Source: an uncultured Bacteroidota bacterium (lineage in GTDB: Bacteria > Bacteroidota > Bacteroidia > Chitinophagales > Chitinophagaceae). From it: a stretch of DNA of 64,000 bases. Shown one piece after another: positions 1-64,000 of the stretch; position 1 is the first letter of the stretch, and each line of letters opens with the position of its first letter. The position numbers and the translations under genes were made by a program. The stretch is from assembly GCA_903887005.1 (NCBI GenBank), contig CAISOH010000351.1, forward strand, positions 1 through 64,000, in the 5' to 3' direction. The notes beneath the pieces are model-generated. The model ran no database searches. It worked only from the letters and a program-made list of their open reading frames with translations, and was not told the origin of the DNA.

Positions 1-2
1 GT

Positions 3-149
3 AATGTAGTAGAACACGGGGAGTTAGGGAAATCCGAGTTTCAGTGGAATTGCGCATATAACCCAGAAGTTAAGGGGTTTAGCGACAGGTGCGTTATAAT
101 GAACGTTACTCACTGGCGCTACCTCATGCCCCAACCACCTAAGCAGTAA
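3..149 (+). CDS. C-terminal part of a DUF551-like phage protein (truncated by window edge)
   Basis: Open frame from base 3, NVVEHGELGKSEFQWNCAYNPEVKGFSDRCVIMNVTHWRYLMPQPPKQ*, ending in a VTHWxxLPxPP-like motif typical of DUF551. Confidence 0.5.
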   Translation, partial: NVVEHGELGKSEFQWNCAYNPEVKGFSDRCVIMNVTHWRYLMPQPPKQ

Positions 150-204
150 GCCCAAAAAGTTAAGGGCTGGAGGCCACCGGCCTATACCGCAGGAGATGAT
201 AGAA

Positions 205-241
205 GCAAAAAAGCAATCCCGTTCTAAGGATTGCTTTTTGC
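205..241. terminator. Bidirectional intrinsic terminator between converging genes
   Basis: GCAAAAAAGCAATCC-loop-GGATTGCTTTTTGC between the + gene ending at 149 and the - gene ending at 258. Confidence 0.75.
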
Positions 242-257
242 ATTTAGGTAAAGCTGG

Positions 258-491
258 TTAAATAATTCGGTTAGGTTCGTATCTCGGAACCATTACGCTT
301 TTCAATTCTCCGGTAGATTTACTGTTTGAGCTTTCCCCGCAGGCGTTGCATTTAATGTTCGGCACAACTGTTTGGTAATAATGGGAATCGTCATAGCAGC
401 CGCGATTGACTTGTTTATTGCCGCAATGTTCACATTCCATGTTTGCGCTGAAATCGCGCCTGTTCCAGTTAAAAGTGTCTTTGATTTGCAT
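258..491 (-). CDS. Small zinc-ribbon-like protein
   Basis: 77 aa ORF with CEHC...CNAC pairs. Confidence 0.55.
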   Translation of the reverse strand: MQIKDTFNWNRRDFSANMECEHCGNKQVNRGCYDDSHYYQTVVPNIKCNACGESSNSKSTGELKSVMVPRYEPNRII

Positions 492-522
492 TTGATTATT
501 GTTTTTTAAAGGTGAAAACTGT

Positions 523-732
523 TTAAATCCCCTCAGGCATAAGGTTACGCCGTTCTGCGGCCAGGGAGGCGAAATAAGCCCCGTTCTGCTGCTGCTGCTC
601 CTGGTCCTCCAGCTTATGTTTTTGGGTGTAGCACTGGGTTTCTGTGCCTGAAAAAATGTAGTCTTTCAACTCGCTGTCCCAAACCCCGTATTCTGAACGT
701 TGCTTGTTTTTGGGTAATACAGATAAAGCCAT
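523..732 (-). CDS. Small hypothetical protein
   Basis: Internal ATG of the ORF track entry gives MALSVLPKNKQRSEYG... Confidence 0.45.
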   Translation of the reverse strand: MALSVLPKNKQRSEYGVWDSELKDYIFSGTETQCYTQKHKLEDQEQQQQNGAYFASLAAERRNLMPEGI

Positions 733-1010
733 GATGGTTAATTTTTTATGGTGATAAAAGAGATAAAAAAAGATTGTTCGCCCTGAGGGTAGAACGTGAT
801 GCCTTCCGAAGACTTTTCCCACATCCCGCCCCAAACTGTTTTTACTGCAAATAATAATTGAATTTCCATTTGAATATTGGTTTTTAAGTGTGAACTGAAT
901 TTTGAAAAAAGTTGTCGCTTGGAGGCTAAGGGTATAGCGCCCAGGCTATTTGTTTAAGTTTTGCCGCCGGTATCGCTCCGGTTAATGGCTAACCATTCGG
1001 CAAAATATTG

Positions 1011-1238
1011 TTACATGCTTTCAATAAGCGGCTTTAACCCGCGTGGAAGCTTGCAGCCCTTATTGAACAGTGCCTTTGTTTGGTATTTAGAGGCCACATG
1101 CAGCCCTTCAACCACAAAGTGCAGGTTATCCCCGTCTTTGTAGTATACGGCCTGCTGGAAGCCCTCAATCGTGGTGGGCTGGATGCCCGAAAACACGAAG
1201 GGGAATTTGGTAGCGTGGATAAAATGGAATTTTTTCAT
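1011..1238 (-). CDS. Small hypothetical protein
   Basis: ORF from internal ATG (MKKFHFIHATKFPFVFSG...), fits the leftward operon. Confidence 0.45.
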   Translation of the reverse strand: MKKFHFIHATKFPFVFSGIQPTTIEGFQQAVYYKDGDNLHFVVEGLHVASKYQTKALFNKGCKLPRGLKPLIESM

Positions 1239-1254
1239 TTCAAGCGTTTGAAAG

Positions 1255-1551
1255 TTAATAAAGCGAAACGGACTGAATAAAAATGGTTTCCTCCTCCTCT
1301 GTGCCATCCCGCGTAAACTCAACATTAATAATACCAGCATAGCTGCGTTGAAATTCTGCGGAAGCTATTTTTAAGGTTCCACCATCTGCCTGTAATTCTA
1401 CTTCTAAGCAAGTTTGCAACGCTTGCAAAAAATCCGCTTCTGTTTCTTTAGGGGCAATTACCGCGTTATAATTAGAATCATTATTATAATCGCTTATGTG
1501 TGCTAAACTGTTTGTTTGCTTCAATGTGTTTAAGAAAAATTCGTAAGTCAT
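1255..1551 (-). CDS. Hypothetical protein
   Basis: 98 aa ORF in leftward operon. Confidence 0.55.
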   Translation of the reverse strand: MTYEFFLNTLKQTNSLAHISDYNNDSNYNAVIAPKETEADFLQALQTCLEVELQADGGTLKIASAEFQRSYAGIINVEFTRDGTEEEETIFIQSVSLY

Positions 1552-1624
1552 ATTTATTTGTTGAAAAGTTTAAAAAATTAACGGTTGGAGGCCAAAGGAA
1601 TTGAGGCCAGGAAAATATAAAATG

Positions 1625-1882
1625 CTATTCCGTAGCCTGTTGATAGACTAAAAGCGCCCTTTCAAGCTCAGGGCATTCTTTAATGCAGTCATTGGCGATT
1701 AAGTCCCGTACAAGGGCGAGAAGGTCGGGAGCGGCGGCAATTAATGCGCTGTTTGAATAATCTTCCTCATCGTTAATATTTAATTCGCCGTTCTCATAAC
1801 CGGGGGCATCTGTTTGGATGCAATAGCTTAAATCGTTATGCCTTGTAACGTCCCATTTGCCGGGCGTGTGCTTTACTTGCAT
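1625..1882 (-). CDS. Small phage protein with HTPGKW...ALIAAAPDLLALV signature
   Basis: The HTPGxW and LIAAAPxLL motifs recur in a common phage hypothetical family. Confidence 0.6.
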   Translation of the reverse strand: MQVKHTPGKWDVTRHNDLSYCIQTDAPGYENGELNINDEEDYSNSALIAAAPDLLALVRDLIANDCIKECPELERALLVYQQATE

Positions 1883-1892
1883 GGTTTGTATT

Positions 1893-2165
1893 TTAAAAGG
1901 TGGTTAATAATGTTTTAAGATAATCAGCGCTAACGGTACCCATGCCATCGCAATAGCCGGGAGTCATATTAGTATTAAATAATTCCCCGTCCTGAGTTAT
2001 AACGTTGTACCCGTCCGCGCTATCGCTGTTTAAATAAGCCTGCAAAGCTTCCGAGCTAAAAGGTTTTTTAAGTAGGGCAACCCCCTGCCAGTAACTTACT
2101 TTTTTTATTGCCATGCCCTCAGGATTAAACCCGCTGGTAAATTGATTTTTAACATGCTGGTACAT
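1893..2165 (-). CDS. Hypothetical protein
   Basis: 90 aa ORF in leftward operon. Confidence 0.5.
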   Translation of the reverse strand: MYQHVKNQFTSGFNPEGMAIKKVSYWQGVALLKKPFSSEALQAYLNSDSADGYNVITQDGELFNTNMTPGYCDGMGTVSADYLKTLLTTF

Positions 2166-2288
2166 AAAATTGTTTTTTAGATGGTTAAATAAAGAGTGCC
2201 GTTATTTACGCCTGTATATGCCCTAAAATGGCCTGAAATAGAAAAGCAAGGGGAAAGGCCAGAAGGTAGGGTAAGGTGTAAAAATAAG

Positions 2289-2335
2289 CCCCTGCACGCC
2301 CGTTTGAGGGGTTGCCGCGTTGCATCGTGCAGGGG
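2289..2335 (-). terminator. Hairpin downstream of the 2345..2764 gene
   Basis: 9-bp perfect inverted repeat CCCCTGCAC (2289-2297)/GTGCAGGGG (2327-2335), T-rich on the minus strand. Confidence 0.55.
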
Positions 2336-2344
2336 AATAAAATT

Positions 2345-2764
2345 TTATTGGATTTCTCTTAATAATTCTAATTGTTCAGGGGAAAACATTTTTTCAACAT
2401 TTTTCCATTCTTTTAAAACATCCCGGTAAATTTTACGAGCCTTTCGGCTGTCTGTGCTATAGCCAAAGTCGCTACAAAAATCATCATAGCTGCCGATATC
2501 ATATTTAGTAAGACAGGCTAAAACATCGTAGGCGGTAGGTTTATTGCCTTTATTTGCAATGCTTTGCCCAAAGGTAAAACGGTAGATATTATTGGCATTT
2601 TTAAGAACACATATATAAATATCCCTTGCTTGCTTATCATCAGAAAAGTAGAATCCACGCTCTTTAAATTCTGTGGTAAATTCAGTGTTTGTAAAGTTTA
2701 TAAAAAATTTTGCCTTTTTTTCATAATCCAATAAACTAAACTCATCTCTTGTAAGTGATTTCAT
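2345..2764 (-). CDS. Hypothetical protein
   Basis: 139 aa ORF in leftward operon. Confidence 0.55.
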   Translation of the reverse strand: MKSLTRDEFSLLDYEKKAKFFINFTNTEFTTEFKERGFYFSDDKQARDIYICVLKNANNIYRFTFGQSIANKGNKPTAYDVLACLTKYDIGSYDDFCSDFGYSTDSRKARKIYRDVLKEWKNVEKMFSPEQLELLREIQ

Positions 2765-2876
2765 TTTAAATCCGGTGTTTTAATTGCTTTTAATCCGGTA
2801 GCAATTGAATTGATTGTTAAAGAATTAGCCCCGCTCTGCTAATCGAATGCCACGCCTAAAGCGAAGCGGGAAGGAG

Positions 2877-3071
2877 TTAAGAGAGAAACAGCGCAAACAA
2901 AGGGCATACTGGCCGCGAATCGTAACAAAACAAATTGCCATCCTGAACGCTCCAGTAGTACCGCACACCCGCAAGGCGGCTAACCACGTTAACGGCCTGC
3001 CTGCTTCGTAAGAAGGTTATGCCCTTGTGCCCTTGCTCGTGCAGGTATGCGCTTATTTGTTCGTTGGTCAT
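2877..3071 (-). CDS. Hypothetical protein
   Basis: 64 aa ORF in leftward operon. Confidence 0.4.
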   Translation of the reverse strand: MTNEQISAYLHEQGHKGITFLRSRQAVNVVSRLAGVRYYWSVQDGNLFCYDSRPVCPLFALFLS

Positions 3072-3080
3072 AAAAGGGGG

Positions 3081-3344
3081 TTAAGCTTGTTCGATAATGT
3101 ATTCGGTACGTTCTGCCATGGCGGTAATGTACTGGCTGCGTGTTGGCTCAGTCCAGTGTGTGCGGGGGGCTTCAATCGCAACGCCTGCCGCATTGCAACG
3201 CTGAACGGTAACAGCGAAGCGAGAGAACGGAGGAGAAAGGCCATCCCGAAGGGCAAACCCCAAAACCCGGTCAAACCCTCCGCAGGTAGAGAGCAGCGCC
3301 CCCGGTGTAAAGTATTCGCGTAGTTGGTCACTTGTTAAGCTCAT
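3081..3344 (-). CDS. Hypothetical protein
   Basis: 87 aa ORF overlapping the upstream stop; preferred over the alternative frame 3068..3331. Confidence 0.45.
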   Translation of the reverse strand: MSLTSDQLREYFTPGALLSTCGGFDRVLGFALRDGLSPPFSRFAVTVQRCNAAGVAIEAPRTHWTEPTRSQYITAMAERTEYIIEQA

Positions 3345-3757
3345 TTTTTCTTTTTTATAGGGTAATCGTAAAGTTTTGTTTTGCCATCCGCTGCTATTCT
3401 ATAATTCCCGGCAGCTACAATATTTTTTTTAGCTTCTTCGTATTCAGCTTGTGCCTGTTCTTCAAATTCAACGTCCGCCATTAGTGTCTGCTGAATAAAT
3501 TGGTCTAATTCGTCCATCCATTCGCCATCCCAAACGCGGCCTAAGTTCTTAATTTCAAATTGATTAGCCCAGTCAATAAGAACGTTTAAGCGCTCTAAAA
3601 GGCCTGTTTCATCCTCTTTGTAAACCTTTGTAAATAATGCGTAAGTCTCAGGCGTTCCGTACACTTCGGCAGTAATAAATGCCAGTGTCTCAGCAAAGCT
3701 TTGCACACCTTCGGCCTTTTCAGAAGGCAACCCGGCAGTAAATGGTAATACTATCAT
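3341..3757 (-). CDS. Hypothetical protein
   Basis: ORF from internal ATG (MIVLPFTAGLPSEKAEG...); TATGTTTG -7-like box upstream on the minus strand (3792-3799). Confidence 0.5.
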   Translation of the reverse strand: MIVLPFTAGLPSEKAEGVQSFAETLAFITAEVYGTPETYALFTKVYKEDETGLLERLNVLIDWANQFEIKNLGRVWDGEWMDELDQFIQQTLMADVEFEEQAQAEYEEAKKNIVAAGNYRIAADGKTKLYDYPIKKKK

Positions 3758-3865
3758 GGTATCGTTTTTAGTGTGTGTCCGATTGACAATGCAAACATAC
3801 ATACCTCAAACACCCCAAAACAACTTTTTAGGATAAGCGGCAAAAATTCAATGGTGAACGGTAGC

Positions 3866-4246
3866 TTACTTGCAAAATAACCTGGCCATGTTCAAAAAAT
3901 GGGTAATGTGGGCGTTTTTGCGTACGGCTGTATTATATGTGGACTGCGTTTGATAACCAAATAAACGCGCTACCTGCACATCGTTAATCCCTAATTTGCG
4001 TTTAACAATCTCATAATCTGCTTTAAGATCAAACAAATACTCTAACCTTTCAGCTATCAAGCGGTAAACCTTATGATCAGCCCATTGAGTAGAAACAGCC
4101 CGAAGGGCAAGCCAGCCACGAAAAGAAGACACAAGCAAACAGCTATCGTAACGGTTAACACGCAAATAATCACCTTCGCACTCATTTGTATACGTAATAA
4201 TCAACGCCTTTAGCTGGTTTGTCCGGTTTTCTATGCGCTCACACAT
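3866..4246 (-). CDS. Hypothetical protein, possible DNA-binding (HTH-like C-terminal half)
   Basis: 126 aa first gene of the leftward operon; KRKLGINDVQVARLFGYQTQSTYNTAVRKN looks HTH-like. Confidence 0.5.
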   Translation of the reverse strand: MCERIENRTNQLKALIITYTNECEGDYLRVNRYDSCLLVSSFRGWLALRAVSTQWADHKVYRLIAERLEYLFDLKADYEIVKRKLGINDVQVARLFGYQTQSTYNTAVRKNAHITHFLNMARLFCK

Positions 4247-4271
4247 CTTATTTCTAATTGGTTATTACACG

Positions 4272-4279
4272 CAAATTTA
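4272..4279 (-). promoter_or_regulatory. Bacteroidota-type -7 box, leftward operon
   Basis: TAAATTTG on the minus strand upstream of the 4246 start. Confidence 0.45.
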
Positions 4280-4454
4280 TACTTTATCAAATAAATGCAG
4301 TTTTTTGGGCTTTTTTTAAGGGCAAAAGGGTGTTAATCGCCTCTTTATTCCTTCAACGTTTCGTTGTAACGTGCTGATATGCAGGCAAAAAAATATATTG
4401 CATTCTAAAGCGATAGGGTAGGGGGTGAGGCATAACTATTTAATGTTAAGTAGC

Positions 4455-4462
4455 TATATTTG
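4455..4462 (+). promoter_or_regulatory. Bacteroidota-type -7 box, rightward
   Basis: TATATTTG 12 nt before the ATG at 4475. Confidence 0.5.
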
Positions 4463-4474
4463 TAAAAAAACACT

Positions 4475-5047
4475 ATGAACATTAACGGAACAGAGTTTTA
4501 CCCGCTTGCTTCTGATGTCAATTATCTTATAAGCTCAGACGGGCAGGTGTATACATTGTACAAGAAACGCATAAGCAAGCAGCACGACAACAACGGCTAT
4601 AAAATGGTATGGTTAAAAAGTAAATGGGGTTACGTTCATCGCCTTGTTGCTCAACAGTTTATACCTAATCCAGATGGCAAAAAATGGGTTAACCACAAGG
4701 ACGGGAACAAGGCTAATAACAGCGTTGACAATTTAGAATGGACGACCATAAGCGAGAACATACAACACGCATGGAATACTGGCTTGCATGAACGTAAGAA
4801 AGGGGCAGAACACTGGAACGCAGGCAGAAAGGCCACAGCACAGCAGCGGCAGGCTATGAGCGACAGCAAGAGAGGTGAGAGGCATCCAAAGTTTAAGGGC
4901 TATTACAATACGCCATGGGGAACATTTACCAGTGCATTGCAGGCAGAGAAAGAGACGGGAGTAGGGCAAAGGACTATAAAAGGCAGATGCAACAACAAGA
5001 GATTCATGCACTTAGGCTATTCATTTACGCCAGTTAACATTGAGTAG
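4475..5047 (+). CDS. HNH homing endonuclease (NUMOD4-HNH type)
   Basis: HRLVAQQFIPNP...VNHKDGNKANNSVDNLEWTTISENIQHAW; ends in tandem stops TAG TAA. Confidence 0.9.
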   Translation: MNINGTEFYPLASDVNYLISSDGQVYTLYKKRISKQHDNNGYKMVWLKSKWGYVHRLVAQQFIPNPDGKKWVNHKDGNKANNSVDNLEWTTISENIQHAWNTGLHERKKGAEHWNAGRKATAQQRQAMSDSKRGERHPKFKGYYNTPWGTFTSALQAEKETGVGQRTIKGRCNNKRFMHLGYSFTPVNIE

Positions 5048-5282
5048 TAAAATAGGTTATGCGAAACGTTATTAACTTAATGTTAATTATCAGGCCAAAT
5101 CGAGAGGGGTAAAATTGCCCCGTTTGGTTGCTTCTGAACAGGCTGGAAAGGCCATTGCCCGCGCATGCATTCGGAAACGCAAAACAGGCCCCACCCAGGT
5201 CGGGCAAAACCGATTTTCCCCCCTACCCTGGCGCTGCCTTAAACAAGTGATAACCCCTGCTACTACCCTACCTACGCCATAA

Positions 5283-5365
5283 TTACCGAAACGCTTACCG
5301 AAACAATCCTCTTACCGAAACATTTATTTGTTTGTTAGCGAAACAAGTTATTACTTAGCGAAACA
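5283..5365 (+). repeat. Cluster of five direct iteron-like repeats TTA(C/G)CGAAAC(A)
   Basis: Copies start at 5283, 5295, 5312, 5335 and 5355, all in the same orientation, in a non-coding gap. Confidence 0.75.
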
Positions 5366-5376
5366 ATAATAATGAT

Positions 5377-5904
5377 ATGAAATCAACATGCAATTATTGC
5401 CTTGGGGAGTTTGAGGCAAAGAGAAGTACTGCTTCGTTTTGTAGTGATAGCCATAGGACGTTGTGGGGGAGATTAAGTGAGGAGGATAAAAAGGAGAGGC
5501 GGGAAAGTTTGTTGACAAAAGCGGACGCGAGATTGGAGGCGGCGATTAAGGATAAGATGCCAGATGCTGATTTTAGCCCAGTTAAAAAGCAGTTGAAAGA
5601 GTTTAGGGGAGAGTTGAAAAAGGAGAATGAGCCAGTGGTAAGTAAGGATGAGCCAATTAAAACGCATGATGATTGCAATACGGAGTTCGGTAAGTTTCTT
5701 TCCGAGTTTGGTTTTATAATCATGGTAGAGCCTTGGGACAATAACAAATTAGGCGATTTAAAGACGCGTGCGTATGAGAATGGCATTATGACGGACAGGC
5801 AAATTGATGCGATTGTAGCGCGTTGTGATAACGCAATAAACGGTAGTTATGGCAAGACCAAAACAAAAGGGCATTTGAGCCATTCTGGATTATTAAAGAG
5901 CTAA
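5377..5904 (+). CDS. Hypothetical protein with N-terminal zinc-binding-like motif
   Basis: CNYCLGEFEAKRSTASFCSDSHR; 175 aa. Confidence 0.6.
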   Translation: MKSTCNYCLGEFEAKRSTASFCSDSHRTLWGRLSEEDKKERRESLLTKADARLEAAIKDKMPDADFSPVKKQLKEFRGELKKENEPVVSKDEPIKTHDDCNTEFGKFLSEFGFIIMVEPWDNNKLGDLKTRAYENGIMTDRQIDAIVARCDNAINGSYGKTKTKGHLSHSGLLKS

Positions 5905-5937
5905 ACGTTTCCCGTTCGTTAAGCGGGGTGTATATAT

Positions 5938-6300
5938 ATGCCAAGTATTTTTGATGCAAATTACATTGCAAAAGTATGCCATCAGGCTAACAAAGCGTGG
6001 TGCGAAGTCAATGGAGACAATACCCAAAAAGAGTGGGATAATGCCGAAGAGTGGCAAAAAGAAAGCGCAAGAAGAGGGGTTGAGTTTAAAATAAACAACC
6101 CGAATGCCGGAGATGATGCGCAACATAACGCATGGATGAAAGACAAGGTTGAAGCCGGTTGGGTTTATGGCGAAGTTAAGGATGCGGAAGCTAAAACGCA
6201 CCCCTGCATTGTGCCTTTTAACCAATTGCCAAAATTCCAGCAAGCAAAAGATAAATTGTTTTGCGCAATTGTAGAGGCACTTAATCCATTTGACAAATAA
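5938..6300 (+). CDS. RyR-domain protein
   Basis: IAKVCHQANKAWCEVNGDNTQKEWDNAEEWQKESARRGVEF...HPCIVPFNQLPKFQQAKDKLF matches the ryanodine-receptor RyR repeat pattern. Confidence 0.8.
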   Translation: MPSIFDANYIAKVCHQANKAWCEVNGDNTQKEWDNAEEWQKESARRGVEFKINNPNAGDDAQHNAWMKDKVEAGWVYGEVKDAEAKTHPCIVPFNQLPKFQQAKDKLFCAIVEALNPFDK

Positions 6301-6383
6301 CTATTTAGGTAGACGAATGCAACAAACGTAAAACCTAATGACAGCCATTTATTTCAAAAGCAAGTCGTACAGTTTTTTTTTGT

Positions 6384-6410
6384 AACCCCGCTAAGTTGCG
6401 GGGTTTTTTA
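6384..6410 (+). terminator. Intrinsic terminator
   Basis: AACCCCGC-TAAGTT-GCGGGGTT followed by T-run. Confidence 0.8.
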
Positions 6411-6462
6411 TTTGGGTTAGTTTCAGGGAAGATTATTTTATCTTTATCCACAAATTTACTAT

Positions 6463-9027
6463 ATGGTAGCGCAACAGGGTACTGGCCAGAACCCGTCTTC
6501 CGGGAGCGAGAGAGAGTTACAGGACAATGTTTTAAAGATATTGGAGGGTATAAATTCTGATGGGAAGGTAGATGTAGGCACTGGTGGTTCCCGGCAATCA
6601 ATGGCAGGGGATGTTGGCAGTATAGGCAATTTTGAGGTGGGGGCGGGATTTCCGAACAGGCCAATAGAAACGGCTAACCTTGATGCAGTATTGCGCCTGC
6701 AGTTCGACCAGGTGGCAAAAAAGAGGCTTCCCTCCTATGGGTTGCGGGTGATGCAGGAGATGTGGACCTATGTGAATGTGGGAAACAGTGGGTATTATTC
6801 AGACAGGACAGCCAGGTGGCTGGAGAATGAGTTGTGGGCGGTAGGTAATAAAGGGGGGGAGGAATTTTACCCGATGATGGGTGTGGAAGGAAATAAAACC
6901 TGGATAAACATTGATTACAAGATTGCGCAGATAGTAACCACGTACGTTAAGAAAGTAATCCAAATACATTTTGACCGGGAGGAAAAGCCAGAGGTAAAGG
7001 CCACGGATATTGGCAGCGTAAGGTTTAAGGAGAGGGAAAAGATTATAGCTAAGTACCGGATGGAGAATGCAAAGAAGATTGCAGCGATGGAGGCGGCATC
7101 TGGCTTGAAAGGACTGGAGCAAGGCTTCACCCCCGAGGACGAGGACGAGCTGGATGTGTATTTTAAAATTGAATATCGCATCCCTGAGGAAAGCTTTATG
7201 GAGGATGAAATTTGGAAAGTCTTTCAGAATAGCGGGTATGATTATTTAAAGCGGCAATTGCTGTTTGATTTGATTGTAAAAAACATTGGGGTTACTAAAA
7301 AAGAGAAAGCGCCTGGAACCGTGTCGGGTGGCCAGGCCGCTACGCTGGCTAACCGGGTGAGGGTGAGGAGGTGTGTGCCCGAGAATACCGTGTATAATAT
7401 TTTTCGCAATGCAGATGGTTCCGATGTAACATTGATAGGGGAGGCTTACCCATTAAAGATTTCGGATGCCCGTAGAATGTTCCCAAATATTACGGAGAAG
7501 GAGTGGTGGCAGATCAGCCAGGTAACTCAAAAGGGGTTGACCCAGGCAAAGCCTCTTGATTGGGTTGATACGTATGTGTGGGATTTCAACCGGCCGTACG
7601 ATGATTACAGCTTTATGGTTTTTGATTGTGAGGTAAAGGTTTATGACGAGGAATGGTATGTAAAAGGAGACTGGGGTATTGATGAAAAGAAAGGGGTGCC
7701 AAAGAATGTAGGGCCGGACAAAGAAGTTATTAGCCGGGGCAAGTTTAATATTTACGGAGGCATTTGGGCAATCAATACCGATGTGATATTAAAATGGGGT
7801 GTGGAAGAAAACCAGCTACGGCCGTATCAAAATGGGGTGGATGTTTTTTCTAACTACTCAATCGTTTATCCCGATGCAAATGGTTGGTACGTGCCATCTA
7901 TCCTTGAAAGGTCCATACCTGCCTTCCGGCAGGCCATTGGGTGCCTTCTGAAAATACAGCAGATGGTTTCTCTTATGGAACCGGACAATGACGAAATTGA
8001 TATAGCAGGGTTAAGTGAAGGGCTGGATATAGGCACCGGTGGGGTATTGAGGCCGATGGACTTGCTTCGCCTTAAAAAGCAAACTGGCGTAAGGTTTTGG
8101 GATAGCACAGATGCCAGCGGCACGGGAGGGAATGGCCAGGGCAAAAGTCCATACGCCCATGTACAGTACAGCGCAAACGTAGCGCAGATTAATTCATTGA
8201 TTGCTGTTTACAATTTTTGGATAGGAATAGGCAACCAGGAGTGGGGTGTTACGCCTGAGCTTATGGGACAGCCTACCTCCAGTAAGAAAAGCGCCACTGC
8301 TACCAGGCAGGCAAGTACCTCCGGCGGGTTGAGCATAGAATATATTTACGACCACTATATAATGCTGATTGAGCAGAATGCAACGAAGGTGGGCTATACG
8401 TTGTGGGATGATATGGTGTTCAATGCTTCGGAGTATAAACGAATGAGCGGAGAGTTTGGCGCAGGGGATGGCTCGATTATTGACAGCACATTTGATATCA
8501 ATGTGGAGATGATTGACAAGAAGGCCGCCAAAGAAAATTTGATGTTGATGGTAGAGGATGCCTTGAAAGCAAATATTATTGGGATGGCAACAGCGGCCAG
8601 GCTGCTTGATATTTCAAACCCGAAGACGGCTATTTTGTATTTGGAGAAGCTGGAGAAAAGGCATAAAAAGGATATGGCTACTATGCAGCACCGGCAGATG
8701 CAGATGAATGCCCAGGTGCAGCAGCAATCAGCCGAAATTACCAGTGAGGCTAAAATTAAAGAGATACAGGCGCAGGCCATGGCTAAGGTGGCCGTTGAAG
8801 CAGCCAAAGGGAATGCCAGCGATTATAAAGAACTTGTTAAGCTGGTAAGTGATGTGCATAAGGAGGCAGAGAAGACTGGTCGTAAATTAAGCCCTGAGCT
8901 ACAGGCCTTGTCCGACCTTTTGATTGGGAAGACAGTGCAGGCCCAGGAGCAGATGATGGGCGGCGCTCAAAAGGCGCCACAAGATCAGCAGCAGCAGGGG
9001 CAGCCACAACAACAGCAGGCTAAATAA
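6463..9027 (+). CDS. Portal protein
   Basis: 854 aa; position and size, portal-like length and Q-rich C-terminus. Confidence 0.7.
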   Translation: MVAQQGTGQNPSSGSERELQDNVLKILEGINSDGKVDVGTGGSRQSMAGDVGSIGNFEVGAGFPNRPIETANLDAVLRLQFDQVAKKRLPSYGLRVMQEMWTYVNVGNSGYYSDRTARWLENELWAVGNKGGEEFYPMMGVEGNKTWINIDYKIAQIVTTYVKKVIQIHFDREEKPEVKATDIGSVRFKEREKIIAKYRMENAKKIAAMEAASGLKGLEQGFTPEDEDELDVYFKIEYRIPEESFMEDEIWKVFQNSGYDYLKRQLLFDLIVKNIGVTKKEKAPGTVSGGQAATLANRVRVRRCVPENTVYNIFRNADGSDVTLIGEAYPLKISDARRMFPNITEKEWWQISQVTQKGLTQAKPLDWVDTYVWDFNRPYDDYSFMVFDCEVKVYDEEWYVKGDWGIDEKKGVPKNVGPDKEVISRGKFNIYGGIWAINTDVILKWGVEENQLRPYQNGVDVFSNYSIVYPDANGWYVPSILERSIPAFRQAIGCLLKIQQMVSLMEPDNDEIDIAGLSEGLDIGTGGVLRPMDLLRLKKQTGVRFWDSTDASGTGGNGQGKSPYAHVQYSANVAQINSLIAVYNFWIGIGNQEWGVTPELMGQPTSSKKSATATRQASTSGGLSIEYIYDHYIMLIEQNATKVGYTLWDDMVFNASEYKRMSGEFGAGDGSIIDSTFDINVEMIDKKAAKENLMLMVEDALKANIIGMATAARLLDISNPKTAILYLEKLEKRHKKDMATMQHRQMQMNAQVQQQSAEITSEAKIKEIQAQAMAKVAVEAAKGNASDYKELVKLVSDVHKEAEKTGRKLSPELQALSDLLIGKTVQAQEQMMGGAQKAPQDQQQQGQPQQQQAK

Positions 9028-9045
9028 CCATTTAAATAAAATCAC

Positions 9046-9465
9046 ATGTCAAACGTTAAAGTACTTGCAGATGCTTATGCAAGGTCAAAAAGCGGAGAGT
9101 TAAGGGAGATTACTTTACTATCCAGAGCATACGAGGAAGGCTACAATGCCGGAAAAGCTTTTATTGAGGAAACGAAAGCTGCTTCTGTTTACATTCCCGA
9201 TGTGCCAGCACAGGCTGTTAAAAATGACGGGGAAGATGTAGAGGTGTATTTTAAAACAGATGTTGAACTTCCAAAACCGCCATTCCCTTTTATCCCGAAA
9301 GAAGAACCGCAGCCGGAAACTTTTGTTGAACCAACGCCTGCGCCACTGGAACCATCCACAGAAACCCAAACAGAAGTTGGAGGCCAGCCAGCAGAACAGC
9401 AAGAGCAGGGCACGGGATTAGCTACCGACTTCCCTGAGTTTAACGGAGAAGAAAGAGCGCAGTAA
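9046..9465 (+). CDS. Hypothetical protein with acidic/proline-rich C-terminus
   Basis: 139 aa ORF directly after the portal. Confidence 0.55.
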   Translation: MSNVKVLADAYARSKSGELREITLLSRAYEEGYNAGKAFIEETKAASVYIPDVPAQAVKNDGEDVEVYFKTDVELPKPPFPFIPKEEPQPETFVEPTPAPLEPSTETQTEVGGQPAEQQEQGTGLATDFPEFNGEERAQ

Positions 9466-9490
9466 TTATTTTTTAATTAGTTTATATTTT

Positions 9491-9520
9491 AAAAGCCGGG
9501 TTCAAACCTGGCTTTTTTTT
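9491..9520 (+). terminator. Intrinsic terminator
   Basis: AAAAGCCGGGTTCAAACCTGGCTTTTTTTT. Confidence 0.8.
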
Positions 9521-9567
9521 ATTTAATTTGCACAAAGCAGGAACCAGCTTAGTGGTTTATAACTATT

Positions 9568-10041
9568 ATGGATACAAATAGTACAGAGGCATTTACTATT
9601 GTTGCCTTTCTCCCCAGAAAATCAGGAACAGAAAAAAGCGTACCAAGTTTTCAGCCACAGGCCGTAAAAAGAACCAGTGATGGCGAAGTGTTTGCAATTG
9701 GCGATACCGTAAGCAATGGCACTAAAATGCGCGGGAAAATAATCTCTTTTGAAATGCTCGAAGGGGAGGTATACGCCAAACACACATGGTCTAATGTTGG
9801 CATGAATTTGCGCGACCTTACCAATATTGCCAAATTGCCAGCACAATTTCAAATAGGCGATAAGGTAAATGTATCATTCAAGCAAACTTATGGCCTTGAA
9901 CCGTGGGAGTGCGATGCAGAAATTAAAGCAGTACATTTTTTCTCTAACAAAGTGAAATACGATTTGGAGATACCCATAGAAGGAGATTCTCCCACAAGGA
10001 TTTATAACATAGATAGTTGTTTTGTTTTTCCTAAAGACTAA
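9568..10041 (+). CDS. Hypothetical protein
   Basis: 157 aa ORF. Confidence 0.6.
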   Translation: MDTNSTEAFTIVAFLPRKSGTEKSVPSFQPQAVKRTSDGEVFAIGDTVSNGTKMRGKIISFEMLEGEVYAKHTWSNVGMNLRDLTNIAKLPAQFQIGDKVNVSFKQTYGLEPWECDAEIKAVHFFSNKVKYDLEIPIEGDSPTRIYNIDSCFVFPKD

Positions 10042-10062
10042 AATAACCCTTATATGTTTTTT

Positions 10063-10091
10063 AAAAAGCGGCATTTCTATGCTGCTTTTTT
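10063..10091 (+). terminator. Intrinsic terminator
   Basis: AAAAAGCGGCAT-TTCT-ATGCTGCTTTTTT. Confidence 0.75.
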
Positions 10092-10092
10092 A

Positions 10093-10193
10093 TTTCTCAA
10101 ACATTCTCAATATTCCATTTTTGAGAAAAATTTGGCAGTTTTCCACATTTGAGACTAAATTTGGTTTGTGAGTTAACAAATTTACCTCACAAA
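10093..10193 (+). promoter_or_regulatory. Promoter/operator region of the scaffold-capsid genes
   Basis: TAAATTTG -7-like box (10156-10163) inside a cluster of inverted repeats: TTTCTCAA/TTGAGAAA and TTTGTGAG/CTCACAAA. Confidence 0.5.
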
Positions 10194-10198
10194 ATACC

Positions 10199-11437
10199 AT
10201 GCCGTTAGAAGATGAAGGAATGAGGGAAGTAGGGCAAAGCCCATTAGATGCTGCCATTAAAGCCGCATATACTCCTTCTGGAGCACCCGTGCAAGACGCG
10301 GCTGCCCAACAACAACCAGCGCAAACAGTTACTCAGCATCTTGGAGCAATACCGACAGATCAGGCGCAACAAGCTGCGGCTCCTGCACAGCCTGCTCAAC
10401 CTGCCCAACAAGCTGCTGCCCCATTAGTGCAAGACCAGAACCCCAAACTGGTTAATCAACCCGGACAGGCATCCACCGAAGCGGATTTCTTTTCTTTCAA
10501 AAGCAATGGGAAATACGATTCATGGGAAAAAATAATGGCAGACATTGATAAGCCTGCCGTAGAAAAAGTAGTTGAAGTAGAAAAACGGGTACTTGTTGCC
10601 GAACCATTAAAGTTTAACAGCGACACAGCCAAAGCGATATACGAAGCGCTGGCCGAAGAAAAATACGAACTGGTTTTGCCGTTTCTTGAGCAAAGGAGTT
10701 TTGTGGCAAAGCTTGACACGATGCCTGACGAACAGGTTATCAAGGCTGAATTAAAAATTAAATATCCTTCCCTTGACCCGGATGAAATCAATGCAGAGTT
10801 TGATGCAGTGTACAAACCGGACGAAAATGTTTTAAGCACGGCAGAATTTTCCAGGGCAACAAAGAAGGCCCAGGACAAACTTTCCCGTGATGCCAAATTA
10901 GCCAAAGACGAACTAAGAAAAATATCCGAAAAACTGGAATTGCCAAAACCGGCTGCTGCGCAACAGCCTCAAGCGCCTGTTTTATCTGACGAAGCAAAGT
11001 CAATTGTTCAGTTAGGTAAATCATACGTGAAGGGTTTTGATGCATTCTCGTTTGAGTACGAAAGCCCGGATAAAACCAGGGCGGTAAAAGGCGAATACAA
11101 ACTACCTGAAACAGAGGTAGCAGAACTTGAAGCTAAAATTCAAAAGAACCCACAGGCATTTCTTGCTGGCTGGTTTGACAGGTATTCTCAAGCCAATGGG
11201 GACCTGAATGCCAAAGCAATTGCTAAGGATGTTATTTTGTTTGACAAGCTTTCTAAAGGGGAATTTGGTAATAGCCTTGCCCGTGCTGCTTCGGAACAAA
11301 CTTTTGAGGCCGTTCTAAGGAAAGACAGGAATTATGTTCCTGATGCACAAAGACAGGCAGGAAGCCCAATGCCAGGCAAAGAAGAAGCCGACAGGGCAGC
11401 AATGCTTGCTTTTGCGGGAGTGCCCGTTAAGAAGTAA
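10199..11437 (+). CDS. Putative capsid scaffold protein
   Basis: 412 aa; low-complexity Q/A/P N-terminus, helical charged body, immediately upstream of the capsid gene. Confidence 0.6.
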   Translation: MPLEDEGMREVGQSPLDAAIKAAYTPSGAPVQDAAAQQQPAQTVTQHLGAIPTDQAQQAAAPAQPAQPAQQAAAPLVQDQNPKLVNQPGQASTEADFFSFKSNGKYDSWEKIMADIDKPAVEKVVEVEKRVLVAEPLKFNSDTAKAIYEALAEEKYELVLPFLEQRSFVAKLDTMPDEQVIKAELKIKYPSLDPDEINAEFDAVYKPDENVLSTAEFSRATKKAQDKLSRDAKLAKDELRKISEKLELPKPAAAQQPQAPVLSDEAKSIVQLGKSYVKGFDAFSFEYESPDKTRAVKGEYKLPETEVAELEAKIQKNPQAFLAGWFDRYSQANGDLNAKAIAKDVILFDKLSKGEFGNSLARAASEQTFEAVLRKDRNYVPDAQRQAGSPMPGKEEADRAAMLAFAGVPVKK

Positions 11438-11512
11438 GAAACCGTTGAGGCTGGAAAGCGAAGCAAGCCAATGCCCGCAGGAAAGCATTAGCCAGTAATC
11501 TGAAAATTAAAG

Positions 11513-11575
11513 TTGCTCCCACGATTAACAATTTTTTAAAAACAAATCCCCACAAGGGAGCAATAATATTTTTTT
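11513..11575 (+). promoter_or_regulatory. Stem-loop leader abutting the capsid start codon
   Basis: TTGCTCCC (11513-11520)/GGGAGCAA (11556-11563), then TAATATTTTTTT directly before ATG 11576. Confidence 0.5.
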
Positions 11576-12997
11576 ATGGCTGTAACACAAAACTATACCG
11601 CACCGGCATACAGCCCATCCGGTTTTGCGACCTCGCAGTTTAATTACCCAATACTGCTGAACGACCTGAACTCAAATGACAGGTCATTCATGAAAGAATT
11701 AATCCGTAAGTACGGTGCCGAAAACTACGGTTTATGGCAGTTGCTAATGGGTAAAACAGCAACGTACGAGTGGACTGCCAACAAGCAGTATTACCACTAC
11801 GAAAAAAGGGAATTGCACGATTCTCTTTCAGTAGCATCAACAGTGTCCGCTACTGGTGCTGGCAATTCTGTAAACATTACAGTTGGTGCAGACAGTTATT
11901 ATATAACTGGTGCCTGCGCAGCCAGGGTGAATGAAACCTGCGTATTGGCTTCAAACCAAAGCGTACTGTTTTACATTTCCGCAATTCCTTCTACCGCTTC
12001 AAACAACTGGGTAATAACACTTACCCCGTCAAACACCACAGATATTGTTGCTTCTGGTAATACCAACGGAGCACAGGTACTTGCTGGTGATGCGATACTG
12101 TTTCGTGGTATAATGGATATTGGTGAGGCCTCTACCTTATCCCAGGGCCTTGCACCGGTGTATGATAAAATTTATGACACCACTACGGAGCACAGGGACG
12201 ATTTTACCATTACGGACTTCGCAACAATGGAAAAGCAGGAGGTACGCCTGAGTGATGGGCAGTTTTATTACAAGTACCTGGCCATGGACGACATGAACAA
12301 AAGGTTCATGAACAACATGTTTGTAAAAGTGATGGAAGCCAATGGCGCAAGCAACCGTTCTGCCAACGGCACATACGGTACAATTGGTGTGCAGCCCCGC
12401 GTATCTGCTAATGGTTCAACCATACAGTATACTGCAGGCGCTCCGACCATTACCGATTTCCATACCCTGGGCCGTACGCTGAACTTTTATGGCGCACCTG
12501 GTGAGTACCACATGCTGATGGATTTTTTCAGCAAGCAGGCTTTGGACGATTTACTGTTTACCACATACAAAGGAACCTTCCTGAACGCAACATGGGAAAG
12601 TTTTGATGGTGGTGGTAAAGAAGCTGCTGCTGCTTATGGTTTTGATACTTTCCGTGAGGATAATATCACTTACCACTTTAAGCTTAACCCAATGTACAAC
12701 CCTGAAATGTTTTACAAAAGGGTGGCAACAAAAGGCAACAGCTACGCCAACTACTCCCTGCTGATACCTCAGCGTATCAACCAGGACCCGAAGATGCAGA
12801 GCGTAACCTATCCTTCATTCCAGATTATATGGCAGGCGCTGCAAACACTGGGTAGCCCGCGCATATACACATGGGAATATGGTGGTGCTGCTCCGAGCAA
12901 CAAAACAGCTACATTGAACGATACCGTTTCAATGATGAGCTATTTTGGTTGTCGCGTAATTGCCCCCAACCAGTACGCCCTGTTCGTAGGTGTTTAA
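11576..12997 (+). CDS. Major capsid protein
   Basis: 473 aa; follows scaffold; PILLNDLNSNDRSFMKELIRKYGAENYGLWQLL. Confidence 0.7.
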   Translation: MAVTQNYTAPAYSPSGFATSQFNYPILLNDLNSNDRSFMKELIRKYGAENYGLWQLLMGKTATYEWTANKQYYHYEKRELHDSLSVASTVSATGAGNSVNITVGADSYYITGACAARVNETCVLASNQSVLFYISAIPSTASNNWVITLTPSNTTDIVASGNTNGAQVLAGDAILFRGIMDIGEASTLSQGLAPVYDKIYDTTTEHRDDFTITDFATMEKQEVRLSDGQFYYKYLAMDDMNKRFMNNMFVKVMEANGASNRSANGTYGTIGVQPRVSANGSTIQYTAGAPTITDFHTLGRTLNFYGAPGEYHMLMDFFSKQALDDLLFTTYKGTFLNATWESFDGGGKEAAAAYGFDTFREDNITYHFKLNPMYNPEMFYKRVATKGNSYANYSLLIPQRINQDPKMQSVTYPSFQIIWQALQTLGSPRIYTWEYGGAAPSNKTATLNDTVSMMSYFGCRVIAPNQYALFVGV

Positions 12998-13014
12998 TTA
13001 TCAATGTTTTATAC

Positions 13015-13042
13015 GGGGTGGTGTAAAAGCCACCCCATTTTT
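13015..13042 (+). terminator. Intrinsic terminator
   Basis: GGGGTGG-TGTAAAAG-CCACCCC followed by ATTTTTT. Confidence 0.75.
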
Positions 13043-13110
13043 TCAAGCGCTGTATGACAAGCACCGCTTGAAGTAACCGAGGTTAGAAATACCCTCACAA
13101 AACCAAAAGC

Positions 13111-14196
13111 ATGTCAACAAAAAAGACCGCTAATCTTCCAGAAGAAGGAGACGAATTAGTTCCTGGGGAAGATGCCGCTACAAAGCTTGTACCTGTACAA
13201 AACCCAAAAGCTGCAAAGAAAAAGCCAATTGAAAAACCTCAGCAGTACATTTTCAGATTTCTAAAGCCACCTGACAAGCATTTAATTACCAGCGCAAAAG
13301 CAGGAGCCACCTACCTAAAGCATACAGACAATATTTTATGGGCACACTGGATTAAAGAAGACGAAAAAACCGGTGAAACAATTTTTGTGCCTGTTAGTAT
13401 TTACCAGGATGATATTGATGTAAAAGCACTGGAGCTTGCTGGTAAAATTACTTTTCAGTTACGCACTATCCGGTATATCGCCACGGACAAATCAATCTTT
13501 GCCGATGAGCAGGAAAAGGCCAGGCCAGGGTTGTATGAAACGGATGCCACAGGCCGTAACAGAATTATTGACAACAACAGGAACAGGGACGACCTTGTTT
13601 TTGCCAGGTTTGAAAAGACTGTTCCGGCAAGTCAAACGCAGCTTGTTCAGTATTTACATTGTATAAACCAGTGTATTAACCAACATCCTTATGCCCGCCG
13701 CTATGGCAATACGCCTGCCATTTACCAACTGCTTGACTTCGGCCAAATGGACGAAAGAAAAGTAGAGTTAGGTGCAGCCCGCAGGAGGGTTTACGAGCTT
13801 GCGAGAACAGCAAGGAAAGAGGAAATGCTGCCACATGCAGAATTTTTGGGTATAGCATTTGAGATACCAGAAAGCGGACAGAAACGCGACATAGAGGTTA
13901 TAAGGGAAGATTATATGGACTATGCATATAAAAACCCTAAGCATTTTGAAGATACATTCAGCGACCCTAAAATCAAGTTGCTGTATATCATCAATGCTTT
14001 AATAACCAAAGGAGAAATTGCCATTGGCAAGTTTGTACCGGGCCAGGCTAACTGGATGCGTACAAGGGATGTTATCTGTCAAATACCAGCGGATGAATCT
14101 CCTGCCGAACACCTTGCTAAGTTCTGCTTGGTGCCAGCCGGGGAGAAGTTTGCCGGGCAATTGAAGATGATAAACATTACCACAACTACCGCGTAA
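13111..14196 (+). CDS. Structural-module hypothetical protein
   Basis: 361 aa between capsid and terminase. Confidence 0.6.
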   Translation: MSTKKTANLPEEGDELVPGEDAATKLVPVQNPKAAKKKPIEKPQQYIFRFLKPPDKHLITSAKAGATYLKHTDNILWAHWIKEDEKTGETIFVPVSIYQDDIDVKALELAGKITFQLRTIRYIATDKSIFADEQEKARPGLYETDATGRNRIIDNNRNRDDLVFARFEKTVPASQTQLVQYLHCINQCINQHPYARRYGNTPAIYQLLDFGQMDERKVELGAARRRVYELARTARKEEMLPHAEFLGIAFEIPESGQKRDIEVIREDYMDYAYKNPKHFEDTFSDPKIKLLYIINALITKGEIAIGKFVPGQANWMRTRDVICQIPADESPAEHLAKFCLVPAGEKFAGQLKMINITTTTA

Positions 14197-14213
14197 TTTT
14201 CTTTAACCATAAT

Positions 14214-14240
14214 AAGCCCTGCCAAAAGCGGGGCTTTTTT
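14214..14240 (+). terminator. Intrinsic terminator abutting the terminase start
   Basis: AAGCCCTGCCAAAAGCGGGGCTTTTTT, ATG at 14245. Confidence 0.7.
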
Positions 14241-14244
14241 GATT

Positions 14245-16380
14245 ATGCCTACCACAATTAAAATACAGGGTATTGATTGCCCTACTCCCGATATACCAGC
14301 CCGCGTAGAAGGATATAAGAAGGTCGTAAAAGAGCAGTATTTCAGACGGCAGGAAATGCCATCGTACATGAATGATGTACGCTTTGATACGCGCAATAAC
14401 CCAATATGGACACCGCAGCAGGAGAGTTTTATTTTACAGGAACTTGATAAGTGCAGGGAAGGCGTGTGGGTAATGATTAAAGGCGTGGCCACCTGGTTGC
14501 CAGGGGTGTATTATTATTGGCTTACCTACTGGACACTGGAGGATGGCACCAGGCCGGAGTACAGAGAGTGCGACAGGTTATTTTTCATCTTCTTTATTTC
14601 ATGCTACAAAATACCGTTGATTGCGGGCATAATAAGGGGTAAAGCAAGGCGTGAAGGTGCAACCTCACATGGGTTCTGCATAGAACTTTGGATAGCTACC
14701 AATGCTGCAGGATGGGGAGGTAACAAGAGTATTGGCAATATTTCAAAGACGGGTGAGGATATTGATAGCCTGTTTGAAAATTCGTTGGTGTATGCGTATA
14801 AAGCTTTGCCGTTGTTCCTTCGCCCAAGGCAATCGGGCGGCACCGACCCTAAGAATGGATTGAATTTTAAAGAGGAGGGCAGCAAGAAACAGGACCAGAC
14901 CAGAGTAGACACCAGCAGACAGGGGTTGAACTCCGTAATCACAAAAAGAGACACCACGCTCAATGCTTATGACTCTGGCCGGTGGAGCTTTCTTTTGATT
15001 GATGAAACAGGAAAATGGTTAAGAGTAAATTTTGGTAAGTATTGGCGTATAGTAAAAGATACACTGGTAAAGGGAGCGCAGCGTGTGGGGTTTGCTTACA
15101 TGCCATCCACTGTTAACCCGCCTAAGCAGGGAGGAGCAGCGTTTAAAAGGATTTGGGATGCGGCAGATCAGTACAGCTATCCGTTAAACCGGTTGCCTCA
15201 GCAGTTGGTAAGGTTTTTTAAACCTGCTTATGACGGGCTGGCCGGGTTTATTGATAAATATGGGGATAGCGTAATTGACCCGCCGGATGCAGAAACCCTG
15301 GCCTTTTTGATACAGAAAAACCAGTTGAACCCGAATGCAGAAGAAAGGGTGCCCGATGAATATTTATGTTTAGGGGCAAAAAAATATCTTGAACAGCAGC
15401 TTGAAAAATTAACGGACGAGGATGATAAAGCCGAGGAAAAAAGAAAATATCCAACCAGGGAGCAGGATATGTTTGACTTCGGCGATAGTATCAGCCCATT
15501 TAACCTGGAAAAAATAAAAAGCCAGATTGATGTGCTTAAGAAAATGGAGAGGGATAAAACCAACCCATTAAGGAGAGGCCGGTTTTTGCCCATGGAGTAC
15601 ACGGCCAGCGGTGAAAAGAAATTCAACGTGCAGTTTGTAGATGATACACATGGAGAGTGGCTGATAAAAGAATTTCCTGAGCAGGCTAACCAGTTTAGGA
15701 TAGACGACAGAGGCCGTGTGTGGCCCATGAACAGCCACAATTTCTCAGGAGGAGCAGATACCTTTCGGTTTGATAAAACGAAAGAATTAGGCTCTAAGGG
15801 CGTTATTTTAATAGGAAGCAAACTTGACCCCAGTAAAGATGCTGCGGAGGAAGGAGGAGCACCGGCAGCGCTGTTTGTGGGCAGGCCCAGGCTAACGGAG
15901 TTGTTTTGGAAAGAAATGCTGCTTGCTTCGCTTTATTTTGGATGCAGCATTACGGTGGAAAGGGATGCAACGCAGGAGTATATAAAATACTTCAACAACA
16001 CCATGCCAAACCTTTTAAATGCCAACTGCTTACCAATGTTAGGGAAAAAGCCAGATACGGCAGTGGACCCCAACAGGAAGCTAAGGGAGAGCGATAAGGC
16101 CGTGGAGTACGGAGTAAGCTCAGCGGATAGTTTTGTGTTTGCAAAGCAGATTGAGCTGGCTCAGGTGTATATTGAAAACTACTGGTGGAAAATAATGTTT
16201 ATCTCAATATTGGAGGATTTGGAACGATTTGACCCGTCAGACAGGACAACGAGCGATATAAGCATAGCCTTTATGATGTGGCTGTTAAATTACATGGGAG
16301 ACTTCCGGCAGAGAACTAAAGAACGCCGGAAGTTTGATATTGTGAGGTCGTACGAGGTTGTTAAGAGCGCCTGGAATTAA
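14245..16380 (+). CDS. terL: Terminase large subunit
   Basis: About 711 aa; GKARREGATS Walker-A-like segment and overall terminase layout; ATG at 14245 preferred to TTG 14239. Confidence 0.75.
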   Translation: MPTTIKIQGIDCPTPDIPARVEGYKKVVKEQYFRRQEMPSYMNDVRFDTRNNPIWTPQQESFILQELDKCREGVWVMIKGVATWLPGVYYYWLTYWTLEDGTRPEYRECDRLFFIFFISCYKIPLIAGIIRGKARREGATSHGFCIELWIATNAAGWGGNKSIGNISKTGEDIDSLFENSLVYAYKALPLFLRPRQSGGTDPKNGLNFKEEGSKKQDQTRVDTSRQGLNSVITKRDTTLNAYDSGRWSFLLIDETGKWLRVNFGKYWRIVKDTLVKGAQRVGFAYMPSTVNPPKQGGAAFKRIWDAADQYSYPLNRLPQQLVRFFKPAYDGLAGFIDKYGDSVIDPPDAETLAFLIQKNQLNPNAEERVPDEYLCLGAKKYLEQQLEKLTDEDDKAEEKRKYPTREQDMFDFGDSISPFNLEKIKSQIDVLKKMERDKTNPLRRGRFLPMEYTASGEKKFNVQFVDDTHGEWLIKEFPEQANQFRIDDRGRVWPMNSHNFSGGADTFRFDKTKELGSKGVILIGSKLDPSKDAAEEGGAPAALFVGRPRLTELFWKEMLLASLYFGCSITVERDATQEYIKYFNNTMPNLLNANCLPMLGKKPDTAVDPNRKLRESDKAVEYGVSSADSFVFAKQIELAQVYIENYWWKIMFISILEDLERFDPSDRTTSDISIAFMMWLLNYMGDFRQRTKERRKFDIVRSYEVVKSAWN

Positions 16381-17419
16381 TATGTTGTAAAATATGAACT
16401 ACCATATCAACAGTCCAAGAATTACCAAGTGCGTGATAAGCCCTTGAATCACTTATAATGCCTTTAAACCAATTATCAGGAAATGTTTGTAACCTGCAAC
16501 ATTCGTTAACGGTTAGTTTTCGTATGGTGTAACTGTCTGAAATAAGGCTGTCTTTTGATACGCTGGTTAAGCAGTTTGATTTTTGGCCGCCAAATTCTAT
16601 TTGTTGCGTAGTTGGTATATCAGGGTTGTTATCGTCTCGCTTGCCGTTGTTTAGTTTGCGGCCTACTTGACGGACGGCCTGCGCAATTTTATACACCTGC
16701 CCGCTCATTTGGCTAACCAGCGCAGGGCTTTTAGCTTCTTCTGAATAGATACGGTTTTGGATTGATGGCTGCGTGCCAGCGCACTCTTTTGAGGGGTTTA
16801 GTTGAATAACCATGTATTTTTTTTGAGACTGCTTATGATTAATGCTATATCCAGCTTTGCCATATTCGGCATCTATACATGGCGACTTTTCAACACTGGC
16901 AATCCCATGCTCCAAAATATCTTTCAACATAATACCCCTGTCTTTTGGTATAGAGTTAACAGGTATGTTAGTCCAATATAGCCGCTCACGATTTTGCGCA
17001 CTCACTAATGCGCTGTTAAAACGCAAGGGTTTACGCCCTACTAAATTAGTAATTACCTGCTCATGCTCTTTTTTCATACGCACGTTTTCCAGCAGCCACC
17101 ATGTAGGCCGCGTTTCGTGCAGTAGGCGCACAAACTCAAAAAACAACTTACTACGCGGGTCTTCAAATGCAAGTTGCTTACCCGCAAAGCTAAAACCCTG
17201 GCAAGGACTACCGGCCAATAGAATATCAATTTTAGGTAGGGCATTAGCTTTTACCTGGCAAACATCACCCAACTGTATAGTATCGGGAAAATGGTGCTGC
17301 GTGACTTTTATAGCGTATTTATCTATCTCACTGGCATAGTATTGGCTTACTGATATTCCAGCCCGCTGCAAAGCTAATTGCCCTGCACTTATGCCATCAA
17401 ACAGGCTTAGAACGTTCAT
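16361..17419 (-). CDS. DNA (cytosine-5) methyltransferase
   Basis: LSLFDGISAGQLALQRAGI, GSPCQGFSFAGKQ, WWLLENVRMKK, LTVNECCRLQTFPDNW. Confidence 0.95.
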   Translation of the reverse strand: MNVLSLFDGISAGQLALQRAGISVSQYYASEIDKYAIKVTQHHFPDTIQLGDVCQVKANALPKIDILLAGSPCQGFSFAGKQLAFEDPRSKLFFEFVRLLHETRPTWWLLENVRMKKEHEQVITNLVGRKPLRFNSALVSAQNRERLYWTNIPVNSIPKDRGIMLKDILEHGIASVEKSPCIDAEYGKAGYSINHKQSQKKYMVIQLNPSKECAGTQPSIQNRIYSEEAKSPALVSQMSGQVYKIAQAVRQVGRKLNNGKRDDNNPDIPTTQQIEFGGQKSNCLTSVSKDSLISDSYTIRKLTVNECCRLQTFPDNWFKGIISDSRAYHALGNSWTVDMVVHILQHINSRRS

Positions 17420-17840
17420 AAAGAGTTTTATTTAAAACAGTTTTCAAATGACTGGCCGTAACTTTTGATAGTTTTTCGAGGAACAATTTACCTGCGGGCA
17501 TAATAAACCAGGTTGTATTTTCCTCCCTTACCATTTTTCTTACAAAGCCTGCGCGTTGCAGCCGAAGCATTTTATGCCAGTCTTTTTCTTTAAAAGGAAT
17601 ATCTTGAAGATCAGCGTATTGAAGGGTGAATAAGTCTTCGATACGCAGGTTGTATTTATTTTTGATTTCATCGAGAGCCCGGCCAAAAGATAGCAGAATA
17701 TGAACGATATTTTTTCTATCGCGCAATAGAGCATGCAGGTGAAAAATCTGCTGATTTCTTTTTTCTACCAGTTTTTGAAGATTTTGCACCTGTTTTTTTC
17801 TGCGTAGGTATAGCTGGTTATCAAGAAGTTTTTTACTCAT
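17397..17840 (-). CDS. Hypothetical protein, possibly winged-helix
   Basis: ORF from internal ATG (MSKKLLDNQLYLRRKK...), overlaps the methyltransferase start. Confidence 0.5.
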   Translation of the reverse strand: MSKKLLDNQLYLRRKKQVQNLQKLVEKRNQQIFHLHALLRDRKNIVHILLSFGRALDEIKNKYNLRIEDLFTLQYADLQDIPFKEKDWHKMLRLQRAGFVRKMVREENTTWFIMPAGKLFLEKLSKVTASHLKTVLNKTLYERSKPV

Positions 17841-18166
17841 TTTAAATAATATTTTTAATAAAAAGTCCTTTATCGCCCATCCCTTGGGCAACTGGAATAC
17901 TGCACTCAACCGATGCAATAAACTAAGCCTAAGTAAGTACCCCCATATCGCAAGGGCAGCATAGCGTTGTTGAGATGGGCACCAGGTTATGAGTTAGCAT
18001 AGTGCCTGGATTTGGTTATTACGCTTTCTGTATAGCATGTGAATTGCCTTTCAATTAACATACTTTCTTACAAAGACCCTTAAATCTTTTATTCGCTAAT
18101 TAATTTTGGTTGAAATCAGCATGGGTTAAAACAGTCTTAAAACCATGCAAAATTGGGATTGGGCAT

Positions 18167-18259
18167 AAAAAAACCCGAAGGGTAGCTGTAACCTCCGGGC
18201 GGTGAGTGGGCGGCTTTAGATAGGCAACCCAATTCAAACCCGACTTCGTAACAGCTACT
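18167..18259 (-). ncRNA. Candidate structured 3' UTR RNA with terminator
   Basis: 8-bp closing stem GTAGCTGT (18182-18189)/ACAGCTAC (18251-18258) and, on the minus strand, CCCTTCGGGTTTTTTT at the 3' end. Confidence 0.4.
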
Positions 18260-18315
18260 TTACCAAATCGCATTTGCATGCCAAAAATAGAAAAACATTC
18301 ACCAAACTACCAAAA

Positions 18316-18591
18316 CTATTTTATCCGATCATGCAAAAAATTTGAAACAGCAGGCATATTTTCTTCATTTATGCCTATTAAATATTCATCCGCAGCAGCA
18401 AACAATTCTTCTTCATTTTTTGCCTCAAAAGAATGCCTGCCTCCATTCACAAATAGTATTTCCATACAAATTCGCATATCATCATTTAGTAAACCCATTC
18501 CTGCATGAAGCCATGAAGTAAAAACCTGTTCATGATAGCATTTGCTGTAAATAATATGTCTACCAAAAGGCATAGTTTTAAAATAAATCAT
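18316..18591 (-). CDS. Hypothetical protein
   Basis: 91 aa ORF downstream of the GT9-like gene. Confidence 0.55.
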   Translation of the reverse strand: MIYFKTMPFGRHIIYSKCYHEQVFTSWLHAGMGLLNDDMRICMEILFVNGGRHSFEAKNEEELFAAADEYLIGINEENMPAVSNFLHDRIK

Positions 18592-18601
18592 TTTGTATTT
18601 T

Positions 18602-19426
18602 TTATTTGTTAAAAAGAGTTTTTACCCAATATTCCATTCCAACCTGGTTAAGTGCATCGTTGCCATTTGGGCCTATTGGGATGCAGTTTGGGGCACCAGC
18701 GCAGATTTCTACGATACGGGGCACTTTGAGAGCTTCTGCGATGTTCCATGCGCTGCTCTGTGAACCAACAAATACCTTGCAGGTAGAAATAGCCTGGGCA
18801 AGTTCAAGAAAGTTGGACAAAAAAAGGCGCGGGATGTTTAATTTCCATTCTTCACAAAACTTACTGTGTTCCCGCTCCGTACCGGTAAAAATCACATTGT
18901 CGCCATACTCTTTCAAAAAAAAGTAGGACATGCGAGGGTTTTTCCATCGTTCTGTACGGTTGATTAAAATTTTGCCTGTCATTGTTTTTGAAATACCTAT
19001 CGGTATGGAAGGGAGGCGCAGCCACGGCACGGAAAGATCGCAAGCAAGGTTTGGGAAAATATAAAAAGCCCATCGCTGTATTTGCCCATAAGGCTTGTTG
19101 CAGCGGCCTTGTATAAGCAACTGATCAAAATCTGCATCCACTGGTTCTCCCTGCCAAATACGAAAGTCTTCAACATATTCCTGGGCCTGCAGCAGTGGCC
19201 GCACCATGTTAAATAGTTCTTCGTTCATTAAAACTGGCACCCCGTCTTTAAGGGTTGTGTAGATGGCGTTGTCATAGTAATGGCTCTCAGCATTCAATTG
19301 CTGGTAGATTAAAACCTTTTCGCCAGTCTCCTCAAACCGGTGCTTGAAGCCAGGGAGCGAAGCGATTAAATCGCCCGCAGCCATAGAATGACGAACTTTT
19401 AAAAAAAAACCTTCTTTACTTTCCAT
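18602..19426 (-). CDS. GT9/heptosyltransferase-like glycosyltransferase
   Basis: HSMAAGDLIASLPGFK N-terminus and LAQAISTCKVFVGSQSSAWNIAEALKVPRIVEI C-terminal nucleotide-sugar-site-like motif. Confidence 0.65.
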   Translation of the reverse strand: MESKEGFFLKVRHSMAAGDLIASLPGFKHRFEETGEKVLIYQQLNAESHYYDNAIYTTLKDGVPVLMNEELFNMVRPLLQAQEYVEDFRIWQGEPVDADFDQLLIQGRCNKPYGQIQRWAFYIFPNLACDLSVPWLRLPSIPIGISKTMTGKILINRTERWKNPRMSYFFLKEYGDNVIFTGTEREHSKFCEEWKLNIPRLFLSNFLELAQAISTCKVFVGSQSSAWNIAEALKVPRIVEICAGAPNCIPIGPNGNDALNQVGMEYWVKTLFNK

Positions 19427-19433
19427 TTGTGTT

Positions 19434-19441
19434 TATATTTG
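19434..19441 (+). promoter_or_regulatory. Bacteroidota-type -7 box
   Basis: TATATTTG upstream of 19461. Confidence 0.45.
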
Positions 19442-19460
19442 AGTATTAAAATTAAGACAC

Positions 19461-19682
19461 ATGGCACAGAGTTTTAACGCATCGGTTTATGAATTGAATG
19501 GTAACCCAATGAACGGGCAGCCTCATAACTGGGCATTTGGTTCTGGACAGGTTACGACCGTGCGCCCTTATATGGGACCAAACTATCCGTATTTGTGTTA
19601 TTCGCAAATTACAACAAGCGATGGCGAAGTATACGGATGTTCTGAACTGGTTAGCACGATTATTACAAGAATGAACACGTAA
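19461..19682 (+). CDS. Small hypothetical protein
   Basis: 73 aa ORF with upstream -7 box. Confidence 0.6.
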   Translation: MAQSFNASVYELNGNPMNGQPHNWAFGSGQVTTVRPYMGPNYPYLCYSQITTSDGEVYGCSELVSTIITRMNT

Positions 19683-19704
19683 GCTTTCCCCCCATCTTTA
19701 TACA

Positions 19705-19726
19705 AGCCGGGCTAACCCCCGGCTAT
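19705..19726. terminator. Terminator between converging genes
   Basis: AGCCGGG-CTAAC-CCCCGGCT. Confidence 0.65.
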
Positions 19727-20127
19727 TTTTGTTTGATACCGTTCCTCTCAATAAGCGGAATACCGGCATTTTGAATATCAGCCAGCTTGCTTTCGTCAAC
19801 CTTTAAATAGTCCACCCTGAGCTTGTAAAGAGCAGCATTAAGCTTTTCTGATTTCTCAGTAAGCTTCATCCATTTGTCGAAATCTTTATCGTTGCTAAGG
19901 TCCAGGCCCTTGATAATTTTGGCCAGTTCATTAGCTTTTTCATTTTGGGAAAAATAAAGGGCATACATCCCATCTTGGGATAAATTCTCTATAATGGAAT
20001 TTTTGTTTATCAATTCCAAATTTAGGAAACCAATACGCTCTTGGTCGGTGATGCAGTCTTCGTAAGTTTTAATTACCCTTTCCTCCTGGGGTGGCTGCTC
20101 AATGATTGTTTCTTTCTTTTTTGCCAT
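19723..20127 (-). CDS. Hypothetical protein
   Basis: 134 aa charged ORF. Confidence 0.55.
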   Translation of the reverse strand: MAKKKETIIEQPPQEERVIKTYEDCITDQERIGFLNLELINKNSIIENLSQDGMYALYFSQNEKANELAKIIKGLDLSNDKDFDKWMKLTEKSEKLNAALYKLRVDYLKVDESKLADIQNAGIPLIERNGIKQK

Positions 20128-20171
20128 ACCTCAAAAATAAAATATAAATTTTTACATAATGTAATTTTTTA

Positions 20172-20179
20172 TAAGTTTG
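20172..20179 (+). promoter_or_regulatory. Bacteroidota-type -7 box
   Basis: TAAGTTTG upstream of 20197. Confidence 0.4.
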
Positions 20180-20196
20180 CTGTAGAAATAGCAAAA

Positions 20197-20409
20197 ATGG
20201 AATCACATCTAACCAGTAGCGCTTTAATATTTCTTTACAATGACGATGAGTTGCAAAAGGAGATACTGCCTTTTGTTGGTTTAAAAATAAATGGCATAAA
20301 GCCAGCGATTACTCGTTCATCAAATGCTTTAACTACATATAAAGCTGTTTTGATTATTTCAAAAAAGATGGGCGTAAAGCCCGAGGAAATACTGGAGGAG
20401 TTGCCATGA
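20197..20409 (+). CDS. Small hypothetical protein
   Basis: MESHLTSSALIFLYNDDELQ...; coupled to next ORF. Confidence 0.5.
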   Translation: MESHLTSSALIFLYNDDELQKEILPFVGLKINGIKPAITRSSNALTTYKAVLIISKKMGVKPEEILEELP

Positions 20410-20591
20410 CGATGGTTGTAACTGGCTGCAAAGATTGCCCTTTTTTATTTAAAGAAATATCTTGCAAACACAAGGGAAGTCCTCGTTTTATAATAAAAAA
20501 GATAATTACTCAAAACGAAGTAGCTTTTATCACGCCCGACTGGTGCCCGCTGAAAAAAGAAAGCATCACTATTGAAATGGAAAAGAAATGA
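20406..20591 (+). CDS. Small cysteine-containing protein
   Basis: GCKDCPFLFKEISC...PDWCPLKK; overlapping ATGA coupling. Confidence 0.5.
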   Translation: MTMVVTGCKDCPFLFKEISCKHKGSPRFIIKKIITQNEVAFITPDWCPLKKESITIEMEKK

Positions 20592-20797
20592 CTGAATTAG
20601 AATTTATAGAAACGCTGCATTTGGCTTATCCATCCGAGCCAATTGAAATATCTTTTGACACTAAAGAAAAGCTATGGGTAGTTTGTTTTAATAAACAAAA
20701 CATAAAAGCCGTTACATTAGTTGGTTGTATTTACATGATAAAATCTTTGATGGCAAACTATTTTTTGCAAGAACAGATAATAAAGAATAATGCCTAA
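20588..20797 (+). CDS. Small hypothetical protein
   Basis: 69 aa, overlapping coupling. Confidence 0.45.
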   Translation: MTELEFIETLHLAYPSEPIEISFDTKEKLWVVCFNKQNIKAVTLVGCIYMIKSLMANYFLQEQIIKNNA

Positions 20798-22223
20798 AGA
20801 ACTCCCAAATATTACGATGGTTTGCGTGGACACTAAAAACCATGCGCAGGCATTAAAAGCCATAAGAAAAAGCCTGGAGCAGATTACTCCGGCCAAAACC
20901 ATATTTTTTACGGATGTCGATTTGGAGATTGAAGGGGTTGAAGTGGTTAAGATTGCCCCGCTTGCCAGCAAGGAGGAGTATTCTCGTTTTATTGTAAAAA
21001 GCCTATACAATTATTTAATCCTTGCCAATGAAGATTTTGAAGAAGAAGGGCATGTGCTTATAATTCAACACGATGGGTACGTTTTAGATGGTAGCCAATG
21101 GGATGATAAGTTTTTGGACTACGATTATATTGGGGCACCGTGGCTATACGTAGACGGGAATAATGTTGGTAATGGTGGATTTTCCCTGCGCAGCATGATG
21201 TTGATGGGAAATTTATCTTCTGATAGCAAAATTGAAATTACCCACCCCGAAGATGAAATAATTTGCAGGCTTTATAGGGCTTATTTGGAAAGATTTGGCG
21301 TTTTATTTGCGCCCGAAGAACTTGCTCATAAATTTTCCTTTGAATTAAACGAACCAATGCAGCCCACATTTGGGTTTCATGGGAACTTTCACCCGCCTTA
21401 TAAGCCCTTGGCCATAGTGCGCAGGATGGGAGCAATGGGGGATGTAATAATGACAGAACCCCTGTTAGAAACGCTTTATAATGACGGGTACAGGGTTGTT
21501 TTGGACACGCCCGAACATTTTTACAAGCTATTTGAGTTTCACCGGTTTCCCGTGGAGCATGTAAATAAAGTACGTAAGAACTTGTTTTTTGCTCCTGATG
21601 TAAAGATTATAGACTTGGATATGGTTTATGAAAATAAACCGCAGCAACCAGCCCTGCAATCCTATTATGAGGCAGCAGGCATTACGGATGGTGATTTAAG
21701 AAACAGCCGGTTAACAGGGTATTCAGACCAGCATACAAAGATGTTTAAAAAGTATGCAGTAGTGCATATTGACGATACGGACATGCCGTGGAGAAATGTT
21801 GGGGTAAACCAGGCAGAGTGGGAAAAGGTATGGATGTATTTATCCCAACAGGGTTATTTTGTGGTACAGGTGGGCAAGGGCAGCGGCAAAACATGCGGGG
21901 TTAAAATGAATACGCAATCAGAAGGTTTATTGAACTTTTTGATTTCGGGTGCAGACCTCTTTATTGGGGTGGGCAGTGCCCCACTGCATATTGCCGTTGC
22001 CCTAAATGTCAAAAGTGTTGGATTTTTTGGTAGCGTTAATCCTGAACTGCGGTATTACGATTTCGGGCGGTTACAGGTATTGCAGGGGGAGTGCCCACGG
22101 CAAAACTGCTACCATGAAAAGGTGGGCGTAAGAGGACAGGAGTGCTCGATGGGCGATGTAATACCCCGATGCACACAGCATACGGCAGAACAAATTATTG
22201 AAGCAATAAACGAGTTGATATGA
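20790..22223 (+). CDS. DUF5672-like glycosyltransferase domain fused to a GT9 (heptosyltransferase-like) domain
   Basis: N-term VLIIQHDGYVLDGSQWDDKFLDYDYIGAPWLY...NGGFSLRS; C-term LAIVRRMGAMGDVIMTEPLLETL...LISGADLFIGVGSAPLHIAVALNVKSVGFFGS. Confidence 0.8.
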   Translation: MPKELPNITMVCVDTKNHAQALKAIRKSLEQITPAKTIFFTDVDLEIEGVEVVKIAPLASKEEYSRFIVKSLYNYLILANEDFEEEGHVLIIQHDGYVLDGSQWDDKFLDYDYIGAPWLYVDGNNVGNGGFSLRSMMLMGNLSSDSKIEITHPEDEIICRLYRAYLERFGVLFAPEELAHKFSFELNEPMQPTFGFHGNFHPPYKPLAIVRRMGAMGDVIMTEPLLETLYNDGYRVVLDTPEHFYKLFEFHRFPVEHVNKVRKNLFFAPDVKIIDLDMVYENKPQQPALQSYYEAAGITDGDLRNSRLTGYSDQHTKMFKKYAVVHIDDTDMPWRNVGVNQAEWEKVWMYLSQQGYFVVQVGKGSGKTCGVKMNTQSEGLLNFLISGADLFIGVGSAPLHIAVALNVKSVGFFGSVNPELRYYDFGRLQVLQGECPRQNCYHEKVGVRGQECSMGDVIPRCTQHTAEQIIEAINELI

Positions 22224-22810
22224 CAATTACCTTCCCCGATGTACATGGGTGCGATGAAGTTTACATGGATTGCCTTGAATTGCTGACCGGTACAAATCGC
22301 AAGTCTATGATAGACCTGGGGTGCAATTTAGCCCCTCACACACGAAAACTTGGCTTTAAGGAAAAGCTTTATGTGGATGTTCTTTACAGGGATATTCAGG
22401 AGGAGCAACCATATTTCTTGCAGGCTGATATTTTAAATATGCCAAAAGAAATAGCAGTGGAAAGGGATGCGAGTTTTTGCTTGGACTGCATAGAGCATAT
22501 CTCAAAATCCGCAGGATGGGATTTGCTTTACTGGATGCGAATATTTTCTAAAAGGCAAATATTATTCACTCCGTTAGACGAGTGGATGATGACAACTGAC
22601 GACAATAAAGACCCCGAAGCTCACAGGAGTTTATGGCGGCCGGAGGAGTTACCGGATTATTGGTTTAAAATTGTTTTTCCAGTGTATCATCCTACTTTAA
22701 ACATAGGAGCCCATTTTTTTGCCGGTGGGATTTCATTGCAAGAGCAGGAGCAAATAGCAACAATTTTATCTAAAAAAGGTTGGGCAACTAATAGGGAGGT
22801 TAAGCCATGA
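22220..22810 (+). CDS. Class I SAM-dependent methyltransferase-like protein
   Basis: MIDLGCNLAPHTRKLG...LCLDCIEHISKSAGWDLL-type layout. Confidence 0.6.
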   Translation: MTITFPDVHGCDEVYMDCLELLTGTNRKSMIDLGCNLAPHTRKLGFKEKLYVDVLYRDIQEEQPYFLQADILNMPKEIAVERDASFCLDCIEHISKSAGWDLLYWMRIFSKRQILFTPLDEWMMTTDDNKDPEAHRSLWRPEELPDYWFKIVFPVYHPTLNIGAHFFAGGISLQEQEQIATILSKKGWATNREVKP

Positions 22811-23574
22811 CACAAAAATTAGCCGGAACAACATTTGTATACAGGGGCCTTAGCCTTGACTACTGCTTTATCGAAACAATTAAGTGCCTGGCTGAGTGTA
22901 CCGATAAGGTATTTATAATGGCAGGGGGCGATGATGGCACCTACGAAACAATTGTTGATACAAAGTTTGACGGCCACATTTTCGTAAGGCGAATATTGCA
23001 GGACGAGTGGGATGCGCAGAAAGGCCGCGAAAAGCTGGCTTATTTTCAAAACCTTTCCATAAGGCAGGCGCAGCGGGAAGGTTATGGGTGGAATTTCTTG
23101 CTGCAGGCAGATGAAATACTTCATGAGGAGTGCTACGGTGTGCTACGGCAGGCCACGGAGAAAGACAATGAGGCATACTATGCAAAGCGCATAAACCTTT
23201 GGGGGAGCCCTTATACAGCCTTAAATGTGCCGGAAAGCAGAAGCCCGGTGGGAACAAGGATAATAAGGGTAGGCCGAAGCTTTTACCCCAGTGTAGACGA
23301 TGGGGAAAGTTTGCTGGCCGTGGCCAGTGAGGAGTTTATGCACAACCTCCGAATTTACCACATGGGGTTTGTAAGGGAGAAGCACAAGCACCTGGTTAAG
23401 ATAAAGCACATACAGGAAGATGTGTTTGGATTTGAAAAGGCTGACAGCCGGATTGATAACATGACAGGGGGGTTTTCGCCCTGGGTGATGTTTGATAAAT
23501 CGGATGTTTCTCCAATTGAAGAACCTTTACCAAAAATCATAACATCATGGGCGAAGGAGAGAGCAAACCAATAG
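22807..23574 (+). CDS. GT2-like glycosyltransferase
   Basis: AGTTFVYRGLSLDYCFIETIKCLAECTDKVFIMAGGDDGT...NFLLQADEILHEE. Confidence 0.6.
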   Translation: MTQKLAGTTFVYRGLSLDYCFIETIKCLAECTDKVFIMAGGDDGTYETIVDTKFDGHIFVRRILQDEWDAQKGREKLAYFQNLSIRQAQREGYGWNFLLQADEILHEECYGVLRQATEKDNEAYYAKRINLWGSPYTALNVPESRSPVGTRIIRVGRSFYPSVDDGESLLAVASEEFMHNLRIYHMGFVREKHKHLVKIKHIQEDVFGFEKADSRIDNMTGGFSPWVMFDKSDVSPIEEPLPKIITSWAKERANQ

Positions 23575-23711
23575 AGCAGAAGAACGTGCCGGTGAGAGGC
23601 CCTATTGGGAAGGAATGGCAGAATGGCACCAAAACGATTACCGGCCAGTACCCCAACCGAAAAGAACGAAGGGCTGCAAAAAAGAAAAAAAATGACACCA
23701 CTCCGCGATAG
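23547..23711 (+). CDS. Small basic protein overlapping the GroES-like start
   Basis: MGEGESKPIEQKNVPVRGPIGKEWQNGTKTITGQYPNRKERRAAKKKKNDTTPR. Confidence 0.4.
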   Translation: MGEGESKPIEQKNVPVRGPIGKEWQNGTKTITGQYPNRKERRAAKKKKNDTTPR

Positions 23712-24657
23712 AATATTAATTGAAAGCCTGCTTGACCAAAAGCAGGCATTTTACTTTGCAGATGGCATGAAGTTCCACTTGGTGCCAAACAGGCATTTGT
23801 ACGAACAGAACAGCAGGGAAACAATGCCGGTGGTGGCAAAAGTATTACAGGCGGGAGCAGGGGTGCCTGAAAGTATTATTGGGCAATACGTAGTGCTGCA
23901 TCACAACACAGTATTTGACCCCGAATTTCATATTCAAGCGCATGAAGGCATAAGCCAGTCGGTGATACCGTACGACAAATGGGTGATGGGATGGATAGAT
24001 GAAAAAGGAGATTTGCAGCCCTTAAATGGCAACATAATCTGCGAAAGAATACCTGAGCATATTGATAGCGTTTTTGAGGTTCCAGAGGCAGCAAGAAAGA
24101 CCTGCGTTAATTTAATGAAGGTATTGCGCAGCAGCAGCCCAGAGGCCAAAGAAGGGCATGCTATAATCGTTTACAAGCATTCGGATTATGAAGTGGTTTA
24201 CATGTGGGGAACGGAGGAGAAGCGGGCAATAGTGGTTAAGGGAGGGGATATGCTTGGGTGGTATGATAAAAATTGCTTTGGAAAAAGAATAGAAAGCAAA
24301 AGAGTATTTGAAGACGGGGAAAATGTTTTTGTATTTAATCACGAAGCTATTAATAATCAAATAAATCGCATAAATAGTATGAAGCCTTTAAAAGACAGGG
24401 TAATTATTAAACCTGACGAATCGCCTGAGAAAATAGGCGAATTTATATTGCCATCCGCAGCGCAGCCCAAACCATTAAGGGGAGTGGTGGTAGCGGTAGG
24501 CCCAGGTAGCACGGCCAAAGATACTGGGGTATTCATCCCCACTGAGCTAAAGGCAGGGGAAGTGGTGTTTTTTGGGAAAAACGCGGGCACGGAAGTTGAG
24601 ATTGAGGGAGAAAAGTACCGCGTGATGTTTGAGGCTGAATGTTTATTAACCCTTTAA
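23692..24657 (+). CDS. GroES-like co-chaperonin with three apparent Cpn10 modules
   Basis: C-terminal MKPLKDRVIIKPDESPEKIGEFILPSAAQ...RGVVVAVGPG...LKAGEVVFFGKNAGTEVEIEGEKYRVMFEAECLLTL is GroES; earlier PLRDRILIE and PLNGNIICERI starts look like diverged modules. Confidence 0.85.
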   Translation: MTPLRDRILIESLLDQKQAFYFADGMKFHLVPNRHLYEQNSRETMPVVAKVLQAGAGVPESIIGQYVVLHHNTVFDPEFHIQAHEGISQSVIPYDKWVMGWIDEKGDLQPLNGNIICERIPEHIDSVFEVPEAARKTCVNLMKVLRSSSPEAKEGHAIIVYKHSDYEVVYMWGTEEKRAIVVKGGDMLGWYDKNCFGKRIESKRVFEDGENVFVFNHEAINNQINRINSMKPLKDRVIIKPDESPEKIGEFILPSAAQPKPLRGVVVAVGPGSTAKDTGVFIPTELKAGEVVFFGKNAGTEVEIEGEKYRVMFEAECLLTL

Positions 24658-24666
24658 AAAATAGCT

Positions 24667-25383
24667 ATGCCCATAAGTTTTAAAAAAGTAGAATCAAGGA
24701 TTTTTGAATTTTTTACAAGAAACAAACGGACTTACGAACGAAAAGATTGGATTTCTTTTTACAGAGGGTGGGAGGGTATATGTTTTATGATTTATCCTGC
24801 CAGTTATTTTGATAATCGCTGGGGATTTACAATTTCTTTGGGATGGGGAAAACTGTATGTTCATTTCCCCATATACAGCAAGTATGATGAATGCGACCCG
24901 CCACGTTATGGGTTTTATTATTTTGAAAATGCTTTTTGGTTGTGTTTAGGTAGCAAAATAAAATCTTTTCACATGCCTTGGCATTTGGAATGGGTAAGAA
25001 CAAGTTGCTTACTGGCAGATGAAAAAACATGGGAGCATGAAGTAAAAGGAGATAGGGGTAAAAACTTTTGGGACAATGAAAAGTGGGGCAACAAGCTATT
25101 TAGCCAAACATGGCCATATAAATATGTTTTAAAAAGCGGAGCAATTCAAAACGTAAATGCTACTATACGAGTAGAGGAAAGAGAATGGCGAAGAAATTGG
25201 CTTATGTGGACTAAGGCATTTAGACTTGTTCGCCGTAGTATAAATATAGATTTTGACGGAGAAGTAGGGGAGCGGGCAGGTAGCTGGAAGGGCGGTACTA
25301 CTGGTTGTGGATATGACCTAAAACCAAATGAAACTCCTTCTGAATGTTTATTTAGGATGGAGCGTGAGAGAAAATTTGATTAA
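24667..25383 (+). CDS. Conserved phage hypothetical protein
   Basis: 238 aa; ...REWRRNWLMWTKAFRLVRRSINIDFDGEVGERAGSWKGGTTGCGYDLKPNETPSECLFRMERERKFD. Confidence 0.7.
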   Translation: MPISFKKVESRIFEFFTRNKRTYERKDWISFYRGWEGICFMIYPASYFDNRWGFTISLGWGKLYVHFPIYSKYDECDPPRYGFYYFENAFWLCLGSKIKSFHMPWHLEWVRTSCLLADEKTWEHEVKGDRGKNFWDNEKWGNKLFSQTWPYKYVLKSGAIQNVNATIRVEEREWRRNWLMWTKAFRLVRRSINIDFDGEVGERAGSWKGGTTGCGYDLKPNETPSECLFRMERERKFD

Positions 25384-25405
25384 CACTTTAAAATAACAAT
25401 TGAAT

Positions 25406-26998
25406 ATGGCAAAAAAGATTATTTACGGGGAAGAAAGTCGTAAGTTTTTAAAAGACGGGGTTGATACCGTTGTTAATGCAGTAAAGGTAACCTTAGGTCC
25501 TAAAGGCCGCAATGTGGCAATTAAAGAAAACGGCATGATGCCTTTCTGGACAAAGGACGGAGTTACAGTTGCCCGCCATTGCCGTATAGGCGACCCGTTG
25601 TTGATTACAGGGGCAGAAGCGATTATTGACCTTGCGATGAAGCAGCTTATGGATGTGGGCGATTCTACTACAACCACATGCGTACTGGCGCAGGCTATTA
25701 TTGAAGAAGGTATGAAGTTAATTGAAGCAGGCGCAAACCCATTACAGTTGCAAAGGGAAATAAACGAAGCTGTTGCTTCCGTGGTAAAACACATTGAAAG
25801 TCTGGCCATCCCTGTAAGCGGGGATATGCTGGAGCATGTGGCCACAATAGCCGCCAACAACGATAATGCCATTGGCAAGCTGGTGGCCGAGGCTTTTAAC
25901 AAGATTGGCAAAGAAGGAGTAGTAACACTGGTGGAAAGCCATACAGCCCAAACAAGGATTGAAGTTGTGCAGGGCATGCAGTTTAACCGTGGGTATCTCA
26001 CTCCATTCTGCGTAAACAACCCGGCCAAAATGAACTGCGAGCTGGACAATGTAAAGATTTTCATCTACGACAAAGTAATTAGCCAGGCAAAAGAGTTATT
26101 TGGGGTAATGAGTTTAGGCATACAAGGCGTAAATCAGGGATGCTCTTTGCTAATGATTGTTTCGGGTTTGGAAGGGGAGGCTATGGGCGCTTTTACTTCA
26201 AACAAAGTAAAAACACCGGGACTGCCTGTTTGTATTGTAGAGTGCCCTGAAATGAGGGATAGCCCAGACAGGGAACAAGTGCTAATGGACATTTCCATTT
26301 TAACCAATGCCATGATAATTGGCGATTTACACGGGGAGGCAATAGCGGCAATTAACCCAACCCAATTAGGTGGTGCCGCAAAAGTTACCGTAACGGAAAG
26401 CACAACAGCGATTATTGGTGGCCAGGGCGATAAAAAACTGGTTGATAAAAGGCTGATGGAGTTACGTACGCAGGCCGGTAATGCTACTGGCATAAAGCTG
26501 CAAGGGCTGGAAACAAGGATAGCCCGGTTAAGCAGCGGGGTGGCGGTGATGTACGTGGGCGGCAATAGCCAGGTAGAGATGAAGGAGCGCAAAGACCGCT
26601 GCGATGATGCTATAAGGGCTACAAAGGCCGCTTTGCAGGAGGGGATAGTGGCCGGTGGCGGGATCTGCTTGTTTAAGGAAATGGAAAGGATTGGCGACAA
26701 AAACGATTTAACACAAGGGGAAGAATTACTGGTACAGGTTTTAGCCTCTCCTTTAGAGCAGATATGTTTAAATGCAGGCATAGACCCGCAGGCAGTTTTG
26801 AGCAGGCTATTTGATACTTCTCCAAAAGAGGGGTATAACGCCGCCACAGGGGAATTTGTAGACATGGTTGAAGCAGGCATTATTGATCCCGCTAAAGTGG
26901 TAAGATGTGCCTTGCAAAACGCGGCCAGCATAGCGGGGATGCTGTTAACCAGTGAGTGCTTGATGGTGGAAATTCCCGAAGAACCTGTAAATCGTTAA
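25406..26998 (+). CDS. groEL: Phage-encoded GroEL chaperonin
   Basis: VNAVKVTLGPKGRNVAIKEN, KDGVTVARHC, VGDSTTTTCVLAQAII, VVTLVESHTAQTRIEVVQGMQFNRGYLTPFCVNN. Confidence 0.97.
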   Translation: MAKKIIYGEESRKFLKDGVDTVVNAVKVTLGPKGRNVAIKENGMMPFWTKDGVTVARHCRIGDPLLITGAEAIIDLAMKQLMDVGDSTTTTCVLAQAIIEEGMKLIEAGANPLQLQREINEAVASVVKHIESLAIPVSGDMLEHVATIAANNDNAIGKLVAEAFNKIGKEGVVTLVESHTAQTRIEVVQGMQFNRGYLTPFCVNNPAKMNCELDNVKIFIYDKVISQAKELFGVMSLGIQGVNQGCSLLMIVSGLEGEAMGAFTSNKVKTPGLPVCIVECPEMRDSPDREQVLMDISILTNAMIIGDLHGEAIAAINPTQLGGAAKVTVTESTTAIIGGQGDKKLVDKRLMELRTQAGNATGIKLQGLETRIARLSSGVAVMYVGGNSQVEMKERKDRCDDAIRATKAALQEGIVAGGGICLFKEMERIGDKNDLTQGEELLVQVLASPLEQICLNAGIDPQAVLSRLFDTSPKEGYNAATGEFVDMVEAGIIDPAKVVRCALQNAASIAGMLLTSECLMVEIPEEPVNR

Positions 26999-27011
26999 AA
27001 CAAAATACAGT

Positions 27012-27248
27012 ATGAAAAAAGCACTGATACTTGCTTTAGTCCTGCTTGCTTTTGGGTTCAGGGCACCCGAAACGCACAAAAAGTTAAATGCCCAAACGGT
27101 AGCCAACATGCAGGCGTACATAGCAGAAATGCAGAAATACCTTGCAGAAAAGCCGTACAAGGAAGTGGCCGGGCTAATAGATTACGGAGCATTTGTTAGC
27201 GTTCAAATTGACCATGATTTAAAGGAAGACTCTACCGGCAGGAAGTAA
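27012..27248 (+). CDS. Small protein with N-terminal hydrophobic segment
   Basis: MKKALILALVLLAFGFRAPET... Confidence 0.5.
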   Translation: MKKALILALVLLAFGFRAPETHKKLNAQTVANMQAYIAEMQKYLAEKPYKEVAGLIDYGAFVSVQIDHDLKEDSTGRK

Positions 27249-27271
27249 AAACAGGTAATCGTTAAAAATTC

Positions 27272-27311
27272 AAGCCTTTTGGTATATTTGTTATACTAAA
27301 AGGCTTTTTTT
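27272..27311 (+). terminator. Long terminator hairpin with a -7 box at its apex
   Basis: AAGCCTTTTGGTATA-TTTGT-TATACTAAAAGGCTT + T-run; TATATTTG at 27283-27290; ATG at 27312. Confidence 0.7.
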
Positions 27312-27989
27312 ATGGGGCTAAATATTAATTACATGTATCAGTGGGTTCAATTCCTGATAAGGAAAAACCAGACAGGACAGGTAACCCCAAAAGAGTTTGG
27401 CGAAGCCATAAATTCAGCCTCTTATGATTTGTGGGATTTATATATTGGGCCTATTGAACAATTTAAGCCAGGTAAACCAGTCCCTACCGTTGGGCTGGGC
27501 ATGAGCAACAGGATAGCAGAGCGATTGGTGCCTTTCAAAAAAAGCCTTGTTCCTATTACGGTTACTGCACAAAACGCTCCTTATCCTGACGACCTTGAAG
27601 CATTAGTATGGTTGGCAACCCCTTCAATGAAACGAATAGAAAGGATAGACGACCTTACCTTAAGTTCCCGATTGTCTTCTGTAATTGACCCAATAGGGGA
27701 TGGATTTAGAGACTGCTACGTTGAATCAGAAACGGGTTGGACTATTTACCCAAGTACATTAACCAGTGTTTTAGCAACATATTATACGCTGCCAACGGAG
27801 GCCGTATGGGCTTATACAACTGTTAACGGAAGGCCGGTATACGACCCTGTAAACAGTGTAGATTTGCAATGGGATGCGCTTTCTGCTAAAAAGATAATGG
27901 GAAGGGCATTGGATTACATGGGGTTCTCATTTACCGCCAGAGACATTGTAGAAGCGGGTATGGAAGTTAAAAAAACAGGGAGCATGTAA
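27312..27989 (+). CDS. Structural-module hypothetical protein
   Basis: 225 aa ORF. Confidence 0.6.
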   Translation: MGLNINYMYQWVQFLIRKNQTGQVTPKEFGEAINSASYDLWDLYIGPIEQFKPGKPVPTVGLGMSNRIAERLVPFKKSLVPITVTAQNAPYPDDLEALVWLATPSMKRIERIDDLTLSSRLSSVIDPIGDGFRDCYVESETGWTIYPSTLTSVLATYYTLPTEAVWAYTTVNGRPVYDPVNSVDLQWDALSAKKIMGRALDYMGFSFTARDIVEAGMEVKKTGSM

Positions 27990-27992
27990 AAA

Positions 27993-28661
27993 ATGATAAC
28001 AGGAATAACTTTTGGAGTTTTTTGCGAAAGGGTTAAGCGTAGGCTTTCTAACGGCTGGCCTACGATAAAATTCAATATTTCTGACAACGAAATAATGCTT
28101 TATTTCTATGGCTCGGCTGCCACGGTAATAAAAAATACAAGCGATTTAGCGTATAAAATAGATGGAATACGCAGTGCGCCAGAAGGGTTTTTGACAAACT
28201 ATCAATATTCTGGTTCCGCAATAACATGGGACAAAACAAGTGGGCTGTATTCGGTATCGCTACCGGCACCTCCGGTAGATTTGCCTTTGGGATATAGCGT
28301 TAAATCTCCTTATTTTTCGGGTTCTCAATCAGAAAGCTACCCATTAATCGCAATTCACTCTTTTAACAGAGGGTTTGCAATGAAGTTGCCAACGCCTAAT
28401 TACGGAGTATATTATAGGGTTACAGGGCAATCTTTTGAGATGGATAGCAGGGGCTATGATTTAATAAACTCAAATTTGTTATTAAATATTCCGATGTTAT
28501 CTCCAAGGAGTGCTACCGGTAATTTTACTGACCTTATAAACATGCCCGATGAGGCTATTGAAATGACTTTTGAAATGGTGATTAAAGAGTTAACTGAAAG
28601 GCAAAACACTCCAACGGATAGAGTAAATGACGGAAATAATCAGTTCACGCAACAACCATAA
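27993..28661 (+). CDS. Structural-module hypothetical protein
   Basis: 222 aa ORF. Confidence 0.6.
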   Translation: MITGITFGVFCERVKRRLSNGWPTIKFNISDNEIMLYFYGSAATVIKNTSDLAYKIDGIRSAPEGFLTNYQYSGSAITWDKTSGLYSVSLPAPPVDLPLGYSVKSPYFSGSQSESYPLIAIHSFNRGFAMKLPTPNYGVYYRVTGQSFEMDSRGYDLINSNLLLNIPMLSPRSATGNFTDLINMPDEAIEMTFEMVIKELTERQNTPTDRVNDGNNQFTQQP

Positions 28662-28664
28662 TTT

Positions 28665-29468
28665 ATGCCAGCAGAAGTTTTTGACCAGGTAAAGCTTAAA
28701 GATATTGTGTTGGGGTACATTGAACTATCCAAACAAACCGAAGCGGAGTTCCTTCGCTTGTGGCGTATTTGCTTTAACGGGTTTAAATTTATGGGCATAA
28801 ATGCCTTTTGGGAGCCTATTACAACCGTTTTACCGGTGCTTTCTAACGCTACGGTAGTATTCCCTCCTGACCAAATACAGTGGGTTAAATTGGGTTATTT
28901 TAACCAGGCAGGCGAACTGGCCACCCTGCGGATTAATAAAAACCTTACAACCTATAAAGACAATTCTTTAAACAGGATTACCGATATAACAGACGAACTG
29001 CAGCAGGTAGCACCGGCGCTTTTAAATGATAGCTGGTGGTGGAGTTCAACCAATTTTATAGGTGCGCAGACTTACGGAGCAAATGGGTATGGCTACTGCC
29101 AAAAGTTCGGGGCAGGTTCGCATTTAGTGCAGCCGGGAGAGGTGAGGATAGATTACGAGAATAAAATTTACGTTCTCAATCCGCAGACCTTTTTGACAAA
29201 TATTGTACTGGAGTATATCAGTTCTCCGCAGATGAATGACGATTACTGTATTCCGATGCAGTTTGAGCTGGCCATGACTGCCTGGTTAGCCTGGAGAGAT
29301 ATAATCTACCTGCCAGCCACAGGCCACGTAGGGAACAATAATGTTCAAATGCGGGCAAATGACTTTAAAGCAATGCTGAAAGTAGCCAAGCGGTCCTACA
29401 AGCCGTTCAGGTTGCAGGAAGCATACCAAGAAATTATTGAAGGGCAAAACTTAGGCATTAAACCATGA
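28665..29468 (+). CDS. Structural-module hypothetical protein
   Basis: 267 aa ORF. Confidence 0.6.
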   Translation: MPAEVFDQVKLKDIVLGYIELSKQTEAEFLRLWRICFNGFKFMGINAFWEPITTVLPVLSNATVVFPPDQIQWVKLGYFNQAGELATLRINKNLTTYKDNSLNRITDITDELQQVAPALLNDSWWWSSTNFIGAQTYGANGYGYCQKFGAGSHLVQPGEVRIDYENKIYVLNPQTFLTNIVLEYISSPQMNDDYCIPMQFELAMTAWLAWRDIIYLPATGHVGNNNVQMRANDFKAMLKVAKRSYKPFRLQEAYQEIIEGQNLGIKP

Positions 29469-29677
29469 CAAACTTTTTTGGCGCAATAGTATATCCAATG
29501 GGAAGCGGAACGATTTCGCTTAATGTATATTTGGGCACATCCTATACGCTAAACAAGCAAAGCACACTTTATTATAACCTGACGGCCACTGACCAGCAGG
29601 GGAATGGATATACCGGCACCGGTTTGATTATACGGGGAGAATTAATAGTAGAAAATCTTAAAAAAAACAATATATGA
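29465..29677 (+). CDS. Small hypothetical protein
   Basis: 70 aa, ATGA coupling. Confidence 0.5.
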   Translation: MTNFFGAIVYPMGSGTISLNVYLGTSYTLNKQSTLYYNLTATDQQGNGYTGTGLIIRGELIVENLKKNNI

Positions 29678-29982
29678 AAAATTTACATTGGAAATTAAGC
29701 TCTAACCATGAATCTGTTGAAGAAGTATGGATATACTATGGCGTGGCAGAAAGTACCAAAATAGAGGTATGCGCATTATTGAAAGATGGCAAAAGAATTG
29801 ATATTAAAGGCACTGTTTCTCAACAACAGGAATTATTGAAAATGATGGATGATTTCATCAGCACGCTTGATGTAAAACAAACTCCTGTTACTTTTGTTTC
29901 TTTAGAAGGCGACTCTTTAGAGGAGGCTTACAAAGAAATGAATAAAGAAGCCTTAAAGGTTCCAGTAGAGCCGGGTGCATAA
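29674..29982 (+). CDS. Hypothetical protein
   Basis: 102 aa, ATGA coupling. Confidence 0.5.
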   Translation: MKNLHWKLSSNHESVEEVWIYYGVAESTKIEVCALLKDGKRIDIKGTVSQQQELLKMMDDFISTLDVKQTPVTFVSLEGDSLEEAYKEMNKEALKVPVEPGA

Positions 29983-30000
29983 AATTTAAAAAAAGTTGTC

Positions 30001-33000
30001 ATGCCAATTGAGCAAATACCATTTAGCGGAGCATTGAACTTAGACGACCCTGCACAAAACGTACAAAACGGGTTTCTGCGGAGATGGACAAGGAATGTAA
30101 GCTGGTATGGCCCAAACGGCAATAAGCGCCCGCAAAATTTAAAAGGCACCATTAATTTGTTCTCCGCTTATGGGTTCTCCCTGCCCGCAGGCAACAATAT
30201 CTGCATAGGCAGAAAGTACGACCCCGTGTATTACAGGATGTTTTGGATGAACTACAATTCCAACGGCAACCACGGGATTTACATTTTAAACACCACTGCC
30301 GGCACTATTCAAACACTTATCCAGGTTGGTGTAAATACTCAGGGGGATGTTTTAGGCTTCAATCCTTACGATACAATAAGTTCAATTGACATTATTTATG
30401 GCGACCCGGCAGACGGGGATATTCTTATTTATACCGATAGCTTATACCGGCTGACCAATGTTAACATAAATCTTTATTTGGCGGGCACCTACAACCCTAT
30501 AAAGAGAAACTATCTTGATGTGGCCAAGCAGCCGCCACCTTTCCCCGTAAAGTGTGTGTACGAAAACGCAAACGGGCTGGTTACAAACAATATGCGCAAT
30601 GCGCTGTTTCAGTTTAGGGTAAGGCACAGGTTTGACAGCCTGCAAAAATGCGTTTATTCAACCATTAGCGAGTGTCCTTTGCCTTACGATGCAGGCGACC
30701 TGCTTATCGACCAGGACCCCACAAAAAACGGCAGAATAGCCGCCTATTTGCCCACAGGGGATGCTGATGTACAGGCTATTGAAATATGGATGCAGCAAAC
30801 AGCGGATGGCATTACTTCAAATTGGGTGTTGGTAGACACTTTGGATAAAACTGCATTAAGTATACCGAACAACGATTTATACCGGTATCTGTTTTACAAT
30901 GACAGCATTTATCCTTCCGCTGACCCTGCGCTGGTAATTCTTGACCAGACCTATGTGCCAAGAAAAAACCAAGCAAGCACTTTGTTAAATGGCAATACGA
31001 TTGGCGTAGCAAATATCACAGAAGGGTACGACCCCATTAGCATGCCTTTAATGAGCGCCCAGGTAAATGCAATAACGGCTGATAAAATGACCTACAACGG
31101 GTTTTTGTTCTTTGCTTATCAAAACCCCGACACAGGGTATGTAACCATTTACCTTACAGGCACAGGGACAAATGACGGCAGCGATAACCCTTCTACCATC
31201 AATTTAATGAACGGGGCTACATTAAAGGTCCTGGCCCAAGATGCTGCTCAGAACAGCATAGGATTTAATGTAGTGGCCAGTTCAATAACCATTTCTACAG
31301 TATTAGGCCAACTGGCCACTGCTGCCGGGGGGCAGGGATGGACGGTTGTAAGCACCGGTACAAATACGCTGGTAATAAGAAAAACTGGGGCTGTCTTAAA
31401 TTCAACGTACTATACCACCAGTTATACCATTTATGTCGCTTATCCAAATTACATAGATCAGTATGTTTTTCTGCCAAACTGTAACTATGATTTTGGAATA
31501 CTGTACAGGGATTCCGTTGGGCGGCAGGTTGGTTCAGTTCTGACTGTTCCGGGATGGGCCTTAAAAACTCCTCAGTTTAACGGAGTGGATTTTTACCTGG
31601 CTCAAATGCAGTTTATTATTGCTCACCGGCCACCGATTGATGCAACGAATTACCAAATAGTTCGTACGCAGCAGTTGAGTTACAGTAAGCTGCTAAACTG
31701 GGTATGCAGGCAGGCGTACAGCCAAATAACCAATCAAATACAATATTGCTATGTTGATGTAAGCAATATCTATGACTATAACCAACAGATACAGTCAACC
31801 AGCAGCGTGTCGCCAGAGGGTGTAGTGTCTTACAATTTTGCGCCTGGGGACAGGATAAGATTTATGGTAAGGTATGGCGCAGGGGGTGGCAGTCATTTAT
31901 TGTTTGGTAATTACGATTACCAGATTCTTTCTTTAGACATAAACCCGTATATAAATGGCGAGGCAAAAACGGGCAGCTTTGTAAAATTCTATTATCCCAC
32001 AGCAGATATTGACGCGAATTTTGCTTTTGATGGCACGGCTGACTTTCAGCATTATTATATTTACCTGTATAATACAAAGCAGCATCAAACAAGTATTGTT
32101 AACGGTACGGTAAATCAAAATACTTATTTTGAATTTGGGAAGGCATTTGCCATAGGAAATGAAGGCACTGACCAGGCTTACCACATGGGTAACTTGACAA
32201 CCCAAAAAGCTGACCTTTCTCAAAGTGCGCAGATACTTATTAATGACGGGGACAACTTCTTTAGGTTTAGGAATGTGCCCGTGGGCATTGTTTATAACAT
32301 CCCAACAACCGGAGATACGCACGATACAGGGGGCGCAACTTTAGATGTAAACTTAGACCCCACGACTATAACTCAGGCAAATTATAAATTATCAGCGACA
32401 ACCGTAACTGGTACGATTTCTCTTGGGCCAACATTTTATCCAACGTTTTCGGATGTAAACCCCAACGTTGAAAATATATCTTCCAGCGATATAAGCGTTC
32501 GTGTGAAAGCCATAGTGCCGGTATCGGCTAACGCAAACGAGCCGCAAGATGAGTTTACCTTATACGCGAAAGTGTGTCTTGTGGGTGGAACTGTCGCAAA
32601 CCTGCCAGTTCTTATTCCGAAGAAGTCCAACATGACTCCCATGACACAGTTTTTGTATGAATTTGATGTTGTGGTAAATATGCCCGCAGGTTCTAAAATG
32701 TGGTTTATTTCGTGGTTTAAAGGGAACGTGAGCATAGGTGGCTTCAATCTTTATTTAAGCGTATTGGACAACATCAACATAGCCATAGTAGAACCTTCAT
32801 TTAGTGATGTGTATGCGATTAACACTACCAGCAATGGCCGGCCAGCAATAGTTGACCCCAATTCAAAAGAGCAAGTATTCCCGGCTAAATTCCGGTTTTC
32901 TCAGCCTGACCAGCAGGGAACCAACTTAAACGGCATGAACATATTCTATCCAAACGATATGGATGAATTTGACCGTAGCAAGGGAGGGGTGATGATGATG

Positions 33001-33996
33001 GTTGCGCGGGACAGAAACATGAGGGTGTTTCAGGAAAGGGGAACAGGCGTTGTGGGTGTGTATGCTAAATTCATAAAAAATAACGCTGGAGAAACGCAGT
33101 TGATTGTTACTGACACCATTATCACTCCAAACAACATACAATACTACGATGGAGAGTTTGGCCTGGGTAATCAGCCGGACGGGCTTTTTTCAGACGGGCT
33201 GGTTGATTATTTTACCGACCCGGTGAAAGGGTATATCATAAGGGTATCTCAAGCGGGCATGGATGCTATAAGCATTGAAGCTAAAATTCAATCGTTCATA
33301 GGCCCACTGGCCACTCAATATTTAAACAATATCCCTGGGTATTACGGCGGCTATGCGAAGTTTTTAGGATGCGTATTTTACAAGCAGGATAAAGATAAAG
33401 AGGCCCTGTTTGTGTTTCAGAGCGGCACCGGCCTGCAAGGTGATACCGTTGTATGGGATGAAAAGCAGAACGCATTTACCGGGTTCAGGGATTGGCAGCC
33501 AGACCAACTGGAGTGCGGGGAAAATGTACTGTACATGTGGCAAAACGGAGTTTTATACAGCCAAAATAACGCCAACCAGTACAACACGTTCTTTTCTCAA
33601 TATGGAGTAATTGAGCAGTATGGTAAAATTACCCAGTATGGTATCATTTATCCATCTTTTATAGATGCCATATTCAATCCTCAACCCAATGCTAAGAAAG
33701 AATTTTTGGCCATAAGCTATAATTCTCCGTACGGTAATATTTGGATTTCTCCAGATTCCCCGAACATAAACACTGAATTAGGCAATGAAAGCACACTGCT
33801 TGCTGAGGATTACGATTACTGTGAAGGGATGTACAGCGCAGCCTTTTGGCGGGATGTAAATAGCCCAGGGGGGCTGATTGAAGGCGATTTTATGAAAGGG
33901 ATATGGATGGAATTTATTGCCCAAAACACATCTTCTGACTTGACTTATATATTTGGCTTATATTTGAATTATATATTCTCGCCAAGAAATGGGTAA
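30001..33996 (+). CDS. Large tail/stabilisation-type structural protein
   Basis: 1331 aa in tail module; length and N-terminal FSGALNLDDPAQNVQNGFLRRWTRNVSW. Confidence 0.6.
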   Translation: MPIEQIPFSGALNLDDPAQNVQNGFLRRWTRNVSWYGPNGNKRPQNLKGTINLFSAYGFSLPAGNNICIGRKYDPVYYRMFWMNYNSNGNHGIYILNTTAGTIQTLIQVGVNTQGDVLGFNPYDTISSIDIIYGDPADGDILIYTDSLYRLTNVNINLYLAGTYNPIKRNYLDVAKQPPPFPVKCVYENANGLVTNNMRNALFQFRVRHRFDSLQKCVYSTISECPLPYDAGDLLIDQDPTKNGRIAAYLPTGDADVQAIEIWMQQTADGITSNWVLVDTLDKTALSIPNNDLYRYLFYNDSIYPSADPALVILDQTYVPRKNQASTLLNGNTIGVANITEGYDPISMPLMSAQVNAITADKMTYNGFLFFAYQNPDTGYVTIYLTGTGTNDGSDNPSTINLMNGATLKVLAQDAAQNSIGFNVVASSITISTVLGQLATAAGGQGWTVVSTGTNTLVIRKTGAVLNSTYYTTSYTIYVAYPNYIDQYVFLPNCNYDFGILYRDSVGRQVGSVLTVPGWALKTPQFNGVDFYLAQMQFIIAHRPPIDATNYQIVRTQQLSYSKLLNWVCRQAYSQITNQIQYCYVDVSNIYDYNQQIQSTSSVSPEGVVSYNFAPGDRIRFMVRYGAGGGSHLLFGNYDYQILSLDINPYINGEAKTGSFVKFYYPTADIDANFAFDGTADFQHYYIYLYNTKQHQTSIVNGTVNQNTYFEFGKAFAIGNEGTDQAYHMGNLTTQKADLSQSAQILINDGDNFFRFRNVPVGIVYNIPTTGDTHDTGGATLDVNLDPTTITQANYKLSATTVTGTISLGPTFYPTFSDVNPNVENISSSDISVRVKAIVPVSANANEPQDEFTLYAKVCLVGGTVANLPVLIPKKSNMTPMTQFLYEFDVVVNMPAGSKMWFISWFKGNVSIGGFNLYLSVLDNINIAIVEPSFSDVYAINTTSNGRPAIVDPNSKEQVFPAKFRFSQPDQQGTNLNGMNIFYPNDMDEFDRSKGGVMMMVARDRNMRVFQERGTGVVGVYAKFIKNNAGETQLIVTDTIITPNNIQYYDGEFGLGNQPDGLFSDGLVDYFTDPVKGYIIRVSQAGMDAISIEAKIQSFIGPLATQYLNNIPGYYGGYAKFLGCVFYKQDKDKEALFVFQSGTGLQGDTVVWDEKQNAFTGFRDWQPDQLECGENVLYMWQNGVLYSQNNANQYNTFFSQYGVIEQYGKITQYGIIYPSFIDAIFNPQPNAKKEFLAISYNSPYGNIWISPDSPNINTELGNESTLLAEDYDYCEGMYSAAFWRDVNSPGGLIEGDFMKGIWMEFIAQNTSSDLTYIFGLYLNYIFSPRNG

Positions 33997-34465
33997 TCAG
34001 AACACAATAGATGCAATAAATAAGCTTGAAGAAGCTATGTACGCGGCTTGTCCTCCCGGCGATTTTCCCCTAACCCATATCTTTACCCCTGGCCTTTACA
34101 CACGAGAAATTTTTATGCCAAAGGGTTCTTTGATAACTTCAAAAACCCATAATACCACTCATCCTTTTTTCATTCTGCAAGGTTCTGCCGAAGTTTGGAC
34201 AGAGGAGGGGGGAGTGCAGATTTTAGAAGCGCCGTACAGGGGAATTACAACACCGGGTACAACAAGAGTGCTTTTAATACTGGAAGATTGTATTTGGATA
34301 ACCACTCACCCAATAGCAAGCATTACTGGCGAAGAAAATAATTTAAGCGAAGAAGATAAATTGAAGGTGGTGCAGGGCATCGAGGATATTATTATTGAAA
34401 AGCGCACAAATCCTTTATTATATAAAAAAGAGGAGGAATTATGTCATGGGTATCAGCAGGAATAG
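33989..34465 (+). CDS. Cupin-fold-like protein
   Basis: MPKGSLITSKTHNTTHPFFILQGSAEVWTEEGGVQILEAPYRGITTPGTTRVLLILEDCIWIT. Confidence 0.6.
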   Translation: MGNQNTIDAINKLEEAMYAACPPGDFPLTHIFTPGLYTREIFMPKGSLITSKTHNTTHPFFILQGSAEVWTEEGGVQILEAPYRGITTPGTTRVLLILEDCIWITTHPIASITGEENNLSEEDKLKVVQGIEDIIIEKRTNPLLYKKEEELCHGYQQE

Positions 34466-35130
34466 CAGGCGGCACCGCTTTAATTAGCCTGGTAAGTTCT
34501 GTTTCGCAGAAAGCCAAAGCTAAAAAACTGGAGGAGCAAAATAAACGGCCCACTGAGCTTGTGCCGCAGGGGGCAATGGATGCGCTGCAATTAACAAAGC
34601 AGTTATCCACCGAAGGGCTGCCTTCTGCCTCTAAAATAGCAGCAGAAAAGCAAATAGAAACAGCAGCAGCCACAGCAAGAGCTTCCGCTACCGACCAGCG
34701 CTCAGGAGCGGAAGCTCTTGGGGCAATACAAGCTGGCACAAATGCAGCCAATGAAAATCTGGTAGTGCAGGATGCAAATGTAAGGCAGGCCAAGCAGCAG
34801 GCTGTTGTAAACGAAGAAAACGTTATAGGCCAGTGGCAGGATAAAGTTTGGGATTGGAACAGCAAGGCGAAGTATGAAGAAAATGCTACTGCCATTAATG
34901 CGCTAAAAACTGCTTCTCAGGAAAATTTAAACACGGCCTTAAACCAGGATGGAAGTGGCGTTGCTTCTGCCAAAGAGTCGGGGGCATTTAAGGGGTTAGA
35001 TATTTCTAAAGACCCCACCATTGTAAATGCAGATGGATTTACCAAAGGAATACCAGATAGTTATACTTCGTACTTGCAAAGGTTGCAGCAAATCAGAAGC
35101 ATGACCGGTTCATTTCAACCACAATTTTAA
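34441..35130 (+). CDS. Internal virion/tail hypothetical protein
   Basis: 229 aa, alanine-rich helical, hydrophobic N-terminus. Confidence 0.55.
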   Translation: MSWVSAGIAGGTALISLVSSVSQKAKAKKLEEQNKRPTELVPQGAMDALQLTKQLSTEGLPSASKIAAEKQIETAAATARASATDQRSGAEALGAIQAGTNAANENLVVQDANVRQAKQQAVVNEENVIGQWQDKVWDWNSKAKYEENATAINALKTASQENLNTALNQDGSGVASAKESGAFKGLDISKDPTIVNADGFTKGIPDSYTSYLQRLQQIRSMTGSFQPQF

Positions 35131-35132
35131 AA

Positions 35133-36668
35133 ATGGCAAACGGAGCGAATATAAGTCAAGGCGCAGGGCAGGGCGAAGCAGGCGTATTCCATTGGGAAGG
35201 CGTTAATAATACACTTGCCCAAATACACCAGCGCGATATTACCAACCAGCAAAGAATACAGGCACAGCACAGTAAACTGGAAATGCAGATGAGTGATGCG
35301 GCTCGTAAAATGAGAGCAGCAGATATGCCAGAGTTTTTTCATAATATGAAGGAATTTCAGTATGCTGGATTGATGCTACAAAATGAAAAGGTAAAAAAAG
35401 ACCCTAATGAACGGGCAAAATGGGAAGAAGCGCAAAACAATGCTTATTACAATAACTTATCTCTTGCAGAGCAAAGTAAAAAAGCCGATGATTTTAAAGT
35501 TGAAATAACAAAAGGCGCATTGAATAAGCCTGGTATGTTTCAGGATGCAGATATGCTGCAAAGAACTTTTTCGATGTACGATAAGTTAACAATTGGCCAG
35601 TTGCAAAAAACAGGGATGAATACCCCTTATGCTTTTTTACATAAGGCTGATACTTATTCTGAAAAAGAAAGCCTGCCCGATGTTATTTTAGGTAAACCAA
35701 AGACTGTTGTAAACGAAGACCCCGTTTATGACCAAAAAGGCAAACTTGTTGGATGGAACCAGCGCCAGCAGCAGATGTACGAACGGCCGATAGGGCTTAT
35801 GGCAAAGGAAGCGGCCAATTCGCTCGGCAACTGGAACTATGCCAAGGATGCTCAAAAAGACTTTGAAAGCACTCCGGCTCAAGCACGGCAGGCACAGATT
35901 GCTGCCGCGCAAAAGATTGTTGATGGCGACCCCAAAAGCGGAGGCTATAAATTAAATGACGACTATACGGGCCTGTATATCGCCAAGTGGATTACCCAGG
36001 GAACGGATGTAAAGGATGTAGGCAGCAAAGGGTTTAAGGTAAATCCATTGTTTTTGGAGGAAAAGAAATTTGAGCAGGCTAAGGAACTCAAGAAAATAGG
36101 GTACGACTACGGAATGTCGTTGGCTAAATACAGAAGTGATTTAACCGCGCAGCGTAGTGCCAATAAGGATAAATCTTCGGTGAATGTAGCAGAAAGCTTT
36201 TTTAAAGCGATGCAGGCCGATGCTTATAATAACCCGCGCCAGTACAAGTATGCAGACGGTCATACCGAAATGCAGTACAAGGTGATGGTTGACCCCAAGA
36301 CAAAAAAGATATTTGAAACCAGGGACCCTGTTACGGGCAAGCTTATACAGCCTGACGAAATACACTTTAAGCAAAACGGGGATGTGGTGCCAATTTTCTT
36401 TAAAAGGTCAAAACAAAAAGACGGGGCCATCGGATTAAATCAAAATGCTCACAATATTGAAATTGACGAACAATTGTCTCAGCCAACAAAGAAAGAGCAG
36501 TTTTTGATACGCTTAAGCCAGTCTTTTCTTTCAGGGAAGGCCGAAACGCAGGATGTAGAAAACGATATTAAAGTTGGGGAATCGGACGGAGAAAGCTCAT
36601 CTATAAGCTTACCAATAAACGCCTTAGCAGGTTTAATGAGGCTTGTTAATAAAACAGACGAAACGTAA
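35133..36668 (+). CDS. Large virion-associated hypothetical protein
   Basis: 511 aa; stop TAA overlaps next ATG (TAATG). Confidence 0.6.
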   Translation: MANGANISQGAGQGEAGVFHWEGVNNTLAQIHQRDITNQQRIQAQHSKLEMQMSDAARKMRAADMPEFFHNMKEFQYAGLMLQNEKVKKDPNERAKWEEAQNNAYYNNLSLAEQSKKADDFKVEITKGALNKPGMFQDADMLQRTFSMYDKLTIGQLQKTGMNTPYAFLHKADTYSEKESLPDVILGKPKTVVNEDPVYDQKGKLVGWNQRQQQMYERPIGLMAKEAANSLGNWNYAKDAQKDFESTPAQARQAQIAAAQKIVDGDPKSGGYKLNDDYTGLYIAKWITQGTDVKDVGSKGFKVNPLFLEEKKFEQAKELKKIGYDYGMSLAKYRSDLTAQRSANKDKSSVNVAESFFKAMQADAYNNPRQYKYADGHTEMQYKVMVDPKTKKIFETRDPVTGKLIQPDEIHFKQNGDVVPIFFKRSKQKDGAIGLNQNAHNIEIDEQLSQPTKKEQFLIRLSQSFLSGKAETQDVENDIKVGESDGESSSISLPINALAGLMRLVNKTDET

Positions 36669-39600
36669 TGCCAGATCAAAATACCATACCGGAAAATTAT
36701 TCAGAATACTTACAGGCTACCAAGCCTGTTCCTGTTTCGGGCATACCCAACGAAAAGGCTTACGCAGCACCGGTTATCCCATGGAAAGAAGCCGAACAGT
36801 ATACGCTAAAGGCCACTGATAATATAGGCAAGGGCTATACGCAAGAAACCAAGGTGCCAGCAGAGCAAAGAGTAGCCGGGCAGGCGGTGGACCTTAATGC
36901 CAATGCTATTATCCACATGATTAACATGCCTGACCTGGTAAGCGAAAAACTGCCAGAGTTAAACGTTAAGGTGGCCACTTCCCCAATAGGCATGCGTACA
37001 GAGGCCGGAGAGCTGGAAACGATAGGGAAAGGGATTGATGTTACAATACAGCCCCCAAAGCAGTTAATGGAAGATATTGCTGCCAGGGAAAAAGAAGATC
37101 AGGCTTCCGGTATAAAGAAATGGAGTGATATTGTAGGAAAGACAGTAATGACCGGTACGTTAATACAAGTTGACGATGCCTTTAAAAGAGATAACCTGGC
37201 TTATTACAATAAGCTTAAAAAAGAAAACCCCACCTGGACTGGAGAGCAGATGGTGATGGATATTGGCAGCAAAGGACAGGCGATGCCAATGGCACGTAAT
37301 CCTTCTGCCTGGTTTAAGAAAAACAGCGTACCAGATGCCCTGCCCGGCGTAACGGTAACTACCGGTAGCGTGAAGCCGAAGGACGAGGATATGACGAAGT
37401 GGATAGAGAAGGTTACAGCTGTTAGTGATGAAGACAAGGCCCTTATGTCAAAATTCGGGACAATGCCTGCCGGAGAAAGAATGAAGGCCTTCTTACAACC
37501 TGAAATGAAGTTCCCTTCCTACAAACCATTGGCCAGCTTTGTATACAGCCATCCCGAAATGATGGATGCGCTTAATAAACGCTTACTGGATGCTCCCCCG
37601 GAGGAACTTGCAAGGGAAGGTGGCCGGTTGAATATTCTACAAAAAGCAATAAACGACACCTATTTTTCAGACCAAAAAGATGTACCACCAGCGGTTTACG
37701 ATGCGCTGCAGTCATACAATTACTATACAGCGTTTAAGCAAAAGTTTGAAAACGAGCAAAGCGACATTTCTGCCAAAATGAAACTTGTTGGAGAAAATGC
37801 AATGGGCAAGGACTCTCCTGAACTAAACGAGTTAATGGCTTTATCGGCCAGAAAGTTGAGCGATCCTGCAAGTATTACTGATAACGATAAAAAGAGGTAT
37901 GGAGAATTGCTTTTGAACGTTACCAATAATGTAATGGAAAAAGGAAAGGGCACTCTCCCTGAATTATGGAAAGCTTATTTAATCAATCAGCAAGGATTTA
38001 TTGCTGCCAGTAAAAAAGTAACAGAAGACCTGCAACCACTGGCTACAGATGAAGGGCAGAAGGGATTGGCGCTTTACCTTAAAAGAAAAAAAGGGGATGA
38101 ATTATTAGGCCAGTCCGGAGGATTGTTCCCGCTGTTAAAAGATGCGGAAAAAAAGCAGATTGAAAGAACGAAGCAGGGCGACCCCTTTAGCATACCGCGT
38201 TCGCTGCTGGCCGGAGCCACGGAGGGTATTGAGACAGCTTATTTAGGTGCTTCGATATTAGCTACCAGGTCCAGCGCAGGCCGGTACAAAAACGCAATGC
38301 TCGTAACAAACGGTGGCCACGCAGAAGAATTGGGATGGACGGCTACTCCTGAAATGCCTTACGGAGCAAAGCGCTGGTATGACGAAGCGGCCAACATGAT
38401 AGGAAATATAGCGCCGGGCATAGCTTTAGGGCAATTTGGTAAAGCGCCTGAACTTGCCTATTTCATGTTGGGAACCTACCAGAACTCTTATATAGAGGCC
38501 AGAGACAACGGGATGAATGAATTGCAGGCACAAATGATTGGCGGCCTTAAAGGCGGGTTAATGGGCCTTATAATGCACTACGGGGTACTTCCTTCCGAAC
38601 TGGCGAAGTCTGGCATAGAAAAACTGACCACCGAAGAATTACTTAAAACAGGATTTGCCAAACAGGGTATGTATGACCTGGTAATGAATAAAGTTCTAAA
38701 ACTAATACCCGGTAAGGAGGATTTAAAAAACATTGTAACATTTCAATTGCAAAATCTCTTAACCGAGGTTTCTGATTACGGAATAAATAAAGGAGTTAAT
38801 GCCGCCACAGGAAAGGCCCTGCCTACAAACCAGTTTGATAACGTAGGTCATGAGGCTATTATGAATGCAGTTGTTGGGTACGCTTTAGGAGCCACGGCAA
38901 GGATGCTGCCCGAGGCCAGGGGAGCGCGGATGGAAATATTGAAGCAATTCAATGACGACCCAGCAACCATGACGGCTAATTTAGAGCAAAGCAAAAGGAA
39001 TGCGCTGGCTGCCGGTGATTTTAAAACGCTTGCTGCTTTAAATAAAGCAACTGATTTTTTGGCAAGCTCATGGGCAAAAGAAAGCAAGCTGCCAACCAGT
39101 TTGGATAAGGCACAGAGAACTGCAGCACTGTCTGTAATGGACGAAATAAAGGAACTGGAGAATAAAAAGTCAAATACTGACCCCGTTTTTCACGACCAAT
39201 ACGATACAAAAATCAATGACCTTAAAAAAGAGTTAGGAGAAATTGTAGGTGATAAGAATAAAGCAGTCAAAATTATTGAGAAAGAGACTAAGCCAGTACA
39301 GCAGGCATTGGAAGAACAGGTGTTTAAACAACCGGAGGCGGTTCCGGTAGAAGAAGCGAAACCGGCAGAACCGGATGGACAGGCAAAGATGCCCAAGGAG
39401 GAGTTTCAGGCACAGGCCCTGGACCTTATTGAAAAAGCAAAGGATAGTGATACCGATTGGCGGCCAACCATAGACATGAGCCAAAAGGACAGGGAGCAAG
39501 CCATAGCGGATATAAAAGCCGGTAAGAAAACCAAGCGGGCAGAGAAGTTACAGGCAGCTATTGATGAAATGTATGATAAAGGCGTAGTAAGCGTAAACAG

Positions 39601-39961
39601 AGGCCGTGGTGCGCATGCAGAGGCTTATGATATACCTTTCAAGGATTGGTTTAGCGAACGTACGCCAGAAGAAACTCAAAGCGATTTTTCACAATTAACA
39701 CCGGAGCAGCAAAAAGTAGCTGAGCAAGATTATGAAACAGAACAGCAACTCACAGACGAGTACTGGAAACAACACAAAGAAACTAACGGATTTGCAGAAG
39801 AAAAACCTGGTGTTAAAACTGAGCAAGATGCACGAGCCGCCGAAAAAGATGCCAAAAAGCAATCCATAGACGAGGAGATGAAAGCTGCTCCCGAGGAAGA
39901 AAAACCATACCATGAGCAGCGCAAAGAGCTTGTGGACAAATACGGGATGGACAGTGATTAG
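36668..39961 (+). CDS. Large internal virion/polyvalent-type protein; frame continues past a TAG to 40066
   Basis: 1097 aa; 34 further in-frame codons VIKKLKDEGRLEVKCPPAAKKRIPLGQRVKNLFK end in TAATG overlapping the next gene. Confidence 0.65.
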   Translation: MPDQNTIPENYSEYLQATKPVPVSGIPNEKAYAAPVIPWKEAEQYTLKATDNIGKGYTQETKVPAEQRVAGQAVDLNANAIIHMINMPDLVSEKLPELNVKVATSPIGMRTEAGELETIGKGIDVTIQPPKQLMEDIAAREKEDQASGIKKWSDIVGKTVMTGTLIQVDDAFKRDNLAYYNKLKKENPTWTGEQMVMDIGSKGQAMPMARNPSAWFKKNSVPDALPGVTVTTGSVKPKDEDMTKWIEKVTAVSDEDKALMSKFGTMPAGERMKAFLQPEMKFPSYKPLASFVYSHPEMMDALNKRLLDAPPEELAREGGRLNILQKAINDTYFSDQKDVPPAVYDALQSYNYYTAFKQKFENEQSDISAKMKLVGENAMGKDSPELNELMALSARKLSDPASITDNDKKRYGELLLNVTNNVMEKGKGTLPELWKAYLINQQGFIAASKKVTEDLQPLATDEGQKGLALYLKRKKGDELLGQSGGLFPLLKDAEKKQIERTKQGDPFSIPRSLLAGATEGIETAYLGASILATRSSAGRYKNAMLVTNGGHAEELGWTATPEMPYGAKRWYDEAANMIGNIAPGIALGQFGKAPELAYFMLGTYQNSYIEARDNGMNELQAQMIGGLKGGLMGLIMHYGVLPSELAKSGIEKLTTEELLKTGFAKQGMYDLVMNKVLKLIPGKEDLKNIVTFQLQNLLTEVSDYGINKGVNAATGKALPTNQFDNVGHEAIMNAVVGYALGATARMLPEARGARMEILKQFNDDPATMTANLEQSKRNALAAGDFKTLAALNKATDFLASSWAKESKLPTSLDKAQRTAALSVMDEIKELENKKSNTDPVFHDQYDTKINDLKKELGEIVGDKNKAVKIIEKETKPVQQALEEQVFKQPEAVPVEEAKPAEPDGQAKMPKEEFQAQALDLIEKAKDSDTDWRPTIDMSQKDREQAIADIKAGKKTKRAEKLQAAIDEMYDKGVVSVNRGRGAHAEAYDIPFKDWFSERTPEETQSDFSQLTPEQQKVAEQDYETEQQLTDEYWKQHKETNGFAEEKPGVKTEQDARAAEKDAKKQSIDEEMKAAPEEEKPYHEQRKELVDKYGMDSD

Positions 39962-40065
39962 GTTATTAAAAAATTGAAGGACGAAGGCCGCCTTGAAGTA
40001 AAATGCCCTCCTGCTGCAAAAAAGAGAATACCTTTAGGGCAGAGAGTTAAAAACCTATTCAAATA

Positions 40066-40482
40066 ATGGGAAAGCTTGATGAAATATTGGCCATGTCAAA
40101 AGCAGCAAACAGCGCTGATGACGCAAATTATGCAGCGTGGGGGGATGAGGCTAAAATGGCCAAAAGCCAGGGATGGTACAAAGAGGTTGACTTTAACGGG
40201 GAGATGCATTATAAATCTAATTACGATGCAGCCTTTAATAAGGTTGTTGTTCCAGGCCAGGACAAGTTAGGGTACATAGCCGTGATTGGCCGGAAGAACA
40301 ATAAAATGGATGTGGTAATAAAAGATGCGGGCGGGAACTTTGTACAGAAAATTTTGGACGGAGTAACCCCAACAGATGTGCAGAATTACACAAAGAAACT
40401 GGTAGGTAGCCGGGATGCAAGCATACGCGAAGGGAAGAACCCCGACAAGATGGATGCCAAGGGCGGTTACACTGCTTTATAA
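40066..40482 (+). CDS. Hypothetical protein
   Basis: 138 aa ORF. Confidence 0.55.
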   Translation: MGKLDEILAMSKAANSADDANYAAWGDEAKMAKSQGWYKEVDFNGEMHYKSNYDAAFNKVVVPGQDKLGYIAVIGRKNNKMDVVIKDAGGNFVQKILDGVTPTDVQNYTKKLVGSRDASIREGKNPDKMDAKGGYTAL

Positions 40483-40491
40483 AAATTGAGC

Positions 40492-40878
40492 ATGGAAATC
40501 CACATAAAAACTATACCTCATTCAGATCAGCGCTACCCGACATGCGGAGATTATTGGTACGATGATTTAGGCGTTTTACAGGTAAGGGTAAGTGATATGG
40601 GAAACAAGATGTACGAAACCATGGTTGCCGTACATGAGGTGATAGAGGAAGCCCTTGCAAGCCACAGGGGCCTTACGGAACCGGAGATAATGGCTTTTGA
40701 CCAGTATTATGAAATGAGAAGGGCACAAGGGCTGGTGCCGGAAGACAGCGAACCGGGTTTTGACAACAATGCGCCTTATCTTCGGGAGCATACGCTTTCA
40801 TCCGCAGTCGAAATGATGATGTGTGCGCATGCAGGATTGAGTTGGAATGATTACGACAGAACCGTTATGAACTTATAA
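40492..40878 (+). CDS. Hypothetical protein with HExxE motif (zincin-like?)
   Basis: MVAVHEVIEEALASHRGLTEPEIMAFDQYYE. Confidence 0.5.
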   Translation: MEIHIKTIPHSDQRYPTCGDYWYDDLGVLQVRVSDMGNKMYETMVAVHEVIEEALASHRGLTEPEIMAFDQYYEMRRAQGLVPEDSEPGFDNNAPYLREHTLSSAVEMMMCAHAGLSWNDYDRTVMNL

Positions 40879-40880
40879 TT

Positions 40881-42152
40881 ATGCTAAAACCATTAAAAGA
40901 TACTATTGTTTGCACAAGCGATTATGGCAGCTTCCTTGAAGTTGCCATTCGCCTTTCAAGGGATGTGAAGAAAGTTTATTTCTGCAATCCTTCCTGGCAG
41001 CACTCTTATCCCCGCTGGAATGAGTACATGGTGGGTAGTGGTATAGAAGGCGTGGAGCGCATAGATACTATTTGGCCGGTGTTTGATGAAATTGACTGGT
41101 TTGTTTTCCCTGACTTATTTCAGGGAGAATTTCAGGACTGGTTAAGGAGTAAGGGAAAGGCCGTATTTGGTGCGGGCAGCGGTGAAGACCTTGAACTGTA
41201 CAGGGATGAATTTTACGATGTAATGGAGCAAAGCGGCATTGATGTTCCTGAAAGGCAGGTGGTGGTAGGGTTAGACAAGCTTCGGGCAAAGCTGGAGAAA
41301 ACCAAAGATGTTTACATAAAAACAAACATTGTCCGGGGCAACCTTGAAACCTTTCATTGGGATGAAATGAAATTAAGCAAGCCTATTTTGGACGAACTGG
41401 AACACAGTTTAGGGATATTTAAAAACGAGCAAACGTTTATCATAAATACTCCTATTCACGATTCGGTTGAATATGGGGGAGATTTCTTTTGCATCAATGA
41501 CCGGTTTGCAGACCGGGCCACAGTGGGTATAGAAATAAAGGATGCCTGTTATGCCGCAAAGATGATTTCGCTGGGCGACATGCCTGCTGGCTTGAGAAAA
41601 ATAAACAAGGCCCTTTCGCCAATATTTGGCATGCACGGATATAAAGGCTGTTATTCAAATGAAGTGAGGGTAACTAAGGATAAAAAGAACTACTTTTTGG
41701 ATATGACGGCCAGGTGCGGGCAGCCACCGACTTCGCTTCAAACGGAGCTTATTACCAATTACTCACAAGTTTTATACGAAATAGCCAACGGCCTGGTGCC
41801 GGAGATTGAAACCAAGGATGGGAATTTCGGGGTGCAGGTAATAATGAAAAGCGAGTGGGCGGCAGAAGAACCGCAGCCAATTTATTTCCCTAAAAAATAT
41901 GCCCGCTTTGTGAAGATTAAGAACCTGGTTGTGCAGGACGGGGTGCATTATTATATACCCACCAATAATATTCCGATGAAAGAGATAGGGGCGGTATCGG
42001 CAGTTGGCAAGACACTGGAGGAGGCAATTAATCTTTGCAAAGAAATTTGTGAAGAAGTAAAGGGGTTTTGCATCAAACTGGATTGTTCTGCACTGGATGA
42101 AGCGATGGACGAAGTGAATAAATTAAAAGAGTTCGGTATAAATCTTTTCTAA
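40881..42152 (+). CDS. ATP-grasp-fold ligase-like protein
   Basis: GAGSGEDLELYRDEFYDVMEQSGIDVPERQVV...DVYIKTNIVRGNLETFHW...NYFLDMTARCGQPPTSLQTELITNYSQVLYEIANG resembles ATP-grasp/PurD-like layout. Confidence 0.6.
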   Translation: MLKPLKDTIVCTSDYGSFLEVAIRLSRDVKKVYFCNPSWQHSYPRWNEYMVGSGIEGVERIDTIWPVFDEIDWFVFPDLFQGEFQDWLRSKGKAVFGAGSGEDLELYRDEFYDVMEQSGIDVPERQVVVGLDKLRAKLEKTKDVYIKTNIVRGNLETFHWDEMKLSKPILDELEHSLGIFKNEQTFIINTPIHDSVEYGGDFFCINDRFADRATVGIEIKDACYAAKMISLGDMPAGLRKINKALSPIFGMHGYKGCYSNEVRVTKDKKNYFLDMTARCGQPPTSLQTELITNYSQVLYEIANGLVPEIETKDGNFGVQVIMKSEWAAEEPQPIYFPKKYARFVKIKNLVVQDGVHYYIPTNNIPMKEIGAVSAVGKTLEEAINLCKEICEEVKGFCIKLDCSALDEAMDEVNKLKEFGINLF

Positions 42153-45100
42153 TGGCAATTAACTACAAGGACTGCCTTTTTACATTTGATGGTACACCAT
42201 ACCAAGGGGTAGAGGCATTTCATAAAGCGATACTTGACCGGGATATGCGTATAAGTCCTGAACAGGCGGGGGTAGATGCTGCCCGCGCTAAAGAGCATGG
42301 CTACGAGCATCCCGTGCAGGCTTTATACAGCGTAAATAAAAGAATGGGTACTGATTACCAGATGCTCAGTGAAGTGCCCGATAATGCCCTTAAAACCGCT
42401 TCTGAGGAAAGGGAGAAGGATTTAGCCATGGCAGAGATGGAGGCCGAAAAGCAGCAGCGCATGGAGGGGGAGAGAATGATTAAGGAGGCTATGCCCGAAG
42501 CCGGAAGTGCGCCTAAAAATGAACCTATCGAAAAAGCTGAACAGTTGCCCGTGCATGATGATGCTACCATAAGGATGATACAAAAAGGGGTAGATGCGGC
42601 TACCAGCCCTGACACCCGGCAGCGGATTGAAAGTTTTTGGGATTCGATGAAGATTAAAGGCGATGCCTTGTATGCCCTGCCCGTTCCTGCACCTGTATGG
42701 AATTTGATGATGGAGGGAGCAAAGAAATTGATGCTGGCTGGTGTAGATGTAGCAGAGGCTATTCGCCGGACGGTAGCGGACTTTAAGAACAAAGGGCTAA
42801 CGCAGGATGAGGCAGATGCTTCGGAGCTTGAAATGAGGGAAAGAGCAAAGTTGAACGTAGAGCCAAGAGAGAAGGCCGCGCAGTATGTGGCAGACGGCAG
42901 GAGCGATGCGCAAATAATGAGTTATTTAAAAGCGCAAGGCTTAAGCCATGGAGTAGCGCTGGCTATTATGGGCGATGCAAAAGCAAACCCAATACCAAAA
43001 GAAACCAGGTTTAAAGAATTAAAAGCTGCTGAAAAGGATTATTTCAAGAACGAGGGTAAGTGGTTAGGAAGAAAGGCCGTGGCCAGGTTTTTAAGCGAAC
43101 AGAATGCTCGTAAATTACAGGACAAGATAAAAGGCACCATACCCAAGGGGAAAGGGCGGCAGGCTAAGGCAAACGATGTGGATAAGGCAATTCATATTTA
43201 CTTAGACCTGCAACGTAACCCAGGCCACCTAAAACAATTTTATGACCAACTTACGCCTGAACAGCAAAAAATAGTAGACCTCTCCCAAAACCTTACCCCT
43301 GAACAAAAAAAGATAGCAGAAGACATAAGGGCTGGATATGACCAGCTTGCTTTAATGGCAAGAGGGAATGATATTATAAAAACCGTTCTTGATAATTATG
43401 TAGCCAGAGCGTGGAGTTTTGAAGACAAGGCCGCCACAGAACAGTTCAGTAAGTTCAAGGTAGGCACCAGGCACAATATTGAGCGCACGCTTGACACTAT
43501 ATTGGAAGGCTGGTCGAAAGGATATAAGCTGGCCATAGAGGGTTCTACAAACAATCTGCAGGCGCTTGCGGTAGAGTTGAATAATGCTTACGAGAACAAA
43601 AAGTTCATAGAGCGTGGCATGCAGGTAAAATACGATACCGGTGAACTGGATGATGAAGGGAAGCCAATTTTTCAACCGTTATTTACTACAAGTGCAGAAG
43701 ACGGTTATAAAAAAATTGAAAACCCTTATTTCAAAAAGTGGACCTATTCGGGAAAGCTGGAAGATTACGAAGCCGATGAAGCCAATACATTTGGGAAACG
43801 CAAGGATGTGCTGGTGGGAGAAGATGGCACAGTGATGAAAAAAGAGGATGTGTATGCGCCAGAGAGGGTGGCCAAAAGCTTAAATAATATTTTAGGCAGA
43901 TCAGTGCTGCTTGATGTGCCGGGTATCAACGCCCTTACCAAGTTTGGGAAAGAAGTTAAGTTTTCCATCCTTTCTCTTTCTGGATTCCACTATGTGGCCT
44001 TTTCCCGAGCGCATTTCCTGACAGGCCAAAAAGGAGGCTGGCCACACGTTAACCCTGTTACTGCTTACAAGGCAGGGCTGGATGCTATTGCAAACCAAAA
44101 CGAGCATTTGATTAGGTTGATTGAAAACGGGTTGACTTTAACTCGAAAACAAGATTTTGATGAGGCGGTGAGCAACCATACAACCTGGTTGGGAAAACAG
44201 ATGGACAAGCTTTCTTTTACCAAATACGCAAAGGATAGTATTATAGGGTTAACCGAAATGATGCACAAGCACCTGTTTGAAACATTTGGCGCAGGGCTGA
44301 AATCGTTTGACGGGATTAATTTGCTTCAAAAAGAATTGAAAGACCACCCAGGAGCAGACCCGGATGAAGCAGCGGCCAGGGTAGCTAAAATATTAAACGA
44401 TACGTACGGCGGTATTAATTGGGAGCGCATGCACGGAACGGCTATGCAGAACCCAACGGTAAGGCATTTAAGCAGCCTTTTACTGCTTGCGCCAGACTGG
44501 ACTGCATCTAATCTTCGGTTCGCTAAAAAAGCGTTTGAAAGAGGGGATGAAGGGGATTTATACAGAAAGGCATGGGCAAGAGTGCTGCTCAGGGGAACTG
44601 TATTAACCGGTATGGCTAATGCTGGCCTGGCCTTTATGGATGAAAAGGATGGAGAAAACTGGGAGAGCGCCTTTACTCGCAGGTATAAGGAAGCATGGGA
44701 ACAAGGGGGGCTTAGAAGCACCATGATAGATATTACGCCTTTGTACCGATTTGCCGGTGGACAGCCCGATAAGGTTGCTTATTTCTCAATTTTTGGAGCA
44801 TACACTGACCCTTTAAAAGTAGTAAGCAATCCTATTCAGTTTTTAGAAAACAAGCTGGCCTTTCTTCCAAAAGCAGGACTGGAGGCATTAACTTCTCAAA
44901 ACTGGCAGAAGAAAGAATTTACCACGGTGGATGAATTATTTGGGATGGATGATAAGGGAACATACAGCCGGGCGTATACAAATAAAAAAACGGGGAAAAG
45001 CTATTTGCCTGGGGAAGAAAAGGGCGGCAAGCTTGCGGGAGAGCTTGTGAAATATCCTAAAGGGGGAGCGCATGCACTTACTCCGTACCAGTTCCCTTCG

Positions 45101-45247
45101 TTTTTCTTGTCTCAAATTAGGGGAATGACCCCAATAGGAGTACAGAATTTATGGCAGGCCGCCAGCGGAGAAAACGACTGGACATACACAATAATGAACG
45201 GGATAGGCACCGGCGTTGTTGTTTCTAAGAAAAAACTGAAAGAATAG
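42152..45247 (+). CDS. Large polyvalent/internal virion protein
   Basis: 1031 aa; LLLLAPDWTASNLRFAKKAFERGDEG and NDTYGGINW motifs as in phage polyvalent proteins. Confidence 0.6.
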   Translation: MAINYKDCLFTFDGTPYQGVEAFHKAILDRDMRISPEQAGVDAARAKEHGYEHPVQALYSVNKRMGTDYQMLSEVPDNALKTASEEREKDLAMAEMEAEKQQRMEGERMIKEAMPEAGSAPKNEPIEKAEQLPVHDDATIRMIQKGVDAATSPDTRQRIESFWDSMKIKGDALYALPVPAPVWNLMMEGAKKLMLAGVDVAEAIRRTVADFKNKGLTQDEADASELEMRERAKLNVEPREKAAQYVADGRSDAQIMSYLKAQGLSHGVALAIMGDAKANPIPKETRFKELKAAEKDYFKNEGKWLGRKAVARFLSEQNARKLQDKIKGTIPKGKGRQAKANDVDKAIHIYLDLQRNPGHLKQFYDQLTPEQQKIVDLSQNLTPEQKKIAEDIRAGYDQLALMARGNDIIKTVLDNYVARAWSFEDKAATEQFSKFKVGTRHNIERTLDTILEGWSKGYKLAIEGSTNNLQALAVELNNAYENKKFIERGMQVKYDTGELDDEGKPIFQPLFTTSAEDGYKKIENPYFKKWTYSGKLEDYEADEANTFGKRKDVLVGEDGTVMKKEDVYAPERVAKSLNNILGRSVLLDVPGINALTKFGKEVKFSILSLSGFHYVAFSRAHFLTGQKGGWPHVNPVTAYKAGLDAIANQNEHLIRLIENGLTLTRKQDFDEAVSNHTTWLGKQMDKLSFTKYAKDSIIGLTEMMHKHLFETFGAGLKSFDGINLLQKELKDHPGADPDEAAARVAKILNDTYGGINWERMHGTAMQNPTVRHLSSLLLLAPDWTASNLRFAKKAFERGDEGDLYRKAWARVLLRGTVLTGMANAGLAFMDEKDGENWESAFTRRYKEAWEQGGLRSTMIDITPLYRFAGGQPDKVAYFSIFGAYTDPLKVVSNPIQFLENKLAFLPKAGLEALTSQNWQKKEFTTVDELFGMDDKGTYSRAYTNKKTGKSYLPGEEKGGKLAGELVKYPKGGAHALTPYQFPSFFLSQIRGMTPIGVQNLWQAASGENDWTYTIMNGIGTGVVVSKKKLKE

Positions 45248-45275
45248 TTACATTTACACTATTAAAAGGCAAGAT

Positions 45276-46772
45276 ATGAGCTTAGTTGTTTCTTTTACCG
45301 TGTCGCAGGCTTCTGATGGGAGTTCCTATACCATTGTTGACACCAGTAACTATGCAGCGAATGGCGGCAAGGCTGCATTTACAAACAGGCAGTTGCTCAT
45401 ATACTTTTCAGACGGTACGCAGCAGGCTTATACACCAACGCCTTTTAGTTTTGCAAACTACCCTTCGGACACATTAACCATCTCCGGCCAAACGGTAGAT
45501 TATGCCCTGAGAATAGTTTTAAGTGTAGATGATGCGCTGGCCGCCACGGTAACAACTACGGCAGTAACAGACATTACTCAAACCAGTGCAGTAAGCGGAG
45601 GTGATGTTACTTCTGACGGGGGCACCACGGTAACGGCTAAGGGTGTATGCTGGAATACAACAGGTAGCCCTACGATTTCGGACAGCCATACCACGAACGG
45701 AAGTGGGACAGGGGCATTCGCAAGCAACCTGACAGGGCTATCAGCCGGGACGATTTATTACGTGAGGGCATACGCCACAAATGCCATAGGCACAAGCTAT
45801 GGTAATGAGCAAACATTTTCTACAGCAGACTTGAACCCAGTAATATTATCAACGGTTGCCCAAAGCAATTATAATGCTATTAAAGGAAGTACTTTTAATA
45901 TTGCCTATATTTTGGAAGTTCAAAACACGGCTCCTTATGATTATAATGCAGCAACATTGGCAAGTACTATATTTGGAAACAATGTAGGTGTTGATATTGC
46001 CTCTAATGGAGTTAAAATACAAACAAACACAACCCCTGATTTAAGCGGTTCCCCTACCCCTATATTGCAGTTTAGTGCAAGTGGAACTTCTACTTTTAAT
46101 TTTAGCAAAACGGTTAATATTGCCATCCCGGCAAACACGACTTTATATGTAATAATAAGTCTTGACATAAATGCAGGGGCGTTGGATTCGCAGACGCTTT
46201 ACATGAATGGATTAAATAACCCAATTGTATTGACTATTGACGGCAATCCTCCGCAGGTAAACAATCAAACAAACGTTTCCCCAACCTTGACCATAGTGCC
46301 AAATATATACCTGTCTACGGTTGCTGGAAGTAACTATACCGCAAATAAAAGCACATCCAATAATATTGTATATGTTTTGGAAATGCAAAACAATAATATA
46401 AGCGCATATACTATAACAGCAATTTCGTTAGGGCTGTATGGGCAAGATGTTGGAGCAGATGTAGCTACAAATGGGCTAAAAATATATACAAATTCGGTTC
46501 CCGATTTAACTGGTAGCCCCGTACTTAAAAGGGCTGCTACCGTAAGCGGGACTACTGCCTTTTTAACAACATTGACCGCTTTTTCAATAAACTTGCCTGC
46601 AAGTCAAACTACCTATTTAGTGCTTTCGGTAGATATAAATAGTGGAGCAACAACAGGGCATACATTATTTATGTCTGCCAGCGATAGTCCCATAGGATTA
46701 ACAATTACCGGAAATCCATTGCAGCAAGACAGCCAAACCGATGTTTCACCAATAATAACCGTAGGAGTATAA
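45276..46772 (+). CDS. Extracellular-type adhesin/fibre protein: Fn3-like domain plus two tandem repeats
   Basis: TAKGVCWNTTGSPTISDSHTTNGSGTGAFASNLTGLSAGTIYYVRAYATNAIGTSYGNEQTF; two ~150 aa repeats (VILSTVAQSNYNA..., IYLSTVAGSNYTA...). Confidence 0.7.
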   Translation: MSLVVSFTVSQASDGSSYTIVDTSNYAANGGKAAFTNRQLLIYFSDGTQQAYTPTPFSFANYPSDTLTISGQTVDYALRIVLSVDDALAATVTTTAVTDITQTSAVSGGDVTSDGGTTVTAKGVCWNTTGSPTISDSHTTNGSGTGAFASNLTGLSAGTIYYVRAYATNAIGTSYGNEQTFSTADLNPVILSTVAQSNYNAIKGSTFNIAYILEVQNTAPYDYNAATLASTIFGNNVGVDIASNGVKIQTNTTPDLSGSPTPILQFSASGTSTFNFSKTVNIAIPANTTLYVIISLDINAGALDSQTLYMNGLNNPIVLTIDGNPPQVNNQTNVSPTLTIVPNIYLSTVAGSNYTANKSTSNNIVYVLEMQNNNISAYTITAISLGLYGQDVGADVATNGLKIYTNSVPDLTGSPVLKRAATVSGTTAFLTTLTAFSINLPASQTTYLVLSVDINSGATTGHTLFMSASDSPIGLTITGNPLQQDSQTDVSPIITVGV

Positions 46773-46776
46773 CAAC

Positions 46777-47031
46777 ATGGCAACATATTCAAAAACAGAA
46801 GTGGTGGTCCTTCCAAATAACATGTACCAATTTTTGTACTCGTTAAGCCAGCAGATAGCGAACAACCCTTCTGTACAAAGCATCCCGAACTACGAGCAAA
46901 ATGTGGCTGCGGCATACAATAGCTTGAATGAAGCAAAAACGGCAGGCTTGTATTCTGACCAGACGGCAGCCCAAATGGCAATCAATCGCTTTAATGCAAT
47001 TCAAAACAACCAGGTAATATTATTTCAATGA
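46777..47031 (+). CDS. Hypothetical protein
   Basis: 84 aa ORF. Confidence 0.55.
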   Translation: MATYSKTEVVVLPNNMYQFLYSLSQQIANNPSVQSIPNYEQNVAAAYNSLNEAKTAGLYSDQTAAQMAINRFNAIQNNQVILFQ

Positions 47032-47630
47032 TACCAGCAAGCCAGTTAGCACAGTGGGTACAATTGGCTAATATAAGCCAATACCTTTCCGAGGACGATA
47101 ATGCCAAACAGAGCATCATGCAGTGGGGCCCTTACAGGGGAAATATTCGCCTGCCGTTCCTGCTTGGGTTCTATGCAGATATTGTTAACTGGGCTTCTAT
47201 CCCATACGTAGGAACAGAGCCATTGGATATTGTGGCCACGTACATGTACACTTTAATGGGAAAATACTTGGCGCAGGCCTCAAGCATACTTGGCAATGCT
47301 ACCGGCACAGTGATTGCACCGGGAACACCAGCCTCCGGCAGTATTATAAAAGCTTCGTTTGACCAGTTTACAGTAGGGCAGGCTGGGGCGTTAATGAATG
47401 CTGGAGATATTTCGCTTCAGCTTAATTACCCTAAAGCTCAGGCCAACACGGTAACGGTAGAAATTAACAACGTGCCATTAACTTACGGTGCATTAACCGA
47501 CCAGTTAAGCTATACAGTGGTTTACAATGCCACCAATTTTGTTGTAACGATATACAATGGCAGTCCAAACGAAGGAGTGCAGGATGGCTGGCTGATAGCG
47601 ATACGGAGCCTATACCAGCAAACTGTATAA
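47028..47630 (+). CDS. Hypothetical structural protein
   Basis: 200 aa ORF, ATGA coupling. Confidence 0.55.
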   Translation: MIPASQLAQWVQLANISQYLSEDDNAKQSIMQWGPYRGNIRLPFLLGFYADIVNWASIPYVGTEPLDIVATYMYTLMGKYLAQASSILGNATGTVIAPGTPASGSIIKASFDQFTVGQAGALMNAGDISLQLNYPKAQANTVTVEINNVPLTYGALTDQLSYTVVYNATNFVVTIYNGSPNEGVQDGWLIAIRSLYQQTV

Positions 47631-47684
47631 TTCCAATTTTAGGAGTGCGTTTAAAATAAGTCTATTTTTGGGAAAAGAATAATT

Positions 47685-48668
47685 ATGAAAATTCTCTTTT
47701 CCCTTTTTTTATTCATACCATTCATAGGGCTGGCGCAGCCGGTTCTCCCAAAAGGGGTGCCCTCCCCTAAATCAAACGGGTACAGCGAAATAGGATATTA
47801 CAGGGCAGACAGTGCTTTTCTTGTAGGAACAAGAGACACTAATTTTACCCCCGTGGCAGGTGTTACGGCGATGGTATTTGCACACGACAGCCTGTATTAT
47901 TACAGCGTAAGCCAAACAAAATGGATTGCTTTAGGGACAGGTTCAAGTTCGCAAATACCAGGTGGCCCAATAACGAGTCTTCCGGCCGTAGCAGATAACC
48001 CAGGAACCAATATCCCCGTAAGTACATTTATTATCAATGAATTTTACAAAACCCAAAGCCCAACTGCCACTTTAACTGGTGGCGCTATTATAGATTATAC
48101 TTCCGCAGGGAGTACAGCAAAAACCTTAAACTGGAGTGCCGGCCGTCAATTTGCAACAAACCCTTTATCAAGTATAGTGGTAGCGGGGGTGGGGCAAAGT
48201 TTCAGCCAACCATCTGCCCCTGGCACAGTAAGCGGTACACAATCGGTTAACGTACCAGCCAATACAACAACGACCTACCAAAACGTAGTAACAACGACAG
48301 ACGGTAAGACCGCAACCGCAAGCACCACATTTACCTCAGAACTTAGAATATACGCTGGCTTTGTTTCTTCCACCACCCCCACCAGCGCGGATATCATTGC
48401 GGCAACGGGGAGTAGTTATGTGGGAGGGGAGTTTGCTACGAGCAGAAATCAATCGGGAAGCCTAAGCACTCCTTCGGGCAGTAAATATGTAATGTTTTGC
48501 AATCCTGTTTCATTTGGAGTGCCAAATATTACCATTAACGGCCTGGGCGTTACCTACAACATAACCACAATAACGTTTGTTGGGCCTTTAGGGTATAGCA
48601 GTTCCTATTACCTGGCGATTGCTCCTTTTCCAACATCTGGCCCTATATCAAGTTACTTAGTAAATTAA
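47685..48668 (+). CDS. Fibre-like protein with predicted Sec signal peptide
   Basis: MKILFSLFLFIPFIGLAQ N-terminus; T/S-rich body. Confidence 0.6.
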   Translation: MKILFSLFLFIPFIGLAQPVLPKGVPSPKSNGYSEIGYYRADSAFLVGTRDTNFTPVAGVTAMVFAHDSLYYYSVSQTKWIALGTGSSSQIPGGPITSLPAVADNPGTNIPVSTFIINEFYKTQSPTATLTGGAIIDYTSAGSTAKTLNWSAGRQFATNPLSSIVVAGVGQSFSQPSAPGTVSGTQSVNVPANTTTTYQNVVTTTDGKTATASTTFTSELRIYAGFVSSTTPTSADIIAATGSSYVGGEFATSRNQSGSLSTPSGSKYVMFCNPVSFGVPNITINGLGVTYNITTITFVGPLGYSSSYYLAIAPFPTSGPISSYLVN

Positions 48669-48678
48669 AACACATTTT

Positions 48679-50880
48679 ATGCGCAAGCTAATTACAATAC
48701 TTTTTACAATTCTTTCAATTGCTTCTTTTGGCCAGACAAAAATAACTGCGCCAATTGTAAGAAACAGCCCCAGCGACATTTCCTACGGCACCCACTACGA
48801 CAGTATAGGTTATTATGGTTTTAGAACGCTTTATGATACTGTTTCCCGTAATAATATTCCTTCGGCACTGCTTAAAAACGGCACGTTTGTTTATACTTAC
48901 ATGGATAGTACCATGTGGCGACTGGACAGCGCACAAACGCCTGTATGGGTTGTTTACAGCAAAGGTTCACCTTATACAAACACAGGATTGCAGCAGGTAA
49001 TAACCAATAACCCAAATCTATCTACAAATAATATTGTTAATGGCAATGGCCATAATTTTACGTTTTTAGGTAATGGCGGTAGCGATTCCTTTAACGTTAA
49101 AAACTATGCAAATCTTTATATAAGCGGAGGTAGTTCAGTGCGGATAAGTACTGCACAGATTAATTTTGATGCACCCTTTGGCGCATATTTTAGTGGAGGC
49201 GTAGGTTTTGATAATTACACCAACCCTCTATACATAAGGCAAATAAATGGGGTGTATGCTCCTACTTATATAAGCTCTGATGGAACGGGAGGGGGTATGA
49301 GTAACTACTGGGTATTTCCATTTAATAGAGAGCATGATACAGTTGCAGGGAAAGGGTATGTAGATGGTAATTTTGTAACTCTTAACACATACCAAACAGT
49401 TACAGGGCAAAAAGAATTTAACACAATATTGCCGGGAACGGGAGGAGATGCCATAACCATAGCACCAACCGCAACCGCAACTGCAGATAGTGTCATATTT
49501 AGAGGGCTGCACTTAGTAGGCACAGGTTTAAACACAGGAGGACATACTTATATTAGAAAAATTTTATTGCAAAATGATGGGCAAAGTTTGTTTAAAGATA
49601 ATCAGTACAATAGTGGAACTGTTTTTGGGCAAAAAATACAGATAAACGGGAACGATAACACTATCCCCTCCAGTGCTAATTTGAACTTTTTGGACAGCAA
49701 CGGAGTGCAGGGCGCAGTTATGTTAGGAACTTCACGACACTTTCAAATTAGTTCTTTTAATACAGATAAAGGCTTTGATTTCTATGTAGATGGGATTACT
49801 GGTTTAAACAGCAAGACTACAATAAGCGATACTTTGTTCCTTAACAGAAGCACGAATAATACAATATATTTCAACGGGGGAACAAATACCACAAATTCTA
49901 TAAGAAATAGTGATAGTACCGAATTGTTGGCATTTGGGGGTGGAAGCAGTAACAGCCTTGGGGCAAGTATGCTTATGTATGGCAAATCTTATGCGCCTAA
50001 TACACCAAACCAATATGGTTCAGTGGAATTTTGGGGGGTAAAAACACTGCGTAGTACATTGGCCGGGGGTATTAAGTTATCAATACGGGACACAGCCATA
50101 GGAAGCAATAGAGTTGCTTTATTTATAGACCAAAATTTTAATACAATAGTTGGACAGTTTAATGCAAATGCAACAGGTTTGAACTTATTCAATCCGTTGG
50201 CGCAATTTCAAATTCAGAATCAGAACACTAACGCCACGGCATTTCTTATAACTAACAGCCGGGCGCAACAGTTAGCCAAAGTAGATAGCAGTGGGTATGT
50301 AACACTAAACACACAACCCGTTACCAGCGGGGCAACATACAGACAACTTACATATAACACATCAACGGGAGCAATCGAAAGCGTAGCATCCGGTGCAACA
50401 GGGACATACAACGCACATAGTTTCCTGGCTAATAATTCGCCCGCAAGCACATCGCCAGCGTTTGTAAACTACTTTGACAGCTCGGGTGTATACTCCGATA
50501 GTATTGTTTTTACAGGCACTACTGCACCATCGGGCGCAACTACCAATAGCGTTGCTGTTAGTCAGCGTGGCAAGCTATGTACTATAACGATAACGTTAAG
50601 CTATGCAACCCCTGGAAGTGCCATAACGTTGGCGCAGATGAAAATACCGAGTTGGGCACCCGTACCATCCCCTCCTACAGGCTTAACGGGTGCATCCAAT
50701 TACATATATCCGGGGGCGGGACGAATGAGCAGCAAGACAGCTATTAGCGGAGGTCTGGCAAGTAGTAACATGTACGCCAATGCCGCAGCAGTGCCTACGG
50801 GGTACTGGGTAGAGGTTAGACCTACAAGCAGCAGTACCGCACAGGTAGTACAAACAACGATAACCTATCAAACACTATAA
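48679..50880 (+). CDS. Tail-fibre-like protein with predicted Sec signal peptide
   Basis: MRKLITILFTILSIASFGQ; 733 aa fibre-like body. Confidence 0.6.
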   Translation: MRKLITILFTILSIASFGQTKITAPIVRNSPSDISYGTHYDSIGYYGFRTLYDTVSRNNIPSALLKNGTFVYTYMDSTMWRLDSAQTPVWVVYSKGSPYTNTGLQQVITNNPNLSTNNIVNGNGHNFTFLGNGGSDSFNVKNYANLYISGGSSVRISTAQINFDAPFGAYFSGGVGFDNYTNPLYIRQINGVYAPTYISSDGTGGGMSNYWVFPFNREHDTVAGKGYVDGNFVTLNTYQTVTGQKEFNTILPGTGGDAITIAPTATATADSVIFRGLHLVGTGLNTGGHTYIRKILLQNDGQSLFKDNQYNSGTVFGQKIQINGNDNTIPSSANLNFLDSNGVQGAVMLGTSRHFQISSFNTDKGFDFYVDGITGLNSKTTISDTLFLNRSTNNTIYFNGGTNTTNSIRNSDSTELLAFGGGSSNSLGASMLMYGKSYAPNTPNQYGSVEFWGVKTLRSTLAGGIKLSIRDTAIGSNRVALFIDQNFNTIVGQFNANATGLNLFNPLAQFQIQNQNTNATAFLITNSRAQQLAKVDSSGYVTLNTQPVTSGATYRQLTYNTSTGAIESVASGATGTYNAHSFLANNSPASTSPAFVNYFDSSGVYSDSIVFTGTTAPSGATTNSVAVSQRGKLCTITITLSYATPGSAITLAQMKIPSWAPVPSPPTGLTGASNYIYPGAGRMSSKTAISGGLASSNMYANAAAVPTGYWVEVRPTSSSTAQVVQTTITYQTL

Positions 50881-50884
50881 TAAC

Positions 50885-51061
50885 ATGTATATCAAGCAAA
50901 AGGACAGCAGCGTATATGTTGCCGATGCACAGGGAATGTTAATACAAGGAACAGAGGATGAGCTTATGCAGCACCCGGCTATGTTGCATAACGGGGATGC
51001 GTTTGAATTAACTACGCAAGCGCCGGAAGGAAATGAAATATTAAGGTATTCAGAACTGTAA
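50885..51061 (+). CDS. Small hypothetical protein
   Basis: MYIKQKDSSVYVADAQGMLIQG... Confidence 0.4.
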   Translation: MYIKQKDSSVYVADAQGMLIQGTEDELMQHPAMLHNGDAFELTTQAPEGNEILRYSEL

Positions 51062-51071
51062 AATTTATATT

Positions 51072-51458
51072 ATGAAACAAAATATGGCATTGGCCTTTCT
51101 GCAAGAGATGTTGCAAAGGTTTTTCACGAAAAGCCCTTTGTTTTTTCGTATTTGGCAGTGGATAAGCGCCACGGCAGCGGTTATTACGGGCATTCCGCCC
51201 CTGCTTGTGCAATGGGGAATAACATTGCCAGCCCCTTGGGATATTGCCTCTAATAAGTTAATAGCGGCCCTCACCACTGGCATGTGGGTAATGAGCCGCC
51301 TTACAACTCAAAGCGCAATAGTTGCAGGCAAGGATGGGGAACCTCCGCTAAAACAAACAAGCGCGGGCAGCCTGCCGTTTACCGCTGCTACCGAAATAAA
51401 AAACGCAACGGGCGATCTTAGTACAAACATTAATTCACAATCTAACAAAACCACATGA
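51072..51458 (+). CDS. Putative membrane protein (holin-like)
   Basis: Hydrophobic segments WISATAAVITGIPPLLVQWGI; near lysis genes. Confidence 0.45.
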   Translation: MKQNMALAFLQEMLQRFFTKSPLFFRIWQWISATAAVITGIPPLLVQWGITLPAPWDIASNKLIAALTTGMWVMSRLTTQSAIVAGKDGEPPLKQTSAGSLPFTAATEIKNATGDLSTNINSQSNKTT

Positions 51459-51565
51459 AAGGGAAAGACAAGCCAAGGAAGCCTGAAAAGCCGGTACAGA
51501 AACCTACGCCTGCAACAGAAGGAACGGGCGGCGATACACCGCCAACGCCTCCTAAAAAACCATAA
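51455..51565 (+). CDS. Small proline/lysine-rich peptide
   Basis: MKGKDKPRKPEKPVQKPTPATEGTGGDTPPTPPKKP, coupled start. Confidence 0.35.
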   Translation: MKGKDKPRKPEKPVQKPTPATEGTGGDTPPTPPKKP

Positions 51566-51582
51566 CCCATTAAAAACACTAT

Positions 51583-51963
51583 ATGAAGCTGATTTACATA
51601 ACAATAGCAGTAATTCTTATTGGACTTTGGATTGGATATGTTTCAGCGGATTATTACGATGGGAGATGGATGGAGTATTACTATTTATGGGATAAGGGGA
51701 AGGATGTGTTGCTTCTCCTTATTCCTGTTCAATTTGTCAGCAAAAAACTAAAAATTATCTTATGCAGCATGGTCGTATTTTTCTTAGTAAGGTTCGTGTG
51801 GCAGATGTTCGCGATAAGGGATTACGCCACAGCCAGCAGGCCATCAATAATCTTTCTGTTATACATACTGGAGATGATAATGGTTTTGGGGATAATTCTA
51901 TGGGAACTGGGTATTCCATTATTAACATCCTTAAAACTATTTTTAAAGAAATGGCAGAATTAA
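51583..51963 (+). CDS. Multi-pass membrane protein
   Basis: Several hydrophobic segments. Confidence 0.55.
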   Translation: MKLIYITIAVILIGLWIGYVSADYYDGRWMEYYYLWDKGKDVLLLLIPVQFVSKKLKIILCSMVVFFLVRFVWQMFAIRDYATASRPSIIFLLYILEMIMVLGIILWELGIPLLTSLKLFLKKWQN

Positions 51964-52172
51964 AAACCTGGGTTGTATTAGCCCACCTGGCTGGTAGTTT
52001 TGGTTACGGCTACGCCCTTTACATTGAGTGGGGCACCGTCAAGGCGGCTATCATGTTGGTAATTGGTACGCTGTATGCTGTTATACAGGTATTGCGTTTT
52101 GCTGTACGACTGGTAAATGAGTATTATGACATGCTGCATAAGAGACGGAAGTACCAGGAGCATAAAGACTAA
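51951..52172 (+). CDS. Holin-like small membrane protein
   Basis: MAELKTWVVLAHLAGSFGYGYALYIEWGTVKAAIMLVIGTLYAVIQVLRF...; ATG 51951 used rather than ORF-track start 51762. Confidence 0.5.
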   Translation: MAELKTWVVLAHLAGSFGYGYALYIEWGTVKAAIMLVIGTLYAVIQVLRFAVRLVNEYYDMLHKRRKYQEHKD

Positions 52173-52200
52173 TTAATACCGATATTTAATAAAAATGTTT

Positions 52201-52227
52201 AAGTGGTCGAATTTGACCACTTTTTTA
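52201..52227 (+). terminator. Intrinsic terminator
   Basis: AAGTGGTC-GAATTT-GACCACTT TTTTT. Confidence 0.8.
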
Positions 52228-52273
52228 TTTGTATACCTTTATGCTTTAAATTTTCTAACCAAAAACGAAAATC

Positions 52274-52762
52274 ATGAGTTTATTAAATTCCATTGCAAAG
52301 TTTTTTGTACAGATTTGGAAGTTTCTCACAAAAGAGGCCCAGGATGCTTTACCAATTGTAGAAAAAGTGATTAACGAGTTAAAGGCCATAAATGCTACGG
52401 GCATACCAGCAGACATACTGAGCTTAGTAACTACCCCTGCCATAGGCACGGCCATCGAAGCGGCTATAACGACCAGTTTGGCGGCCATATCAACAGGGAT
52501 AGCCACAGCCAGCGGATGGGCGGCAGAAACGCCACAGCAGGCCCTGGAAGGGATTGTGCAGTATATTAACAAAGCGGATGCCCCAACCAAAGCAGGATTG
52601 CTTACGCAGCTATCTTCCAGCCTTTATTCAGCGGTAAGCGGTATATCCACGGCACATGCCAGTACGTTAACGCAACTTCATTATACGGGAGAACTGCAGG
52701 CGGCAGTTGCAGCAGATACTCCGCAGGAAGAAGATGCCACCAATGCAGAGGAAACCACATAA
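52274..52762 (+). CDS. Alanine-rich hypothetical protein
   Basis: 162 aa ORF. Confidence 0.55.
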   Translation: MSLLNSIAKFFVQIWKFLTKEAQDALPIVEKVINELKAINATGIPADILSLVTTPAIGTAIEAAITTSLAAISTGIATASGWAAETPQQALEGIVQYINKADAPTKAGLLTQLSSSLYSAVSGISTAHASTLTQLHYTGELQAAVAADTPQEEDATNAEETT

Positions 52763-52848
52763 ATTTGCATAATCAGCAATTTTTTTTACGTATTAGTATT
52801 AGCCCTGTATATCTATACGGGGTTTTTCTTTAACCAAAAACAAACGTT

Positions 52849-53271
52849 ATGGCAGATTTTACAATAGCATTTAAACGCAGGCTACCAATAGAGGGGCCTT
52901 GGGAAAACGACCCTACGGATAGCGGATGCTGGACACTGGGCGATACATTAGGGGCTGGCCACGGGGTAAACATTGGAACCAATATGGGAATATGTGCATG
53001 GGAACTTAGCGCATACCTGGGCCGCACTGCTACGGAGGAGGATATGAAAAACCTGAGCGAAGAAACTGCGGGAGCAATTTTCAAGAAAAACTACTGGGAT
53101 AAATTTCGTGGCGATGAAATTATTAACCAGAATATTGCCAATGACCTTTTTGATGCATGCGTTAATGAGGGCCTGGTAACCGGTATTAAGCAAGCTCAGG
53201 AGGCCGGAGGAATAACCATTAACGGTAAGGTAGATGAACCCACATTAAACTTCTTAAATACATTGTTATGA
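52849..53271 (+). CDS. Endolysin (GH108/lysozyme-like with peptidoglycan-binding-like C-terminus)
   Basis: DPTDSGCWTLGDTLGAGHGVNIGTNMG...FKKNYWDKFRGDEIINQNIANDLFDACVNEG...INGKVDEPTLNFLN. Confidence 0.75.
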   Translation: MADFTIAFKRRLPIEGPWENDPTDSGCWTLGDTLGAGHGVNIGTNMGICAWELSAYLGRTATEEDMKNLSEETAGAIFKKNYWDKFRGDEIINQNIANDLFDACVNEGLVTGIKQAQEAGGITINGKVDEPTLNFLNTLL

Positions 53272-53681
53272 GAAAATTGATAATTGGGATAATGATACTG
53301 GCATCCTGCACCCAGGCCAAATTGCCTTCAAAGAGCCAGGACAGCGTGGCTGTTATTTTGAACGGAGATACCATTGGAGTAAACAGGCAAACGAGCGATG
53401 CCCTGATTGTGATACATGCAAAATACGATAGCCTGTTAAGCCGCCAGCGGGCAGCAGACAGTGCCCTGGCCCTGTTACAGCCCAAATACGACAGTCTTTT
53501 GAGAGCGAAGCAGGATGCAGACTATTTTAACACTAAGATTGTTAGAACAAGGGACAGCCTTCGTACCGCACTGTTCAGGGACGAATACAAAATAATAAAG
53601 GTGAAGTATTACGTATCGCTTTGTATGAAGCATCCAGTAAACGACAAGTATTTAAAAGGCTGGATAAACGCGATATTTTAA
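53268..53681 (+). CDS. Putative spanin-type lipoprotein
   Basis: Lipobox-like ILASC in MRKLIIGIMILASCTQAK, coiled-coil-like body, overlaps endolysin stop. Confidence 0.45.
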   Translation: MRKLIIGIMILASCTQAKLPSKSQDSVAVILNGDTIGVNRQTSDALIVIHAKYDSLLSRQRAADSALALLQPKYDSLLRAKQDADYFNTKIVRTRDSLRTALFRDEYKIIKVKYYVSLCMKHPVNDKYLKGWINAIF

Positions 53682-53724
53682 TAAAATAGTTAATATTGCA
53701 GTGAATTGTTTTTTAAAAGGTTAG

Positions 53725-53760
53725 AGAGTGCCTGGCTATTATTGCCGGGCACTTTCTTTT
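53725..53760 (+). terminator. Intrinsic terminator
   Basis: AGTGCCTGGC-TATTATT-GCCGGGCACT followed by T-rich run. Confidence 0.75.
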
Positions 53761-53774
53761 TAATAACCTAAAAA

Positions 53775-53782
53775 TAAATTTG
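53775..53782 (+). promoter_or_regulatory. Bacteroidota-type -7 box
   Basis: TAAATTTG upstream of the GATATAC repeats. Confidence 0.4.
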
Positions 53783-53794
53783 TTTATTAAAAAT

Positions 53795-53829
53795 GATATA
53801 CTATTTTTGATATACCAAATACGATATAC
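53795..53829 (+). repeat. Three GATATAC repeats with exact 14-bp period
   Basis: GATATAC-tattttt-GATATAC-caaatac-GATATAC, 4 nt before ATG 53834. Confidence 0.8.
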
Positions 53830-53833
53830 GAAA

Positions 53834-54112
53834 ATGGCAATAGCGCTTTTTGATACTGAAATGACACTTGAAACAACGATACCATTAACAAGGCTTAATG
53901 CCCTGGTAGCCCAAATAAGCTACAAGGGGAAGGTATTGTGTGTAGAGTGCGGCAGCCAGTATAATGCAGATATGGCTATACCGGATTGGGAATTTATTAA
54001 GGTAGGAGAATTTAGCGGCAGTGAGTTGTGGTATCAATTATGGAAGATTGACGGGCAATTGCATTGCTTTTTAAGCAACGGACAAAACATAAGGCTTAAA
54101 TCAAAATACTAA
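53834..54112 (+). CDS. Hypothetical protein
   Basis: MAIALFDTEMTLETTIPLTRLN... Confidence 0.5.
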   Translation: MAIALFDTEMTLETTIPLTRLNALVAQISYKGKVLCVECGSQYNADMAIPDWEFIKVGEFSGSELWYQLWKIDGQLHCFLSNGQNIRLKSKY

Positions 54113-54113
54113 T

Positions 54114-54329
54114 ATGGCAGGTTTAACAGAACAGGTGGTTGCTGACCTTTTTAAAAGGGCTGAGGATATGGGAATAACGATGGGGCAGCTTGCGTATATT
54201 TCTAAGATTGGAAGTTCTACTTTAAGCGAGATTAAGAATGGAAAGCGTGATATTAATTTGGCCAAAATAGAGAAGATTTGCGAGGCTTTAAAGGTTCGGC
54301 CAGTGCTTTCCTTTACACCGGTGGGTTAA
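54114..54329 (+). CDS. XRE-family HTH regulator
   Basis: MGITMGQLAYISKIGSSTLSEIKNGKRDINLAKIEKICEALKV. Confidence 0.85.
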   Translation: MAGLTEQVVADLFKRAEDMGITMGQLAYISKIGSSTLSEIKNGKRDINLAKIEKICEALKVRPVLSFTPVG

Positions 54330-54373
54330 AGCGATTGTAGGGCATTTACAGGGCAAAATAAACACACTTTTTT

Positions 54374-54598
54374 ATGATAAGTTATTTAGCTATTTATGTG
54401 GCAGGGTACGTTGTTTCCTATTTTTTAGGAAAAGCGTCATGGATAAAGGATCATGAAGGCTTCTTGGTTCCTTGGTCTATTGCTACCAGAAGGGGATTTT
54501 TAATGATTAGTTTACTTTCATGGCTATCAGTTCTTATATTTTTTATTTTTTTATTTGGGTCAAGCGAAGATGGCGATGACACCCCTGCTAAATGGTAA
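54374..54598 (+). CDS. Small membrane protein
   Basis: Two hydrophobic segments. Confidence 0.5.
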   Translation: MISYLAIYVAGYVVSYFLGKASWIKDHEGFLVPWSIATRRGFLMISLLSWLSVLIFFIFLFGSSEDGDDTPAKW

Positions 54599-54620
54599 TT
54601 TTAAACTTTAAAACAACAAT

Positions 54621-55457
54621 ATGAATACAGAAATTGCCAAAGTCCTTAACAAAGAGGTGAATACCGTATTAAAGGCAAAGGCCCTTGAGGGGTTTGAAAA
54701 GGCTTACCTGCTTGCTGATTCCATTGAAAAGCTTCAAACTGCTTTAACCCCCCAATACATGCGGCCTATCATGGCATTACAGGGCAATAAGCTTGGTTTT
54801 AAAACAGACAAGGATAAGGACGGCGGGTATTCTGAACCAATTGTTAAGAATTGCCTTATTGAAGCTGTTTTGATTGGATTGCAGCCATTTGGGAACCAGT
54901 TTAACATCATTGCAGGCAACATGTACCCTACAAAGGAGGGCATGGGTTCTCTACTTGACCATTGGGAGGGGCTTTCGTATAAAATAAAGCCCCGGCTACC
55001 GCGCATTAATGCCTTAAAAGATGGCGCTGCTGTAGAAATGGAAGTTGAGTGGACAATGAATGCAGGTGTTAAAAAAACTGAAATATTAGACATCCCTGTT
55101 AAGATGAACTCAATGATGGGTGTAGATGCCGTAATTGGCAAGGCCACCCGTAAGGCCCGCGCTTGGTTATATCATACACTTAGTGGGTTTGAGATTGCGG
55201 ATGGGGATATAACAGACCTTCCTTCTGCTTCTATGCAGGCTAATGAGGAACTGGAGCCATGGAAAATACTTTTGAAGGATGTAAAAACCCTGCAAGAGTT
55301 AGAGGTTATTGAAAAGAGCAATGCAGAGCAGATTGCAGGTAGCCCATTAATACAGGGGTTATTTATAACCAAAAGAAATACATTTTTGAATTTATCGGGC
55401 AAGGATAAAGCGAGCCAGGCTACGAAGCAGGCTGAGGAGATGCTAAAAAAGAATTAA
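54621..55457 (+). CDS. recT: RecT-family single-strand annealing protein
   Basis: CLIEAVLIGLQPFGNQFNIIAGNMYPTKEGM...KATRKARAWLYHTLSG; near a YqaJ nuclease. Confidence 0.75.
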   Translation: MNTEIAKVLNKEVNTVLKAKALEGFEKAYLLADSIEKLQTALTPQYMRPIMALQGNKLGFKTDKDKDGGYSEPIVKNCLIEAVLIGLQPFGNQFNIIAGNMYPTKEGMGSLLDHWEGLSYKIKPRLPRINALKDGAAVEMEVEWTMNAGVKKTEILDIPVKMNSMMGVDAVIGKATRKARAWLYHTLSGFEIADGDITDLPSASMQANEELEPWKILLKDVKTLQELEVIEKSNAEQIAGSPLIQGLFITKRNTFLNLSGKDKASQATKQAEEMLKKN

Positions 55458-55520
55458 AGACGGTGTTTTTCACAAATTAGAATTGGAAATTGGGCAGCCT
55501 TATTCTTAGGGCTGCAATAT

Positions 55521-55625
55521 TGGGGAATAGCTTAATTGGAAGACCAATCGAAGCTAAGGAGATGGCCACCGGATGCAGAGATTATCCATCGAGGAGAGAT
55601 ATTCGTTCGAGTCGAATTTCCTCAA
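55521..55625 (+). ncRNA. Non-canonical tRNA-like RNA, copy 1
   Basis: Acceptor TGGGGAA (55521-55527)/TTCCTCA (55618-55624), A73 at 55625; T8 A9; D arm GCTTAATTGGAAGACC; T arm ATTCG-TTCGAGT-CGAAT; 55 nt between D and T arms without a clear 5-bp/7-nt anticodon arm. Confidence 0.7.
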
Positions 55626-55661
55626 CCGAATTTTTAAAAACCTTTTAAAACGATATACAAT

Positions 55662-56681
55662 ATGCTTACTGAATTAACTAAAGAGCAACAGCAACTAATG
55701 TTAACCGTCCGCGACAGGTGGATTAATTTAGCCTTAAAAGACAATAAAAAAGGCATAGATAAAGTGCTTTTTGAAGAAGGTATAACGTGGCTATATCAAG
55801 ACCTTTTAAAAAAGCCAAAGCCTAAAATTGTTTACTGCGATTCTTGGATAGGATGTTTATTGACAATTGCCATTTTTAAGAAAACCCCAAAAATAGATAT
55901 GTCCAGTGTGTGGGCCAGTGTGTGGGCCAGTGTGGGGGCCAGTGTGGGGGACAGTGTGTGGGCCAGTGTGGGGGCCAGTGTGGGGGACAGTGTGTGGGAC
56001 AGTGTGGGGGACAGTGTGGGGGAACATTCTGCATATAATGGCTGGTCAAACTTTGGATGGGTTTCTTTTTATGATTTTTTTGAAGAAATCAAAGTCCTTG
56101 ACAATTTTAAATTCAAGCAGTATAAAAAACTAATCAAGTCGAATGCTTTTGAAGCGTACGAATACGATAATTACATATTTGCAATACAGCCACCTATAAG
56201 CATCGTTAAAAACGATGCAAGCCGCTTACACAATCCAAAAGGGATGGCTGTTCAGTTTAAAGACGGAAGTGGTTATTATTTTATTAATGGCAGAAGTGTT
56301 CCTGCTTGGGTATTTGAAAAGGCAGAAACTGGAGATATTACCAAAGAGCTTTTTATTTCAGAAAAAAACAGCGATATAAAAGGGGCTATTTACGAAGTAT
56401 TGGGCCAGGTAAAAATGATGGAGTTGTTGGGAGCGGAGGAGATTGATAAGCAGAGTATCGTACATATGAACGGAGATATAGAAGTTGTAACCCTTTTAAA
56501 AACTAAAGATGTGTTTGCGGAGATAGACAACCAGCCTTTCGCGTGGGTTAAGATGATATGCCCTTCAACTGGCACCCAATACTTGCAGGGGGTTGAGCCT
56601 CACCATACGAACGCTTTAGAGGCAATTGCCAGTCTTAGTATGTTTAAAGCGGAAGAATACAGGTTTGATTTACGCAGTTAA
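55662..56681 (+). CDS. DUF6745-like protein with tetrapeptide repeats
   Basis: SVWASVWASVGASVGD... repeats, then SFYDFF...RLHNPKGMAVQFKDGSGYYFINGRSVPAWVFE...CPSTGTQYLQGVEP. Confidence 0.75.
   Translation: MLTELTKEQQQLMLTVRDRWINLALKDNKKGIDKVLFEEGITWLYQDLLKKPKPKIVYCDSWIGCLLTIAIFKKTPKIDMSSVWASVWASVGASVGDSVWASVGASVGDSVWDSVGDSVGEHSAYNGWSNFGWVSFYDFFEEIKVLDNFKFKQYKKLIKSNAFEAYEYDNYIFAIQPPISIVKNDASRLHNPKGMAVQFKDGSGYYFINGRSVPAWVFEKAETGDITKELFISEKNSDIKGAIYEVLGQVKMMELLGAEEIDKQSIVHMNGDIEVVTLLKTKDVFAEIDNQPFAWVKMICPSTGTQYLQGVEPHHTNALEAIASLSMFKAEEYRFDLRS
55905..56024 (+). repeat. 12-nt coding tandem repeat, 10 units
   Basis: Units AGTGTG(T/G)GGG(C/A)(C/A) encoding SV[WG][ADE], all in frame. Confidence 0.95.
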
Positions 56682-56710
56682 TTTCATTTTATAACTTTAA
56701 ATAAAAATCA

Positions 56711-57076
56711 ATGAACACGATTAAAGGGCACCAGGGCGATGTACAATTCCGCTCACTAAAAAATCTTCCGGAGGGAGCTACTAAAATAGAAAGTAAGCCG
56801 ATTGCGCTTAGGGAGCATAGCGGACACATGCATGTTCTCACGGGAGATGTACAGCATTTTGAGTTAAACGGCAAGCTTTATGCAGCAGTAGGTGGTGATG
56901 GAGCGCGGCTGCAGCATGTGCATGAAAGTAATTTTACGGCCAAATGCTGGCAGACAACGGAAGAATTGCCGGTTGCAGACCATAAAAGCCACCCTCTACC
57001 GGAGGGAGTGTACGAATTTTTTATTCAGAATAGCTACAACCCGTATGCGAAGCTGATGGAAAAGGTGATTGATTAA
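56711..57076 (+). CDS. Small histidine-motif protein partnered with the DUF6745-like gene
   Basis: QGDVQFRSLKNLPEGATKIE...LREHSGHMHVLTG...LQHVHESNF...LPEGVYEFFIQNSYNP. Confidence 0.7.
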   Translation: MNTIKGHQGDVQFRSLKNLPEGATKIESKPIALREHSGHMHVLTGDVQHFELNGKLYAAVGGDGARLQHVHESNFTAKCWQTTEELPVADHKSHPLPEGVYEFFIQNSYNPYAKLMEKVID

Positions 57077-57082
57077 TTTAGG

Positions 57083-57217
57083 TGGGGGATGTCGGAATGG
57101 TAGACGATTTCTGCATTGGTAAGACAGATATTAAGCAGATTGAAAAAGATATGAAAGCCCGCCACTGCACAACCAGAGGGCAATTGTATCATGCGGGTTC
57201 GAGTCCCGCTCCCTCAA
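57083..57217 (+). ncRNA. Non-canonical tRNA-like RNA, copy 2
   Basis: Acceptor TGGGGGA (57083-57089)/TCCCTCA (57210-57216), A73 at 57217; D arm TCGGAATGGTAGACGA; perfect T arm GCGGG-TTCGAGT-CCCGC; 85 nt between D and T arms with TCTGC/GCAGA stem and a long arm GATATGA..GCCC/GGGC..TTGTATC. Confidence 0.8.
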
Positions 57218-57240
57218 CAATCTTTTAAAAAACGATTATT

Positions 57241-57465
57241 ATGGAGATTTTAAAACTAACCAGAAGAAAACGAATAGAAAACCTGCCTAATGGAACTTTG
57301 TTTATGTCTGAAAGCGGGACCATCGCTTTAAAATCTGAATATCACACAGATAAAGGGGCGTGTGAGTGTTACATAGTTGGAACAGGTGAGTTTTTTTGGG
57401 GAGGCGTAAAAGAGGCGTCTGATTTAAATAAAATGCTCGTCTACCCCATTGAAATAATCGAATAA
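57241..57465 (+). CDS. Small hypothetical protein
   Basis: 74 aa ORF. Confidence 0.55.
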   Translation: MEILKLTRRKRIENLPNGTLFMSESGTIALKSEYHTDKGACECYIVGTGEFFWGGVKEASDLNKMLVYPIEIIE

Positions 57466-57476
57466 ATTTACTTTTA

Positions 57477-58667
57477 ATGAATACCAAAAACTTAATTTCT
57501 ACGCCTACGGCAGATATGAGCCGTGAAGACTGGCTTAATTTCAGGAAGCCGCTGTGGCATGTGAAAAAGATAATCAATGCAGATCAGTATTATGACGAAG
57601 TTCAACTGTATTCCCCAGGAGTTGCTAATTACGAATGGTTTGAACAACTCTTTAAAACTGAATGGTGGGAAAAGTATAATTTCCCCTGCATAGGCGGCAG
57701 CGAAGTGTCAACCGTAATGGGCCTTAACCAATACAAGTCCATTATTGAACTGTTTTATGAAAAGGTAGGTATTAAAGAAACGCCTGATATTGATAACGCG
57801 GCCATGTTTTGGGGCAGGGAGCTTGAAGAACAGATTGCCGACAAATGGCAGTACTGGACGGGTAACGTTGAAGAAATGATTGAGAATTACAGGGTAAAAA
57901 ATGTTGTTCGCCGGTGTTTTAGGGTTAACGCCTATCTTCAAAACAAAGAGTTCCCGTGGATATTTGTAAGTCTTGACCGGCGTATTGTTAAATCAAAGGA
58001 GGGGCAAGCTTCGATTTCAGCGGGGGAAGGGGTGCTTGAGTGCAAAACCATTTCAGGGTTTGCTGCTGACCAGTGGGAGAGCGGGTTCCCTCCAGGGTAT
58101 GTGATGCAGATACAAACGCAGCTTGGGGTAACTGAGCTTGGGTTTGGAGAAAGTGCGATATTGAAAGACGGCAGGCATTTCGAGGTTTTACCTTTTGACA
58201 GGAACGACAATATCATAGATGCCATTAAATACAAATGCCAGGCGTTTTACGCGGCTGTAAAGAAAGGGATTGAGCATTATATTCTTTCGACAGTTGCGCC
58301 CAATGAGGGGGAAAGGAACAGGCATTTAGCGGCAGTGGATGCACTGGCCCCCGAACCTGATTCAAGCGTGAGTTATGAAGCTTACCTAAAAGCAACCTAC
58401 ACGGATAAAGGGTATGAGGTATTGGGGAACGATGAAGAACTGCTGGATGCTGTGCAGTATCAGAAATTGAAGGGTTATATTGAAACGTTGCAGGAAAAGC
58501 AGCAACTGCATAAGAATAAGCTTTTAAAGGCGTTAGGCGATGCCAGCGTATTGAATTTCGGGGAGCAGGGCAAGGTAACGTACAGAGCGAATAAAAAGGG
58601 CACAAGAAGTTTCCGGTGCGATGTGAAGGTGGTGGATGAAGCGCCAAAGCAAGAACAAGCATATTAA
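57477..58667 (+). CDS. YqaJ-family exonuclease
   Basis: IGGSEVSTVMGLNQYKSIIELFYEKVG...NAAMFWGRELEEQIADKW...GVLECKTISGFAADQWESGFPPGYVMQIQTQLGVTE. Confidence 0.9.
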   Translation: MNTKNLISTPTADMSREDWLNFRKPLWHVKKIINADQYYDEVQLYSPGVANYEWFEQLFKTEWWEKYNFPCIGGSEVSTVMGLNQYKSIIELFYEKVGIKETPDIDNAAMFWGRELEEQIADKWQYWTGNVEEMIENYRVKNVVRRCFRVNAYLQNKEFPWIFVSLDRRIVKSKEGQASISAGEGVLECKTISGFAADQWESGFPPGYVMQIQTQLGVTELGFGESAILKDGRHFEVLPFDRNDNIIDAIKYKCQAFYAAVKKGIEHYILSTVAPNEGERNRHLAAVDALAPEPDSSVSYEAYLKATYTDKGYEVLGNDEELLDAVQYQKLKGYIETLQEKQQLHKNKLLKALGDASVLNFGEQGKVTYRANKKGTRSFRCDVKVVDEAPKQEQAY

Positions 58668-58747
58668 ATTTTCAGCACATAAGCAATCGTTACCCCGTAC
58701 GGTTTCTACCTATAAGGGGTTTTCTTTCAACTTCAAAAGTAAATGCG

Positions 58748-59173
58748 ATGTCATTAACAACAGAACAAATAATAGAGGGCAATAGGCTAATTGCGGAGTT
58801 TATGGGATGGGGCTTTAGAATATCAGATGGGCGCGTTTATGCTTCTTTTAACGGGGGGGAATTGTGGAATGACAGGGAAGTATATTTACAAAAAATACTT
58901 TCTGAAAATTCCGGTTTTAATTTTCATGGTTCATGGGGTAGGCTTATGCCAGTAGTTGAAAAGATAGAAACAGGCATGAACTGGCCTTATTGTGTACAAC
59001 TTGAAAGAAACATGTTTGCTGAAAAGTCTTCATCTGATTTATACCGATGCGTTATTCACGATGAAGGGTACGCAACGCAAATTATCGTATCTCATAATAA
59101 TAAAATTATGGGTTGTTTTACCGCAGTTGTTGAATTTATTAAATGGATAAACCTATCCAAATTAAACGAATAA
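58748..59173 (+). CDS. Hypothetical protein
   Basis: 141 aa ORF. Confidence 0.6.
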   Translation: MSLTTEQIIEGNRLIAEFMGWGFRISDGRVYASFNGGELWNDREVYLQKILSENSGFNFHGSWGRLMPVVEKIETGMNWPYCVQLERNMFAEKSSSDLYRCVIHDEGYATQIIVSHNNKIMGCFTAVVEFIKWINLSKLNE

Positions 59174-59207
59174 CAGTTTTTTGGTTTTTGAAAAATCATT
59201 CAGCGAT

Positions 59208-59489
59208 ATGAAAAAGAAATGGGTAATAAACGACAACGTGCTGGTTGTTGGCCGGGTGGAGCATCACTATGAATTGTGCAAGAACAACAGCAAGACGATA
59301 GGCGGGGGCTGGTGGGAGATTGTGGGGGAGGATATGTACTTCTACAAAAGCAGCACGGAGTTTGGTAGTGTAACGAAGGAGCAGTTTGAGCAGGCCGATA
59401 AATTCCCGTACACAGAGGGCTACAAGCTGCATTTAAGCCATGCTTTAACACTGGAGCAGGCTATTAAGGAGCATTTAAGATCAAGATAA
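59208..59489 (+). CDS. Hypothetical protein
   Basis: ATG at 59208: MKKKWVINDNVLVVGRVEHHYELC... Confidence 0.55.
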   Translation: MKKKWVINDNVLVVGRVEHHYELCKNNSKTIGGGWWEIVGEDMYFYKSSTEFGSVTKEQFEQADKFPYTEGYKLHLSHALTLEQAIKEHLRSR

Positions 59490-59917
59490 TGGCAAAACAA
59501 ACCGAAGCGGCCATGGAAGACGCTAAGGATTTTAAAGAAGCTTGGAAGGCTTATAAGAACACAACTGAGTTTTCTAACCTTCGTGTAAGCACTAAATCTA
59601 AATTGTCGGCTCTCCTTACGATGGAAATATTATATGGTGGGCTTTTAGGGCTGGATGGGAAACTAAAAAAAAGATACAATAATATGAAGCATTCAAAAGT
59701 GTTTTTCAGAGAAGATGGCAGCAGGGTGTGTGTTGAGGCTGCTATTTGGGTTGGGTTTAATAAACAGGAATTTGGGTATACTCATTCTGTTACGGAATCA
59801 AAACCTGGAAGAAGAAAGTTTGAACCAGCGCCTTACGCTGCCACTATTGCAGAAGTCTTTGAGGTTAAATTAGAACTTTGGTTTCAAATAAATCCACACT
59901 ATGAAAAAAGAACCTAA
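59489..59917 (+). CDS. Hypothetical protein
   Basis: 142 aa, overlapping start. Confidence 0.55.
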   Translation: MAKQTEAAMEDAKDFKEAWKAYKNTTEFSNLRVSTKSKLSALLTMEILYGGLLGLDGKLKKRYNNMKHSKVFFREDGSRVCVEAAIWVGFNKQEFGYTHSVTESKPGRRKFEPAPYAATIAEVFEVKLELWFQINPHYEKRT

Positions 59918-60074
59918 AACGCAGTACATTCCTTGGGAATATTTGACCGACAGGGAGAAGGGCTGTTACAATGCAGGTTTAAAAGAGCGAGAGGTTCCTT
60001 TCGTGTGAGTGCTGTACGGTATTATTATCGGTTCAATAATCACGTTTATGATTTTAAAATACTATCACAGATGA
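59901..60074 (+). pseudogene. Small membrane protein copy interrupted by in-frame TGA (60006-60008)
   Basis: MKKEPKTQYIPWEYLTDREKGCYNAGLKEREVPFV*VLYGIIIGSIITFMILKYYHR*, paralogous to the intact next gene. Confidence 0.6.
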
Positions 60075-60271
60075 AAAAAGAAGTTAAAATTCAGCACAGC
60101 GATTACATACCGTGGGAGCAGCTAACGGACAGGGAGAAAGCCGCGTATGAAGCCGGGCAAAATGAAAGGATGCCTAACTGGTTAATTTTACTTCTTGTGG
60201 CCGCAGTTTTTACGTATGGCGGCTTTCTTTTAGGCATGGCATACTCTTTTATAAAATATAATCAACAATGA
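60071..60271 (+). CDS. Small membrane protein
   Basis: MKKEVKIQHSDYIPWEQLTDREKAAYEAGQNERMPNWLILLLVAAVFTYGGFLLGMAYSFIKYNQQ; ATG overlaps the preceding TGA. Confidence 0.65.
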   Translation: MKKEVKIQHSDYIPWEQLTDREKAAYEAGQNERMPNWLILLLVAAVFTYGGFLLGMAYSFIKYNQQ

Positions 60272-60624
60272 AACACTTAATCCTTTTACTGATGCTGACA
60301 GTTATAACAGCAGGGGTAATGGCGCAAAAGAAAGATACGTTATTATTACATAACAGCCCCTTTGTAGGCTCCGCGCAAATCTACATTTATACACCGCCTT
60401 CATTACCAAATGATACCGTTCGTTGCAGTATGTTGGCAACGGACACCACCACATTAATTGCATTTCAGTACGAAGGTTATGAAGTGCGAGAATGGCATAT
60501 AGGTTTAAACCCTGCATACAACGTGTTAAATCAAGAAAAGCATAGTGGACACGTTGCCTACCTAACAAAAGAATACAAGCCTATACCCGGTAACCTAATA
60601 ATCTGGCTAAGTAAAAACAAGTAA
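60268..60624 (+). CDS. Predicted secreted protein
   Basis: Signal-peptide-like MKHLILLLMLTVITAGVMAQ. Confidence 0.6.
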   Translation: MKHLILLLMLTVITAGVMAQKKDTLLLHNSPFVGSAQIYIYTPPSLPNDTVRCSMLATDTTTLIAFQYEGYEVREWHIGLNPAYNVLNQEKHSGHVAYLTKEYKPIPGNLIIWLSKNK

Positions 60625-60626
60625 GT

Positions 60627-60749
60627 ATGTACAAATGCACACAATCCTTTTCAATAAACACGCTCCAGTATGTTAAGGGGCAGGAAATTTGCGAAAAAGA
60701 GTATTTAGCCCTTAGCTGGCTTTACAGGAAGTTTTTCAGAGCGTTGTAA
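60627..60749 (+). CDS. Small hypothetical protein
   Basis: MYKCTQSFSINTLQYVKGQEICEKEYLALSWLYRKFFRAL. Confidence 0.35.
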   Translation: MYKCTQSFSINTLQYVKGQEICEKEYLALSWLYRKFFRAL

Positions 60750-60783
60750 TCAATTCTTTTATTCAATTATAATTAATTTTTTT

Positions 60784-61023
60784 ATGAGTGCATGGGAAGG
60801 CTCTAAATTGCAGGAACGTAAAGAAGATGAAGCAAGACTTGCTTCTAACGTTAAAAAAAGTCCAGTCCTTTTAGAGGATGATACTTTAATAAACAGTGCC
60901 TTAGAAGAAGCTGGTAAGATATTATTGTGTGCTTTTGACCTTCTTGGAATAACGAAGAAGGTAAGTGCCGAAATAATATCAGGCGGTAAATCTTATAAGT
61001 TAACGTTTGAGAGAGCAGAGTAA
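60784..61023 (+). CDS. Hypothetical protein
   Basis: 79 aa ORF. Confidence 0.5.
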   Translation: MSAWEGSKLQERKEDEARLASNVKKSPVLLEDDTLINSALEEAGKILLCAFDLLGITKKVSAEIISGGKSYKLTFERAE

Positions 61024-61052
61024 ACCAATTATTCACCAATAAAAACAATCAC

Positions 61053-61586
61053 ATGTCGGAGGCAAAAATAATAACCAAAGGCAAGGTTTTGGGAGTGGGC
61101 AAGAGCGTATCTATCTCATGGGTGGGAGCGAACACCGGAGATAAGGACGGCAAAGAAAGTAAGCGGAAGCCTCACCCGGACTTATTAACCGCGTTTTCAG
61201 GGCTGAATATCCATGCAGCGTACATTGCGGAGTTCCTGAACAAAACAAGCATCACGGTAAAGCAGCCAGGGAGCATCGTGCGGGTGCCCAGTTTTAAGCA
61301 CGAGGAGGATGCAGAAATCTTTATTACCACAGGCTTTACATTGGACGACCAGCAGGAGTTCACTTCTGTTATTTTAACAGCACATAAAATATTAAGTACA
61401 GGAGAGGCGCTGGGCTTTAATACTCCGCCAAAAAAGCTGGACGAGGAGGGCAAGAGCGAGTACCCGTACTGGGCAGCACTGGCAGAGGCCATTGAGAAGT
61501 GCCGGTTGGAGTTGGATGCGTACATCGAAGGGAAAGTTGCTCCTGAGCCTTCGGACAACCAGGGGAATTTGTTTGAGCAACAATAA
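61053..61586 (+). CDS. Replication/recombination-region hypothetical protein
   Basis: 177 aa ORF. Confidence 0.6.
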   Translation: MSEAKIITKGKVLGVGKSVSISWVGANTGDKDGKESKRKPHPDLLTAFSGLNIHAAYIAEFLNKTSITVKQPGSIVRVPSFKHEEDAEIFITTGFTLDDQQEFTSVILTAHKILSTGEALGFNTPPKKLDEEGKSEYPYWAALAEAIEKCRLELDAYIEGKVAPEPSDNQGNLFEQQ

Positions 61587-61592
61587 TTTCCC

Positions 61593-61710
61593 TACTTTTG
61601 TTTTGCACGATTATTATTGTAGTAGGTAATAATTACATTTGCAAAACATCTTTAAGAAGCCTTTGCGGGCGGTGTCTACTACCACCAAACGCAGAGGCAT
61701 TCTTTTTTTT
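61593..61710 (+). promoter_or_regulatory. Structured leader: -7 boxes, nested palindrome and terminator-like hairpin
   Basis: TACTTTTG (61593-61600), TACATTTG (61634-61641), nested inverted repeat 61601-61646, hairpin 61659-61698 with T8 to 61710. Confidence 0.5.
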
Positions 61711-62052
61711 ATGAATGGTATTAAGGCTTTTTACGTAAAGAAAACAGGCAGGAAAGTGCCGGTGGGGTTTGAAATCCACCACATTGATTTCAACAGGGAG
61801 AATAACGATATTAGCAATTTAGTCGCTCTCCCAAAAAAGGTACATAGGGATTACCACAAGTATTCCGACAGGTATAACGATGGGTTAAAGCCAGGCAAGA
61901 TATTACTGTTAGACAACCCTGCTTTTATCGAAATGTTTAACGAAAACTTTCAAATGCTTGTTGAAAATTACAAGATTGCATGTTATTGGGTGCATTTCAG
62001 AAACACACTACTTATGGGAGGGTCCCAAGGAATTTACGGATGCTCATATTAA
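61711..62052 (+). CDS. HNH endonuclease-like protein
   Basis: VPVGFEIHHIDFNRENNDISNLVALPKKVHRDYHKY. Confidence 0.75.
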   Translation: MNGIKAFYVKKTGRKVPVGFEIHHIDFNRENNDISNLVALPKKVHRDYHKYSDRYNDGLKPGKILLLDNPAFIEMFNENFQMLVENYKIACYWVHFRNTLLMGGSQGIYGCSY

Positions 62053-62059
62053 CACATAT

Positions 62060-62473
62060 ATGGAGTTGTTTAAAATTAATGGCCACGGTATTATTACAAA
62101 TAAGCAAGGTACGCCAGTAGATAAGGTTTATTTAAGCCGCATAATTAAAGCTGCGGCAAAGAGCATGGATGCCGCGCCCGAAAGGAAAGAGCAAGTGTCT
62201 CAGGGATTAATCCCTTCGCTTAATCCGGCCTTTGATAATTTTACTAAGTGGATTGACAAATTTGCTCCGAGGGTAAATAAGATGGAGCAGCCTTTAACCG
62301 AAGCTCAGTATCTGGAATTAAAGCAATTGGTAGAAGAAAAGGGCTGGGCTGTTAAGCAGATACAGGGCAAGCTGCTCGACATGAACAACTGGAAGGATTT
62401 AACCAAGAAAAACGCATCGGCCTACCGAACTTTGATAAAGTGGCTGGAAAAAGATAGCGAACCTCAAAAATAA
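62060..62473 (+). CDS. Hypothetical protein
   Basis: MELFKINGHGIITNKQGTPVDKVYLSRIIK... Confidence 0.55.
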   Translation: MELFKINGHGIITNKQGTPVDKVYLSRIIKAAAKSMDAAPERKEQVSQGLIPSLNPAFDNFTKWIDKFAPRVNKMEQPLTEAQYLELKQLVEEKGWAVKQIQGKLLDMNNWKDLTKKNASAYRTLIKWLEKDSEPQK

Positions 62474-62479
62474 CTTTCT

Positions 62480-62788
62480 ATGACAATCAAAGGCTAAATA
62501 AACGCAGGGCTTCTTTGTAATGTTTTATGGGTTGACCGAATAGACAAGCGTTCTGATATGGTAAGGGTATACTTGACCGATGGCACTGGCTTACGGTTTG
62601 ATTTTGGCAGTGTTGGTATTGCGCAGGACTTTTACAACTGGTTAACTCCTGACAAAAATTCTCAGCCTCGTGTGGGAGGTTTTAAGAGCAATCTTGAATA
62701 TTTTAGTTGTGAGGTTACAAGGATTGAGTGGCCTAAAGACACGCCCTCTCGGAATAATTCGATAAGGGGTTTTATCATTCAAAAATAA
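62480..62788 (+). pseudogene. Hypothetical gene with in-frame TAA at codon 6 (62495-62497)
   Basis: MTIKG*INAGLLCNVLWVDRIDKRSDMVRVYLTDGTGLRFDF..., same frame throughout; downstream ATG at 62558. Confidence 0.45.
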
Positions 62789-62793
62789 ATTTT

Positions 62794-63378
62794 ATGTCAA
62801 AAGTTATAACATTTAGCAGGTATTTTCCCGCTGGGCACCCGCGCAAGGCAGAGCCTACAGATTTTGTACAGAAAATTTGGCTATCCCTAATAGACTGTGG
62901 TTTAATAAGCACAAGCAAAGCTGTGGAACTAAGCAGGGAAACTGGCATAGGTGATTTTAATATGGATAATATTAGAAAGTGCCCGCTGGAGCCAAAGCAC
63001 CATACTATACGTTCAGGCAACCGCTGGAAAGTTGGAGACATTTTTAGCCCGCGCGTATGGAATAACGATATTAACCCAAAATCGGGTAGAAGTGGCCCAT
63101 ATCATAGTCAACAAATAGCCATTGCGCCGGATATAGAGATTAAAAAGGTGTGGAATTTTGAAGTAGATGCCTGTGGGGTAATCAGCATTGATGAGCAATA
63201 CTTCTTTGATTATGATGCTGAACCAAGCTTAGAGCCCTGCGAAAAAGAAGTTACTTTAGCAAGGAACGATGGACTTGCATGGGAAGATTTTACAAATTGG
63301 CTGGTTATGCCTTGTTTTAGGGCTGCTAAACCTTGGAATGGGCAAATTATTTGCTGGAACGAACATATAAATTATTAG
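62794..63378 (+). CDS. ASCH-like domain protein
   Basis: KVITFSRYFPAGHPRKAEPTDFVQKIW...KHHTIRSGNRWKVGDIFSPRVW. Confidence 0.5.
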   Translation: MSKVITFSRYFPAGHPRKAEPTDFVQKIWLSLIDCGLISTSKAVELSRETGIGDFNMDNIRKCPLEPKHHTIRSGNRWKVGDIFSPRVWNNDINPKSGRSGPYHSQQIAIAPDIEIKKVWNFEVDACGVISIDEQYFFDYDAEPSLEPCEKEVTLARNDGLAWEDFTNWLVMPCFRAAKPWNGQIICWNEHINY

Positions 63379-63380
63379 CC

Positions 63381-63572
63381 ATGCCATCCCCAACAACCGA
63401 ATATATAGAGAAAGGGTTACAGTACTTGCTGGAAGACGATGAAGACCCAGGCATGGACGATGATAGCGGCAGCATGGATGATAGCTGCCCGAATTGCGGT
63501 ACGGAGTATGACGATATTGATTACGAATACCAGATATGCAGTATTTGCGGATTTAACCACAGCAAAAAATAA
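63381..63572 (+). CDS. Small zinc-ribbon protein
   Basis: DSCPNCGTEYDDIDYEYQICSICGFN. Confidence 0.6.
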   Translation: MPSPTTEYIEKGLQYLLEDDEDPGMDDDSGSMDDSCPNCGTEYDDIDYEYQICSICGFNHSKK

Positions 63573-63580
63573 ACGATTGA

Positions 63581-64000
63581 ATGGCGAACAGCAGAAAAAA
63601 GGTTACTGTAGATTTAGCTACGATGGCTTACGGCAAGATACCACCCCAGGCCAAAGATTTAGAGGAAGCTATATTGGGAGCCTGCATGTTGATTAAAGAT
63701 GCCTATGAGACTGTTTGTGAAATATTAAAGCCTGAAAGCTTTTACTTAGATGCCCACCAGCGAATATTCAGGGCGTTTGAAAGAATTGTAAACCGGTTTG
63801 GAACGATTGACCTGTTAACTACGGTAGAAGCCCTTAAACAAACGGAGGAACTTGAAACGATTGGGGGGCCGTATTGCTTAATGAAATTGACGAATAATGT
63901 AATTGGCGCAAATAACTTGATGGCGCATGCAGCCATCGTGCAGCAGAAGTATTACGCCAGGGAGGTTATAAGGGTAGCTGCGGAGGCTATGCAACTGGCC
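63581..64000 (+). CDS. dnaB: Replicative DNA helicase, N-terminal part (window-truncated)
   Basis: MANSRKKVTVDLATMAYGKIPPQAKDLEEAILGACMLIKDAYETVCEILKPESFYLDAHQRIFRAFERI, DnaB N-terminal domain pattern. Confidence 0.85.
   Translation, partial: MANSRKKVTVDLATMAYGKIPPQAKDLEEAILGACMLIKDAYETVCEILKPESFYLDAHQRIFRAFERIVNRFGTIDLLTTVEALKQTEELETIGGPYCLMKLTNNVIGANNLMAHAAIVQQKYYAREVIRVAAEAMQLA

What the first reader, a model, noticed from the sequence alone, without database searches (positions are those of the whole stretch)
55521..57217. Candidate new system: DUF6745-like gene and small partner bracketed by two related non-canonical tRNA-like RNAs
Between RecT and YqaJ lies a compact block: tRNA-like RNA 1, DUF6745-like gene, 121-aa QGDV.../GHMH/HVHE protein, tRNA-like RNA 2. 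Seen directly: both RNAs fill intergenic gaps, start TGGGG, end CTCAAC, have the same T loop, and share an internal loop motif. From knowledge: I recall DUF6745 proteins with SVxA/D repeats next to a small QGDV-type protein in other genomes, but I cannot verify this here. Inference: the RNAs and two proteins form one functional unit, perhaps acting on tRNA, the ribosome or aminoacylation, as defence, counter-defence or translation control.
Basis: partly seen in the sequence, partly recalled or inferred. Interest (0 to 1): 0.92.

Follow-up and report, generated by a model that had tools for sequence, protein, structure and literature searches.

The report
Phage tRNA mimics around conserved gene pair
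A prophage carries two RNAs that have the outer body of a transfer RNA but no recognisable decoding arm; they belong to a widespread, apparently uncatalogued group of phage RNAs, and the two genes between them form a separate, ancient pair that usually occurs without such RNAs.

Summary
RNA1 (55521-55625) and RNA2 (57083-57217) each have a 7-bp acceptor stem, D arm, canonical T arm and A73, and bracket a DUF6745 gene and a 121-aa "QGDV" gene. Rfam and ARAGORN miss them. A covariance model built only from unrelated phage RNAs finds RNA2 at E about 1e-11 and RNA1 at 3e-4.

DUF6745-QGDV is a genuine, near-obligate pair, also present in Actinobacteria, Alphaproteobacteria, Deinococcus, cyanophage and mycobacterial prophage, often beside an STM4011-4015 radical-SAM cluster, and there without such RNAs. 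Neither window RNA is an intron-interrupted tRNA, although a second group I found is. T4 stable RNA C, of unknown function, has the same shell. RNAs and pair lie near each other more often than chance (5 of 7 RNAs within 2.5 kb, P about 5e-4, window excluded; threshold chosen afterwards), but most lineages of the pair have none.

Best reading: non-decoding tRNA mimics, possibly decoys for host tRNA-binding factors, sharing an accessory region with an independent gene pair.

The parts
55521..55625 (+). tRNA-like RNA 1: 7-bp acceptor (TGGGGAA/TTCCTCA, G3.U70), D arm with enlarged loop, canonical T arm, A73, no canonical anticodon arm
   Evidence: shape scan, 0 in 20 random windows; covariance model R1 22.5 bits, E 3e-4; no single-insertion tRNA
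55662..56681 (+). DUF6745 protein (339 aa) with SVWASVG/SVGDSVW repeats in the middle and a strongly conserved C-terminal FAWVKMICPSTGTQYLQGVEPHHTNALEAIASLS
   Evidence: Pfam PF20530 27.9 bits; homologues aligned; AlphaFold pLDDT 79.5 with residues 76-122 below 50; no PDB fold match
56711..57076 (+). QGDV protein (121 aa), constant partner of DUF6745
   Evidence: aligned homologues with conserved HQGDV, GHxH, LQHxHES, DH and IQNSYNP; relatives beside DUF6745 in other phyla; AlphaFold pLDDT 88.6, no PDB fold match
57083..57217 (+). tRNA-like RNA 2: 7-bp acceptor (TGGGGGA/TCCCTCA, G3.U70), Leu-type D arm TGTCGGAATGGTAGACGA, long anticodon-side hairpin, long variable arm, canonical T arm, A73
   Evidence: covariance model R1 48.5 bits, E 9.6e-12; shape scan; fold z -2.3; no single-insertion tRNA

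Best explanation
Two independent things sit side by side. (1) RNA1 and RNA2 are phage-encoded tRNA mimics. Shown: they keep the half of a tRNA that processing enzymes, synthetases and EF-Tu read (acceptor stem, T arm, D arm/elbow, A73) and have no canonical anticodon arm. Inferred: host RNase P, RNase Z and CCA-adding enzyme mature them, AlaRS may charge them (both have G3.U70 and A73), and because they cannot decode they act in trans by occupying a tRNA-binding host factor, most likely a tRNA-cutting or tRNA-sensing defence or a translation-control factor. (2) DUF6745-QGDV is a separate, conserved two-gene module carried as accessory cargo in the same phage region; its biochemical role is not resolved here.
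For: A model built from unrelated phage RNAs finds both window RNAs. The class is wide: of 80 hits to a pattern that uses only D- and T-loop letters, 67 have a perfect 7-bp acceptor and 75 a perfect T stem, with 39 different acceptor stems; swapping 3' strands between loci gives 2.7%. Acceptor columns covary at 7 of 7 pairs (rows were chosen for paired stems, so one search is the unbiased figure). One contig carries about 14 copies with a constant acceptor/T shell and unrelated middles; 27 of 72 clean RNAs share the AGTCAGG acceptor with different middles. RNAs occur without the pair. The pair occurs without RNAs across phyla. Phage tRNAs are known to defeat tRNA-cutting defences (PMC11555353; PMC13096335).
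Against: No expression, processing or charging data. The decoy step is inference from shape and from precedents that use intact tRNAs, not mimics. RNA1 is a weak model hit and does not fold better than shuffles. RNAs and pair do co-locate beyond chance, which a purely independent reading must put down to shared insertion preference.
Confidence: 0.5

Rival explanations
1. One functional unit: the RNAs are substrates, guides or antitoxin-like partners of DUF6745 and QGDV.
For: Both RNAs flank the pair within 60 nt. In 20 pair-carrying contigs (window included), 6 of 8 confident expanded RNAs lie within 2.5 kb of the pair (P 7e-5; 5 of 7, P 5e-4, without the window). In L016, L027 and L029 an RNA lies between QGDV and DUF6745.
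Against: Most pair lineages, including L007, L010-L013, L024, L028 and L052-L054, have no such RNA nearby. Ten DUF6745 loci from Streptomyces, Methylobacterium, Deinococcus, Skermanella, mycobacteria, Nostoc and phages have none. Dozens of RNA loci lack the pair.
Confidence: 0.17
2. Ordinary phage tRNAs interrupted by a small intron.
For: A second group of enlarged phage tRNAs found here is exactly that: 26 of 47 become valid tRNAs after removing one insertion (0.4 expected). Introns in phage tRNAs are reported for Lak megaphages (PMC6784885).
Against: No single removal turns RNA1 or RNA2 into a tRNA, and the Leu-like class gives 9 of 74 against 3.6 expected.
Confidence: 0.05
3. Decaying tRNA pseudogenes.
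For: No canonical anticodon arm; middles are not conserved.
Against: Acceptor, D and T stems stay fully paired while their sequences change; decay would not spare them. One contig maintains about 14 copies.
Confidence: 0.1
4. Processing punctuation: the tRNA shell is a cis signal cut by RNase P/RNase Z to separate neighbouring mRNAs, and the middle is free to drift.
For: RNAs sit in intergenic gaps right after stop codons (window: 6 nt after the QGDV stop; L119 array); shell kept, middle free.
Against: Several middles show candidate pseudoknots with compensatory changes (L110/L130, L115/L070), which a mere spacer would not need; this rests on few pairs of sequences.
Confidence: 0.15

Closest known systems
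Phage T4 stable RNA C (species 1 RNA; with RNA D, function unknown)
   Same: About 100-140-nt phage RNA beside tRNAs; the 3' 92 nt match model R1 (22 bits, E 2.5e-5) with a 7-bp acceptor CGGAACG/CGTTTCG that has G3.U70 and a canonical T arm; function unknown (PMC3014915, PMC9697503)
   Different: T4 RNA C has a 5' extension and lies in a tRNA cluster; R1 scores any class-II tRNA, so the match shows a tRNA-like shell, not common descent
Introns in tRNAs of Lak megaphages (PMC6784885)
   Same: Over-long phage tRNA genes that ordinary tools cannot classify
   Different: Those contain a whole tRNA plus an insertion; RNA1 and RNA2 do not
Canonical class-II tRNA(Leu)
   Same: Acceptor, Leu-type D arm (RNA2), T arm, A73
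   Different: No 5-bp/7-nt anticodon arm with U33; 105-135 nt instead of about 85
tmRNA tRNA-like domain
   Same: Charged-looking tRNA top half with G3.U70 and no anticodon arm (tmRNA features from general knowledge)
   Different: No tag reading frame found, no match to Rfam tmRNA models, much shorter
DUF6745 + QGDV pair next to STM4011-4015 clusters in Streptomyces, Methylobacterium and Deinococcus plasmids
   Same: Same two genes, adjacent
   Different: There the neighbours are radical-SAM and hydrolase genes, not tRNA-like RNAs; the phage copies found here come without that cluster

Membership tests
canonical tRNA | 7-bp acceptor, T arm 5 bp with 7-nt TTCRANY loop | tested here: met
canonical tRNA | 5-bp anticodon stem with 7-nt loop, U33, purine 37 | tested here: not met
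   neither RNA has it, also not after removing one insertion
intron-containing phage tRNA | valid tRNA remains after removal of one insertion | tested here: not met
tmRNA | tag reading frame and match to tmRNA covariance models | tested here: not met
   no Rfam or ARAGORN match
expanded phage tRNA-like RNAs (class described here) | match to covariance model R1 built from other phages, length above 95 nt | tested here: met
   RNA2 E 1e-11; RNA1 E 3e-4 (weaker)
T4 RNA C type | tRNA-like shell with non-canonical anticodon region | tested here: met
T4 RNA C type | accumulates as a stable RNA during infection | not testable with these tools
   no expression data for this prophage
DUF6745 (PF20530) | score above the Pfam gathering cut-off | tested here: met
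   27.9 against 27 bits
single RNA + DUF6745 + QGDV system | RNA consistently present at DUF6745/QGDV loci | tested here: not met
single RNA + DUF6745 + QGDV system | physical or genetic interaction of RNA and proteins | not testable with these tools
   needs experiments

The most novel reading that the evidence does not exclude
Phages carry a large family of non-decoding tRNA mimics with a constant tRNA top half and a fast-changing, in some cases pseudoknotted payload in place of the anticodon arm, deployed against tRNA-directed host defences; DUF6745-QGDV is a protein module that in some phages works with them, and T4 RNA C is an unrecognised member.
Probability: 0.2. Interest if true: 0.9.

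Novelty: new variant of a known kind. Interest (0 to 1): 0.66.

Why it matters
If right, phage genomes hold many tRNA-shaped RNAs that standard annotation misses or files as undetermined tRNAs. They cannot decode, which points to roles outside translation, and they give the decades-old question of what T4 RNA C does a comparative family to work with. Separately, DUF6745-QGDV is shown to be a conserved two-gene unit spanning phyla and linked to an unexplained radical-SAM cluster.

Tried and rejected
Rfam and ARAGORN: nothing in the window. BLAST of RNA1/RNA2 in phages: only short fragments, mostly T arms. Literature on DUF6745: none; on STM4011-4015: none; on enlarged phage tRNA-like RNAs: only Lak introns and T4 RNA C/D. 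Hidden-intron reading of RNA1/RNA2: rejected. A gene family shared next to the RNAs: none in more than 3 of 80 loci. Fold search of QGDV and DUF6745 in the PDB: no match below E 0.2. Sequence search of QGDV in the PDB hit only designed SAKe proteins over a 31-41-residue stretch, not taken as meaningful. The shared RCAGAKATTA motif: a relaxed form is enriched among the intron-type tRNAs (7 of 53, 0.4 expected) but not in the Leu-like class (1 of 74), so not used as evidence. An array of the AGTCAGG shell in cultured phage records: not found.

Full report
OBSERVATION. The window contains, in order, RNA1 (55521-55625), DUF6745 (55662-56681), the QGDV gene (56711-57076) and RNA2 (57083-57217). Both RNAs have a fully paired 7-bp acceptor with the same first five bases (TGGGG), a G3.U70 pair, A73, a D arm with GG in the loop and a canonical 5-bp/7-nt T arm with TTCGAGT. 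A scan for this shape finds only these two in 64 kb and none in 20 resampled windows. ARAGORN and Rfam find nothing. RNA2 folds better than shuffles, RNA1 does not.

THE GENE PAIR. DUF6745 passes its Pfam cut-off narrowly. Searches of viral contigs with QGDV and DUF6745 alignments gave 28 and 20 loci; wherever enough sequence is held, both genes are present and near each other, in either order. They also occur together in Chitinophaga, Bacteroidales, Dysgonamonadaceae and Alistipes genomes. Outside Bacteroidota, QGDV relatives sit directly before DUF6745 in Streptomyces (two plasmids), Methylobacterium, Deinococcus, Skermanella, a Mycolicibacterium plasmid, a Mycobacterium abscessus prophage and Microcystis phage LMM01, with E-values from 6e-14 to 1e-3, and just after it in phage MW202476. 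In Streptomyces, Methylobacterium and Deinococcus the pair adjoins genes annotated STM4011-STM4015 (radical SAM, hydrolase). AlphaFold models of QGDV (pLDDT 88.6) and DUF6745 (79.5, repeat region poorly modelled) have no PDB relative.

ARE THE RNAS PART OF THE UNIT? Of the pair-carrying lineages, RNAs of this kind lie near the pair in the window, L006, L016, L027, L029 and the Alistipes prophage (L034/L035/L055). Most others have none nearby, and ten DUF6745 loci from other phyla and phages have none. Scanning 19 pair-carrying viral contigs whole or in large part (1.12 Mb) shows that such RNAs are rare and mostly close to the pair: with model hits of E<1e-6 longer than 95 nt, 6 of 8 lie within 2.5 kb (1.1 expected, P 7e-5), and 5 of 7 without the window (P 5e-4); at 500 nt the figures are 4 of 8 (P 7e-4) and 3 of 7 (P 0.007). 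The distance threshold was chosen after seeing the data. The link is real but loose, as expected for cargo genes and RNA genes that share an insertion region, or for an optional partnership.

WHAT THE RNAS ARE. An exact pattern from RNA2's D arm found L064, with a 163-nt relative and no QGDV in its 77-kb contig, and L059. Of the 80 held, 67 have a perfect acceptor and 75 a perfect T stem although neither was required; swapped partners pair in 2.7%. A73 is present in 53 of 72 clean cases. One contig (L119) has 16 ordinary tRNAs by ARAGORN and about 14 copies of one shell (AGTCAGG...CCTGACT) with unrelated middles; one of those copies is among the 16 ARAGORN calls (7688, called tRNA-Ser). A covariance model of 24 such RNAs, none from the window, finds RNA2 and RNA1 as its two best window hits. 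The same model hits ordinary class-II tRNAs, so it shows tRNA likeness; length and the missing anticodon arm set the class apart.

NOT INTRONS. Here 26 of 47 become valid tRNAs after removal of one insertion of about 30-55 nt, most often in the 5' strand of the anticodon stem (0.4 expected). The same test fails for RNA1 and RNA2 and is near chance for the Leu-like class (9 of 74, 3.6 expected). Introns in phage tRNAs were reported for Lak phages. So two phenomena must be kept apart, and the window RNAs do not belong to the intron group.

MIDDLE DOMAIN. In some families a candidate helix joins the loop region to the bases just before the T arm, which would make a pseudoknot: L110 GTAAC/GTTAC against L130 GCAAC/GTTGC, and L115 GAGCTTT/AAAGCTC against L070 GTTGTAAT/ATTACAGC inside conserved flanks. 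Over 60 RNAs such helices are a little longer than in shuffles (5.8 against 4.9). This is suggestive only.

CLOSEST KNOWN. T4 RNA C and RNA D are small stable RNAs of unknown role. The 3' 92 nt of RNA C have a 7-bp acceptor with G3.U70, a canonical T arm and a model match. That is the nearest described RNA, and the reason for calling this a new variant of a known kind.

MECHANISM. Shown: conserved shell, missing decoding arm, independence from the pair in most genomes. Inferred: maturation by tRNA enzymes, possible alanylation of RNA1/RNA2 (G3.U70 is the known AlaRS determinant; it was seen in 0 of 72 Leu-like and 2 of 45 class-I enlarged RNAs), and action as decoys on tRNA-binding host factors. 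Phage tRNAs are known to counter retron-Eco7, PrrC and Septu, but those are intact tRNAs.

LIMITS. Metagenomic contigs lack hosts. No expression data. Preprints are mostly not in the paper library, so novelty is judged against open papers only.

Noticed in passing
L119:7183-12206 (IMGVR_UViG_3300042888_001929): About 14 tRNA-like RNAs with a constant AGTCAGG acceptor/T-arm shell and unrelated middles (total length roughly 69-141 nt), interspersed with small ORFs beside ordinary tRNAs.
   Followed up: partly
L253-L332, e.g. L291, L281, L319, L313, L305, L269: Canonical phage tRNAs interrupted by a 40-55-nt insertion after position 28/29 of the anticodon stem, often with an ACAGCAA motif, several per contig; others are interrupted in the anticodon loop.
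   Followed up: partly
L182:1410-1501 (T4 NC_000866 rnaC, - strand): The 3' part of T4 stable RNA C has a tRNA-like shell (7-bp acceptor with G3.U70, T arm) and what looks like an enlarged anticodon loop.
   Followed up: partly
L250, L381, L383, L384: DUF6745 and the QGDV gene adjoin STM4011-STM4015 radical-SAM/hydrolase clusters in Streptomyces, Methylobacterium and Deinococcus plasmids.
   Followed up: partly
L003:4610-5230, L004:4610-5700: Next to DUF6745 genes that lack the SVxA-type repeat, separate small ORFs consist almost entirely of SQLxSQL repeats, as if the repeat domain had been split off.
   Followed up: no
L016:7756-7866 and L027:10371-10510: A second conserved intergenic sequence (GGTTGTRAGTGACT...GTAGATGTGGAACTCTCATT) between QGDV and DUF6745 in two phages, probably another non-coding RNA.
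   Followed up: no
L014:775-850, L015:750-825: Short RNA-like element closed by a long stem (TTTAGGTTGAG/CTCAACTTAAA in L014) in the QGDV-DUF6745 gap.
   Followed up: no
L018-L025, between QGDV and DUF6745: A GIY-YIG-like homing endonuclease reading frame inserted between the two genes in freshwater phages (judged by eye).
   Followed up: no
L006:10900-11900: About 1 kb of mostly non-coding DNA downstream of QGDV with a 117-nt tRNA-like RNA, a weaker second model hit, a long hairpin and a tRNA called Gly.
   Followed up: partly
   Followed up: no
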